DNA from: Candidatus Scalindua sp. SCAELEC01
GTDB lineage: Bacteria; Planctomycetota; Brocadiia; Brocadiales; Scalinduaceae
Reading direction: 5' to 3'
Assembly (NCBI GenBank): GCA_004282745.1
Contig: SHMT01000035.1
Location: 1 to 45,535, forward strand
DNA length: 45,535 nucleotides
The translations under genes were made by a program, and so were the position numbers. This document shows positions 1 through 45,535 of this stretch, piece after piece. The stretch's first letter is position 1. Every line of letters starts with the position of its first letter. The notes below the pieces were generated by a model that was not told where the DNA came from, did not search any database, and worked only from the letters and a program-made list of their open reading frames with translations.

Positions 1-120
1 AAAGCTAAACTGACTATGAGAAGATCGTTTGGTTTTCGTACTTTAAAATCAATAGAAATTGCTTTGTATCATACACTTGGAAAATTACCAGAGCCTCCAA
101 TCACCCACAGATTTTACTAA
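1..120 (+). CDS. C-terminal end of an ISL3-like transposase (partial)
   Basis: The first 120 bases are open in frame 1 and end with TAA at 118-120, giving 39 residues that enter from outside the window. The stretch contains MRRSFGFRTLKSIEIALYH followed by LGKLPEPPITHRFY. This resembles the conserved tail I associate with ISL3 (IS204/IS1001/IS1165) family transposases, which often end in a Tyr-His-x-Leu-Gly, Leu-Pro-Glu-Pro, Thr-His-Arg-Phe pattern. No terminal inverted repeat can be confirmed because the other end lies outside. The family assignment is from memory of the tail only, so other DDE transposases remain possible. The next gene starts 27 bases later with its own ribosome binding site. 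Confidence 0.55.
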   Translation, partial: KAKLTMRRSFGFRTLKSIEIALYHTLGKLPEPPITHRFY

Positions 121-147
121 GGAGGCAAAAATATAAGGAGATTTGTT

Positions 148-747
148 ATGTATGCATTAGCGTTAAACGGAAGTCCACGTAAGGGAGGGAATACCGAACT
201 CCTTCTGAAGGAGGTTCTCACCGAATTGAATGATGCTGGCTGGGAAACAGAACTCGAAATGGTTGGTGGAACAGCAATTCGTGGTTGTATTGCATGTGAG
301 AAATGCTTTGAAAATAAAGACAATGAATGCTCAGTTAATAAGGATAAATTTAACGACATTTTTTCAAAAATGCTCAAGGCTGATGCTATGATTTTGGGCT
401 CACCAACCTATTTTGCAGCTGTGTCCGCCGATTTGAAGGCATTGATTGAAAGGTCAGGATATGTTGCTTATGCTAACGATCACGCTTTTTCCGGGAAAAT
501 AGGGGCAGCGGTAGTGGCTGTGAGACGCGGAGGAGCCACTCATGCATACGACACCATAAACCACATGTTCCAAATGTCAAGGATGGTCATTCCATGCTCA
601 ACTTACTGGAATATGGGCTTTGGGCATAGCAAAGGGGAGGTTCTTAAAGACGAGGAAGGTTTAGCCAACATGCGTCACCTTGGGAAATGCATAGATTGGC
701 TTGGCAAGGCCATTATTCCCACTATAGATAACTATCCAAAGTCTTAG
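148..747 (+). CDS. NADPH-dependent FMN reductase-like iron-sulfur flavoprotein
   Basis: This 199-residue protein has a flavodoxin-like fold. GSPRKGGNT at residues 8-16 is the FMN phosphate-binding loop, and GSPTYFAAVSADLKALIER (about 85-103) is the second flavin-contact region of the NADPH-dependent FMN reductase/iron-sulfur flavoprotein family. Four cysteines at 47, 50, 53 and 61 make a compact C-x2-C-x2-C-x7-C motif like the [4Fe-4S] ligands of archaeal and clostridial iron-sulfur flavoproteins, so it may carry a cluster next to FMN and shuttle electrons in the cytoplasm. AAGGAG at 135-140 is well placed before ATG 148. Length is normal for the family. The physiological partner is not visible; the family is known in anaerobes for redox or oxidative-stress roles. 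Confidence 0.85.
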   Translation: MYALALNGSPRKGGNTELLLKEVLTELNDAGWETELEMVGGTAIRGCIACEKCFENKDNECSVNKDKFNDIFSKMLKADAMILGSPTYFAAVSADLKALIERSGYVAYANDHAFSGKIGAAVVAVRRGGATHAYDTINHMFQMSRMVIPCSTYWNMGFGHSKGEVLKDEEGLANMRHLGKCIDWLGKAIIPTIDNYPKS

Positions 748-763
748 CCTTTACAGAAAACCG

Positions 764-954
764 ATGAACATTAAATCCAAAATTCTTGGAACAAAATGGG
801 GAAAAACCATTTGCAGTTATCCCTTATGAGGAGTTTTTGAAAACGCAGGAAGAGAGATTACGAAGATTTGAAAGAATTATGCCAAGCAAAAGATGCTGAA
901 AGAAATGCTCCTCCAATAAGCCTGGAAGAAGCAAAAGAAGAGTTAGGAATTTAA
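764..954 (+). pseudogene. Degenerate Phd/YefM-type antitoxin gene (frameshifted)
   Basis: Read with two frame changes, this stretch gives a coherent antitoxin-like protein. ATG 764 starts MNIK; after one extra base the frame continues KFLEQNGEKPFAVIPYEEFL; after a second shift near 858-864 it continues DLKELCQAKDAERNAPPISL and EEAKEELGI, ending at TAA 952-954. The pattern of Asn-Gly-Glu/Lys-Pro-Phe-Ala-Val-Ile-Pro-Tyr-Glu-Glu-Phe and the terminal Ile-Ser-Leu-Glu-Glu-Ala-Lys-Glu-Glu-Leu-Gly is typical of Phd/YefM antitoxins paired with RelE or ParE toxins. No uninterrupted frame exists and no toxin gene follows, so I call it a relic. Sequencing errors could mimic the shifts but two would be needed. 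Confidence 0.6.
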
Positions 955-1052
955 GCTGACAATAGTGTGAAGATGGACGGAAAACAGCGAGTTTGTAATA
1001 GGTTTCTGCTATTAGTGTTTTTCGTTGCTTACCCCTGTCGTTCGACATTGAT

Positions 1053-1802
1053 ATGACACATAAATTAATAGCGACGTCGTTTCTTATAGTATCAGTCACC
1101 CTTGTTGGAATGATCGGATGTTCGTTGATCGTAAGGAAGTTGTTATTCCATCCTACCCACCGGCCTCACAATAATAGCTTGACGCCATGGATTAAGAACG
1201 GCGAGACTATCGGTTACTCGCGAAAGAGAGAATTGCCCAAGAACGTATGGCTGATGCTTCACGGAAACGCCGGTCAGGCATCTGACCGTTTGTATGCAGT
1301 ACCGAGTTTTTCAAGTGAAGATTCTGTCTTTATTCTTGAATACCCAGGTTACGGAGATCGTGAAGGTGTCCCCTCGAAAGAGGCCTTTGATCACACAGCC
1401 AAAGAAGCCTACCTCTTTCTGAGAGAGACGTATCCTCACATCCCGGTCTGTGTAGTCGCGGAATCTATTGGATCAGGCCCTGCCTCAACCCTTGCGAGTC
1501 TTAGCCACAAACCAGACAAGTTCGTGCTCATTGTTCCTTTTGTTAGTCTCTCTTCAGTAGCCGAAGATCACTTCCCGTCTTTTCTTGTTCGTCTGATACT
1601 GAAGGACAACTGGGACAACGTAGAGGCATTATCGAATTTCAAAGGGCCGGTCGAAATTATTGGTGCTGAAAATGACACGGTTATCCCGGTGAAACACGCA
1701 AAGGCCCTTGCCGCAGCTATTCCCGGATCAAAGCTGTCGATCATTGATGGAGGCCATAATGATTGGTCTTACGAGTGTCGAGTGAAAATTAGGAATCCTT
1801 GA
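1053..1802 (+). CDS. Alpha/beta hydrolase, membrane-anchored, BEM46/YfhR-like
   Basis: The 249-residue protein starts with one hydrophobic segment (residues about 6-29), so it is likely tethered to the inner membrane and faces the periplasm. The alpha/beta hydrolase core follows. LMLHGNAGQAS carries the HG oxyanion-hole motif, EYPGYGDREG is the conserved Tyr-Pro-Gly-Tyr-Gly strand-loop of the BEM46/ABHD13/YfhR group, AESIGSG holds the nucleophile serine (Ala replaces the first Gly of GxSxG), GAENDTVIP supplies the acid and GGHNDW the histidine. Substrate is unknown; relatives are esterases or thioesterases. The C-terminus stops about 10 residues after the catalytic His, shorter than usual, so a late frameshift is possible. 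I see no clear ribosome binding site before ATG 1053. Confidence 0.75.
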   Translation: MTHKLIATSFLIVSVTLVGMIGCSLIVRKLLFHPTHRPHNNSLTPWIKNGETIGYSRKRELPKNVWLMLHGNAGQASDRLYAVPSFSSEDSVFILEYPGYGDREGVPSKEAFDHTAKEAYLFLRETYPHIPVCVVAESIGSGPASTLASLSHKPDKFVLIVPFVSLSSVAEDHFPSFLVRLILKDNWDNVEALSNFKGPVEIIGAENDTVIPVKHAKALAAAIPGSKLSIIDGGHNDWSYECRVKIRNP

Positions 1803-1836
1803 AGTGTTTTGCCAAAAACGGTCGAACCAGGTGTTC

Positions 1837-1933
1837 CACCGGGTCTCTGCCGGGAAAGGATACTCGTCTCCCGGTGAACTTTTCGTTATGCACAAATACA
1901 AACTACTATAACGCTTATCGTTAGGTGTTATAG
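1837..1933. terminator. Two stem-loops between convergent genes
   Basis: The gap between the hydrolase and the oppositely oriented kinase holds CACCGGG (1837-1843) pairing with CCCGGTG (1870-1876), and CTATAAC (1906-1912) pairing with GTTATAG (1927-1933). Their position between convergent stop codons suggests they end transcription from either side. There is no long T-run, so the assignment is tentative. Confidence 0.3.
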
Positions 1934-1981
1934 TCATAATGTTAATTGTGTGATTAAGCCGTTCAAACAATTCCTCACTTC

Positions 1982-3715
1982 CTAATAAGAACAGGTTATG
2001 GGCAGTGAGATGATAAATGATGTTCCGTTACCGGGTATGTTTTTTACCTCTATTCTCCCTTTATGTAAAAGGACAATATGTTTTACAATTGATAGTCCCA
2101 GGCCGGTCCCTCCAAGTTTTCTCGATCTGGAGGGGTCTACCACATAAAACCGTTCAAAAATTCTTGGCAGGTGTTCTCTCGGGATACCGATGCCGGTATC
2201 TGTTATTTGTATAGTAACCGCATCGCTTGTCTGACGTAAGGAGATGGTAATCTCCCCTTTTTCTGTATATTTGATGGCATTGTCAATCAAGTTTGTGAAG
2301 ACCTGTTCCAGTTTAAACGGGTCTGCTAACAGGAGGGGAAGTGTCTCATCGGCAGTGCAGTGTAAGCGTATGCTCTTCTCTTGTAATCTCTGGCCAAAAA
2401 TCATAAGGACATTTTCTACCAAATCTTTTACATTAACCTCCTCTAATTCCAAACGGGTATTTCTCTCTTCCAGTTTTGACAATAACAGCAAGTCTCCAAC
2501 AATGGTGATTACTCTCTCTGTGTTCCTCTTAATTATCTCCAGGTAGTATTTATTCTTCTCTTCAATATCTTCTTCCATCGTCTCCACAAATCCCTTTATC
2601 GCCGTTAGGGGTGTTCGCAACTCGTGTGAAACATTTACGACGAAATCCTTTTTTGTCTTTTCGAGATTCTTACTCTTCGTTATGTCGTGGAGTGTTACAA
2701 CCAATTCGTCTTTCGTGCAGAAAGTAACGCTGCACAAATATACCTTCTCCTCTAACGCTACCTCACCCTCAAGGTTTGTCTTCTCACTTCTTACTTTTTT
2801 TATCAATTCACCAAATTTGAGATCTCTTAAGACCTCCCAATAAAATCGTCCTTTCGCGGTATTGTTCTTTACGATTTTTTCAAAGCTTTGATTGCAGATG
2901 AGGATTTTACCTTTCTTGTCTAACACGCAAAGCCCCTCCTTGATTGAGGTGATAATGCTCTTAAGTCCCTCCTTTTGATACGACAGTTTTTCGAACAGGA
3001 CCTTTATCTGGTCTGTCATATAATTAAAACTATCTGCCAGCTCTTTGAGTTCGTCTTTATTTCGTAGAATGACTCTAACATCGAAGTCTCCCTGGGCTAC
3101 CTTGCGGGATGCACTGTTCAATGCTCTGATAGGTTTCGATAAATTTCGAGAAAAAAAGAGTGCACTGAGGAGTGAAAAGGTAACAATTGCGAGGGTAAGA
3201 ATAAAAATGTTTTTCTTTAAGGTATGGAGCAGGCCGTTTATGTCCTTTAAAAAAAGGCTCATTCTTAATATATGCGAGATATTTCCGTCTCTCTCCATTG
3301 GAATTGCGACATACAACATCTCTTCTGTAACGGTAGTGCTAAAACGTAACGTTGTACCAACATCACCTGTTAGTGCTTCTACTATTTCAGGTCTTTTCCG
3401 GTGATTGTCCATTAATGTTGGATCTCTTTCGGAATCGGCTAAGACTAGGCCTGTGCGGTCTATGACGGTAATCCGAGTCTGTATCTCTGTCCCCAGATGC
3501 TTGATCAACTTGTCCAGCGTGTCAAATCTACCTTTTGCTAATAGAGGAGATATCTTTAACTGTAACGTTAAACCTAGGTTTATCAGGTTATTTGACAGAG
3601 AATGTATGTGGTGGGTTTTTATTGCTTTGAAAGATAAAGGAATGATTAAGACCGAAAGAATGCATATGATAAACAGGTAACCACCAAAAATTTTGAAAAA
3701 AATTGTTTTTTTCAT
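1982..3715 (-). CDS. PhoR-like membrane sensor histidine kinase
   Basis: This 577-residue kinase has a first membrane helix near residues 8-30 and a periplasmic sensor of about 135 residues that includes ITVIDRTGLVLADSE, a PhoR/Cache-like strand pattern. A second helix lies near 167-189, then HAMP (SRNLSKPIRALNSASRKVAQ...), a PAS domain (about 250-345), HisKA with VSHELRTPL and phosphoacceptor His364, and the HATPase domain with N box NLIDNAIKY, G1 DTGIGIP and G2 GGTGLGLSI. The order TM-sensor-TM-HAMP-PAS-HisKA-HATPase matches phosphate-type PhoR and its relatives. No response regulator gene is adjacent on either side, so it is an orphan here and its signal cannot be inferred. ATG 3715 begins MKKTIFFKIFGGYLF, a normal first membrane segment. 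Confidence 0.9.
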   Translation of the reverse strand: MKKTIFFKIFGGYLFIICILSVLIIPLSFKAIKTHHIHSLSNNLINLGLTLQLKISPLLAKGRFDTLDKLIKHLGTEIQTRITVIDRTGLVLADSERDPTLMDNHRKRPEIVEALTGDVGTTLRFSTTVTEEMLYVAIPMERDGNISHILRMSLFLKDINGLLHTLKKNIFILTLAIVTFSLLSALFFSRNLSKPIRALNSASRKVAQGDFDVRVILRNKDELKELADSFNYMTDQIKVLFEKLSYQKEGLKSIITSIKEGLCVLDKKGKILICNQSFEKIVKNNTAKGRFYWEVLRDLKFGELIKKVRSEKTNLEGEVALEEKVYLCSVTFCTKDELVVTLHDITKSKNLEKTKKDFVVNVSHELRTPLTAIKGFVETMEEDIEEKNKYYLEIIKRNTERVITIVGDLLLLSKLEERNTRLELEEVNVKDLVENVLMIFGQRLQEKSIRLHCTADETLPLLLADPFKLEQVFTNLIDNAIKYTEKGEITISLRQTSDAVTIQITDTGIGIPREHLPRIFERFYVVDPSRSRKLGGTGLGLSIVKHIVLLHKGRIEVKNIPGNGTSFIISLPITCSY

Positions 3716-4551
3716 ACTTTCAATTGCGTTCTTTGTGAATGGTCTTGAGATAAAAACTGGCTGGTAGTGTAAAACGGGTATTTAAAAGAAGAGAGGGCCG
3801 GTTGAAAACTCATTAGCGGTATTCGAACTCTTTAGGTGGAAGTAAAAAATGACACACTCTTTCCCAGAAATAAAATAAGGGACTTCACGATGTTACATAT
3901 TCCAATACTTCAGAGTCTTGCTCTTGACATCAATACTGAATTGTAAATGGAATGATACCATAATAGTTCTCAATATTTCCAACCATTTCATCAAAATTTT
4001 TATCCTAATAGTCCAGCAAGTGTTGAATAAATATACAGAAATAGTACCAAAATTATTCACTAGTGAACCCAGCCTTAAAATGGGGAGATATGAGTGCTTT
4101 ACGTACTCATTGCTATTTTGGAACAGGAAGTCACGTAATTTCGTATTATAAGAGTTGAGATTTTGTTATTGGCAATAAATTTGCAACAGCTCTGAGCTGC
4201 CGGTTGATAAAGACCAGTTTCTTTTTTTGAGAAATAAAGTAGTTGATACTTGAGGGTTGATTGTAAGTTGTAGTGTTTCAAAATATTAAAAAATCTGAAT
4301 GGCTTAATTACGCCATGCATTTCAGTAAAGAGAAAAATTATTTTATTAATTCTTAAATAGAGAAACCGATACTAAAGGATATGTATTCGTAATAGAGTCT
4401 GCATTAAAAGTAAAATTTATTTTTATCTGGGCAATGAAGATGTTAATACGTTTTTTCTTAAAAGTATTTCATGTATGTGAGCAAATTGTCAAATATCATT
4501 ATTTTAATGGCAGCTCTACATAAAGTTTTTTAAAGAAAAAGGAGGGACTCA
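3716..4551. other. 836-bp gene-free AT-rich intergenic region
   Basis: The divergent interval between the kinase and cheW should hold both promoters. I find no supported coding sequence. The only structure I can point to is an imperfect palindrome at about 4077-4121, where ATGAGTGC and GTACTCAT face each other around TTTAC, flanked by AAAAT and ATTTT. Near the right end AAGGAGGG (about 4539-4546) is the ribosome binding site of cheW. Confidence 0.5.
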
Positions 4552-5034
4552 ATGGAAGCGATAGCAACCAGAAAATCAGTTGATGAAGGTAAATTTCTGA
4601 CTTTTGTCCTCAACCATGAAGAGTACGGAATCGAGATCCTCAAGGTGAGAGAGATCATAGGAGTTATTGGTATTACGCCGGTACCACAGACCCCAGATTA
4701 CCTGAAAGGGGTAATTAATCTACGAGGTAAGGTTATCCCCGTAATAGATCTGAGGTTAAAGTTTTCGATGACGGAAGAGGAACATAAACAGGAGACCTGT
4801 ATAATCGTGGTTGAGGTGAACAACGCACCGATTGGTGTTGTTGTGGATAATGTATCTGAGGTGCTGGATATTAAGAGTGAGGAGGTGGAAGATACCCCTC
4901 AATTCGGTCGTGATATAGATACAAGCTTTATTATGGGGCTGGGAAAGGCAAAAGAGAAAATCATCATCCTGCTCGATATCGACAAGGTTCTCTCGACTGA
5001 AGAGTTAGAGATGGTTGAACTGTTGGCTCAATAA
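4552..5034 (+). CDS. cheW: Chemotaxis coupling protein CheW
   Basis: The 160-residue protein is a single CheW (SH3-like) domain, which bridges chemoreceptors to the kinase CheA at the inner face of the membrane. Diagnostic stretches are FVLNHEEYGIEILKVREII, the receptor/CheA interface TPVPQTPDYLKGVINLRGKV (about residues 43-62), IPVIDLRLKF, and IGVVVDNVSEVLDI. Length is typical. A strong AAGGAGGG lies about 6 bases before ATG 4552. It is followed by a chemoreceptor 244 bases downstream, so the pair probably works together, but no cheA, cheY, cheR or cheB is present in the window, and the core kinase must be elsewhere. Confidence 0.95.
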   Translation: MEAIATRKSVDEGKFLTFVLNHEEYGIEILKVREIIGVIGITPVPQTPDYLKGVINLRGKVIPVIDLRLKFSMTEEEHKQETCIIVVEVNNAPIGVVVDNVSEVLDIKSEEVEDTPQFGRDIDTSFIMGLGKAKEKIIILLDIDKVLSTEELEMVELLAQ

Positions 5035-5060
5035 TATCTCAGACTGGAGCCTGGTATTTG

Positions 5061-5222
5061 TACTCATCTCATAATGGTTTTCTGATTAAATCCAAGATAA
5101 AATTGATCGAGTAACGTCATCAACGTCTTTTACCCGGGGATAACGGTCCGCCTGAACGACAAGTCGGGCAGGCAACCAAGATTTGGTTTCTTGTAAAACC
5201 GAAAACCATTTTGTAATGGGTA
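5061..5222 (+). repeat. Dispersed palindromic repeat B, copy 1
   Basis: The left end TACTCATCTCATAATGG and its continuation through about 5105 match, in reverse complement, the sequence ending at 38063. The middle also shares CCGGGGATA and ACCAAGATTTGGTTT with that copy. The right end (AAAACC near 5195 through AATGGGTAT at 5222) matches repeat copy 2 at 8182-8211. The outer ends are loose inverted repeats of each other. An extra stem-like insert (about 5143-5172) with CCGCCTG and CGGGCAGG distinguishes this copy. It ends 56 bases before the chemoreceptor start. Confidence 0.6.
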
Positions 5223-5278
5223 TATATCGTCGAATTTTATTTTTGAAAAGGTTTAACGAATAAGGAGTAAAACAGATT

Positions 5279-7651
5279 ATGAAAATGGGAATGGGAGCAA
5301 AGGTCATCACCCTCTTTCTCGTGGCAGGGATAGTCCCCTTTGTCGTCATGGGAATCCTCGGGCACAGGAGCGCAAGTACATCACTCCAGAAACAGGCATT
5401 TAACCAGCTTGTTTCCGTGAGAGAGACAAAGAAGAAGCAGATAGAAGACTACTTCTCTACCATAAGGAAACAGGTACGTACCTTTTCTGAGAGCAAGATG
5501 GTCGTAGATGCAATGAAGGAGTTCAAGGTAGCATTCAAAGATTTCCAGAAGGAGAATGAGCTCACAGACTCTCAGCTGGAAGAGTATCGTTCCTCCCTAA
5601 GCTCCTATTACACGAGTGATTTTGCTACGGAATACAAAAACCAGAATAGTGGCAAGGCCCCCCAGGCAGTCAGCTATCTCAATCAGCTTGACGATGAATC
5701 GATAGCGCTGCAATATACATACATAAAAGATAACCATAACCAACTTGGCGAGAAACATAAGCTCGATTACGCAGATGATAAGTCAACCTACAGCAAGATT
5801 CACGCGAAATATCATCCCATCATACGGGACTATCTTGAACAGTTTGGGTACTATGACATATTCCTTGTAGACTCCGATAGTGGTGACATCGTGTATAGCG
5901 TCTATAAAGAGTTGGACTTTACCACCTCCTTGAAGGAGGGGCCGTATGCGGGGACCAATTTTGGCAGGGTCTTTCAGGAAACGAATAACAACAATGATCC
6001 AAACTATGTAAAACTGGAAGATTTCGAACCGTATCCTCCATCCTATGAGGGTGCTGCGAGTTTTATTGCATCACCTATATACGATGGTTCTGAGAAGGTG
6101 GGGGTGTTGCTATTCCAGATGCCCATAGATAAGATTAACCAGGTTATGACATCAGAAAACGATTGGAAGAGTGTAGGTCTGGGAGAATCGGGAGAGACGT
6201 ATCTTATTGGGAAGGATTTTCGGATGAGAAGCCAGTCTCGGTTCCTGATCGAAGACAGTGCAGGCTATTTTTCAATGATGAAGGGTTTAGGTACAAATCA
6301 AGGGATATTAGATACCATTGAGGCAAAGGAGAGTACGATACTGCTACAAAAGGTGGAGACAAAGGGGACCCATGCCGCTGTTTCTGGAAGAACGAATGTG
6401 GAGATCTTTTCCGATTATCGCGATGTGCGGGTTCTCAGTGCCTATGCACCACTTGATATCAAAGACGTAGAGTGGTCGATTATGGCAGAGATAGATGAAG
6501 AGGAGGTGTTGCGTCCGGTAACGGCATTGACAAGACAGATGTATATGATAGCGGGCGGATTGATAGCCTTTATTGTGGGTCTTGGCTATTTGGTAACGAG
6601 GATTACAGGCAAGGTGACAAACGTTATCAAGAGTATGGTCTATAGTTTGACAGAGAGTTCTACCCAGATAGCATCGGCATCGGAAGAGGTATCATCTTCA
6701 AGCCAGAGCCTGGCAGAGGGTACTTCTGAACAGGCATCATCCATTGAGGAGACATCGGCCTCGATGGAAGAGATGTCGTCCACGACGAAACAGAATGCGG
6801 AAAACGCGAAGGAGGCATCCCAACTTGCTGCGAAATGTAACCAGACTGCCGTGACGGGAAGTGAATCAGTGGGTGAGATGAACGATGCGATGCAGGACAT
6901 TAATGCCAGCAGTAAGAAGATTAGCGACATCATAAAGGTGATAGACGGGATAGCGTTCCAGACGAACCTGCTCGCCTTAAATGCTGCGGTCGAGGCGGCC
7001 AGGGCAGGTGAACATGGGAAGGGATTTGCCGTGGTGGCCGAGGAAGTGAGGAACCTTGCTCAAAGGAGTGCCAATGCGGCAAAGGACACGACGGAATTGA
7101 TCGAGGATTGTGTGATTAAGGCCGATGCAGGGACACGGCTCTCTGGGAAATGCAATGAAGTTCTCAGTGAGATAGTAACAAATGTGAAAAAGGTTACCGC
7201 CTTAATAGAGGAGATATCCACCGCATCGGAAGAGCAGACAAACGGTATAGACCAGGTAGGCAGGGCCATATCGGAAATGGACAAGGTGACGCAACAGAAC
7301 GCGGCGAATGCCGAAGAGACCTCTGCGGCAAGTGAGGAGATGTCGGCTCAGGCACAAAGTCTGATGGAGCAGGTAAAGATCCTCTCGGCACAGGTGGGAA
7401 GCGTGGGAGAGGGGGAATTGGGTACGGAACAGAAAGTGCCTGCGTCAAGAAAAGGTGGAAGAGAAAGATATGAGAAGAGGGTCTCGGGTAGCAGCTCTGT
7501 ACAATTGCCATCTCAGAAGAGCCGGTCGCGTAAAGCCCATGGAAATGGAGGTGATATCGATGAGCACTTACTGAGGGAAGAGGCGGAGTCCCTGATACCG
7601 ATGGGTTCAGATACCCTCCAGGAACACGATGATCGGTTCAGTGATTTCTAA
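5279..7651 (+). CDS. Methyl-accepting chemotaxis protein with large Cache-type sensor
   Basis: The 790-residue receptor has a first membrane helix at about residues 7-27 and a roughly 390-residue periplasmic region. The Cache-like ligand-binding part includes [20 protein letters not shown] and [16 protein letters not shown] second helix lies at about 420-441, then the cytoplasmic signalling coiled coil. The hairpin tip [19 protein letters not shown] followed by [17 protein letters not shown] (about 555-600) is unmistakable. After TM2 only a short linker ([13 protein letters not shown]) precedes the coiled coil, so a full HAMP domain is not evident. The last 75 residues are basic and low-complexity, with no CheR-binding pentapeptide seen. 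AAGGAG (5262-5267) precedes ATG 5279. The ligand is unknown; the upstream cheW suggests direct coupling. Confidence 0.93.
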
Positions 7652-7759
7652 CCTAAGGGTGCAGGAAAGACTTTGTTCGAGTAGTGCTCACTACTTTGAC
7701 AATAGATATTGACTACGGGTATGGTAAAAATTAGGTCTGCCATTGACTTGGCTTCCACA

Positions 7760-7815
7760 AAGGGGTGTGAGGCATGACAAAGTTCATTTGTTAGCCTTGC
7801 ACCCCTTAATTTTTG
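7760..7815 (+). terminator. Probable terminator downstream of the chemoreceptor
   Basis: AAGGGGTG (7760-7767) pairs with CACCCCTT (7800-7807), and AGGC with GCCT just inside after a 2-base mismatch. The stem is followed by AATTTTTG. Stem plus T-run 110 bases after the chemoreceptor stop suggests a rho-independent terminator with a large loop. Confidence 0.45.
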
Positions 7816-8120
7816 AATGATTGGTAGTTAATGTCTATCATCTTTATTAACTGGACTTGCTGTTGACTTTCGCACAGAAATTGAACGCACCCAGAAAAAG
7901 GTATTTTACTCTGTAAATGGAATTATGTGTCTACACAGTACTTAAGATTACAGCTTGAAACATATTAGTCTGTGTGCTAGGATGAACTTACATCTCCGTG
8001 AGTCGGTTTGACAGATGGAAGAACACGATGGAAAACGACTGACGCAGTAAAGACTTTCTGTCCCTCATGGGAAGGCTCCTTGTGCGGAACGGTAAGATAA
8101 GAGCCATAACCTTATCACAT

Positions 8121-8211
8121 ATACCCATCACAAATTAGTTTTCAGAATTTTTAGGTCGCGGTTTGCTTGAAATAGGGTTCTGAAAACCGCAAACCTGTTT
8201 GCAATGGGTAT
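8121..8211 (+). repeat. Dispersed palindromic repeat B, copy 2 (foldback)
   Basis: The 91-bp element has terminal inverted repeats ATACCCATCACAAA (from 8121) and TTTGCAATGGGTAT (to 8211). Inside, AGTTTTCAGAA faces TTCTGAAAAC, and GCGGTTT faces AAACCGC. It could fold into a long hairpin. The right third is nearly identical to the right end of copy 1 (5190-5222). It ends 17 bases before the chosen hydB start. Confidence 0.6.
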
Positions 8212-8228
8212 CTATAGTGGGTGCCAGA

Positions 8229-9281
8229 ATGAAAGACGTTCTGATTAAGGGAAAAGATCTGAGTGCTTTTTGTCATAATCTTCAGGACTCATTTATTGTC
8301 TATGGAGTAAGGGAGAAGGAAGAGGGCCACTTCATCTTTGACGAAATTGATGAGTTCTCTGACTCTCTGGAGAAGTACAAACCAACCATACTGCCCCCCA
8401 AGAAATATCTTTTCCCTCAACAGGAAACACTCTTACGTTTCGATACAGAGCCGCATCTGGAGATAAAGAGTGTTGTTGAATCTAAAAAACAGGTACTCTT
8501 TGGCGTAAGACCCTGTGACATCCATGGAATAGGTCTGCTGGACAAGATATTTACCAGCGACAATGAAGACAGCAATTATTTACGAAAACGGGCTGATACC
8601 CTGATTATTGGCATGGACTGCATGGAACCATGCTACGAGCACGCTCACTGTGCGAGTGTAGGTTGTCTCGATATCGATGATGGTTATGACATAATGATGA
8701 CCGATATCGGTGGCGTTTTTTTTACCACTGTTAAAACACCACAGGGTGAAGAGATAGTAAAAAAGTATGTGGAATATACCATTGCAGGTGAGGAGGAGAG
8801 TGAGAGATTTCTGAAATTGAGGAGTGATCGAAAGGGCAGATTCGACAATAAGATAGAGACCGAGGTATCCAATCTCCCCCTTTTTTTTAAGAACGCAGAC
8901 AATGATCCCGTTTGGAAAGAGTTAGATGAGAGGTGCCTTGGATGTGGACGCTGCAATATCGTCTGCCCGACGTGTTACTGCTTCGATGTCTACGATTGCA
9001 TGGATTTAACTATGACTTCTGGAGAGAGGTGTCGAGAGTGGGATGCATGTACCCTGAAAGATTTCGCAGCCGTCTCAACGGGGGAGAACTTCAGGTCAAC
9101 GAGGGGGCTGAGGTTAAGACACCGGTTTAACAGAAAGTTCAACTACTTGATGACCAAGTATAATACCTCTTTCTGTGTAGGGTGCGGAAGGTGCACGAGA
9201 TCCTGTCCGGTCAATATTGATGTTATAGAGACCGTTAATGCCGTAATCAATAACCATAACAACAACCATGAAAGAGAATAA
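8229..9281 (+). CDS. hydB: [NiFe] hydrogenase (sulfhydrogenase-type) beta subunit, ferredoxin-like
   Basis: This 350-residue iron-sulfur subunit relays electrons between the hydrogenase dimer and the flavin subunit. VLFGVRPCDIHGIGLLDKIF and the Cys-containing MDCMEPCYEHAHCASVG are typical of the HydB/AsrA-like family. Two [4Fe-4S] ferredoxin motifs follow: CLGCGRCNIVCPTC (about residues 237-250) and CVGCGRCTRSCPVN (about 316-329). I chose ATG 8229 (MKDVLIKGKD) because an earlier in-frame start at 8199 would lie inside repeat B; neither has a strong ribosome binding site. Its last 14 bases overlap hydG, showing an operon. The gene order beta-gamma-delta-alpha is that of Pyrococcus sulfhydrogenase and bacterial group 3b enzymes. 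Sulfur reductase activity is known for some relatives but cannot be read here. Confidence 0.9.
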   Translation: MKDVLIKGKDLSAFCHNLQDSFIVYGVREKEEGHFIFDEIDEFSDSLEKYKPTILPPKKYLFPQQETLLRFDTEPHLEIKSVVESKKQVLFGVRPCDIHGIGLLDKIFTSDNEDSNYLRKRADTLIIGMDCMEPCYEHAHCASVGCLDIDDGYDIMMTDIGGVFFTTVKTPQGEEIVKKYVEYTIAGEEESERFLKLRSDRKGRFDNKIETEVSNLPLFFKNADNDPVWKELDERCLGCGRCNIVCPTCYCFDVYDCMDLTMTSGERCREWDACTLKDFAAVSTGENFRSTRGLRLRHRFNRKFNYLMTKYNTSFCVGCGRCTRSCPVNIDVIETVNAVINNHNNNHERE

Positions 9282-10095
9282 TTCCCTATTCCTGCCGGAA
9301 ATTGCTGAGGTCGTAAGCACACGACAGCTTACGGAGATGGAGAGGTATATTGAATTGAAGATTAAGGATACCAGAGAGTTCAATTTTAATCCGGGACAGT
9401 TCCTCCAGCTCTCAGTCTTCGGTATTGGAGAAGCCCCAATATCAATATCATCCTCTCCCTTTAACAGAGAGACTATTGGTTTGTGTGTCAGAAGAGTAGG
9501 GGACGTTACTTCCGCCCTTCATAAATTGGAAGTGGGAGCATGCCTCGGTGTCAGGGGTCCGCTTGGCAATGGTTTTCCTGTAGAGAAAATGAAAAACAAG
9601 GATATTGTATTTGTTGCCGGTGGACTGGGAATAGCCCCTCTGCGTTCACTGATACAATATGTCATTGAGAGAAGGGATGACTTTGCCAGGATAACCATTT
9701 TGTACGGGGCAAAAAATCCTGGAGAGATACTGTTTGCGGATGAACTGGAGTGCTGGAAGCAGAGAAAAGATATTGAGGTGTTGGTGACGGTTGATAAGCC
9801 GGACGAAAACTGGGCCGGCAAATCCGGAGTTATTACAAGACTCATTCCTCATCTTGATCTGGAACCCTCTCGTACCTATGCAGTGGTTGTAGGACCTCCC
9901 GTCATGTATAAATATGTCCTGCTTGAACTGCAGATTAAACAGATACCCGAAGACAACATTATCATGTCATTGGAAAGGCGTATGAAGTGTGGTGTCGGAA
10001 AATGCGGGCACTGTCAAATTAACGGTATCTACGTCTGTCTTGACGGGCCGGAATTCAGTTACCATACATTAAAATTTCTTTCGGAAGCGATATGA
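9268..10095 (+). CDS. hydG: [NiFe] hydrogenase gamma subunit, FAD/NAD(P)H oxidoreductase
   Basis: The 275-residue protein is a ferredoxin-NADP reductase-like module that exchanges electrons with NAD(P). FNPGQFLQLSVFG, PISISSSP and GPLGNGFP form the FAD site, and VFVAGGLGIAPLRSL is the nucleotide-binding loop. ILYGAKNPGEILFADELE and the C-terminal MKCGVGKCGHCQINGIYVC supply the [2Fe-2S] cysteines (C-x4-C-x2-C-x8-C spacing) found in dihydroorotate dehydrogenase electron-transfer subunits and HydG. It overlaps hydB by 14 bases and hydD by 4 (ATGA), so the subunits are probably translationally coupled. The symbol follows Pyrococcus sulfhydrogenase and is unrelated to the [FeFe] hydrogenase maturase that shares it. 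NADP versus NAD preference cannot be judged by eye. Confidence 0.9.
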   Translation: MKENNSLFLPEIAEVVSTRQLTEMERYIELKIKDTREFNFNPGQFLQLSVFGIGEAPISISSSPFNRETIGLCVRRVGDVTSALHKLEVGACLGVRGPLGNGFPVEKMKNKDIVFVAGGLGIAPLRSLIQYVIERRDDFARITILYGAKNPGEILFADELECWKQRKDIEVLVTVDKPDENWAGKSGVITRLIPHLDLEPSRTYAVVVGPPVMYKYVLLELQIKQIPEDNIIMSLERRMKCGVGKCGHCQINGIYVCLDGPEFSYHTLKFLSEAI

Positions 10096-10835
10096 GTAAA
10101 CCAAGAGTAGCATTTTTCTCATTTTCAAGCTGTGAGGGGTGTCAATTGGTGGTTCTTACCCTTGAAGAGCAGCTTCTAGAGCTTGTCACATTAATAGACA
10201 TTGCTTCATTCAGGGAGGCCATGAGTGAAAAGAGTGACGATTACGACATCGCATTTGTAGAGGGCAGTATTACCAGGACCTCTGAAATAGAACGGCTCAG
10301 GACCATACGTGAAAGGGCTAAGATCGTTATAGCCCTGGGGGCATGTGCCACCATTGGAGGTATAAACTGTCTGAAGAATCAATTTGAAATGGAAGAGGTA
10401 CAAAACATCGTGTACGGCAAAATGGCGGAGAAATTTGACACCATCCCGACAAGGCCAATCGAGGCCGTAATCAAGGTCGACCACTGGATACACGGATGTC
10501 CCATAGACAAGGATGAATTCATTGAGGTAACCAAGGCACTATTACTTGATAAAAAACCGCGAATCCCCGCTCATCCAGTTTGTGTTGAGTGCCAGATGAG
10601 AGAAAATGTCTGTCTTTTCGAAAAGGGCATGGTGTGCCTTGGGCCGGTAACAAGGGCCGGTTGCAAGGCCATTTGTCCTACGTACAACGATGGGTGCGTT
10701 GGTTGTCGCGGCTTGATAGAAGACCCAAACCTCTCTTCACACAAAAATCTGTTAAACGAACACGGACTGACAGTGGATGAGGCTATTTCTCAATACATGC
10801 TCTTTGGTGGAAATAGTAAGGAGAAGTATGAATAA
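10092..10835 (+). CDS. hydD: [NiFe] hydrogenase small (delta) subunit
   Basis: The 247-residue small subunit carries the iron-sulfur wire from the NiFe site. The proximal-cluster ligands are visible in FSSCEGCQ (near the N-terminus), GACATIGG (about residue 93) and the later HGCPID; the C-terminal half has more cysteines (CVECQMRENVC, CLGPVTRAGCKAICP, GCVGC) for the two other [4Fe-4S] clusters. No twin-arginine signal precedes the first motif, so the enzyme is cytoplasmic, as in group 3 hydrogenases. It starts within hydG through an ATGA overlap. The following gap of 68 bases before hydA is the largest inside the structural operon and contains the hydA ribosome binding site. Confidence 0.93.
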   Translation: MSKPRVAFFSFSSCEGCQLVVLTLEEQLLELVTLIDIASFREAMSEKSDDYDIAFVEGSITRTSEIERLRTIRERAKIVIALGACATIGGINCLKNQFEMEEVQNIVYGKMAEKFDTIPTRPIEAVIKVDHWIHGCPIDKDEFIEVTKALLLDKKPRIPAHPVCVECQMRENVCLFEKGMVCLGPVTRAGCKAICPTYNDGCVGCRGLIEDPNLSSHKNLLNEHGLTVDEAISQYMLFGGNSKEKYE

Positions 10836-10903
10836 TATGCGTTTTTTTGAGGGGTCAGTCCGACCAGTAGGCCGTTCGGGCAGGCTGAAGGGAGCTAAAT
10901 CTC

Positions 10904-12199
10904 ATGCATGATTTTCATGCTGATATTGAACATATAACACGGGTAGAGGGACACGGAAATATCGTCATAGACGTGAAAGGTGGAAAGATTAGGACTCTAC
11001 GGATGGACATAGTAGAGTCTCCACGTTTTTTTGAGGCGATGGCACTTGGAAGGACGTATAGTGAGGTTGCCCATATTACGTCGCGCATATGCGGCATATG
11101 CGCGGTCACACATACGACCACCTCTATAAAGGCCATAGAATCTGCACTCGATTTTAACCCGTCTGTGCAGACCATAAAATTGAGAAAGCTGTTACTCAAT
11201 GCGGAATTTATTCAGAGTCACATACTTCACCTTTACTTCCTGGCAGCCCCGGATTTCTTCGGGACTGGAAGCGTATTCGGCATGGTAGGAGACAATAAAG
11301 AGGATGTTTTAAGGGGTATGCGTCTCAAGACCCTTGCAAATGAATTGTGTGCTTTGGTTGGAGGTAGGCACATTCACCCTATTACGTTGAAGATAGGGTG
11401 TTTCTCAAAGAACCCGGAACCAAGAGAGCTGTCGGATTTTAAAAAGAGAATCGAGGATTCAAGAGATGAGATGGATGAAACCGTAAAATTCTTCAAGAAT
11501 CTTAAAATCCCTGAGTTTGAAAGAGAGACAGAGTACATCTCACTTACACAACCTGATGAATACGCCCTGTACGACGGGAAAATAAAATCAAGTGACAGTG
11601 GTGAGGAGATTGAAACATCAGACTATCTTGACAGAGTTAGGGAATTTATGGTCACTCACTCTACAGCAAAACACGCAAAATCGAAGAGAGATTCCTATAT
11701 GGTCGGGGCCCTTGCACGATTTAACAACAACTATGATCAACTACACCCCAAGGCCAAAGAATCCGCCATGGAGATGGGGCTGCGACACCCATGTTACAAT
11801 CCTTACATGAACAACATTGCACAGGTAGTAGAAACGGTACATTGCTTCGAAGAGAGTATCTGTTTGATCGATGATCTCATTTCTGCAGGCCTGAAAGACG
11901 AAAAGCGAGAAATAGGGCCTAAAAAGGGGCGTGGTGTGGGTGCTACAGAGGCTCCACGGGGGACACTATACCATGAACACAAACTTGATGAGACTGGCAA
12001 GGTCACTTATGCAAATTATATTATACCAACAGCACAAAACCTTGCAAATATAGAAAATGATTTACTGTCCATTGTACCAACACTACTGAACAAACAGAAG
12101 GAAGAGATAATAGTTGATATAGAGATGCTTGTACGGGCCTACGATCCCTGCATATCATGTGCTACGCATCTTATGAAGGTAGAGTTTGTAAATGAGTGA
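10904..12199 (+). CDS. hydA: [NiFe] hydrogenase large (alpha) subunit, group 3b-like
   Basis: This 431-residue catalytic subunit holds the NiFe(CN)2CO centre. The L1 motif RICGICAVTH (Cys63, Cys66, His70) and the L2 motif DPCISCATH (Cys416, Cys419, His422) supply the four nickel-bridging cysteines. Nine residues (LMKVEFVNE) follow His422 and are expected to be clipped by the maturation protease encoded next, which overlaps by 8 bases. ITRVEGHGN near the N-terminus and GVGATEAPRGTLYHEH are also family hallmarks. Length and the HydB-G-D-A order point to group 3b, a cytoplasmic NAD(P)-linked bidirectional enzyme, although subgroup placement needs a tree. AAGGGA at about 10888 precedes ATG 10904. 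Confidence 0.95.
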   Translation: MHDFHADIEHITRVEGHGNIVIDVKGGKIRTLRMDIVESPRFFEAMALGRTYSEVAHITSRICGICAVTHTTTSIKAIESALDFNPSVQTIKLRKLLLNAEFIQSHILHLYFLAAPDFFGTGSVFGMVGDNKEDVLRGMRLKTLANELCALVGGRHIHPITLKIGCFSKNPEPRELSDFKKRIEDSRDEMDETVKFFKNLKIPEFERETEYISLTQPDEYALYDGKIKSSDSGEEIETSDYLDRVREFMVTHSTAKHAKSKRDSYMVGALARFNNNYDQLHPKAKESAMEMGLRHPCYNPYMNNIAQVVETVHCFEESICLIDDLISAGLKDEKREIGPKKGRGVGATEAPRGTLYHEHKLDETGKVTYANYIIPTAQNLANIENDLLSIVPTLLNKQKEEIIVDIEMLVRAYDPCISCATHLMKVEFVNE

Positions 12200-12674
12200 A
12201 AATAACAAGATCGTAATAATCGGGATCGGGAATGTATTACTGATGGATGAGGGGATCGGTATACACGTAGTAGATGAGCTGGAAAAACATAAATTCCCGC
12301 AAAATGTTACACTGTATGATGGAGGCACCGGCGGGTTTAAGCTAATAGACCTTATGGATGGGGCGAATACGGTATTTTTTATTGATGCGGTTGAAACAGG
12401 CAAACCACCCGGCACAATTATCACATTTAAATCCGGAGACGTCCGTACAAATTATCGGAAAAAGAGATACTCTCTACACGATACGGATCTCTTAGAGGTA
12501 ATTAAGATGGTAGAATTGCTCGAATTCTCACCTGACATTGTAATAGTAGGTGTACAACCGAAGACTATCAATTACGGAACTACACTCTCTCAGGAGTTAA
12601 AAGATTCAATACCCGATATAATAAATACCGTATTGAAAAGTGTTGAAAAACTTTGTACCGTTCCCTCTGTCTAA
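12192..12674 (+). CDS. Hydrogenase maturation protease (HycI/HyaD family)
   Basis: The 160-residue endopeptidase removes the C-terminal tail of the large subunit after nickel insertion. IGIGNVLLMDEGIGIHVVDEL is the family signature with the acidic nickel-sensing residue in MDEG; FIDAVETG and YSLHDTDLLE carry the second acidic and the histidine ligand. Its start overlaps the hydA stop by 8 bases, so expression is coupled to the substrate it processes. The substrate tail is predicted to be the nine residues after DPCISCATH. It is normal in length. No other maturation genes (hypA-F) are in the window, so they must lie elsewhere in the genome. Confidence 0.92.
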   Translation: MSENNKIVIIGIGNVLLMDEGIGIHVVDELEKHKFPQNVTLYDGGTGGFKLIDLMDGANTVFFIDAVETGKPPGTIITFKSGDVRTNYRKKRYSLHDTDLLEVIKMVELLEFSPDIVIVGVQPKTINYGTTLSQELKDSIPDIINTVLKSVEKLCTVPSV

Positions 12675-12710
12675 AATTTAATGTATTAACGAGAAGTGGG
12701 GCTAATGTAG

Positions 12711-13124
12711 ATGGTAAATAAAAAAATATTAATCATCGATGATGACCCGGATATCGTAGAGGCGATGAGGATGCCTCTTGAGGCAAATGCCTATGACGTA
12801 ATTGTGGTAAATTGCGGAAGGGACGGGTTACGGGAGGCAAAAGAAGAGATACCGGATTTAATAATACTTGACGTAATGATGGAGACAGATACCGAAGGAT
12901 TTCATGTGGCTTATGCACTCAGGAGTGAAGAACCTGACTCTGAATACAAGAGTTGTAGTAAGATTCCCATCCTGATGATTACGGCCATATCCAGGCAAAA
13001 GGGGCTGAACTTTTCTCCTGAAAAAGATGAAGCATTTTTGCCGGTTGATGCTTTTATAGAGAAACCCATCCAACCTAAAGAGTTGTTAAACAAGGTTGCA
13101 GAAATTCTCGCAAATAGGGGTTGA
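12711..13124 (+). CDS. Stand-alone response-regulator receiver domain
   Basis: The 137-residue protein is only a CheY-like receiver. Acidic residues Asp10/Asp11 (LIIDDDPD), phosphoacceptor Asp54 (DLIILDVMM), Thr91 (MITAIS) and Lys118 (FIEKPIQP) are all present. The loop LNFSPEKDEAFLPVDAFIEK is longer than in CheY, and I associate it with receivers found beside hydrogenase genes. There is no output domain, so it probably passes phosphate or binds a partner protein. It lies 36 bases after the protease and is followed by a membrane kinase, suggesting a two-component pair that belongs to the hydrogenase unit. Its TGA stop (13122-13124) lies within dispersed repeat C, so the 3' end abuts mobile DNA. 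Confidence 0.88.
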   Translation: MVNKKILIIDDDPDIVEAMRMPLEANAYDVIVVNCGRDGLREAKEEIPDLIILDVMMETDTEGFHVAYALRSEEPDSEYKSCSKIPILMITAISRQKGLNFSPEKDEAFLPVDAFIEKPIQPKELLNKVAEILANRG

Positions 13125-13178
13125 ATGAAAACTACCCATCTACGGAGTTGCGGCAATAATTCCAGATTCCTCACGTAC
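13121..13178 (+). repeat. Dispersed repeat C, copy 1 (58 bp)
   Basis: This stretch matches the reverse complement of 28900-28957 at about 49 of 58 positions, including the shared blocks GAAAACTACCCATCTAC and GCAATAATT. It contains the stop codon of the receiver gene and fills most of the gap to the kinase. Confidence 0.6.
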
Positions 13179-13243
13179 TCAGGGCCCGGCCACCGGGTTT
13201 GCGTTCAAGCAATGTAGTACACATTTATCTATTTTATTCAATC

Positions 13244-14626
13244 ATGTTACCAGACACCCCGGTATTTGAAAGGCCCTCGGTAGAGAAGGAACTTATCGAA
13301 CGGGTTTTATGGATCGTAACCATTCGCTGGATCACTGTTGCGGGAATATGTGTCACCTCTTTCATAGCCTGCGTCGCTCTCAATATTGACCTGCCTATCA
13401 CGGAAATTTTAATAATTGCCTCTTGCCTTTTATTCTTTAACGTTATCTGTATATTCTATCACCGTTACATAAAATGCATATCGTATCGACAGTATATAAA
13501 TTCACATCAACGGTTTGCTCAAATACAGATAACGGTTGACTGCATTGCACTCGTATCACTCCTACACTATACGGGTGGAATAGAGAGCCCCGTAATATTT
13601 TACTTCATATTTCACGTTATTATTGCCGCTATCCTTTTGCCGAGAAGGTCCTGTTATCTCCAAACCGCACTTACCCTGCTATTGATTATCGTCATATCAA
13701 TTCTGGAATATGTAAACATCATCCCTCATGTTCAGATTGTGGAACTATTTCCAAATACGGTTTATGATAACGCGCTTTATCTCTTGTCCACGCTTTTCTT
13801 CTGCGTCACCTCCCTCTGCGTCTCTGCATTTTTAGCGACTACTATTGTCAATCATCTCAAAGTGAGAGAGAGAGAAATAGTCGTTCTCAGGAACAATATC
13901 ACAGATGCATATAAAAAACTGGAGACAAAGGAGAGGGAAAAGAGTGAATTCACCTACAAGGTTACCCATGAACTTAGAGCGCCCTTAAGTGCAATACAAA
14001 GCCTCTTAAAATCAATCGAAGAGGGCTATGCGGGAGAAATTTCGGAAAAGGCAAAAGAGTTAATCGTACGGTCTGAGAAAAGGACCCGATTTCTCTTGAC
14101 CCTCGTGAGAGATCTGCTTGATCTGGTGACGGGTAAAATAGGAGAACCGAGGGGGAGCAATAGCCAATCGGTAGATATAAATGAGACGGTTACTGGTACA
14201 CTTCAACTCATGCAGGAACACGTAAAGGTAAAGAGTCTCAAACTTACCGTTCATGCCACGGAAAAACCTCTTTATCTGAGAATAAATCCGGATGATCTGG
14301 ATATTATCATGACAAATCTGATTGGTAATGCAATTAAGTACACCCTGCCAGGCGGTACAATAAACATCAACAACACCATTACTGAAAATCAAATAAAGGT
14401 TGTGATTTCCGATACGGGAATCGGGATACCTGAAGATGACACTAATAAGATCTTTAACGAATTTTACCGGTCAAGAAATGCAAAAGTCCTTGAACAGGAT
14501 GGTACGGGGTTAGGATTAACCATTGTGAAAGAGCTGATGAGGAAATATGGTGGGAGCATTGATGTGCAGAGTTCCGTAGGGAAGGGTACGGATGTCACAC
14601 TTTTGTTTCCCATTAATACTCAGTAG
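13244..14626 (+). CDS. RegB/PrrB-like six-helix membrane histidine kinase
   Basis: The 460-residue kinase has six hydrophobic segments (about residues 15-215) and no large external loop. Between helices is YTGGIESPVIFYFIFHV, resembling the GGxxNPF quinone-contact motif of redox-sensing RegB/PrrB. A short coiled coil leads to HisKA with VTHELRAPL (His242), then N box NLIGNAIKY, G1 DTGIGIP and G2 GTGLGLTI. I chose ATG 13244; a TTG at 13199 would add 15 poorly conserved residues. Its final Gln and TAG stop (CAGTAG) are the first six bases of an inserted 167-bp element. Without that element the frame would run on about 26 residues from ACT. It probably works with the receiver upstream and may tie hydrogenase expression to redox state; that link is inferred from position. 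Confidence 0.87.
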   Translation: MLPDTPVFERPSVEKELIERVLWIVTIRWITVAGICVTSFIACVALNIDLPITEILIIASCLLFFNVICIFYHRYIKCISYRQYINSHQRFAQIQITVDCIALVSLLHYTGGIESPVIFYFIFHVIIAAILLPRRSCYLQTALTLLLIIVISILEYVNIIPHVQIVELFPNTVYDNALYLLSTLFFCVTSLCVSAFLATTIVNHLKVREREIVVLRNNITDAYKKLETKEREKSEFTYKVTHELRAPLSAIQSLLKSIEEGYAGEISEKAKELIVRSEKRTRFLLTLVRDLLDLVTGKIGEPRGSNSQSVDINETVTGTLQLMQEHVKVKSLKLTVHATEKPLYLRINPDDLDIIMTNLIGNAIKYTLPGGTININNTITENQIKVVISDTGIGIPEDDTNKIFNEFYRSRNAKVLEQDGTGLGLTIVKELMRKYGGSIDVQSSVGKGTDVTLLFPINTQ

Positions 14627-14787
14627 CGTCCGGTTAGGTTTTTGCGTATTTAATTTGTTGCCCCAAAACTTGTCATTCCCGCATGTTTTTAGCGGGAATC
14701 TATGATGAAACGAGTCTCTGGATACCCGATAAAGGCGTTCGGGTATGACAAAAACCGCCTAAGCAAAAACCTAACCGGACAATGATG
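14621..14787 (+). mobile_element. MITE copy 1, 167 bp, with 9-bp target duplication
   Basis: The element runs from CAGTAGC to AATGATG and is flanked by ATTAATACT at 14612-14620 and 14788-14796, a perfect 9-bp target duplication. Just inside the ends are identical 18-nt inverted repeats GTCCGGTTAGGTTTTTGC (14628) and its complement (to 14780). Two perfect 8-bp hairpins lie inside: ATTCCCGC/GCGGGAAT (14675-14699) and ATACCCGA/TCGGGTAT (14722-14746). It encodes nothing and sits between convergent genes. Confidence 0.85.
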
Positions 14788-14847
14788 ATTAATACTCACA
14801 ATTACTTTTTACAATACCCTCTTTGTTTAATGTCTTATAACAAAGCG

Positions 14848-17800
14848 TTACGTTGCTTTTTCTTTTTTAACATTTGAAATGTAGAAAACAACAGGAACGA
14901 TGAATATATTTAAAAGGGTGGAACTGAGCAAGCCTCCTAATATCACTTTTGCCATTGGGCTTTGTATTTCGTTTCCGGGCAAGTCACCCGTTATGGCTAA
15001 TGGAATTAATGCCAAAGCGGTAGTTAGGGCAGTCATGAGAATTGGGTTTAATCTATCTAATGAGCCCTTAATAACCGTTTCATACAAAGCAATACCTTGA
15101 CTTTGCAATGCCTGATAGTGTGAAACCAATAATATCCCGTTGCGTGTTGCGATTCCAAACAGGGTAATAAATCCAATGATAGAAGGGATGCTTATGATTC
15201 CCGATGTAAGCCAAATGCTTAAAACTCCTCCTATCAGCGCCAAAGGCAAGTTGAGAAAAATGATTCCCGTAACCTTGATATCGTTAAATTCCTGGTAAAG
15301 CAAAATTACTATAATGAGTAGAGCCATGAGAGAGGTGAAAAATAGTATCTTTGATGCCTTTGCTTCGCTCTCAAATTGGCCGCCATATTGAATGCGGTAG
15401 TTTTCCGGCAACTGAATAGTGTCGTCTATTGTCTCTTTAATCTGGTTTACAACGCTTTTTAAATCACGCCCGGCCACATTGGCTGAAACCACAATTTTTC
15501 GCTGTACGTTTTCCCGGTTTATGGTGTTGGGACCTGTTGTTGAAACAATATCAGCCACATAATGCAGAGGAATTTTCAATTTTAGATTTTGAATTTTGGA
15601 TTGTTGACTTGGTTTTATATTGGTATCAATTAAAACATTGCGGATATTTTCTATTTTACCCCTGTTTTCATCATTAAAACGTAATACCAGATCAAAACTT
15701 TTGTTGTCTTCAAAAACCTGAGATACTTTTTTCCCTGCAAAGGCAACATCAATAAAATCGGTAAATTGACCTATAGAAATACCATATTTGGCAAGCATAT
15801 TCCGCTTTGCTTTTATTTGTACTTGCGGAATTTGAATTTGTTGCTCCACACTGATATCCACTAGTCCTTCTATGCCTTCAATGTTGTGCTCTATTTGATT
15901 GGCGAGAGTAAACATCTTGGATAAGTCTGTTCCAAAAAGTTTAATCGCTATGCTGGCTCTTGTGCCTGAAAGCATGTGATCAATACGGTGTCCTATGGGT
16001 TGCCCAATGGTGATGCTCGCTTCTGAAACAGTGCTTAGTTTTTCACGGACATCTTTCATAAATTCTTCTCTACTGCGGTCTGTTAAAACAAAAGGGGCAT
16101 CAATTTCTGCAGCATTTACCCCTTGAGCATGTTCGTCTAATTCGGCCCTTCCTGTCCTGCGCGAAGTAATTGAGATTTCCGGAACCGACAGCAGGATATT
16201 TTCGATCCGGTTTCCAATTTTGTCTGATTCTTCGAGAGATATGCCCGGCATACTTATTGTGTTTATCGTTAATGTCCCTTCGTTAAATTCTGGCAAGAAA
16301 CTCCTCCCCAAGCCAAACATGAGAAAACTCGCGGCAATGAAAAACGCGATGGATAATCCAAGTACTGTCTTTTTGATTTTCATTACTTTTACTAATGCAA
16401 AATTATACATTCGTTTCAGCGCTCTTTCTAACCAACTTCCTTTTGCCTGTTTTAAAAGCATTTTGTCTTTGGTAAGCATAAAACTGCAAAGTACAGGGGT
16501 AAGAGTTACGGCAACCATTAGGGATGCAAACAGAGAGACGATAAAGGAGACGCCAAGTGGCCTCAGCATTCTACCCTCCATTCCGCTGAGAAAAAACAGA
16601 GGGAGAAAGGCAACGATGATGATAAGGGTCGCCTTAAATATTGATGAGCGAATCTCTTTTGAGGCATCATACACTACCACAAGAGTACTTTCTCTCGCTT
16701 CACTATTTTTTTGCGCATTTTCCTTTAGACGTTTAAAGACGTTTTCCACATCAATAACAGCATCATCTACCAGTGAGCCAATGGCTATTGCCATTCCACC
16801 GAGAGACATGGTGTTGATGGTTAATCCTAAAAGTTTAAGGGTAATGATGGTAACGAAAAGTGAAAGGGGAATAGCAAGCAGGGAAATAAGGGTAGTTCGG
16901 AAGTTCATTAAAAACAGGAACATAATTATAACGACAAAGATTGAACCTTCAATGAGCGCTTTTTGAATATTGCTTATGGAGGCCTGAATAAAATCTGCCT
17001 GACGAAATATATTGGTGTTGATTTTAATGTCGGAAGGTAGAGTTTTGACAATCTCTCTAATGGCATTATCTATTTTTTCTGTAAGTTCCAGGGTATTGGT
17101 TCCCGGCTGTTTTGCTACGGTCATAATAATTGCCGGACTTGCATTGAGTGAACCGTCTCCGATTTTAGGGATTGCTCCACCAATTTTAACCTCTGCAATA
17201 TCTTCTATCTTTATCGGAACATTATTGACAACCCTAATAACGGCATTGCCTATCTCTTCCACCTTGTTTGTTCTTCCTATCCCCCGTATGATGTATTCGT
17301 TGCCAAATTCACTCATAAAACCGCCTGAAGCATTAAGGTTGCTCTCTTCACTTGCTTTCAACAATTCATCTAACGAAATTTGGTAGTATTTCATTTTCTG
17401 AGGTGACGCGAGGATTTGGTACTGCTTATATTCTCCTCCTATTACAATGACCTGTGAAACCCCTCCTGTCGCCAATAATCTTGGCCGAATATTCCAATCG
17501 GCAATGGTTCTCAGATCCATTGGAGTCGTGGTCTCTGAGGATAAACCGATCAGCATGATTTCACCCATGATGGATGATTGTGGAGCAAGTATGGGGTTTC
17601 CGACTCCCAGCGGCAGTTTTTCGGCAATGATTGTTAATTTTTCGCTAACTATTTGCCGTGCCTTAAAAATATCGGTTCCCCACTCAAACTCTATCCAGAC
17701 AATTGATATACCTGCCGCTGATGATGACCTTACCCGGCGTACATCGGTGGCGCCATTGACCGCAGTTTCAATATGAAAGGTTACCAGTTTTTCGGCCTCT

Positions 17801-17976
17801 TCCGGAGCCATTCCATGCGCTTCGGTTAACACTACTACCGTTGGCGCAGTAAGGTCTGGAAATACATCAACTTCCATTTTGGAAGTCGTGTAAACACCTG
17901 CTATCAAGAGCAGCGTCGATGCCGCGATAATCACCAGGCGATTATGCAGGGCGTATTGTATAATTCTATTTAACAT
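14848..17976 (-). CDS. Heavy-metal efflux RND pump (CusA/CzcA family), unit 1
   Basis: At 1042 residues this is a full-length inner-membrane RND proton antiporter of the heavy-metal (HME) family, which exports metal ions through the adaptor and outer-membrane factor encoded upstream. The first helix (LVIIAASTLLLIAGVYTT), VDVFPDLTAPTVVV, the TM4 segment AIGSLVDDAVIDVENVFKRL with paired acidic proton-relay residues, and the late FIVPVVFYISN are present. The VDDAVIDVEN variant differs from the DFG-DG type of Czc and of the second pump here, so substrate is uncertain; copper, silver or divalent cations are all possible. It is last in a four- or five-gene minus-strand unit and has no Shine-Dalgarno before ATG 17976. 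It faces the kinase across MITE copy 1. Confidence 0.93.
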   Translation of the reverse strand: MLNRIIQYALHNRLVIIAASTLLLIAGVYTTSKMEVDVFPDLTAPTVVVLTEAHGMAPEEAEKLVTFHIETAVNGATDVRRVRSSSAAGISIVWIEFEWGTDIFKARQIVSEKLTIIAEKLPLGVGNPILAPQSSIMGEIMLIGLSSETTTPMDLRTIADWNIRPRLLATGGVSQVIVIGGEYKQYQILASPQKMKYYQISLDELLKASEESNLNASGGFMSEFGNEYIIRGIGRTNKVEEIGNAVIRVVNNVPIKIEDIAEVKIGGAIPKIGDGSLNASPAIIMTVAKQPGTNTLELTEKIDNAIREIVKTLPSDIKINTNIFRQADFIQASISNIQKALIEGSIFVVIIMFLFLMNFRTTLISLLAIPLSLFVTIITLKLLGLTINTMSLGGMAIAIGSLVDDAVIDVENVFKRLKENAQKNSEARESTLVVVYDASKEIRSSIFKATLIIIVAFLPLFFLSGMEGRMLRPLGVSFIVSLFASLMVAVTLTPVLCSFMLTKDKMLLKQAKGSWLERALKRMYNFALVKVMKIKKTVLGLSIAFFIAASFLMFGLGRSFLPEFNEGTLTINTISMPGISLEESDKIGNRIENILLSVPEISITSRRTGRAELDEHAQGVNAAEIDAPFVLTDRSREEFMKDVREKLSTVSEASITIGQPIGHRIDHMLSGTRASIAIKLFGTDLSKMFTLANQIEHNIEGIEGLVDISVEQQIQIPQVQIKAKRNMLAKYGISIGQFTDFIDVAFAGKKVSQVFEDNKSFDLVLRFNDENRGKIENIRNVLIDTNIKPSQQSKIQNLKLKIPLHYVADIVSTTGPNTINRENVQRKIVVSANVAGRDLKSVVNQIKETIDDTIQLPENYRIQYGGQFESEAKASKILFFTSLMALLIIVILLYQEFNDIKVTGIIFLNLPLALIGGVLSIWLTSGIISIPSIIGFITLFGIATRNGILLVSHYQALQSQGIALYETVIKGSLDRLNPILMTALTTALALIPLAITGDLPGNEIQSPMAKVILGGLLSSTLLNIFIVPVVFYISNVKKEKAT

Positions 17977-18050
17977 GGTAGAAATTTTTAATTTTGGATT
18001 TCAAATGTTGAATTATTTTTGTTTTAGAACATTTCACATTTCATTTAAAT

Positions 18051-18401
18051 TCATGCTTTCGATTGAGAGGTTTTAACAATTGCAGTGAGAATGTTGATGA
18101 GTTGTTCTATATCATTAAAATGGGTATTGAAATCAATATTCACCAGTTTGCTTTTGTCAAGCAATCTTATCCAGTATCTTGTTTCTCTTGCTTCTTTGGA
18201 TGCAATAGACATTTTTGCAGTAAAATCCTTTTTAGATATAGCAGCAGTTGATTCCTCAACATTAGCTCCAATGCTTGTGCCACTTCGGAGAATTTGTTTC
18301 GAAATAATATATTCCTTCTGTTCAATCATTTTTTTATACAGATCGATAATGCTTAAAGCGAAATCAAATGATTTATCAAGAATTACATTTCCTTTTTTCA
18401 T
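18051..18401 (-). CDS. Four-helix bundle protein (S23/IVP-like)
   Basis: This 116-residue protein belongs to the family first seen as intervening-sequence-encoded proteins in 23S rRNA genes. ILRSGTSIGANVEES is the diagnostic turn between helices, and KEARETRYWIRLLDKSKLV the second conserved block. The family forms homopentameric helical bundles and its function is generally unknown; some members accompany diversity-generating retroelements. Here it lies between the adaptor and the RND pump of efflux unit 1, 74 bases from the pump start and 54 bases after the adaptor, with its own GGGAGT ribosome binding site. Nothing in it looks like a transport protein, so its presence inside a metal operon may be incidental insertion. 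Confidence 0.85.
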   Translation of the reverse strand: MKKGNVILDKSFDFALSIIDLYKKMIEQKEYIISKQILRSGTSIGANVEESTAAISKKDFTAKMSIASKEARETRYWIRLLDKSKLVNIDFNTHFNDIEQLINILTAIVKTSQSKA

Positions 18402-18455
18402 TTTATAAGACTCCCTTTATTATCTAAAATTTAACATTCATAATTCAAAATTTCA

Positions 18456-20042
18456 CTAATGTTCGTGCCCATGAGCAGGCATTTTACCTGACATTGTCGC
18501 CAGTTTTATCTGGTAGCCTCCTTTAATGACAACTCTTTCACCTTCCTTTATGCCTGACAATACTTGTACATTCATGCCATCATTGGGGCCGATTGTTATT
18601 TCACGCTTCTGGAATCCCTCGCCTGATGTCTGTACATAAACGAAATAATTGCCCTGTTCTTCTAGAAGCGCCGAGTACGGTATTACCAACGTGTCTTTCA
18701 TCACGTTTGTTTTTAGCATCACTTCTACAAAAGAACCTGGAATGATTTCTCCACTATTTTTAATCTCAAAATTTACTGGAATATAATAAGCATTATCGTC
18801 GACGCTTTTCCCATATGAAACGAGTTTTCCATTTAAGCTGTCGGTGCTGTATGTTTTAGTGTCGTAGACTGTCATGAAGTTTGCGGACGAAATGTGCTTG
18901 AGTTTTGAGAAATACTTTTGAGGCACTTCGGCTTTTAAGATGAGTTTGCGGTTTTGAGAAACGCTGGCGATGGGTTGCCCGATTTCAACATACTCTCCTT
19001 CGCTTATCATCACATTTTTTATAAACCCGTCTATTGGCGACGTGATTTTGTGTCCACCATCGGTATAATTTCTTTCAATAGTGTTAAAAGTGGTCTGAGC
19101 ATTTTTATATCGGAGTTGTGTTTCCTGGAAATGTCTTTGTGAAATGATATCGCTTTTTACCAAACCTTTGGCTCTTTCAAAATCTATTTTGCTTTTTTCA
19201 TAGTTGTTTTTTGCCTCTTTGTATTTCGTGTCTAAATTGCCTTCTGTTAAACCAGCTCCTGAAATGATACATATGGTTTCGCCTGCATTTACAGCAGCAC
19301 CAACCTGTTTTTTATTGTTTTCGAACCTTATGATGCCTTTGCTCTTTGCGGTTATGGTTGTCTCGTCTCCATGGGCAGGCAAGATTTGCCCCGTGGTTTT
19401 GATAATTTCAGTAAAGGGCTCTCGTTTTACCTCCCTATTGGCAAAATCTATCTTCCATGCCTGTTCTTTTGGATAAACAATTTCTTCGCCGATCGTTTGT
19501 TCCCGTTCATTTGCCAATACCGTTTTTGTGTCAGGATACACAGGAATGTTTTCTATCACGATTTTGTCAGAGAATTCTTTGGTCTGAATGTCAAAAATCA
19601 ACTGATATGTACCAGGTATTTCCGGTTTTAAAGCCAGTAGAAATATCCCTGGAGATGATGGCTGTTCGGCTTTATCAATGAATTGCTTCTTGCCTCCCAT
19701 CAAACTTACCGTTACCGAACCATCGGTAACGGCTTTGAAGCTTTCTCCTAATTGGGTAAAATGGGCAGCGAATTTTGAGACGTTCCCTGCAGTCAAAGGT
19801 TTAAATTCTACAAACAGTTCTGATTTATCTGTGTAAAGGGTGTAGGAAAGCGGCTCGACCGCTCTACCGGTATCAGCGTTCTTATGGATGTCATTATTAC
19901 AACTTACTAATAAACCGGCAACAATGAAGAACAAAATAATTGCTTTATTCAGAACGAATGATTTAAAATGATCAAAAATTTGTTTACGAAAATGCAAATA
20001 CGTAACTCTGCAGAGCTGATAAAAGATAGATGTTCCTATCAT
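18456..20042 (-). CDS. RND efflux periplasmic adaptor (CusB/HlyD family), lipoprotein
   Basis: About 528 residues from the ATG at 20042; a TTG at 20060 is the alternative. A hydrophobic stretch ends in GLLVSC, a lipobox, so the mature protein is probably lipid-anchored in the periplasm. About 35 residues before the signal are unusual and the true start may be a non-standard codon further in. An N-terminal extension of roughly 150 residues precedes the barrel-sandwich and hairpin regions (TTGQILPAHGDETTITAKS, then the coiled coil to about residue 320) and the beta-barrel domain. The C-terminus MSGKMPAHGHEH carries a small His cluster that could bind metal. It links the pump to the outer-membrane factor, whose gene ends 60 bases upstream of this start. 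Confidence 0.9.
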   Translation of the reverse strand: MIGTSIFYQLCRVTYLHFRKQIFDHFKSFVLNKAIILFFIVAGLLVSCNNDIHKNADTGRAVEPLSYTLYTDKSELFVEFKPLTAGNVSKFAAHFTQLGESFKAVTDGSVTVSLMGGKKQFIDKAEQPSSPGIFLLALKPEIPGTYQLIFDIQTKEFSDKIVIENIPVYPDTKTVLANEREQTIGEEIVYPKEQAWKIDFANREVKREPFTEIIKTTGQILPAHGDETTITAKSKGIIRFENNKKQVGAAVNAGETICIISGAGLTEGNLDTKYKEAKNNYEKSKIDFERAKGLVKSDIISQRHFQETQLRYKNAQTTFNTIERNYTDGGHKITSPIDGFIKNVMISEGEYVEIGQPIASVSQNRKLILKAEVPQKYFSKLKHISSANFMTVYDTKTYSTDSLNGKLVSYGKSVDDNAYYIPVNFEIKNSGEIIPGSFVEVMLKTNVMKDTLVIPYSALLEEQGNYFVYVQTSGEGFQKREITIGPNDGMNVQVLSGIKEGERVVIKGGYQIKLATMSGKMPAHGHEH

Positions 20043-20102
20043 GTAAATATCCTTATGCAAAAAATTTTTAATTTTATAACGATTTCCAGTGGTGCATATG
20101 AA

Positions 20103-21395
20103 TTATTTAATATCAGATATCTTCACTCCAACAAGCTTCTCTATTTCCGTTATTGAAGAAAAAAACTCATTTGAAATCTTCAAATATGAAATTCTTGTGT
20201 TTGCTAACGTTCGTTGGGCATCCAGGACCTCAAGATAATCAAATTCACCTTGTTTAAATCCCTGACTTGCAATCTTTAAGGATTCTTCTGCCTGTGGTAT
20301 TATGGAATTCGTGAAGAAACGAACCTGTTCACGGGTCGAAATATATAAATTAAATGCATTGTTCAACTGAAGCAGTAATTGATTTCTCACCACCTCTACA
20401 TCATCTTTTGCCTTAAATGAAAATGCCTTGGCTTCAATAATCTTGCCCTGATTTCTGTTGAAAATAGGTAAAGGAAACTCTATTCCTGCCTGAATAGTAT
20501 TGACGTCTATTTCAGTGAGCCTCTTGTATCCAATAGTCGCGTTAATGTCAGGGATAGCCATTCTCTTCGCCTCGGTAATCTTTATGAGTGAGAGATCCAC
20601 CGCTTTTTTCCGGGCTTTCAGCGCGGGATGGCGGTTTAAAAGCAAATTATTGAGTGTATCCATATTTAGTGACGGTGTATCAGAAGTTGAAACCGGTGAC
20701 AGGTTATACCGTACAATGTTTGGTGCACCCATGACTGTCTGGAGCATTTTTACCGAATTGAGATGTCTCCTTTCAACATCTTGCACCCTCATTTCAGCAT
20801 TGGACAACTCTATTTTAGATTTGAGAACCTCAATCTTTGCTATGTCTCCAGATTCAAATCTTTCACATGCAATGGACATCAAACTCTTAGCAATCACTAA
20901 GGTTTCTTCTGCAAATTTTAATTCATCCTGCTTGGTAAGTACGTTAAAATAAGCCGTTTTTACCTTTGCCGTAATATCAGCTATTGTAGTGAGAAGATCA
21001 AATTCCATTACCTTCTTTTCTTTTTCGGCTACTTTAACTCTCAGTTTTCTCTTTCCTCCTGTCTCTAGTTTCTGGATTACGTCAACAGAGTTCTGACTCT
21101 GATCAAAACCTACAGTATTAGTTTGTATTTCCTGTGTGAAAAATAAAATCTTAGGGTTTGGCAGCAGTCCTGCCTGTTTTATTCTCCCTTCATAAGTACC
21201 CATAGTATGTTTTTTGGACTTTATTAAGGGATTATTATTAAGGGCTATCTCTACAGCATCTTCAAGTGTCAGATATTCCGTCTTTGTATTTGATTCCTGT
21301 GCATGTGACAACAGCAGGGCCTTATCGGAACATATCGTAAAATAACAGACTGCGAGCATACATGTGCTACTGGATAAAATTTTCATCACATTCAT
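20103..21395 (-). CDS. TolC-family outer-membrane efflux protein
   Basis: The 430-residue protein is an outer-membrane factor of the TolC/CusC family, forming the exit duct of the tripartite pump. A signal peptide is followed by YLTLEDAVEIALNNNPLIKS, the usual first repeat start, and later by KMLQTVMG, LNRHPALKARKKAVDLSLIK and FKQGEFDYLEVLDAQRTLAN, the second-repeat hallmark. The two long helical hairpins are evident from the heptad-like charged stretches. GAGAGGT lies about 8 bases before ATG 21395. It is the first of the three pump-component genes, and is preceded by a His-rich exported protein and a candidate operator at 21475-21506. Confidence 0.92.
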   Translation of the reverse strand: MNVMKILSSSTCMLAVCYFTICSDKALLLSHAQESNTKTEYLTLEDAVEIALNNNPLIKSKKHTMGTYEGRIKQAGLLPNPKILFFTQEIQTNTVGFDQSQNSVDVIQKLETGGKRKLRVKVAEKEKKVMEFDLLTTIADITAKVKTAYFNVLTKQDELKFAEETLVIAKSLMSIACERFESGDIAKIEVLKSKIELSNAEMRVQDVERRHLNSVKMLQTVMGAPNIVRYNLSPVSTSDTPSLNMDTLNNLLLNRHPALKARKKAVDLSLIKITEAKRMAIPDINATIGYKRLTEIDVNTIQAGIEFPLPIFNRNQGKIIEAKAFSFKAKDDVEVVRNQLLLQLNNAFNLYISTREQVRFFTNSIIPQAEESLKIASQGFKQGEFDYLEVLDAQRTLANTRISYLKISNEFFSSITEIEKLVGVKISDIK

Positions 21396-21474
21396 TATAA
21401 TTACCTCTCGTTAATGATAAAAACAGTTAGTACCGGCTGTATTAAATATGGGTTTGTGTTCCTTCTCTTCCTGT

Positions 21475-21506
21475 GGTACTGATCACATAAAGACAGAATC
21501 AGTACC
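21475..21506. promoter_or_regulatory. Inverted repeat in the leader of the outer-membrane factor gene
   Basis: GGTACTGAT (21475-21483) and ATCAGTACC (21498-21506) are a perfect 9-bp inverted repeat with a 14-base spacer, 80 bases upstream of the outer-membrane factor start. A further AGTACCG occurs at about 21430. It may be an operator for a metal-responsive regulator or a leader hairpin. No regulator gene is adjacent. Confidence 0.35.
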
Positions 21507-21615
21507 GAAAATTCTCTTTAAATGATTTGCAAGAATGAATGGACAGATTCCCTCATTCTAAACGGATCATGGAAGCTGTGAATTTGAAAAAAACAGAGGA
21601 TGGTAAATGGATTGC

Positions 21616-22011
21616 CTAAATCAGATAGGATGATTTTTGTTGATACAGATTGTGAGCGCAGGAACTACACATGTATGAATACTGCAGGACTCCTGAAAAA
21701 CTGTTAGACAGATGATAGAAGTAGTCCGGTGAATTATGCGAATGAAGATAAGAATTGAGGTAGGAAAATATGATAACCAGGTTAGCGGAATTAACCACTA
21801 TATAATCAAGATACAAAATTATGTCTGCGTCCTCATGGTCTGACTCTCCCAGGCCATGGTCCTTATCAGTGTGATGAATGTGCACATTATCTTGATGGAA
21901 ATGTGCTTCAGATCCATACAGTAGGGAGCTGCTCAAGGTCGCACTTGATAAACAAAATGCGAACAATATCAGGGTCGCATAGTATCTGCTCTTGATTGTT
22001 TTACTAAACAT
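21616..22011 (-). CDS. Small exported His-rich protein at head of efflux unit 1
   Basis: The frame is open much further upstream, but the segment before 22011 is a methyltransferase relic, so I start at the ATG at 22011 (MFSKTIKSRYYATL). The 131-residue product has a basic N-terminus, a hydrophobic signal segment (YYATLILFAFCLSSATLSSS) and then a mature region with HFHQDNVHIHHTDKDHG and ESDHEDAD, eight histidines within about 27 residues; CSSC occurs near the end. Small His-rich periplasmic proteins often precede Czc/Cus/Cnr operons and bind metal or modulate the sensor, and CzcI is a precedent for position. I recognise no defined family. The gap to the outer-membrane factor is 220 bases, so separate transcription is possible. 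Confidence 0.55.
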   Translation of the reverse strand: MFSKTIKSRYYATLILFAFCLSSATLSSSLLYGSEAHFHQDNVHIHHTDKDHGLGESDHEDADIILYLDYIVVNSANLVIIFSYLNSYLHSHNSPDYFYHLSNSFSGVLQYSYMCSSCAHNLYQQKSSYLI

Positions 22012-22109
22012 GTATGACGCAAAAAAAGTATGATAAACTGGAAAAATACTCTCTAGTAAAACATTTAACATAAATAATAATATTGTCAATAAAAAAATGA
22101 CCGCTTTAG

Positions 22110-22525
22110 AATCACCAAACGCGTTTTTCTTTTTTTCCGGGCTGTATCGTTCGATATCGAGACCGCTACATTTAGTGGGGCCATCAATGGCGAATGCAGC
22201 AATGATAACATGACCTCCGGGTTTTACCGCCTCTTCCAACCGTCGCATGTACTGAGTCTTATCTTTTGTATCAGTAAGAAAATGAAAAACTCCTCGATCG
22301 TGCCAGAGGTCATATTGGTCTGAAGGTTCGAACTCCGTTACATCAGCCTCAATCCAACTTACGTTTTCAGCCCGACTGCCCAGCCTCTCTTGAGCATAAT
22401 GAATCGCTTTTGATGAAATATCGAGAACAGTTAAATTCTGAAATCCCTGATCTAATAATCTATCCACAAGCACGGATGCACCACCTCCAACATCAATGAT
22501 TTTCGCGGCATAGTCTATTTTTTAG
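22110..22525 (-). pseudogene. Truncated class I SAM methyltransferase relic
   Basis: Reading leftwards from 22525, the frame gives KIIDVGGGASVLVDRLLDQG (motif I, Gly-rich SAM loop), then LTVLDISSKAIHYAQERLG (acidic loop), WIEADVTEFEP, YDLWHDRGVFHFLTD and GGHVIIAAFAIDGP. This is a thiopurine/trans-aconitate-type methyltransferase core. The N-terminal 40 or so residues are missing because the sequence runs straight into MITE copy 2 at about 22522, and after SGLDIERYSPE...AFGD (about 22113) the family similarity stops. Both ends are therefore lost. The frame stays open into the His-rich protein gene, which could mislead an annotator into one 285-residue fusion. Confidence 0.65.
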
Positions 22526-22674
22526 GTTTTTGCGTATTTAATTTATTGCCCCAAAACTGTCATTCCCGCATGTTTTTAGAGGGAATCTATGATGAAACGA
22601 GTCTCTGGATACCCGATAAAGGCGTTCGGGTATGACGAAAGCCGCCTAAGCAAAAACCTAACCGGACGAACTGG
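22522..22674 (+). mobile_element. MITE copy 2, left end deleted
   Basis: The core from TTAGGTTTTTGC to CTAACCGGAC (22667) matches the other copies with one base deleted and a few substitutions. The left CAGTAGCGTCCGG part is absent; TCTATTTT joins directly to TTAGG. The right outer arm reads GAACTGG, unlike either canonical end. No 9-bp duplication is found. A deletion joining the element to the methyltransferase relic explains this best. Confidence 0.75.
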
Positions 22675-22841
22675 AAAAAACCGAGAAGCAAAAATGTATT
22701 TGTCTATGGTATAATAGTATCATAAGGTGACCAGTTTATTTCAAGGAATTATCTGATTGTAAAGTGATCAGGTGAAGAGGTTAGGAAAGAGGGTGAAAAA
22801 CGACGGGCAAAAAGATAATAACAGGAACATCTTGACTTATC

Positions 22842-22875
22842 CCTGATTCCCATCAGGACAGGCTGTCAGGACAGG
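22842..22875 (+). promoter_or_regulatory. Hairpin and direct repeats before the methyltransferase
   Basis: CCTGAT (22842) faces ATCAGG (22852-22857), and TCAGGACAGG occurs twice (22853-22862, 22866-22875) with GACAGGCTGTC forming an 11-base palindrome between. This lies directly before the GAGGAG ribosome binding site of the next gene. It might be an operator or translational control site; the role is unproven. Confidence 0.3.
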
Positions 22876-22891
22876 TATTGAGGAGATAAAA

Positions 22892-23944
22892 ATGGACAAT
22901 AAAAAAGTGGAGGAATTAGCGTTTCGTGTTGTGGGTGACATGGGAGGAGCGTTTACCATGGCTCTTGGTTACATCGGAGATCGACTGGGAATTTTCAAAG
23001 CTATGGCTGGTGCGGGACCGCTTACAAGTCTAGAACTTGCTGAAAAAGCAAGACTCAATGAGCGCTATGTCAGAGAATGGGCCAAAGCTATGGTGGCCGC
23101 CGAATATTTAGATTACGACCCAACTGCAGATAGATACATCATGACCGATGAACAGGCATGCGTACTGGCCAACGAAGATGATCAGATGTTTGTGGGTGGT
23201 GCGCTTCACTTTACTACTCCCACGATTTTGAACGTACAGAAAATCATGGATGCCTTCCGAAATGGAGGAGGAATTTCGTATTCGGAGATAGGTGAAGAGA
23301 TCCCGGAAGCGATTGAACGCTTCTTTCGCCCTGGCTACGTGCACTCTCTCGCAAGGGACTGGCTGAGCACGGTGCCCGGTCTGACAGAGACGCTGGAAAA
23401 AGGGATAAATATAGCGGACATAGGTTGCGGTTGCGGTCAATCCTCTGTGGCAATGGCGAAGGCGTTTCCGAAATCAAAGGTTTTGGGAATTGATTACCAC
23501 GGACAAAGCATTGATCGAGCGAGGAAACTTGCGGCACATAACGGATTAACCAACATTGAGTTTCTCAAAGCATCTGCCAGCGAGATCCCTGAAAAGAGAT
23601 ATTATGAGCTGATTTGCACTCTGGATTGTATTCATGATATGGCAGACCCTCTCTCAGCGCTTAAGTCGATCCGTGAGGCTCTTACGGATGGTGGGACTCT
23701 TTTCTGGTCTGAACCCAACGCGTCAGATAATCCGATCGATTGTAGGAATCCAGTGGGTAAAACGTTCTCATCTCTTAGCCCTTTCCATTGTATGACGGTA
23801 TCACTGGCTCACGGTGGAAGAGGACTGGGTACAATCATCGGTGAGAGTGGGGCGAGGAAACTTGCAGGAGAAGCAGGTTTCTCTCATTTTGAAAAACTCC
23901 CTATTGTAAATCCCTTAAACCAATTTTTCGCGCTCCGAAGATAA
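22892..23944 (+). CDS. Class I SAM-dependent methyltransferase with N-terminal winged helix
   Basis: The 350-residue protein has an N-terminal helical/winged-helix dimerisation domain (GYIGDRLGIFKAMAG, LTSLELAEKARLNERYVREW, then EYLDYDPTADRY with a wing-like turn) and a C-terminal Rossmann methyltransferase domain. Motif I is IADIGCGCGQSSVAMAKAFP, the acidic residue after strand 2 is in VLGIDYHGQSID, and the later block GGTLFWSEPN matches motif IV-like strands. The architecture is that of small-molecule O-/N-methyltransferases and of proteins often labelled as methyltransferase-regulators; substrate is unknown. GAGGAG lies 8 bases before ATG 22892. It is monocistronic, between MITE copy 2 and the convergent czcA gene. 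Confidence 0.88.
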   Translation: MDNKKVEELAFRVVGDMGGAFTMALGYIGDRLGIFKAMAGAGPLTSLELAEKARLNERYVREWAKAMVAAEYLDYDPTADRYIMTDEQACVLANEDDQMFVGGALHFTTPTILNVQKIMDAFRNGGGISYSEIGEEIPEAIERFFRPGYVHSLARDWLSTVPGLTETLEKGINIADIGCGCGQSSVAMAKAFPKSKVLGIDYHGQSIDRARKLAAHNGLTNIEFLKASASEIPEKRYYELICTLDCIHDMADPLSALKSIREALTDGGTLFWSEPNASDNPIDCRNPVGKTFSSLSPFHCMTVSLAHGGRGLGTIIGESGARKLAGEAGFSHFEKLPIVNPLNQFFALRR

Positions 23945-23990
23945 GTTTTTCTTTGAAATTGCATATATACAAAACCATTATGATAGGCAC

Positions 23991-24026
23991 TTTTCATTCA
24001 AACACAGGGTTTTCGTTCAGACACTA
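23991..24026 (+). repeat. Inverted repeat D, downstream of czcA
   Basis: CATTCAAACACAGGG plus TTTTCGTTCAGACACTA matches the reverse complement of 28815-28846 at 30 of 32 positions. Internally, TTTTCATTCAAACAC and TTTTCGTTCAGACAC are near-tandem copies. The last three bases form the czcA stop codon on the other strand. Confidence 0.7.
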
Positions 24027-27000
24027 ATTACTAATCCTTAAATACTTTCCCATGCTGAGATACAATGCGGGAAGTACAAATAGGGTTAACAATGTAGAAG
24101 TCGTTACACCACCAATTACCACGGTAGCAAGTGGACGCTGAACCTCTGCTCCAATACTCGTTGAAATAGCCATTGGTATAAAACCTACCGCATCAGTGAT
24201 TGCCGTTGCCATTACTGGAAGTAAACGTTGTTTGGCTGCTTCCTTAACCGCTTCCTCTAAAATAAGTCCCTCCTTTCTTACCATTCTGATAGTGGATACC
24301 AATATCTGACCATTAAGAACGGCAATACCACTGAGGGCTATAAATCCAACAGCAGCGCTCACACTGAAGGGCAAACCTCGTCCCCATAGAGCAAAAACTC
24401 CTCCTATGAAGGCAAATGGGATACCAGTATAAATAATAAATACATCAACAAAGTTTTTCAGACTGAAGTACAGCATTAAAAATATCAGTAAAAGCGCTAT
24501 TGGAACAACAATCATAAAGCGTATTCTGGAACGTTCAAGATGTTCAAATTGACCTCCCCACTCGATTACATATCCTTCAGGTAAACGCAACTTTTTTTCA
24601 ATGCGAGTTTGTGCATCTTGCACAAAAGAGGCGATATCCCTGTCCCTTACATTGCATTGTATCTTTATTAAACGGCGTCCCCATTCCCGATTTATGGTTG
24701 AATAACCTTCTGTTTCCCTTACTTCCGCTAAATTATGAAGTGGCAAAAACTGCCCTGATTCAGTGGGAATGAGCGTGTTTGCCAGGGCATCCACATCGGT
24801 GCGTTGTTTTTCCGGCAACCTGACTACAAGCGGAAATCTCCTCTGTCCTTCAAAGATGTCGCCTACCTGATGAACACCAACCGTTTTAACGAGATTAAGC
24901 ACGCTACTTGCCGGGATTCCGTATCTTGCAATCTGATCCTGGTTTACAATTATTTGAAGGGTAGGTTGTCCGGTAATCTGCTCTCCAGCAAGATCTGAGA
25001 CGCCTTTGACGTCCTTGAGAATTTCCTGCACCCTATTACTGAGACGAACCAGCTCTTCAAAGTTGTCCCCATAAATCTTAATACCCACGTCTGATCTGAT
25101 GCCGGTAACCATTTCATTCAGACGCATTTCAATGGGTTGGGTAAAGATCATATTTACGCCGGGCAAGTCTTCAAGTTCTTCTTCCATCTCCTTGATTAGT
25201 TCGGCCTGGGTTCTTGCACGTTTCCATTGGTCACTGGGATTAAGTGTGATAAATATGTCTGTAAGTTCTATACCCATTGGATCTGTGGCAACTTCGGCTG
25301 TCCCAATCCGACTCCAGATATGTTTAATCTCGTCCGGGAAGAGTTCTAGGAGCAGTTTCTCTATGCGGGAATTGTATGCAACTGCTTCCTCAATTGATAC
25401 TCCGGCTAGACGTATAGTATTAATGGTGATTGCGCCTTCCTTAAGTTTTGGAATAAACTCACCTCCCAACCTGGTTCCGATAAAAGCAGTCCCTATGAGT
25501 AAAAAAAACACAACACCGAAGAGTACATATTTCCATCGGAGTATGAGTATCATCGAAAGTGCCGTTGTGTATACTCTTTTTAAGACGCGTTCTATAAAAT
25601 ATTCTTTTTCTCTTATTTTTCTCGGCAAAAAATAATAAGACAATATGGGGGAGAGTAATATGGCAATTGCAAGCGCCCCGATCATAGCAAAGATAAATGT
25701 CCATGCCATTGGCCTGAACATCTTTCCTTCAACATCTTCCAGTGACAGGATGGGGAGAAAGACAATTATGATAATGCCCATACCAAAAATAATGGGACGG
25801 ATAACCTCTTTACCTGATTCAGATATGCCTTTCAGGCGCTCCATATTTGTTAATGGTCTTCCCAGATGCCGTTGCTTCTCGTTTAATTTCCGCATATTTA
25901 TCTCTGTCATTACCACAGAACCATCGACAATGATACCGAAGTCAATAGCCCCCATGCTCAATAGACTTGCAGCTATAGAGAATTCATACATACCGAAAAT
26001 AGCAAAAAGCATTGAAACTGGAATTGCAATTGCAACAAGTAAGCCAGCACGAAAACTGCCCAATATCAGGAATAATACGAGAACTACAAGTATTGCCCCG
26101 TAAACTAAATTATGCTTGACCGTATTGATTACCTTATATATAAGATCAGTACGATCGTAAACAATTTCCACCTTCACATCCTCTGGCAAGGATTTACGAA
26201 CAGCATCAAGACTCTTTTGTAATCCTTCAGTTACTTTTTTGCTATTTTCACCCATTAAGGCAAAACCAAGTCCCAAGACCACCTCTCCTTTGCCCCCGGC
26301 AGTTACTGCTCCACGACGAATTTCGTGACCTATTACCACACTCGCTACGTCCCTGATATAAACCGGAGCGCCTTTGTGTGCCTTAAGCATTATGTTTTCT
26401 ATCTGTTCGATTGTGCTGACCCTGCCCAGTCCATGCACAAGCAGAGATTGCCCTGCTGATACGATTCGCCCACCACCCACATTATTATTGTTTTGGGCAA
26501 GTGTTTCAAATAGCTGGTTTAGTGTTACATGGTACTTTACCAGAGACTCAGGAGAGACGATTACCTGATATTGTCGTTCAAAACCACCCCACGAATTAAC
26601 TTCAGCCACCCCAGGCACCTTTCTGAGTTCGGGTTTAATAATCCAGTCATGAAGGGTTCTGAGTTCATCAAGCGTCCGATCAGGATTTGAAGATCGTAAA
26701 ATATAATGGAAAACCTCTCCAAGCCCGGTAGAGATGGGGCCCAATTGCGGACGATCTATACCTTCAGGCAGATCAACACTCATGAGTCGTTCTATAATGA
26801 ATTGACGAGCATCGTAAATGTTCGTGTTGTCATCAAATGTTGCAACAACCTGAGACAGGCCAAACTTAGATAGAGAACGTACATTAATAAGACCTGAAAA
26901 ACCGGATATGGATAGTTCAATTGGCAGTGTTATTTGTTGTTCAATTTCTGAGGGATTAAGATTAGACGCAACGGTATTGACTTGAACCTGTACAGGGGTA

Positions 27001-27122
27001 GTGTCAGGGAATGCGTCTATCGGGGTATGCATTATAGAGCGAATACCAATACCAATAAATACGGCAAATAGCATCAGGATAAACAGCCTGTTTTTCAAAG
27101 AGAATTCTATGATATTATTCAT
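24024..27122 (-). CDS. czcA: Heavy-metal efflux RND pump CzcA-like, unit 2
   Basis: The 1032-residue protein is a complete HME-RND transporter. The first helix, IDAFPDTTPVQVQVNTVA and EIEQQITLPIE are typical of CzcA. TM4 reads SMGAIDFGIIVDGSVVMTEI, the DFG-x3-DG type usually linked with divalent cations (Zn, Co, Cd), although the usual Glu-Asn after it is Glu-Ile-Asn. I chose ATG 27122 rather than GTG 27128 because GGAAGG lies about 9 bases ahead. It overlaps the end of czcB by 8 bases. No outer-membrane factor gene accompanies this pair, so it may share the TolC-like protein of unit 1 or use another. Its stop codon overlaps repeat D. Confidence 0.93.
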   Translation of the reverse strand: MNNIIEFSLKNRLFILMLFAVFIGIGIRSIMHTPIDAFPDTTPVQVQVNTVASNLNPSEIEQQITLPIELSISGFSGLINVRSLSKFGLSQVVATFDDNTNIYDARQFIIERLMSVDLPEGIDRPQLGPISTGLGEVFHYILRSSNPDRTLDELRTLHDWIIKPELRKVPGVAEVNSWGGFERQYQVIVSPESLVKYHVTLNQLFETLAQNNNNVGGGRIVSAGQSLLVHGLGRVSTIEQIENIMLKAHKGAPVYIRDVASVVIGHEIRRGAVTAGGKGEVVLGLGFALMGENSKKVTEGLQKSLDAVRKSLPEDVKVEIVYDRTDLIYKVINTVKHNLVYGAILVVLVLFLILGSFRAGLLVAIAIPVSMLFAIFGMYEFSIAASLLSMGAIDFGIIVDGSVVMTEINMRKLNEKQRHLGRPLTNMERLKGISESGKEVIRPIIFGMGIIIIVFLPILSLEDVEGKMFRPMAWTFIFAMIGALAIAILLSPILSYYFLPRKIREKEYFIERVLKRVYTTALSMILILRWKYVLFGVVFFLLIGTAFIGTRLGGEFIPKLKEGAITINTIRLAGVSIEEAVAYNSRIEKLLLELFPDEIKHIWSRIGTAEVATDPMGIELTDIFITLNPSDQWKRARTQAELIKEMEEELEDLPGVNMIFTQPIEMRLNEMVTGIRSDVGIKIYGDNFEELVRLSNRVQEILKDVKGVSDLAGEQITGQPTLQIIVNQDQIARYGIPASSVLNLVKTVGVHQVGDIFEGQRRFPLVVRLPEKQRTDVDALANTLIPTESGQFLPLHNLAEVRETEGYSTINREWGRRLIKIQCNVRDRDIASFVQDAQTRIEKKLRLPEGYVIEWGGQFEHLERSRIRFMIVVPIALLLIFLMLYFSLKNFVDVFIIYTGIPFAFIGGVFALWGRGLPFSVSAAVGFIALSGIAVLNGQILVSTIRMVRKEGLILEEAVKEAAKQRLLPVMATAITDAVGFIPMAISTSIGAEVQRPLATVVIGGVTTSTLLTLFVLPALYLSMGKYLRISN

Positions 27123-28614
27123 CCACACAACCTTCCCCCAAACGAAACTTGAGGAATTCTGATTTTAAGGTAAAGCTTCCTGCGACAACTACCTTTTCAT
27201 GAATCGATACTCCTTCAATAATCTCAAATTTCTCATCTCTTCTATTACCCAGCACAACCCTGCGAATTTCGTAAAGATCGTCCGATAGCTTAACAAACAG
27301 GAAAGACTTTTTGTCAAAACGTTGTATGGACTCAACCGGCACGTACAACACACGGTTAATTTGTTCGGATAAAAGTGAGACCTGTCCAAACAGCCCGTGT
27401 TTTAAAAGAAAATCCGGGTTTTTTACCATTGCGCGGGCCTTTAACATCCGACTTTCTTCTTCTATGTGAGACGCCAGCCAGATTAAGTCACCATGCAGTT
27501 TGGTTCCGGGAAGGCTACTAAAACTTGCTTCGACGGTATTTCCGATCTTGAAGGAAGATAGCAGGTATTCCGGGATAGAAAGTTCAAGCCACATTGTAGA
27601 TAGATCTGCCAGTGAAAAGAGGGTATCACCCAGCTCAACAGCCTCACCAATAACGGCATGTCTCTCAATAATCGTTCCTGCAAATGGGGCGAGAATGGGG
27701 AGAACAGAGGTGCTTGACTGAGTTTCAACAATCTCTTTCACTTCAGCGGCTGTAAATCCGTAATTGAGAAGTTGTTGACGTCTTGTATTCGTGGTGTTTG
27801 TGGCCACCTGATATTCTGCCAGCGCTTGTTGATAGTCACGTTGTGAAGATATTTTTTTTTCAAAAAGCCCTTTTTCCCGTGTATAGATCAGCTCTTTTAG
27901 TGTTTCATTTGCTATGGCAGTTAGATAATCGGCTTTTGCGCATGCAATTTCAGATGAGGCAATTTCGACCAGGACATCCCCTTGAGACACATATGCACCC
28001 AAATCGACAAGAACTTTTTGTATTACTCCTGATGTTAAGGGTGTTACACGGGCAAGATAATTCATGTTGTAGGAGACCTGGCAGAGAACATTATGGGTGA
28101 CAGGGGGGGCATCTTCATTCGGAGAAATAGTAATCACGCCTGCCTTTACCGCGGATTCCAGAGATGCCAGTCTTACCTTTAAGCCTTTGCCAGGTATAAG
28201 TGAAGCGGTTAATTCAGGGTGGCAGATCCCACACTCTTGTTCAGGTACCCTATGTTCTTCACAATAAAGTTCTCCTGATGGTACTTCGCTGTTATTTGGT
28301 TTTAATTCAGGGTGGCAGATAAAGCATTTATCTTCATAAACACCGTGTTCTTTACACCATAACCGATTCGGGTCTCGACTGGATTCTTCTGCTTTGGCGT
28401 CTAATTCAGGATGGCAGATAAAACACTCATCCTCATAAACATTATGTTCGTTACACCATAACCGATTTGGGTCTCGAACGGAGCTTTTCGCCTGCTTATT
28501 GTGAACTTGATGTGCGTAACCGTTCATATATGTAATCTGTACACAAAGCAATGCCAGAAAAATAATCCCTGGCAGATACAATACCCTGTTTATCAGACGT
28601 TGTTTATGTTTCAT
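27115..28614 (-). CDS. czcB: RND adaptor CzcB-like with three N-terminal Cys/His modules
   Basis: This 499-residue periplasmic adaptor starts with an uncleaved or cleavable hydrophobic segment (about residues 12-30). Three near-identical modules follow (about 48-71, 81-104 and 112-135), each of the form Leu-Trp/Tyr-Cys-x2-His-x6-Cys-x2-Cys-His-Pro-Glu-Leu, for example YEDECFICHPEL. These look like small metal-binding knuckles that could hand metal ions to the pump. The standard adaptor follows: lipoyl/barrel-sandwich (LTSGVIQKVLVDLGAYVSQG), hairpin (ANETLKELIYTREKGLFEKK) and beta-barrel (VLYVPVESIQRFDKKSFLFV). I chose ATG 28614; GTG 28626 is four codons earlier. The three-fold module is a plausible expansion by duplication. 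Confidence 0.9.
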   Translation of the reverse strand: MKHKQRLINRVLYLPGIIFLALLCVQITYMNGYAHQVHNKQAKSSVRDPNRLWCNEHNVYEDECFICHPELDAKAEESSRDPNRLWCKEHGVYEDKCFICHPELKPNNSEVPSGELYCEEHRVPEQECGICHPELTASLIPGKGLKVRLASLESAVKAGVITISPNEDAPPVTHNVLCQVSYNMNYLARVTPLTSGVIQKVLVDLGAYVSQGDVLVEIASSEIACAKADYLTAIANETLKELIYTREKGLFEKKISSQRDYQQALAEYQVATNTTNTRRQQLLNYGFTAAEVKEIVETQSSTSVLPILAPFAGTIIERHAVIGEAVELGDTLFSLADLSTMWLELSIPEYLLSSFKIGNTVEASFSSLPGTKLHGDLIWLASHIEEESRMLKARAMVKNPDFLLKHGLFGQVSLLSEQINRVLYVPVESIQRFDKKSFLFVKLSDDLYEIRRVVLGNRRDEKFEIIEGVSIHEKVVVAGSFTLKSEFLKFRLGEGCVDE

Positions 28615-28722
28615 TTTTATTAACACCTGTATGAATAAGTTTTTAACTATGTAGATTGAATAGTCTTATCGACTAATACGTAAGATACAAAATAGTTTAC
28701 AATTTTGGTAATTGCACCGTGG

Positions 28723-28745
28723 CAAGGCAAAAGCCTTGTTTTGCC
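28723..28745. promoter_or_regulatory. Overlapping alternative hairpins upstream of czcB
   Basis: CAAGGC/GCCTTG (28723-28738, loop AAAA) and GGCAAAA/TTTTGCC (28726-28745, loop GCCTTG) share bases and exclude each other. The site lies about 110 bases before the czcB start and could be an operator or switchable leader structure. Confidence 0.3.
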
Positions 28746-28814
28746 ACATGCAAACTATTCCATGGGTTCAGTAATCGCTTAAATGAAAACTTGAATAAAA
28801 ATGGAAGGTCTAAA

Positions 28815-28963
28815 TAGTTTCTGAACGAAAACCCTGTGTTCGAATGAAAATTGCCTAGGTACAAGGTGCGTAATAATTTCGTAACCGGAACGTACAATTG
28901 TACTTGAGGATTGCGAAATTATTGCAGCAACGCAGTAGATGGGTAGTTTTCGTTCAAACACTA
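28815..28963 (-). repeat. Foldback repeat C/D, upstream of czcB
   Basis: The 149-bp element is bounded by TAGTTTCTGAACGAAAACCC at 28815 and the complementary-type end TTTTCGTTCAAACACTA at 28963. It centres on the palindrome GTACAATTGTAC (28892-28903), with TAATAATTTCG on one side and CGAAATTATTG on the other. Its outer 32 bases mirror repeat D at 23995-24026, and 28900-28957 is the second copy of repeat C. Confidence 0.65.
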
Positions 28964-29073
28964 AATAATTGATTGCGGAGGTCTGAAGAGGGTCTTTGCA
29001 ATTAGTTCTTTGTAGAGAGCGTCTTCAGTCATTGAAAGAATTTTCAAACGAAAAAACAACTTCTGGTAATACT

Positions 29074-29240
29074 CATCATTGTCCGGTTAGGTTTTTGCGT
29101 ATTTAATTTATTGCCCCAAAACTTGTCATTCCCGCATGTTTTTAGCGGGAATCTATGATGAAACGAGTCTCTGGATACCCGATAAAGGCGTTCGGGTATG
29201 ACGAAAGCTGCCTAAGCAAAAACCTAACCGGACGCTACTG
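29074..29240 (-). mobile_element. MITE copy 3, 167 bp, outer ends reversed relative to core
   Basis: The target duplication is GGTAATACT at 29065-29073 and 29241-29249. The left outer end reads CATCATT and the right GCTACTG, which are the reverse complements of the right and left ends of copies 1 and 4, yet the core between the 18-nt inverted repeats has the same orientation as in those copies. It lies in a 1.3-kb gene-poor stretch. Confidence 0.85.
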
Positions 29241-29613
29241 GGTAATACTGAAAAGTATAATGGTAATAGTAAGAAAACTTTTAGCAAACGTATTTATTGT
29301 AATTTCACGAAGATGATAACGAAACTCAGCGATATTTCTATACTCGGTATGAAAAAAGGAATAATCCAAGGGTATATGGGTGAATTAACCATAAAAATAA
29401 ATAAATGTCAAGGGCCTTATAAGGTTAACGATGAGAAAAAATGGGTGAAATAGGTGAAATAGTACATGCGTGTAATCAACACCTTACCATTTCTCATTAA
29501 ACTCCCTTAAAATTGAGGTGATTTGAAACACTATTTGCCAGACTATTTCAAAATTAATATGAGTCACTTGCATAAAGACCGATTGTTGACGAAAGTAATG
29601 AAATCTCGCGTTA

Positions 29614-29655
29614 AGGGTCCAGGAAAGAATAGTTTGTTATTCTTTCCTGGACCCT
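29614..29655. repeat. Perfect 18-bp stem hairpin
   Basis: AGGGTCCAGGAAAGAATA (29614-29631) is exactly complementary to 29638-29655 with a six-base loop GTTTGT. No T-run follows on either strand, so it is not a standard terminator. It may be a recombination site remnant, a protein-binding palindrome or part of a small RNA. Confidence 0.6.
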
Positions 29656-29712
29656 AAGAGCGTGGCATAATTTATAATGATTTGTTTGATGTACAAGAGG
29701 ATTTATCATATA

Positions 29713-29856
29713 ATGGAGATTGCATATCAAAAGAAAGCTATTTGTGTAATTGGCATCGATATCGATGGTCGGTTTTCTACTCTTTTTAGTGTTACCATAA
29801 CGAACGGCGATCCAATCTTGGGAACTGCTAAACCTGCTGTGATGTATTGTTTATAG
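29713..29856 (+). CDS. Possible small ORF, unrecognised (47 aa)
   Basis: ATG 29713 to TAG 29856 encodes 47 residues, including KKAICVIGIDIDGRFSTLF. AGAGG lies about 14 bases ahead, further than usual. I recognise no family. It may be a remnant of a larger gene (the Val-Ile-Gly-Ile-Asp strand resembles an RNase H-fold start, as in some transposases) or simply chance. Nothing else in 28964-29908 except MITE copy 3 and the hairpin has support. Confidence 0.2.
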   Translation: MEIAYQKKAICVIGIDIDGRFSTLFSVTITNGDPILGTAKPAVMYCL

Positions 29857-29908
29857 ATCTTCAAGTAACAGTGTTCAAAAAGTAGATATCGGTCAATAAT
29901 GATGGAAT

Positions 29909-30934
29909 ATGATATTTCAGAGATTAAACAAGCGCTTACGCATCTTCAGCGCAAGGAAAATATACAATCTTCTCATGGGTAGGGTTCAGTCGGTATTCGG
30001 TTCTGCTCATCTCTATTACTATCCGACTAAGATTACGATAGAATCAGGCAACATCTGTAACCTGCGCTGTCCCCTTTGCCCAACTGGCCAGCGGGACGCG
30101 TCTGCAAAAAAAGGCTTTCTTGCCTACTCTGATTTTAAAAAAGTGATAGACGAAATAGGTAAATATTTGTTCGTAATCAGGTTATACAATTGGGGGGAAC
30201 CTCTTCTCAATAAAGAACTGATAAGAATGGTAGCGTATGCTGATAAAAAGAAAATTGCAGTGAAGATAAGTACCAACCTGAGTTTTCCGATCAGTAACGA
30301 ATTGGCAGAGTCTTTAATTAACGGTAATTTGCAAAAGATCTATATTTCGTGTAATGGTGTTAGTCGGGCCTCTTATTTGACGTATCATATCGATGGTGAT
30401 TTTGATTCTGTTTTTGCCAACATGAGACTCTTGGTGGAGAAAAAGAGAGAGTTAAACAATGCGTATACGGAGATAGTATGGTTGTTTCATGTGTTTAAAC
30501 ATAATGAGCATGAGATTGAGGCAGCCAAGGTGATGGCAAAAGAGATAGGCGTAAGGCTGATCATCAATAAGATGCGCACTGATATGGGGAAGGAGATATT
30601 TGAGACCGCGGAGAAATCTATAGAGCGTGATTCACAATGGTTGCCAAGTAATCCCGATTTCAATATCTTTGACATGGAAGAGAAACAATCAAAGAGAAGG
30701 AATCGGTGCGGCCTTTTGTGGAGTGAAACGGTGATTAATTGGGATGGGTCTGTATTGCCCTGCTGTTCTGTCTATAGCGAAGCGCACTCTTTCGGTAATA
30801 TAAAGGAGAACTCCTTTATAGAGATCTGGAACAATAAAAAGTATCAGTCTGCGCGAAAAGAGGTTATTGGTCGAAAAAATGGCGGGAAAACGGTTTGCCA
30901 TATCTGCAAGGTGAATGGTTATTTATATTCTTAA
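29909..30934 (+). CDS. Radical SAM/SPASM domain protein
   Basis: The 341-residue enzyme has the radical SAM cluster motif CNLRCPLC (about residues 50-57, Cys-x3-Cys-x2-Cys), preceded by KITIESGNI, and followed by GFLAYSDFKKVIDEIG and RLYNWGEPLLNKEL (the GGE-like motif). The C-terminal region has CGLLWSETVINWDGSVLPCC, SFGNIKENSFIEIWNNKKY and CHIC, the SPASM auxiliary-cluster signature. Such proteins modify peptides, proteins or sugars; no precursor peptide is visible nearby, so the substrate is unknown. I see no convincing ribosome binding site before ATG 29909. It ends 3 bases before the kinase gene start, indicating one transcription unit with the two-component genes. Confidence 0.85.
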   Translation: MIFQRLNKRLRIFSARKIYNLLMGRVQSVFGSAHLYYYPTKITIESGNICNLRCPLCPTGQRDASAKKGFLAYSDFKKVIDEIGKYLFVIRLYNWGEPLLNKELIRMVAYADKKKIAVKISTNLSFPISNELAESLINGNLQKIYISCNGVSRASYLTYHIDGDFDSVFANMRLLVEKKRELNNAYTEIVWLFHVFKHNEHEIEAAKVMAKEIGVRLIINKMRTDMGKEIFETAEKSIERDSQWLPSNPDFNIFDMEEKQSKRRNRCGLLWSETVINWDGSVLPCCSVYSEAHSFGNIKENSFIEIWNNKKYQSARKEVIGRKNGGKTVCHICKVNGYLYS

Positions 30935-30937
30935 GTC

Positions 30938-33055
30938 ATGACATTACACGAGATTGTAGCGATAATAGGTTTCATTCTTGGGTCCATCCTTCATACGGTA
31001 CTCTCTATCCTGATTGTACAACGGAAGAATAAAAAGAGCAGTGAGCTTGTCTTTCTGTTTCTCGTTATCAGTGTTGCAATGTGGCACTATGGTAATGCCC
31101 TTTTCCTTTGTGGCTTAATGCTTTTTGGAGAAAACATCCCCGTTATTACCCAATTGTCTAATGCGATTGCATGTACGGGAATGGGTATCATGCCAAGTCT
31201 CCTCCTCCATACCTCGGTATTATTTCTTTTTGAAAATGGTTGGAGTATCAAGAAGCGTCACCGTGTATCTATTGTTGCCATAATTTATCTTCCCATTATT
31301 CTCCTTTCCATTACGGCTGACAAAATAATCTTTTCGGATGAATCTCGGATCCTGATGAGTATGTCTCCTTTTGTGAAGTTTTTTGTTCTCTGGTTGCTGT
31401 TTTCCATACTCACTTCTGCCGTAATATCACGCATACTCTCTAAGCGGGTTGAAGAGGTAGAGGAGCGGAAATTTCATTTTTCAATTTTTTGGATTCTTAT
31501 CTTCATTGCGATTCTCGTTGCGGTAACTATTCTTATTGAAGGAAGGGCAATTTCCTATATTGGCGATTATCTGATCCTGGCTACCATGCTTTCGTCAATC
31601 TTTCCGAGCATTATCTTTTCCTATTATGTTTACCGATACAATTATATGGAATTTGTCCTCAGGAGGAGTATGTTTTACTCTCTCTTGGCACTGCTCATTA
31701 TCTGTCTCTACTATTTTGGGATAAAACAGTTAAGTAAAAACCTGGAGTTGAATTATTCGGTTAATGCAAAGGTCTTTGAGGCTGTTTGCGTTATCGCACT
31801 GGTCTATTGGTTCCCACGGTTAAAAGATAAGGTTCAGGGGTTGATGAGGCGGCTGTTTTTTAAAAGAATAGCGGATAGCGAATATCTCCTCCACGATTTG
31901 AGTCATCAGATCAGCACCGATTTATTGATAGATTTGTCTCTGTTGTTGGGAAATGTTGTTGAGTCTATCCAGAAGGCAACCTTAAGTAAACAGGTTAATC
32001 TCATTCTGTTTAAGGGGAGAAGGATACAGATCTTCGGAGCTATGAATAGTGCTCTTCTTGTTAAAGATGATATCCGAAGTGTGACTAGGTATTTTGATAA
32101 AGGTGAGATTGCGTTGTTAGACAGGCATGAAATTACCGATGTCTCTATCATAAATGAGATGAAGCGGTTAGACGCATTCTTTCTGTTTCCTATATTTAAG
32201 GATAGAAAGTTGGTCGGTCTGCTGTCGCTTGGAAAATCGAGAAGAGGGTTCCGCCTGCCAGCAGATAACCTCGAACAGTTAATGATCATTGCAAATCAGA
32301 TTAGTAACGCAATGGCCAAAGCGGAGCTTATTGAGGAGAAACTTCAATTGGAAAGGAAGATGTATGAGAACGAGAAACTTTCGAGCCTCGGGAGACTATC
32401 TACGAGTGTTGCCCATGAGGTGAAGAATCCGCTGAGTTCGATAAAGGCTATTGTGCAAGTTTTACGAGAGGATTTGAAGAGTGATACGAAAAAACAGGAG
32501 AGTCTTTCCATAATCGTTGAAGAGATCGATCGTTTAGCAAAAGTAGTGTATCAACTGTTAGAGTTTGCGAAACCGCAGGTAGATAGTAAGACAAACGTAA
32601 AGATTCATGAAGTGATTAATAAGGTACTTGTCGTTGTCAGACATGAAGCGACTATGAAAAATATTGAGATTCGGCTGAAGATTTCAGAAAACCTTCCCAC
32701 TGTTACGGCAGATGAAGGATCGCTGAAAGAGGCGTTTTTTAACATTATCTATAATGCAATTCAAGCGATGTCGACAGGTGGAAGATTAACGATATCTGCC
32801 CGTTTTGTTTACAAAAGCGACAGTATTGAGATCCTCTTTAAGGATACCGGTCCAGGCATCCGGGAAGAGATAGTTGATAAAATTTTTGAACCATTTTATA
32901 CAACGAAACAGACAGGTACCGGTTTGGGGTTGACAATTGTGAAAAAGAAGCTGGAAGAGATAGGTGGTGTCGTGTATGTAGATAAGGGAAGCACTTCTAC
33001 AAAGTTTATTATGAAGATTCCTTCAAGTGAAGGTTTATTAGTCAATACTGCATGA
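30938..33055 (+). CDS. Multi-pass membrane sensor kinase, NtrB-type core
   Basis: The 705-residue kinase begins with about nine hydrophobic segments (residues 5-295), a 7TM-like sensor followed by extra helices, then a GAF-like domain (about 320-465) with FLFPIFKDRKLVGLLSLGKS. The HisKA domain holds VAHEVKNPLSSIKA with His493, and the HATPase domain has NIIYNAIQAMS, DTGPGI and GTGLGLTIV. The HEVKNPL H-box is the NtrB class, which partners with sigma-54 activators, and the next gene is exactly that, overlapping by 4 bases (ATGA). The overall architecture resembles the PEP-CTERM/exosortase kinase PrsK, but I see no PEP-CTERM genes here and would not use that name. Confidence 0.9.
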   Translation: MTLHEIVAIIGFILGSILHTVLSILIVQRKNKKSSELVFLFLVISVAMWHYGNALFLCGLMLFGENIPVITQLSNAIACTGMGIMPSLLLHTSVLFLFENGWSIKKRHRVSIVAIIYLPIILLSITADKIIFSDESRILMSMSPFVKFFVLWLLFSILTSAVISRILSKRVEEVEERKFHFSIFWILIFIAILVAVTILIEGRAISYIGDYLILATMLSSIFPSIIFSYYVYRYNYMEFVLRRSMFYSLLALLIICLYYFGIKQLSKNLELNYSVNAKVFEAVCVIALVYWFPRLKDKVQGLMRRLFFKRIADSEYLLHDLSHQISTDLLIDLSLLLGNVVESIQKATLSKQVNLILFKGRRIQIFGAMNSALLVKDDIRSVTRYFDKGEIALLDRHEITDVSIINEMKRLDAFFLFPIFKDRKLVGLLSLGKSRRGFRLPADNLEQLMIIANQISNAMAKAELIEEKLQLERKMYENEKLSSLGRLSTSVAHEVKNPLSSIKAIVQVLREDLKSDTKKQESLSIIVEEIDRLAKVVYQLLEFAKPQVDSKTNVKIHEVINKVLVVVRHEATMKNIEIRLKISENLPTVTADEGSLKEAFFNIIYNAIQAMSTGGRLTISARFVYKSDSIEILFKDTGPGIREEIVDKIFEPFYTTKQTGTGLGLTIVKKKLEEIGGVVYVDKGSTSTKFIMKIPSSEGLLVNTA

Positions 33056-34467
33056 AAGCGCATGAGATGAAAAAGTCGATATTAATAGTTGATGATGAAA
33101 AGGCCGCGCGATATGGAATGAGGATGGCCTTGGAGAAAGATGGGTATGATGTCTTGGAAGCAGGTGATAGTTTTTCCGCCTTTGAGATGATAAAGGCGGA
33201 GAACCCACCCCTTGTTTTTCTTGATGTTAATATGCCACGAGTGAGCGGAATTCAGGTATTGGAAGAGATAAACTGTTTGAGTAACCCTCCAATGGTCGTT
33301 ATCGTAACTGCATACGGTTCTGAGCGTATTGCCGTGGATGCAATGAAGAAGGGCGCATATGATTATGTCTCTAAACCTTTTGAGATCGATGAACTCAGGT
33401 TAATAGCAAAGAACATATTTGAAAAACACTCACTTCAGGAAGAGAATGCCAGATTACGCCTGGAGATTGATCGACTGGAATCTATGGGTGAAATTATTGG
33501 CAAAAGCCGGGGGGTAAGGGATGTCTATAACCGGATAGAGAAGGTAGGTCCGTCTGATGTAACGGTATTGATTCAGGGAGAAAGTGGAAGTGGCAAAGAG
33601 TTGGTTGCCAAGGAAATTCATAAAAAGAGTACTCGTAGAGATAATTCTATGGTAATCATGAATTGTGCGGCACTGCCTGAGACCTTAATCGAGAGTGAAC
33701 TGTTTGGGCACGAAAAGGGTGCCTTTACGGGTGCGGCGGAGAGGCGGTTGGGTAAATTTGAGTTGGCAGACCAGGGGACAATCTTTCTTGATGAAGTAGG
33801 GGACATGAGCCCCAATACACAGGCAAAGGTTTTACGGATATTGCAGGAACAGAGCTTTGAACGTTTAGGAGGTACCGAGACACTTCATGTTGATGTTCGA
33901 CTTATCAGTGCAACCCATAAGGACCTCCTCCGTGAGATTAAAGAGGGGAGATTTCGGGAGGATCTATACTATCGTCTGAAGGTTGTTGAGATTTTACTTC
34001 CACCATTGAGAGACCGTAGGGAAGATATTATCTTATTGACCGAAAAATTTATTCCGTTTTATGCAGCAAAGCATAAAAAGAGCGTAAAATCAATTTCCAA
34101 GGAGACAGCAAAGGTTTTTATGCGGTACAATTGGCCGGGAAATATTAGACAGTTACAAAATGAGATTGAGAGTGCTATCGTAATGGCAAGCGGTGAGACG
34201 CTGGAAACTGATGATTTTTCTGATGAGATTAAGAATGCGAATCCCAATAGTGGTACTTTTGGTAATATCGATTACAGTTTACCTTTCCGGGATGCAAAAA
34301 GGATCGCAGTTGAGTCGTTTGAAAGAGATTATGTTAGTAGGAAACTTAAAGAGAATAATGGCAATATTAGTAAAGCGGCAGAAGAGCTTGGCATGCATCG
34401 ACAGAGTTTGCAACAAAAAATCAAGGAGTTAAATATGAAGAAGGAGTGTGATATTGATGAAAAATGA
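33052..34467 (+). CDS. Sigma-54-dependent response regulator (NtrC family)
   Basis: The 471-residue activator has three domains. A receiver (Asp14/Asp15, phosphoacceptor Asp58 in FLDVNMP, Lys108 in YVSKPF) is joined by a coiled linker to the AAA+ domain with Walker A GESGSGKE (176-183), the sigma-54 contact loop GAFTGA, and the Walker B FLDEVGDM. Then comes a Fis-type helix-turn-helix NGNISKAAEELGMHRQSLQQ near the C-terminus. It activates sigma-54 promoters when phosphorylated, presumably by the kinase it overlaps. I found no confident -24/-12 promoter in the window to name a target. The start at 33052 may instead be the ATG five codons on (MKKSILIVDDE). Its stop lies inside dnaE. Confidence 0.95.
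   Translation: MKAHEMKKSILIVDDEKAARYGMRMALEKDGYDVLEAGDSFSAFEMIKAENPPLVFLDVNMPRVSGIQVLEEINCLSNPPMVVIVTAYGSERIAVDAMKKGAYDYVSKPFEIDELRLIAKNIFEKHSLQEENARLRLEIDRLESMGEIIGKSRGVRDVYNRIEKVGPSDVTVLIQGESGSGKELVAKEIHKKSTRRDNSMVIMNCAALPETLIESELFGHEKGAFTGAAERRLGKFELADQGTIFLDEVGDMSPNTQAKVLRILQEQSFERLGGTETLHVDVRLISATHKDLLREIKEGRFREDLYYRLKVVEILLPPLRDRREDIILLTEKFIPFYAAKHKKSVKSISKETAKVFMRYNWPGNIRQLQNEIESAIVMASGETLETDDFSDEIKNANPNSGTFGNIDYSLPFRDAKRIAVESFERDYVSRKLKENNGNISKAAEELGMHRQSLQQKIKELNMKKECDIDEK
34441..34459 (+). promoter_or_regulatory. Ribosome binding site that fixes the dnaE start
   Basis: AAGGAG at 34441-34446 is 10 bases from ATG 34457 but only 1 base from the in-frame GTG at 34448. The ATG giving MKNDFVHLHVHSEYS is therefore the likely start. 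Confidence 0.7.
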
Positions 34468-37400
34468 TTTTGTCCATTTACATGTACATAGTGAGTATAG
34501 CCTGTTGGATGGTGCATGCAGGATCAGTGATCTTGTTGACAAGGCCAAGTCATTGAAGATGAACAGCCTGGCGTTAACGGATCATGGGAACATGTTTGGG
34601 ACCATTAAGTTTTACGAATGTGCGGTGGAAAAGGGGATAAAGCCCATTATTGGTTTTGAGACCTATGTCACACCGGGGAGTAGACTCAAAAAAGAGGGGG
34701 GGAAGGGGGATTTGTACCATGTTACCCTTTTGGCGGAAAACAATGACGGTTATAGAAACCTGTTAAAATTGGCAACCTCTGCCTATCTTGACGGGTTTTA
34801 TTATAAACCGAGAATAGACAAGGAGATATTAAATCAACATTCAGACGGCATCATCTGTCTGAGTGGATGCATGCAATCGGAGATAAACCAGCATTTCCTG
34901 AAAGGAGAGAGTGAGAAGGCCTATGAATCTGCTGCACAATACAGGGATATATTCGGTGTAGACAATTTCTATCTTGAACTACAGGACAATAACATTGAAG
35001 GGCAGGGCGATCTCGTCACAAAGGGGATTGCGCTGGGGAGAGAACTGGGATTACAAACAGTGGTTACAAATGATGTGCACTATATGACACCGGAAGATGC
35101 TTATGCCCACGATGTACTGTTATGTATCAATACCGGTAAAACATTGAATGAATCAAATAGAATGCGCTTTACGTCAAATGAGTTTTATTTTAAGACAAGG
35201 AAACAGATGGAAGAAAACTTCCGGGAATTACCTGAATCACTCTCGAATACCGTGAAGATCTCTGATAGATGCAACGTTGAACTTAATTTCAATGAGATGC
35301 ACTTGCCGAGATTTGTTATCGATGAGAAGTCTCCCTGTTATAAACCGGGTATCACCAATCTGGAGTTTTTGAGGGAAATTTGTAGAAGTGGGGCGAGAGA
35401 GATTTATCAAACGATTAGTCCTGAGATAAACGAGAGATTGGAACATGAACTGAAGGTGATTGAAGAGACCGGTTTTGTTGATTATTTTCTCATTGTTGGT
35501 GACTTTATTGATTTTGCGAATAGGATGCGCATCCCCGCAACCGGACGCGGTTCCGGTGCCGGAAGCCTGGTTGCCTATGTCCTTGGCATTACCAACGTAG
35601 ATCCAATCAAATACGATTTGTTGTTTGAACGGTTCCTCAATGCAGAAAGACTCTCCATGCCTGACCTGGATATCGATTTCTGCGCAGAGGGGAGGGAGAA
35701 GGTTATTCAATACGTACGACAAAAATATGGAGGCGATAGTAATGTTGCACAGATAATTACCTTTGGTAGGATGAAGGCAAAAGGCGTTATCAGGGATGTC
35801 GGTAGAGTGATGGATATACCACTGTTTGTTGTTGACAAGGTGGCAAAATTGATTCCCCCTACTTTGGGTATTAGCTTGAAGGATGCGTTAAAACAAGAGC
35901 CGGAACTGAAATCATTATACGAAAAGGAAAAACAGATCAAGGAGTTGTTTGACATCTCTGCAAAACTTGAAGGATTGAGTCGCCACGCATCTACCCATGC
36001 GGCAGGAGTCGTTGTCTCTGATGAGCCATTGACAAATTACATTCCTCTCGCAAAGAACAAGGATATCGTCATAACACAATTTGACGGTGAAACACTTGTG
36101 GAGAAGATCGGTCTGCTCAAGGCAGATTTCCTTGGGGTGCGGAAGTTCACCGTTATTGACAAGGCAACGAAGCTGATAAAGGCCACAACCGGGAATGACA
36201 TCGATGTGAGTAAAATCCCCATAGATGATAAAAAAACCTATGAGCTGCTGTCTCAGGGAGAGGTCAAAGGTGTTTTTCAGGTGGAGACAAGCAGCGGTTT
36301 TCGGGACCTGTTGCTCAAACTCAAACCTGACAAGTTTGAGGATATTCTTCCCCTCGTTGCCCTATACCGACCAGGACCGTTACAGAGCGGTATGGTAGAT
36401 ACCTTTATCAATTGTCGTCATGGCAGAGAAGAGGTCTCCTATCTTCACCCAAAACTGGAACCGTTACTCAAAGAGACGTACGGCTTGATTGTGTATCAAG
36501 AGCAGGTGATGCGTATTGCAAACAGGTTAGGAGGTTTCTCTCTGAATGAGGCGGACAATCTGAGAAAGGCAATGGGTAAGAAGAAGCCTGAGGTCATGGC
36601 AAAATTCAAAAATCAATTTATTGAGGGGGCACTTGAGAGAGATATTTCAAAAGAGATTGCAGTAAAAATCTTTGAGTTGATGGAACATTTTGCCGGTTAC
36701 GGATTCAATAAGTCTCACTCTGCCGCCTATGCTATGGTCTGCTATCAGACGGCTTATCTGAAGGCAAACTATCCAACGCAGTACATGGCTGCCCAGATGA
36801 CGTGTGAGAAACAGAATAATGATAAGATAGTGGATTACATGAATGAATGCCGTCGGATGGGTATTGAGGTGTTGCCCCCATCGATCAATGAGTGCTATTC
36901 CGACTTTACCATGATAGCAGAAAACAGGATATCGTGTGGACTGGGTGTGATAAAGAATGTGGGGGAGAAGGCACTGGAATCGATTGTTTCTGCGAGAAAA
37001 ATGGACGGAAAATTCACATCGATATTTGATTTTTGTGAACGCATAGACCTGCGTTTGGTAAATAAGCAGGTGATCGAAAGTCTCATTAAGGCTGGATGTT
37101 TTTCTGCGTTGCCTGGACATGGGGCACAGTTCTTGGAAGGTATTGATACTCTATTGCAGCAGGGGAGCAAATTAAACAGAGATCGCCGTATGGGGCAGAT
37201 GACGCTCTTCGGTAACAGCGATGAAGATATGGGTACCGAAGCATATCACCATTTACCGGAAATAGAGAGATGGTCTGAAAAGGAGTTGTTGAAGGTGGAA
37301 AAGGAGGCGTTAGGTTTTTATGTTACCTCCCATCCGTTAAAGAGATATGAAGGAATAATTAAGAGACATTCGAATACCTCTACGGGGAAGCTTCCCGAGT

Positions 37401-37918
37401 TAACCGACGGTGCGGAGATTTTTTTGGGAGGAGTACTTGAAAGTATTAAGATTACGACGACCAAAAAAGGTGCCCCTATTGCGTATTTTGCGATAGAAGA
37501 TGCAGAAGGAGTTGTAAAGTGTGTGCTCTTTAAGGATGATCTGGAAGCCCAGAAAGAATTTCTCCAGACCGATGAAGTAGTTTTTATAAAGGGGAACGTA
37601 AGCTTCAGAGACACCGAACCTTCCATTAGAGTTAAAAGCGTAGTCCTGGCGAAAGAGCTTGAAAAGTCAACAAAGAAGAAAACCTCTTCTGATACGACAA
37701 TTACCCTGAACTATTCGCAAATTAATGATAACCTTCTCTATCGTTTAAAGGAAATCTTACAGGAGAACAGGGGAGAGTATTCGGTTTTTATAGAATTTGA
37801 GATCCCGAGCAGAGAAATTGTCAAGATAAAGACCTCTCATGAATATTCGGTATCATTGACGGATAAAGTGCGAACACAATTGAGAGACCTTGTTGGGGAC
37901 GGATGTCTGGTCGGTTAG
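34457..37918 (+). CDS. dnaE: DNA polymerase III alpha subunit
   Basis: The 1153-residue protein is the replicative polymerase of the C family. The N-terminal PHP domain has FVHLHVHSEYSLLDG, LALTDHGNMFG and FYLELQDN. The palm has GRGSGAGSLVAYVLGI and PDLDIDFC, with the catalytic aspartates; HASTHAAGVVVSD, YRPGPLQSGMVDTFI, YGLIVYQEQVM and FNKSHSAAYAMV complete the DnaE1 signature. The C-terminal OB-fold (IFLGGVLESIKITTTKKGAP, about residues 985-1060) and a tau-binding tail follow. Length is normal. It overlaps the sigma-54 regulator by 11 bases, an odd partner for an essential replication gene, so it may also have its own promoter inside the regulator. Confidence 0.97.
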   Translation: MKNDFVHLHVHSEYSLLDGACRISDLVDKAKSLKMNSLALTDHGNMFGTIKFYECAVEKGIKPIIGFETYVTPGSRLKKEGGKGDLYHVTLLAENNDGYRNLLKLATSAYLDGFYYKPRIDKEILNQHSDGIICLSGCMQSEINQHFLKGESEKAYESAAQYRDIFGVDNFYLELQDNNIEGQGDLVTKGIALGRELGLQTVVTNDVHYMTPEDAYAHDVLLCINTGKTLNESNRMRFTSNEFYFKTRKQMEENFRELPESLSNTVKISDRCNVELNFNEMHLPRFVIDEKSPCYKPGITNLEFLREICRSGAREIYQTISPEINERLEHELKVIEETGFVDYFLIVGDFIDFANRMRIPATGRGSGAGSLVAYVLGITNVDPIKYDLLFERFLNAERLSMPDLDIDFCAEGREKVIQYVRQKYGGDSNVAQIITFGRMKAKGVIRDVGRVMDIPLFVVDKVAKLIPPTLGISLKDALKQEPELKSLYEKEKQIKELFDISAKLEGLSRHASTHAAGVVVSDEPLTNYIPLAKNKDIVITQFDGETLVEKIGLLKADFLGVRKFTVIDKATKLIKATTGNDIDVSKIPIDDKKTYELLSQGEVKGVFQVETSSGFRDLLLKLKPDKFEDILPLVALYRPGPLQSGMVDTFINCRHGREEVSYLHPKLEPLLKETYGLIVYQEQVMRIANRLGGFSLNEADNLRKAMGKKKPEVMAKFKNQFIEGALERDISKEIAVKIFELMEHFAGYGFNKSHSAAYAMVCYQTAYLKANYPTQYMAAQMTCEKQNNDKIVDYMNECRRMGIEVLPPSINECYSDFTMIAENRISCGLGVIKNVGEKALESIVSARKMDGKFTSIFDFCERIDLRLVNKQVIESLIKAGCFSALPGHGAQFLEGIDTLLQQGSKLNRDRRMGQMTLFGNSDEDMGTEAYHHLPEIERWSEKELLKVEKEALGFYVTSHPLKRYEGIIKRHSNTSTGKLPELTDGAEIFLGGVLESIKITTTKKGAPIAYFAIEDAEGVVKCVLFKDDLEAQKEFLQTDEVVFIKGNVSFRDTEPSIRVKSVVLAKELEKSTKKKTSSDTTITLNYSQINDNLLYRLKEILQENRGEYSVFIEFEIPSREIVKIKTSHEYSVSLTDKVRTQLRDLVGDGCLVG

Positions 37919-37929
37919 TGTGCATTTAT

Positions 37930-38063
37930 ACTAAAACCGATTTGATTCTTGGCTATTCAAAAAACCAAATCTTGGTGAAGGTATCCCCGGACAGAAAACG
38001 CCGAGGACTTTACTCGCTCCGTTTTAACTCGGATTTTATCCGAAAATCATTATGAGATGAGTA
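37930..38063 (-). repeat. Dispersed palindromic repeat B, copy 3
   Basis: In reverse complement this begins TACTCATCTCATAATGA, continues TTTTCGGATAAAATCC and later has CCGGGGATA and ACCAAGATTTGGTTT. All of these occur in the same order in copy 1 (5061-5190). It fills the space after the dnaE stop. Confidence 0.6.
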
Positions 38064-38289
38064 TAGAATTAGATAAATTTTATTCCATTCTCAATCAAAG
38101 TAGCATTCTTGGAGAAGAGGGTTTTTCAAAAAAATAAGAGAATTGTCAAGGGAACTATCCGGGTTCCAGTTTCTAGGAATTACCAAAAAGGATAAAATAT
38201 CTACTTACAGAACAGTTGGAACGATATACTATTGTTTTAAGGAAAAAATAAAGGCAAATAAAAAATTAGCTAAACAATGTCCCCCTTGT
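38057..38289 (+). pseudogene. Unrecognised frameshifted coding remnant
   Basis: ATG 38057 opens MSIELDKFYSILNQSSILGE, which stops at TAA 38135 after a run of seven A. If one A is added, the frame continues IRELSRELSGFQFLGITKKD and then [20 protein letters not shown] with CPPC. The smooth continuation across a homopolymer suggests a single frameshift in a once-real gene. I do not recognise the family; an IS-encoded protein is possible. Its right side is cut by the mrpA-like fragment at about 38290. Confidence 0.35.
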
Positions 38290-38946
38290 CGGCAACCAGA
38301 AATGAAAAGGAACCTGAGCCGATTTGGTAAAGGCGCCGGCCAGAACGAGGAGTAGAATTGGGACATAAAGCTGGTGATTTCGTATCGCATCACCGCTGTT
38401 TAGCAAGTTGGAAAGCTCCAGGCTGTTGCCGGCCTGTCCCAACAAGATAAATCCCGACAATAAGGTCAGCCCCCCAATACCGGTTACAAGCAGCGCCTGT
38501 AGCGCCGCTGCGCGTGATTCATGACGATCGTGTTCAAAACCGATCAGGAAATATGAGCTCAGGCTGGTTAGTTCCCAAAATACAAAAGGCGTAATCAGGT
38601 TGTCTGCCAGAACAACCCCGAGCATCGAGGCCATGAACATCAAGATATAGAGGTAAAATCGGCCAAGGCAAGGATACCCGGACAAGTACCTTCTTGCGTA
38701 TATCAGTATCAGAGCTCCGATACTACTGATTAGCAACGCAAAGAGCAGACTCAAGCCATCTAAATAAAAGGAAAGTTTAATCCCTAAACTTGGTATCCAT
38801 CGGAAGGATTCGGTTATGATCTCGCCTGAGCGTACTTGTGGAATAAGGCTTGAAAAGTAGGCCGCCAGACCCAGTGGCAGTATGGCAACAATCCAACCGG
38901 TTGCTCCACGTCCGATCCGATATAAAACTGGAGCGAAAAGGAGCAA
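38290..38946 (-). pseudogene. MrpA/NuoL-type antiporter subunit, N-terminal fragment
   Basis: About 219 residues match the N-terminal part of the MrpA/MbhA/NuoL proton-translocating family: [68 protein letters not shown] and [16 protein letters not shown], which carry the conserved Glu in WELTS and the Lys in FTKSAQ. Just after FHFWLP the similarity ends and the frame reaches unrelated sequence (about 38290), so the remaining two-thirds or more are gone. At the other end (38946) the frame abuts the IS3-like orfA with no room for a normal upstream region. Both ends are broken; no other mrp genes are nearby, so this is debris. Confidence 0.75.
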
Positions 38947-38948
38947 GA

Positions 38949-39218
38949 ATGCGAAAAAGATATGGAGTTAAATTCAAGGCCAAAGTAGGCTTTGAGGCGA
39001 TTAAGAATGAAAATACGATTACAGAGCTATCGAACAAATTTGAGATACACCGAGATTTTGTTAAAAAATGGAAGAAAATAGTTTTAGAAGGAACCCCAGA
39101 CCTATTTTCCATAAAAAAGGTGAAAGGAGAAAAAAATAACGAGAAAATAGTGGATGAGTTATATAAGCAAATAGGTAAGCTGAAAGTAGAAAATGAATGG
39201 CTAAAAAAAAGGCTTTAA
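38949..39218 (+). CDS. IS3-family transposase OrfA
   Basis: The 89-residue protein has the helix-turn-helix of IS3-family Orf[34 protein letters not shown], then a leucine-zipper-like C-terminus ([19 protein letters not shown]). I start at ATG 38949 (MRKRYGVKF), preceded by AAAGGAG. The sequence before it belongs to the mrpA-like fragment and no left terminal inverted repeat is seen. It overlaps orfB through an A8G run at about 39205-39213 (CTAAAAAAAAGG), the expected slippery site for -1 frameshifting that makes the OrfAB transposase. Confidence 0.85.
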
Positions 39219-40048
39219 ATTTCACTCCTACTCAAAAAAGAGAGCTAATAGAGTGGAATAGCCAAAAGATAAGTGTAAGCCGGCAATGCGAGCTATTGAT
39301 GCTCTCTAAAGGTGCACTATACTATGATCCAGTCAAGATGGACCAATATAATGTATCAATAATGGAATTTATAGATCGCCAGTAAATGAAAACTCCATTT
39401 TTTGGTAGCCGGAAGATGTCAGTAGAGTTAAGGAAGAGCGGATATATTGTAAACAGGAAAAGGGTGCAACGACTAATGAGGCTGATGGGGATTAGTGCCA
39501 TATATCCTAAGCGCAGTCTAAGTCAAAGCAATAAAGCCCATAAAATATATCCATACCTGTTAAAAGATGTCAAGATTGATGCTCCCAATTTTGTGTGGAG
39601 TACTGACATTACCTACATCCAGCTACGAGTAGGTTTTCTTTATCTTGTAGCAATAATCGATTGGTATAGTCGTTATGTATTGTCGTGGCGTTTAAGCAAT
39701 ACGCTGGATGTATCCTTTTGTCTGGAAGCCCTGGAGGAAGCATTGGACAAAGGAACACCTGTGATATTTAATTCAGATCAAGGAAGTCAGTTTACCAGTA
39801 AGGAATTTACCCAAATACTATTAGACAAGGAAATCAAAATTAGTATGGATGGTAGAGGCCGTGCATTTGATAACATCTTTATCGAACGTCTCTGGAGGAG
39901 CGTGAAATATGAGGATGTTTATTTGAAATGGTATGAAACATGCGGGGAGACAATAGATGGCTTAGGCAGCTACTTTCCATTCTATAACAATCAGCGTCCT
40001 CACCAGGCATTAGGATATAAAGTGCCTTATGAAATAGACTATAATTAA
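39197..40048 (+). pseudogene. IS3-family transposase OrfB with in-frame stop
   Basis: The frame starting at ATG 39197 has HTH_21-like KISVSRQCELLMLSKGALYY, then an in-frame TAA at 39383-39385 directly after FIDRQ. It resumes without a shift at MKTPFFGSRKMSVELRKSGY and carries the rve integrase catalytic core: Asp in WSTDITYIQ, Asp in NSDQGSQFTS and Glu in IFIERLWRSVKYE (DDE). Relatives normally have a tyrosine codon where the TAA lies (Asp-x-Gln-Tyr-x-Lys-Thr-Pro-Phe). The second part, 39386-40048, could be made separately but would lack the N-terminal region, so the element is probably inactive unless the stop is read through. The stop of the whole frame is at 40048. Confidence 0.8.
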
Positions 40049-40424
40049 CATTTTTAAGAAAAGAGTTTATTGATTTAAAAACAAAAAAATGAATCCCTAT
40101 ATTAATAGTGGTGGGCTTTGCCCCCCAACCCCCCAGGATTTGTCGTATAATGGACTAAAGTATATAAAAAATGCCACACAAATTGTATGGCCTTATACTT
40201 CAGTTACCTGACTCGAAGCTCGGGTTGCTTCCCAGCATTGCCCTCTTCGATCAGGTTTTTACCGTTTATCATAATGTCTATGGAGTACCATAATATTTTT
40301 AATTAAAAAGGAGGAGATCTTAATCGAAACAAGAAAAGCAATTCAGTTCACACCCATACAAATGAAAACTTGTCCGACGAGAAGTTTAGCGGATGTTTAT
40401 GGCAAAATATGTAGCTTAAATATT

Positions 40425-40456
40425 TAAAAATTCAGTCTTGAAATGGGGTCCACTGC
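40425..40456 (+). mobile_element. Terminal inverted-repeat end of an IS3-family element (remnant)
   Basis: CTTGAAATGGGGTCCACTGC closely resembles the right end common in IS3-group elements (…TTGACAATGGGGTCCACTT). It is about 400 bases after orfB, too far for the usual 60-100 bases, so it is a separate remnant or the IS has an insertion between orfB and its end. Confidence 0.45.
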
Positions 40457-40544
40457 ATACCCCGGGAAAATTGAAGAAATCAGTAAATCCATTTTTCCTG
40501 ATGTTTTTTTGGTGGATTATGTGAGGGTTTATCAGAAAAAGTAA
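40456..40544 (+). pseudogene. C-terminal remnant of a GH16-type glycoside hydrolase
   Basis: The frame reading YPGKIEEISKSIFPDVFLVD then YVRVYQKK ends at TAA 40542-40544. Phe-Pro-x-x-x-x-Val-Asp-Tyr-Val-Arg-Val-Tyr-Gln is the typical last strand of family 16 beta-glucanase/laminarinase-like domains. Nothing of the rest of the protein is found upstream; the IS3-like end abuts it directly, so an insertion and deletion probably removed the gene body. Confidence 0.5.
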
Positions 40545-40581
40545 AACTCGGTTTCGTTTCACATATGATAAATAGTACTAC

Positions 40582-40652
40582 TTTTAGCGTATTACTGTGG
40601 TAAATAGGGACATTTTTAGCGTATTACTGTGGTAAATAGGGACATTTTTAGA
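40582..40652 (+). repeat. Two perfect 32-bp tandem repeats plus partial third
   Basis: The unit begins TTTTAGCGTATTACTGTGG and ends AAATAGGGACAT; copies are 40582-40613 and 40614-40645, and TTTTAGA begins a third. It lies about 95 bases upstream of the flippase gene. Confidence 0.8.
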
Positions 40653-40745
40653 ATCAGTTTTACCAAAATGCATGTCGATTATTTTTTATTTAAAAGACTT
40701 CAAAAAAAAACTTAAAATAGTTTTAATGTTATTTCAGGATATGTT

Positions 40746-42188
40746 ATGTCCAGCCTTAAACAAAAAACAGCTACCGGCTTGAAGTGGAGTTCAATTGAGA
40801 GATTCTCAAGCCAGGGCATTAGTTTTGTTATTGGCATAATTATAGCCCGAATTTTGTCGCCTTCCGATTATGGGATTATTGGAATGATTCTAATTTTTAC
40901 CGAAGTTTCAGGGGTATTCATAAACGGAGGTTTTCGTGCGGCATTAATCCGCAAACAAAATCGAACCGATTCTGATCTTTCCACAGTTTTTTACTACAAT
41001 ATTGCCGTGAGTTTGTTTTTTTATTTTGTCCTTTTTGTATCAGCCCCGTACATTGCAAATTTTTATGATTCACCTGTACTTGCAATGGTTATCAGGGTTG
41101 TAAGTTTAAATATGGTGATAGGAGCTTTGGGTGCAATTCAAGGTACAATTCTAAATATAGCCATCGACTTCAAAACTCAAACAAAAATAACTGTAATAAC
41201 ATTGATTATTACCGGAACAATCGGAATATCGATGGCATACAATGGCTATGGTGTATGGGCTTTGGTTTTTCAAGGATTAGCATCGACTGTTGTTTCTACA
41301 GTCCTATTGTGGTCTTTTATCGGATGGAAACCTAAATTGGTGTTTTCTTTGAACTCTTTTAAAGAACTTTTTGGTTTTGGTTCAAAACTTATGCTTTCAG
41401 GATTGTTGGATACTGCTTACAGGAATATCTACCAGGTAGTAATTGGTAAAAAATTTACTTCAGCGGAATTGGGTTTTTTTACAAGGGCCAAAGGACTGGC
41501 GCAACTTCCATCATCGAATATTACCAATATTATACAAAGGGTTACATTTCCGGTTTTGAGTGAAATGCAGGATAATGTTATACCGTTAGGAAATAATTAT
41601 CGGAAACTGTTAAAAATGTCGGCATTTGTAATTTTCCCGCTGATGATGCTTTTGTTTGGTCTTGCCGAACCGCTGGTCAAAATCCTTTTAACCGACAAAT
41701 GGCTGCCTGCCGTGCCAATGTTGCAAGTATTGTGTTTTGGTTACATGTTTTATCCTATTCATGCCATTAACCTGAATCTTTTGCAGGTAAAAGGACGGTC
41801 TGATCTTTTTCTGTGCTTGGAAATAATTAAAAAAGTACTGATAACAATTGTGCTGTTTGCAACTGCACCTTTTGGCGTTTTGGTAATGTGTTACGGAATA
41901 ATCGTTACTTCTGTTTTAGCATTAATAATTAACACATATTTTACCGGAAGACTAATAAATGTAGGGTTCTTGAAACAAATAAAGGATATTTTCCCAATTA
42001 TGATATTGTCTTTTATAACTGGGTTTTTAGCTTATTTACCATCAATGATTTTAACTGAAAGTTATTTTCAACTTGTTCTCGGCGGAATTTTAGGAGCTGT
42101 GTTTTTTATAGGTCTATCCTATCTTTTTAAATTAAGTGAATTAAATGAGCTGATAAATTTTCTTTTCAAACAGAACAAAGAATTGTAA
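40746..42188 (+). CDS. wzx: Polysaccharide flippase (Wzx/PST family)
   Basis: The 480-residue protein has about 12-14 hydrophobic segments. Its start, KTATGLKWSSIERFSSQGIS, and SDYGIIGMILIFTEVSGVFI match the polysaccharide transporter family that flips lipid-linked O-antigen or exopolysaccharide units across the inner membrane. The conserved amphipathic stretch FGFGSKLMLSGLLDTAYRNI and ELGFFTRAKGLAQLP are typical of the Bacteroidota-type Wzx. It opens the surface-sugar cluster and is followed after 12 bases by the aminotransferase. Sequence composition is visibly more AT-rich than the hydrogenase or chemotaxis genes. Only AGG precedes ATG 40746 as a possible ribosome binding site. Confidence 0.88.
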   Translation: MSSLKQKTATGLKWSSIERFSSQGISFVIGIIIARILSPSDYGIIGMILIFTEVSGVFINGGFRAALIRKQNRTDSDLSTVFYYNIAVSLFFYFVLFVSAPYIANFYDSPVLAMVIRVVSLNMVIGALGAIQGTILNIAIDFKTQTKITVITLIITGTIGISMAYNGYGVWALVFQGLASTVVSTVLLWSFIGWKPKLVFSLNSFKELFGFGSKLMLSGLLDTAYRNIYQVVIGKKFTSAELGFFTRAKGLAQLPSSNITNIIQRVTFPVLSEMQDNVIPLGNNYRKLLKMSAFVIFPLMMLLFGLAEPLVKILLTDKWLPAVPMLQVLCFGYMFYPIHAINLNLLQVKGRSDLFLCLEIIKKVLITIVLFATAPFGVLVMCYGIIVTSVLALIINTYFTGRLINVGFLKQIKDIFPIMILSFITGFLAYLPSMILTESYFQLVLGGILGAVFFIGLSYLFKLSELNELINFLFKQNKEL

Positions 42189-42200
42189 AAAAGCAACATT

Positions 42201-43337
42201 ATGGATAATTTGAAAAGCCCAATATACGTTACAAAGCCTTCGTTACCTGAATTGCAGGATTTTTTCCCTTACCTCGAACAGATTTGGAAAACTAAGATAC
42301 TTACCAACAATGGGCCTTTTCACAAGCAGTTGGAAAAGGAGCTGGCAGATTTTCTTGGTGTTCCATATATATCGTTATTTGCAAACGGAACGCTGGCACT
42401 TGTAACAGCCTTGCAGGTTTTTGGAATTTCAGGCGAGGTTATAACAACGCCTTATAGTTTTGTGGCCACATCGCACAGTTTGTTGTGGAATAACATAAAA
42501 CCTGTTTTTGTTGACGTTGAACCTGAATTTTGCAACCTGGATCCCGAAAAAATAGAAGCTGTCATTACTTCAAATACCACTGCAATTATGCCTGTGCATG
42601 TTTATGGAAATCCCTGCAAAGTAGAACGAATTGAAGAGATTGCAAAGAAATACGGATTAAAGGTAATTTACGATGCCGCCCATGCTTTTGGCGTTGATTA
42701 CAAAGGGAAAAATATTTGTAATTACGGCAATATTTCAATACTCAGTTTTCATGCTACAAAAGTTTTTAATACAATGGAAGGGGGCGCAATTATTTGCCAC
42801 AAAGCCAACACAAAAAAGCAAATTGATTTCCTTAAAAATTTTGGGTTTGCAGGTGAAACTACGATAATGGCTTGCGGAATAAACTCGAAAATGAACGAAA
42901 TGCAAGCAGCGTTGGGTTTGCTTCAATTAAAAAATTACAATACAAACAACGAAAAAAGAAGAGAAATTGATCATTTATACAGGCAGAATTTAAAAGGAAT
43001 AAAAGGAATTTCCTTGTTGGCTAAGCCAGAAAATACGGTTTCAAATTACGCTTATTTCCCAATTTTTGTTGATGAAAAAGAATATGGGATAAGCAGGGAC
43101 GCACTTTATGAAAAACTGAAAACGAAAGGTATTTACGGGCGTCGTTACTTTTATCCTTTAATCAGCGAGTTTTCAATGTATGAAAGTTATGATTCGGCTA
43201 ATCCAGCAAAATTAATACATGCAAAAAAAACATCGCAAGAAGTAATATGCTTGCCGATATATCCTGATTTAGATTCTAAAGAAGTTGATTATATATTTCG
43301 TTGTATTTCTGATTTTAGGATACATAGTAGTGTATAA
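42201..43337 (+). CDS. DegT/DnrJ/EryC1 family sugar aminotransferase
   Basis: The 378-residue PLP-dependent enzyme transfers an amino group to a nucleotide-linked keto-sugar. ANGTLALVTALQVFGI and TTPYSFVATSHSLLWNNIKP, VFVDVEPEFCNLDPEKIE, MPVHVYGNPCKVERIEEIA and YDAAHAFGVDYKGK (PLP-binding Asp) lead to the catalytic lysine in SFHATKVFNTMEGG. The C-terminal part has YPLISEFSMYES and ICLPIYPDL, also family hallmarks. It resembles enzymes such as FdtB/WecE/QdtB, and a 3- or 4-amino-6-deoxyhexose is likely, but the exact sugar cannot be read. With the acyltransferase two genes on it suggests an N-acylated amino sugar in the O-antigen. No ribosome binding site precedes ATG 42201. Confidence 0.9.
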   Translation: MDNLKSPIYVTKPSLPELQDFFPYLEQIWKTKILTNNGPFHKQLEKELADFLGVPYISLFANGTLALVTALQVFGISGEVITTPYSFVATSHSLLWNNIKPVFVDVEPEFCNLDPEKIEAVITSNTTAIMPVHVYGNPCKVERIEEIAKKYGLKVIYDAAHAFGVDYKGKNICNYGNISILSFHATKVFNTMEGGAIICHKANTKKQIDFLKNFGFAGETTIMACGINSKMNEMQAALGLLQLKNYNTNNEKRREIDHLYRQNLKGIKGISLLAKPENTVSNYAYFPIFVDEKEYGISRDALYEKLKTKGIYGRRYFYPLISEFSMYESYDSANPAKLIHAKKTSQEVICLPIYPDLDSKEVDYIFRCISDFRIHSSV

Positions 43338-43373
43338 AAAAGGTAAAATTTCTCCTTTGAAATAAAAACAAAT

Positions 43374-43634
43374 TTGTGCAAATTCTCTGCTTACTATGTC
43401 ATTCACTCGGATAAGGATGGAATACTGAAGAATTTATCAATAACAAATGAAATTAAACCTTTTGTAAAAGAATTTCATCAATATATAACCATAGGTGAAA
43501 AAGTCAAGGCTTATCAAAACTCAAGTGCAGCAATAGGTTTAATGATACTGCTATTTGACGATAGAGAAAGCATGGATTATTATTTAGCAGGAATGGATAA
43601 ATTTATTGAACTCGAATTGTGTTTATCGGTATGA
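43374..43634 (+). pseudogene. Possible C-terminal remnant of an ATP-grasp ligase
   Basis: Eighty-six residues open from TTG 43374. AYYVIHSDKDGILKNLSITN, the ITIGEKVKAYQNSSAAIGLM turn and ILLFDDRESMDYYLAGMDKF resemble the C-terminal beta-hairpin and helix of ATP-grasp carboxylate-amine ligases (the biotin-carboxylase-like end, with a Gly-x-x-Val loop and an Ile-Gly strand). ATP-grasp genes are common in surface-sugar clusters. The N-terminal catalytic part is missing and only a stop-bounded stretch precedes it, so this is more likely a fragment than a working gene. Alternative: an unrelated small protein. MITE copy 4 follows 55 bases downstream. Confidence 0.35.
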
Positions 43635-43688
43635 ATTGTTATTTATGCAAAATCCCAATCGATAATATCGTATAGAATTTTAATTTTT

Positions 43689-43855
43689 CAGTAGCGTCCG
43701 GTTAGGTTTTTGCGTATTTAATTTATTGCCCCAAAACTTGTCATTCCCGCATGTTTTTAGCGGGAATCTATGATGAAACGAGTCTCTGGATACCCGATAA
43801 AGGCGTTCGGGTATGACGAATGCCACCTAAGCAAAAACCTAACCGGACAAAGATG
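43689..43855 (+). mobile_element. MITE copy 4, 167 bp, with 9-bp target duplication
   Basis: The element runs from CAGTAGC to AAAGATG and is flanked by TTAATTTTT at 43680-43688 and 43856-43864. The same 18-nt inner inverted repeats and two hairpins as in copy 1 are present, with core and ends in the same relative orientation as copy 1. It sits inside the polysaccharide cluster, so it moved after that cluster was acquired, or came with it. Confidence 0.85.
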
Positions 43856-43918
43856 TTAATTTTTAAGAAAAAAGATAGATTTTGCGCTAAATTAAATATG
43901 TATAAAAAGTAAATAGAA

Positions 43919-44641
43919 ATGATACTTGCTTCCCACCAACCCTATTTTTTCCCTTATTTAGGTTACTTCAGCCTTATTTCGGCTGTCGAAAAATTTGTGT
44001 TTTTTGATACTTCGCAGTTTAAACGCCAAAGTTGGATGACAAGAAACCGTATTTTAAAACCTAACCGGAATGAATTCCAATACATTAAAATAGGGCTACA
44101 GCGCTCGCCATTTCAGGCAATGTTGCCGGAGTGCAAGTTAACAACCAACGATCAATGGAAAGTAAAACTATTGGCGCAACTGGAGCATTATAAAAAGAAA
44201 GCAGCTTATTACGAAGAAACCATGTCGTTTCTAAAAGAAATATTAAACATCGATGAAGATACCCTTGTAGGCTTCAATGTATCAAGCACTATAGCCATTG
44301 CACATCGGTTAAAACTCAGTACTCCGTTTTTCCAGCATACCGCAATTGAACACCGTGTTGAAAAGGCCTCGGAAGGCGGTTTGTGGGGTATGGTTTTTAG
44401 TGAGGAGTTTGGAGCAGACACGTACATAAATGCACCGGATGGGGAAAAATTGTACCCAACGGAAGTGTACAAAAAAGCAGGAATTAAAATAGGTTTTATT
44501 CAACATAAACTTTACCCGTACTTTCAAAATAACGAAAGTTTTATACCCGGATTATCAATTATCGATGTTTTAATGTTTAACGGAGTGGAAAAAACAAGTG
44601 AGATGGTGCATGATTACACAATTAAATGGGTAAACAATTGA
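43919..44641 (+). CDS. WbqC-like family protein
   Basis: The 240-residue protein matches the WbqC-like family by ILASHQPYFFPYLGYFSLIS, KFVFFDTSQFKRQSWMTRNR and IKIGLQRSPFQAMLPECKLT. The family is found in O-antigen and glycan clusters; its activity is not established, though it has been proposed to act on sugar nucleotides or glycan chains. AQLEHYKKKAAYYEETM and YINAPDGEKLYPTEVYKKAG are further conserved. It starts 54 bases after the target duplication of MITE copy 4. No ribosome binding site precedes ATG 43919, in line with its neighbours. Confidence 0.85.
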   Translation: MILASHQPYFFPYLGYFSLISAVEKFVFFDTSQFKRQSWMTRNRILKPNRNEFQYIKIGLQRSPFQAMLPECKLTTNDQWKVKLLAQLEHYKKKAAYYEETMSFLKEILNIDEDTLVGFNVSSTIAIAHRLKLSTPFFQHTAIEHRVEKASEGGLWGMVFSEEFGADTYINAPDGEKLYPTEVYKKAGIKIGFIQHKLYPYFQNNESFIPGLSIIDVLMFNGVEKTSEMVHDYTIKWVNN

Positions 44642-44693
44642 AATTTTAAAACGTTCTAATAATTCAAACCTGATTGAGATTAAAGAATTCAAT

Positions 44694-45383
44694 ATGAATA
44701 TCAACCCAATTATTACTAAAATAAAGCCTGGTGATGAAGTCTGTATACTTGGATACAGTGGAAGTTATCTTTCATTGATTTTTGAAAGTTTGACAGCTCT
44801 TAAATATAGCGGTGAAATAAAAATTATTATTAATGAAGCTGAAAAAAGAGCAGTAGCGCCGTTTGAAACAAATATTCCCTATTCCGAAATATTTTATACT
44901 GAACTTAATGAAGCTCCGGGAAAAGGATATATTTTTTGCAGTAATAAACCTTCTACAAAAAAGTTCTTATTCGAATTTTACCGAAAATTATGGAAAACAA
45001 ATCAAAGCGAATTTTTCAATCTGATTCATCCGTCATCGGTAATTTCATCAACTGTAACAACCGATACTGGTGTGCAAATAGAACCATTGTCAGTGGTTGC
45101 ACCTTACACAAAATTTGAATTTGGGGTAAATGTTGGCCGTAATTGTTCTGTTGGACATCACAATATTCTTGGCGACTATTGCTCCATTTATTTGGGAACA
45201 AATATAGCAGGATACGTAGAAATTGGAGAAGGAACAACGATTGGTCCCGGCTGTACCGTCTTTAGCAATATCAAAATTGGCAGTAATACTATTATTGGTG
45301 GTGGAAGTGTTGTTACAAAAGATATTCCTTCAAATGTACTCGCTTTTGGAAATCCATGTCAAATCGTAAAAAACTTATCATAA
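44694..45383 (+). CDS. Hexapeptide-repeat sugar O/N-acyltransferase (NeuD/PglD-like)
   Basis: The 229-residue protein has a Rossmann-like N-terminal half (VCILGYSGSYLSLIFESLTA) as in PglD/NeuD, then a left-handed beta-helix with hexapeptide repeats (IHPSSVISSTVTTDTGVQIE, VNVGRNCSVGHHNILGDYCS, EIGEGTTIGPGCTVFSNIKI). The catalytic histidine of this class is expected near VGHHNILGD. It ends VLAFGNPCQIVKN, the usual terminus of acyltransferases of this family. It probably acetylates the amino sugar made by the aminotransferase three positions upstream. No Shine-Dalgarno precedes ATG 44694. Confidence 0.88.
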   Translation: MNINPIITKIKPGDEVCILGYSGSYLSLIFESLTALKYSGEIKIIINEAEKRAVAPFETNIPYSEIFYTELNEAPGKGYIFCSNKPSTKKFLFEFYRKLWKTNQSEFFNLIHPSSVISSTVTTDTGVQIEPLSVVAPYTKFEFGVNVGRNCSVGHHNILGDYCSIYLGTNIAGYVEIGEGTTIGPGCTVFSNIKIGSNTIIGGGSVVTKDIPSNVLAFGNPCQIVKNLS

Positions 45384-45394
45384 AAATTAATACA

Positions 45395-45535
45395 ATGAAT
45401 TTAATTATCAATTTTACACCAACAGGAATGATTCCTACCAAGGAAATGACACCTCATGTACCTGTAACAGTTTCGGAAATAGTTGAAGATGTGCACCAAG
45501 CGGTTGAAATAGGAATTACAATGGTACACTTGCAT
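45395..45535 (+). CDS. DUF849/BKACE beta-keto acid cleavage enzyme, 5' part
   Basis: Forty-seven residues run off the window. FTPTGMIPTKEMTPHVPVTV and the helix EIVEDVHQAVEIG leading to ITMVHLH match the N-terminal strand and helix of the DUF849 beta-keto acid cleavage enzyme family (TIM-barrel, Zn-dependent, including 3-keto-5-aminohexanoate cleavage enzyme), where the His-x-His after the Val binds zinc. It starts 12 bases after the acyltransferase stop and lacks a ribosome binding site. Its place in a sugar cluster is unexpected for a lysine-fermentation family, but a 3-keto acid-like branched-sugar role is conceivable. The remainder must be read outside the window. Confidence 0.75.
   Translation, partial: MNLIINFTPTGMIPTKEMTPHVPVTVSEIVEDVHQAVEIGITMVHLH

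What the first reader, a model, noticed from the sequence alone, without database searches (positions are those of the whole stretch)
29065..29249. MITE copy 3 has its core inverted relative to its outer ends
In copies 1 (14621-14787) and 4 (43689-43855) the outer end CAGTAGC lies beside the core side that reads GTATTTAATTT, and AATGATG or AAAGATG lies on the other. In copy 3 the outer ends are swapped (CATCATT left, GCTACTG right) but the core keeps the same direction. All three are 167 bp and flanked by 9-bp target duplications, so each is a genuine insertion. The 18-nt inner repeats GTCCGGTTAGGTTTTTGC are identical at both sides, so recombination between them could flip the core. A mobile element whose inside can invert, changing which strand carries its hairpins and any promoter, would be unusual.
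Basis: partly seen in the sequence, partly recalled or inferred. Interest (0 to 1): 0.72.

Follow-up and report, generated by a model that had tools for sequence, protein, structure and literature searches.

The report
Jumping-DNA copy with its middle flipped
One small non-coding jumping element in a genome related to ammonium-oxidising (anammox) bacteria really does carry its middle the opposite way round from most sister copies, probably through an old swap between its mirror-image arms; there is no sign of an active switch, and similar flips are known in Neisseria.

Summary
Copy 3 (29074-29240, 167 bp, 9-bp duplication GGTAATACT) has end types in the order R-L around a core that reads the same way as in copies 1 and 4 (L-R). 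An empty site in Scalindua rubra shows that the whole 167 bp, outer 7-mers included, is the insertion. The genome holds more than 50 paired copies. With intact target duplications I count about 25 L-R, 8-9 L-L, 4 R-L and no R-R. So copy 3 is one of four, in two core subfamilies. The elements are MITEs of an IS4-family insertion sequence. Related genomes carry intact transposase copies with the same arms; this genome has no detectable one. The outer 7-mer varies across the family (CAGYRNY), is unusually often identical at both ends of one element, and occurs in both polarities elsewhere. Copy 3's core matches the L-R subfamily at all 15 diagnostic sites, so one inversion between the arms, in place or in its parent, is the simplest history. 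Exchange between copies, visible as mosaic cores, is the main rival. No same-locus comparison was available and no promoter was predicted inside, so an active switch is unsupported. Correia elements and template switching are close precedents: a new member of a known kind.

The parts
29065..29073 (.). left 9-bp target duplication GGTAATACT of copy 3
   Evidence: single copy at the orthologous empty site in S. rubra
29074..29080 (+). outer end of type R (CATCATT) on the core's left side
29081..29098 (+). left inner arm GTCCGGTTAGGTTTTTGC
   Evidence: the same arm bounds the IS4-family insertion sequences L211, L212 (variant), L215
29099..29215 (+). core of subfamily A, same direction as in copies 1 and 4; A letter at all 15 A/B diagnostic sites
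29216..29233 (-). right inner arm, identical to the left one
29234..29240 (-). outer end of type L (CAGTAGC read inward) on the core's right side
29241..29249 (.). right 9-bp target duplication GGTAATACT
14621..14787 (+). copy 1, L-R order, TSD ATTAATACT (14612-14620, 14788-14796)
43689..43855 (+). copy 4, L-R order (right end CATCTTT), TSD TTAATTTTT
22522..22667 (+). copy 2, a decayed copy with its left end lost

Best explanation
Copy 3 is a non-autonomous miniature element (MITE) moved in trans by an IS4-family cut-and-paste transposase that recognises the 25-bp ends (7-bp variable outer part plus 18-bp conserved arm) and makes 9-bp target duplications. Its lineage was L-R. One exchange inside the two identical 18-bp arms turned the 117-bp core round, leaving outer 7-mers and target duplications untouched. 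Shown: the insertion, its boundaries, the target duplication, the arms shared with IS4 elements in relatives, the opposite phasing, and its recurrence. Inferred: that the event was an intra-element inversion (polymerase template switching or recombination between the arms), and whether it happened at this site or in the parent copy before it jumped. There is no evidence that it is ongoing, reversible or functional.
For: Perfect TSD and empty site. R-L copies L098 (= copy 3), L079, L062 and L080 all keep 9/9 TSDs. Copy 3's core is pure subfamily A at 15/15 diagnostic sites, and nearly all other A copies are L-R, so one inversion suffices; swapping both ends separately would need two exact replacements of four bases each, with no homology outside the element to guide them. 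The tree of TSD-flanked copies needs at least 6 switches between the two polarities, 3 of them in this genome (many forks weak). Both ends of an element share the same outer 7-mer in 11 of 40 independent core clusters against 2.2 expected (max 9 in 5000 shuffles), as expected if arms copy each other. Template switching between short inverted repeats is reported to give both arm homogenisation and spacer inversion (PMC8604942).
Against: Copies also recombine with each other: L045 is B on the left, A in the middle, B at the last site; L049 and L086 have B-type diagnostic sites around the 27-bp insert of another subfamily. L079 has a B-type base beside its right arm, so it may be a recombinant or an old form. 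The reported spacer inversions in PMC8604942 involve spacers of a few bases, here 117 bp. An R-like end (CAGCATT) sits on the left of a decayed B-core copy (L090), so R-L may be ancestral in that subfamily. Symmetric ends could also reflect selection by a shared transposase.
Confidence: 0.55

Rival explanations
1. Shuffling of arms between copies. Ectopic recombination in the arms or core conversion between different copies (for example an R-L B-core copy whose core was replaced by an A core) produced R-L and L-L hybrids, some of which then transposed and gained fresh target duplications.
For: Mosaic cores L045, L049, L086. L-L copies with perfect TSD (L045, L053, L066, L069, L073, L074) cannot come from simple inversion. 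Several L-L or odd-ended copies lack a TSD (L046, L051, L054, L063), as crossover products would.
Against: Copy 3 shows no B residue at 15 sites reaching to within 3 bases of both arms. Two exchanges are needed to turn L-R into R-L. No reciprocal flank pairs were found among the TSD-less copies beyond weak low-complexity 8/9 matches.
Confidence: 0.3
2. An invertible switch: the core flips repeatedly in the living population and alters expression of the flanking genes (efflux operon on one side, radical-SAM protein on the other).
For: Identical 18-bp inverted arms; intergenic position between divergent genes; Correia elements are reported to invert (review PMC10969869 citing Elbeyioglu et al. 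2017).
Against: No promoter-like site inside the element. No mixed-orientation locus seen; the identical-flank pair L248/L268 in G001 has the same orientation. Only 4 of about 38 TSD-intact copies are R-L. The arms are transposase ends, and no dedicated recombinase was looked for.
Confidence: 0.06
3. Assembly artefact: the core was placed the wrong way round in a short-read assembly.
For: Contigs of relatives often break at these elements; no reads were available here.
Against: Flanks are contiguous in S. rubra, the TSD is intact, four R-L copies recur in two subfamilies, some with private mutations, and a sister genome has the same order (L242).
Confidence: 0.04

Closest known systems
Correia repeat enclosed elements (CREE) of Neisseria
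   Same: 104-157 bp MITE with inverted-repeat ends of two sequence types, symmetric and asymmetric copies, a core with a direction, end symmetry differing between strains in seven copies (PMC2649163), and reported inversion (PMC10969869 citing Elbeyioglu et al. 2017, not readable here).
   Different: Different ends and core; here the partner is IS4 family with 9-bp duplications; Correia promoters and RNase III sites were not shown here.
IS4-family insertion sequences, IS4Sa-like subgroup
   Same: Relatives L211-L213 encode YREK-type DDE transposases above the NCBIfam IS4 cut-off; 5'-CA ends; 9-bp duplication; 1.3-1.4 kb (PMC2266710).
   Different: The MITE has no gene and its core shows no evident similarity to the insertion sequence beyond the ends; subgroup placement was not tested by a tree.
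Template-switch homogenisation and spacer inversion of short inverted repeats
   Same: Predicts both identical arms and turned spacers (PMC8604942).
   Different: Described there with spacers of a few bases in yeast genes; here 117 bp in a mobile element.

Membership tests
MITE | short, non-coding, terminal inverted repeats, target duplication, many copies | tested here: met
   167-bp elements, 25-bp ends, 9-bp TSD, more than 50 paired copies
MITE | ends shared with an autonomous element | tested here: met
   intact IS4-family elements L211 and L215 with the same arm, L212 and L213 with slightly different arms, in related genomes; none found in this genome
IS4-family partner | DDE transposase with YREK signature | tested here: met
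   NF033592 IS4 family, 206.8 and 193.8 bits for L211 and L212 against cut-off 115; YKLRWNIEIFFGWWK fits Y-2-R-3-E-6-K
IS4-family partner | target duplication of about 8-13 bp and 5'-CA ends | tested here: met
   L212 and L213 with at least 8/9 duplication; CAG or CAA ends; criteria from PMC2266710
Invertible phase-variation element | both orientations at one locus in a population | not testable with these tools
   no reads and no second strain; no orthologous filled site found
Invertible phase-variation element | promoter inside the invertible segment | tested here: not met
   no promoter-like site between 29074 and 29240; only sigma-70-type consensus was scanned
Correia element | Correia end and core sequences | tested here: not met
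   ends are CAGYRNY-GTCCGGTTAGG and cores lack CCGGTACGG/TCAGGACAA given in PMC2649163

The most novel reading that the evidence does not exclude
A cross-phylum MITE family in which the core is still turning round between its arms in living populations, in step with copying of one outer end onto the other, so that each insertion is a two-state device.
Probability: 0.07. Interest if true: 0.65.

Novelty: new member of a known kind. Interest (0 to 1): 0.36.

Why it matters
It shows that the ends and core of a bacterial MITE need not evolve as a unit. The phase between them records exchanges inside the arms, so MITE families with two end types could be used to measure such events. The family is also found in several phyla (Brocadiales, Desulfobacterota, Nitrospirota, Latescibacterota and others) and I found no description of it in the searched literature. 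As a regulatory switch it is unsupported.

Tried and rejected
Independent point mutation of both ends: rejected, since exact L and R 7-mers are swapped (8 substitutions needed). Outer ends as flanking sequence: rejected by the empty site. Internal promoter or Rfam RNA: none inside the element. Same-locus test with relatives: flanks of own copies and of relatives compared, no orthologous filled pair; the G036/G038 searches were also negative. Reciprocal products of ectopic crossover: only weak flank matches. One phylum search failed on a wrong handle. Direct gene conversion of just the outer 7 bases was considered unlikely because there is no homology beyond the element's edge. A placeholder script was run.

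Full report
Observation. Each consists of an outer 7-mer, an 18-nt arm GTCCGGTTAGGTTTTTGC, a 117-bp core, the arm inverted, and another outer 7-mer. I call CAGTAGC type L and CATCATT type R, both read inward. Copies 1 and 4 are L-core-R, copy 3 is R-core-L. The core is strongly directional (218 against 56). The orthologous place in Scalindua rubra is an empty site with a single 9-bp target, and G006 is also empty there, so the outer 7-mers are part of the insertion.

Genome-wide census. The arm with up to 3 mismatches occurs 134 times in the 4.59-Mb genome. I paired 52 copies. Among those with at least 8 of 9 duplicated bases, about 25 are L-R, 8 are L-L (9 with L068, whose duplication is offset by a one-base deletion), 4 are R-L (L098 = copy 3, L079, L062, L080) and none R-R. 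Copies fall into core subfamilies A (153 bp between and including the arms), B (152 bp) and a 180-bp form with a 27-bp insert. A and the 180-bp form are mostly L-R; B is L-L or R-L and never L-R. A tree of 88 duplication-flanked copies from this and related genomes needs at least 6 switches between the two polarities; R-L copies sit in three separate places within this genome's part of it. Many forks are weak, so this is a rough minimum. Both polarities with perfect duplications also occur in the sister species G001 (L249/L250 against L241/L243) and in S. rubra (L251 against L257).

What the element is. The same ends bound complete insertion sequences of about 1.3-1.4 kb in related genomes (L211, L215, L212 with the variant arm GTCCGGTTAGGGATTTGC, L213 with mismatches), two of them with matching target duplications. 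Their proteins are IS4-family transposases (NF033592, far above cut-off) with the YREK signature. The criteria of PMC2266710 (YREK, about 10-bp duplications, CA ends, 1150-1750 bp for IS4Sa) are met. In this genome neither the transposase nor any DDE_Tnp_1 domain was found, so the copies are probably stranded, unless the gene lies in the missing 1-2 percent or another transposase serves them. The host lies near Scalindua: G004 shares contig lengths with S. rubra BSI-1 and G001 with Scalindua sp. RBC_AMX3; this identification is an inference. The arm is found across several phyla.

Behaviour of the outer 7-mers. Across 40 independent core clusters the outer 7-mer varies as CAG-Y-R-N-Y, while the two ends of one element are identical in 11 clusters against 2.2 expected from shuffling. 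Selection by a shared transposase could contribute, but several 7-mers coexist within one genome, and complete insertion sequences also have unequal ends (L211, L213). Copying of one arm onto the other is a natural cause. PMC8604942 describes both arm homogenisation and spacer inversion as outcomes of template switching between short inverted repeats.

How copy 3 arose. At 15 sites that separate subfamilies A and B, copy 3 has the A letter at all, up to 3 bases from each arm. It is therefore an A element, from a mainly L-R lineage, with the ends the other way round. One inversion between the arms does this in a single step and leaves the duplication intact. The rival is exchange between copies, which certainly happens: L045 is a B-A-B mosaic, L049 and L086 carry another subfamily's insert in a B context, and L079 has a B-type base beside its right arm. 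A core replacement in an R-L B element would also give copy 3, but would have to run from arm to arm without leaving a trace. I give inversion 0.55 and exchange 0.30. Whether the inversion happened at this site or in the parent copy cannot be told.

No evidence for a switch. There is no promoter-like site or Rfam match inside copy 3. No locus with both orientations was seen; the searches for shared filled sites in relatives failed, and a duplicated locus in G001 has the same orientation twice (L248/L268). R-L copies are a small minority. The absence of R-R may mean that R, which lacks the usual G at position 3, works only opposite an L end; with copies related by descent this cannot be tested statistically here.

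Comparison with what is known. Correia elements of Neisseria are the closest parallel: similar size, two end types, symmetric and asymmetric copies, seven copies differing between two strains in end symmetry (PMC2649163), and reported inversion (review PMC10969869). This is a new family showing a known kind of behaviour.

Noticed in passing
window 22522-22667: A fourth, decayed copy: right arm intact, left arm cut to TTTTTAGGTTTTTGC and no target duplication found.
   Followed up: partly
L059, L081, L091 and L085 (own genome): Several copies sit in the same kind of target, TGGTTTTC-GGTTTTTCT ... GAAAACCA, an inverted repeat, suggesting preference for a hairpin or repeat.
   Followed up: no
L248 and L268 (G001:C21): Two copies 8 kb apart share flanks at 97.5-100 percent identity, a local duplication that includes the element.
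   Followed up: partly
L330 (G000:C99 about 82186-82306): A shorter relative, 107 bp between and including the arms, with a perfect 9-bp duplication GGAATTACT and a different core.
   Followed up: no
window 28209-28482: Tandem repeats with about 93-99 nt spacing inside the reading frame 27115-28626 (HlyD/CusB-like membrane-fusion protein).
   Followed up: no
L291: One viral contig (IMGVR_UViG_3300014656_000268) carries the 18-nt arm, a possible vehicle between phyla.
   Followed up: no
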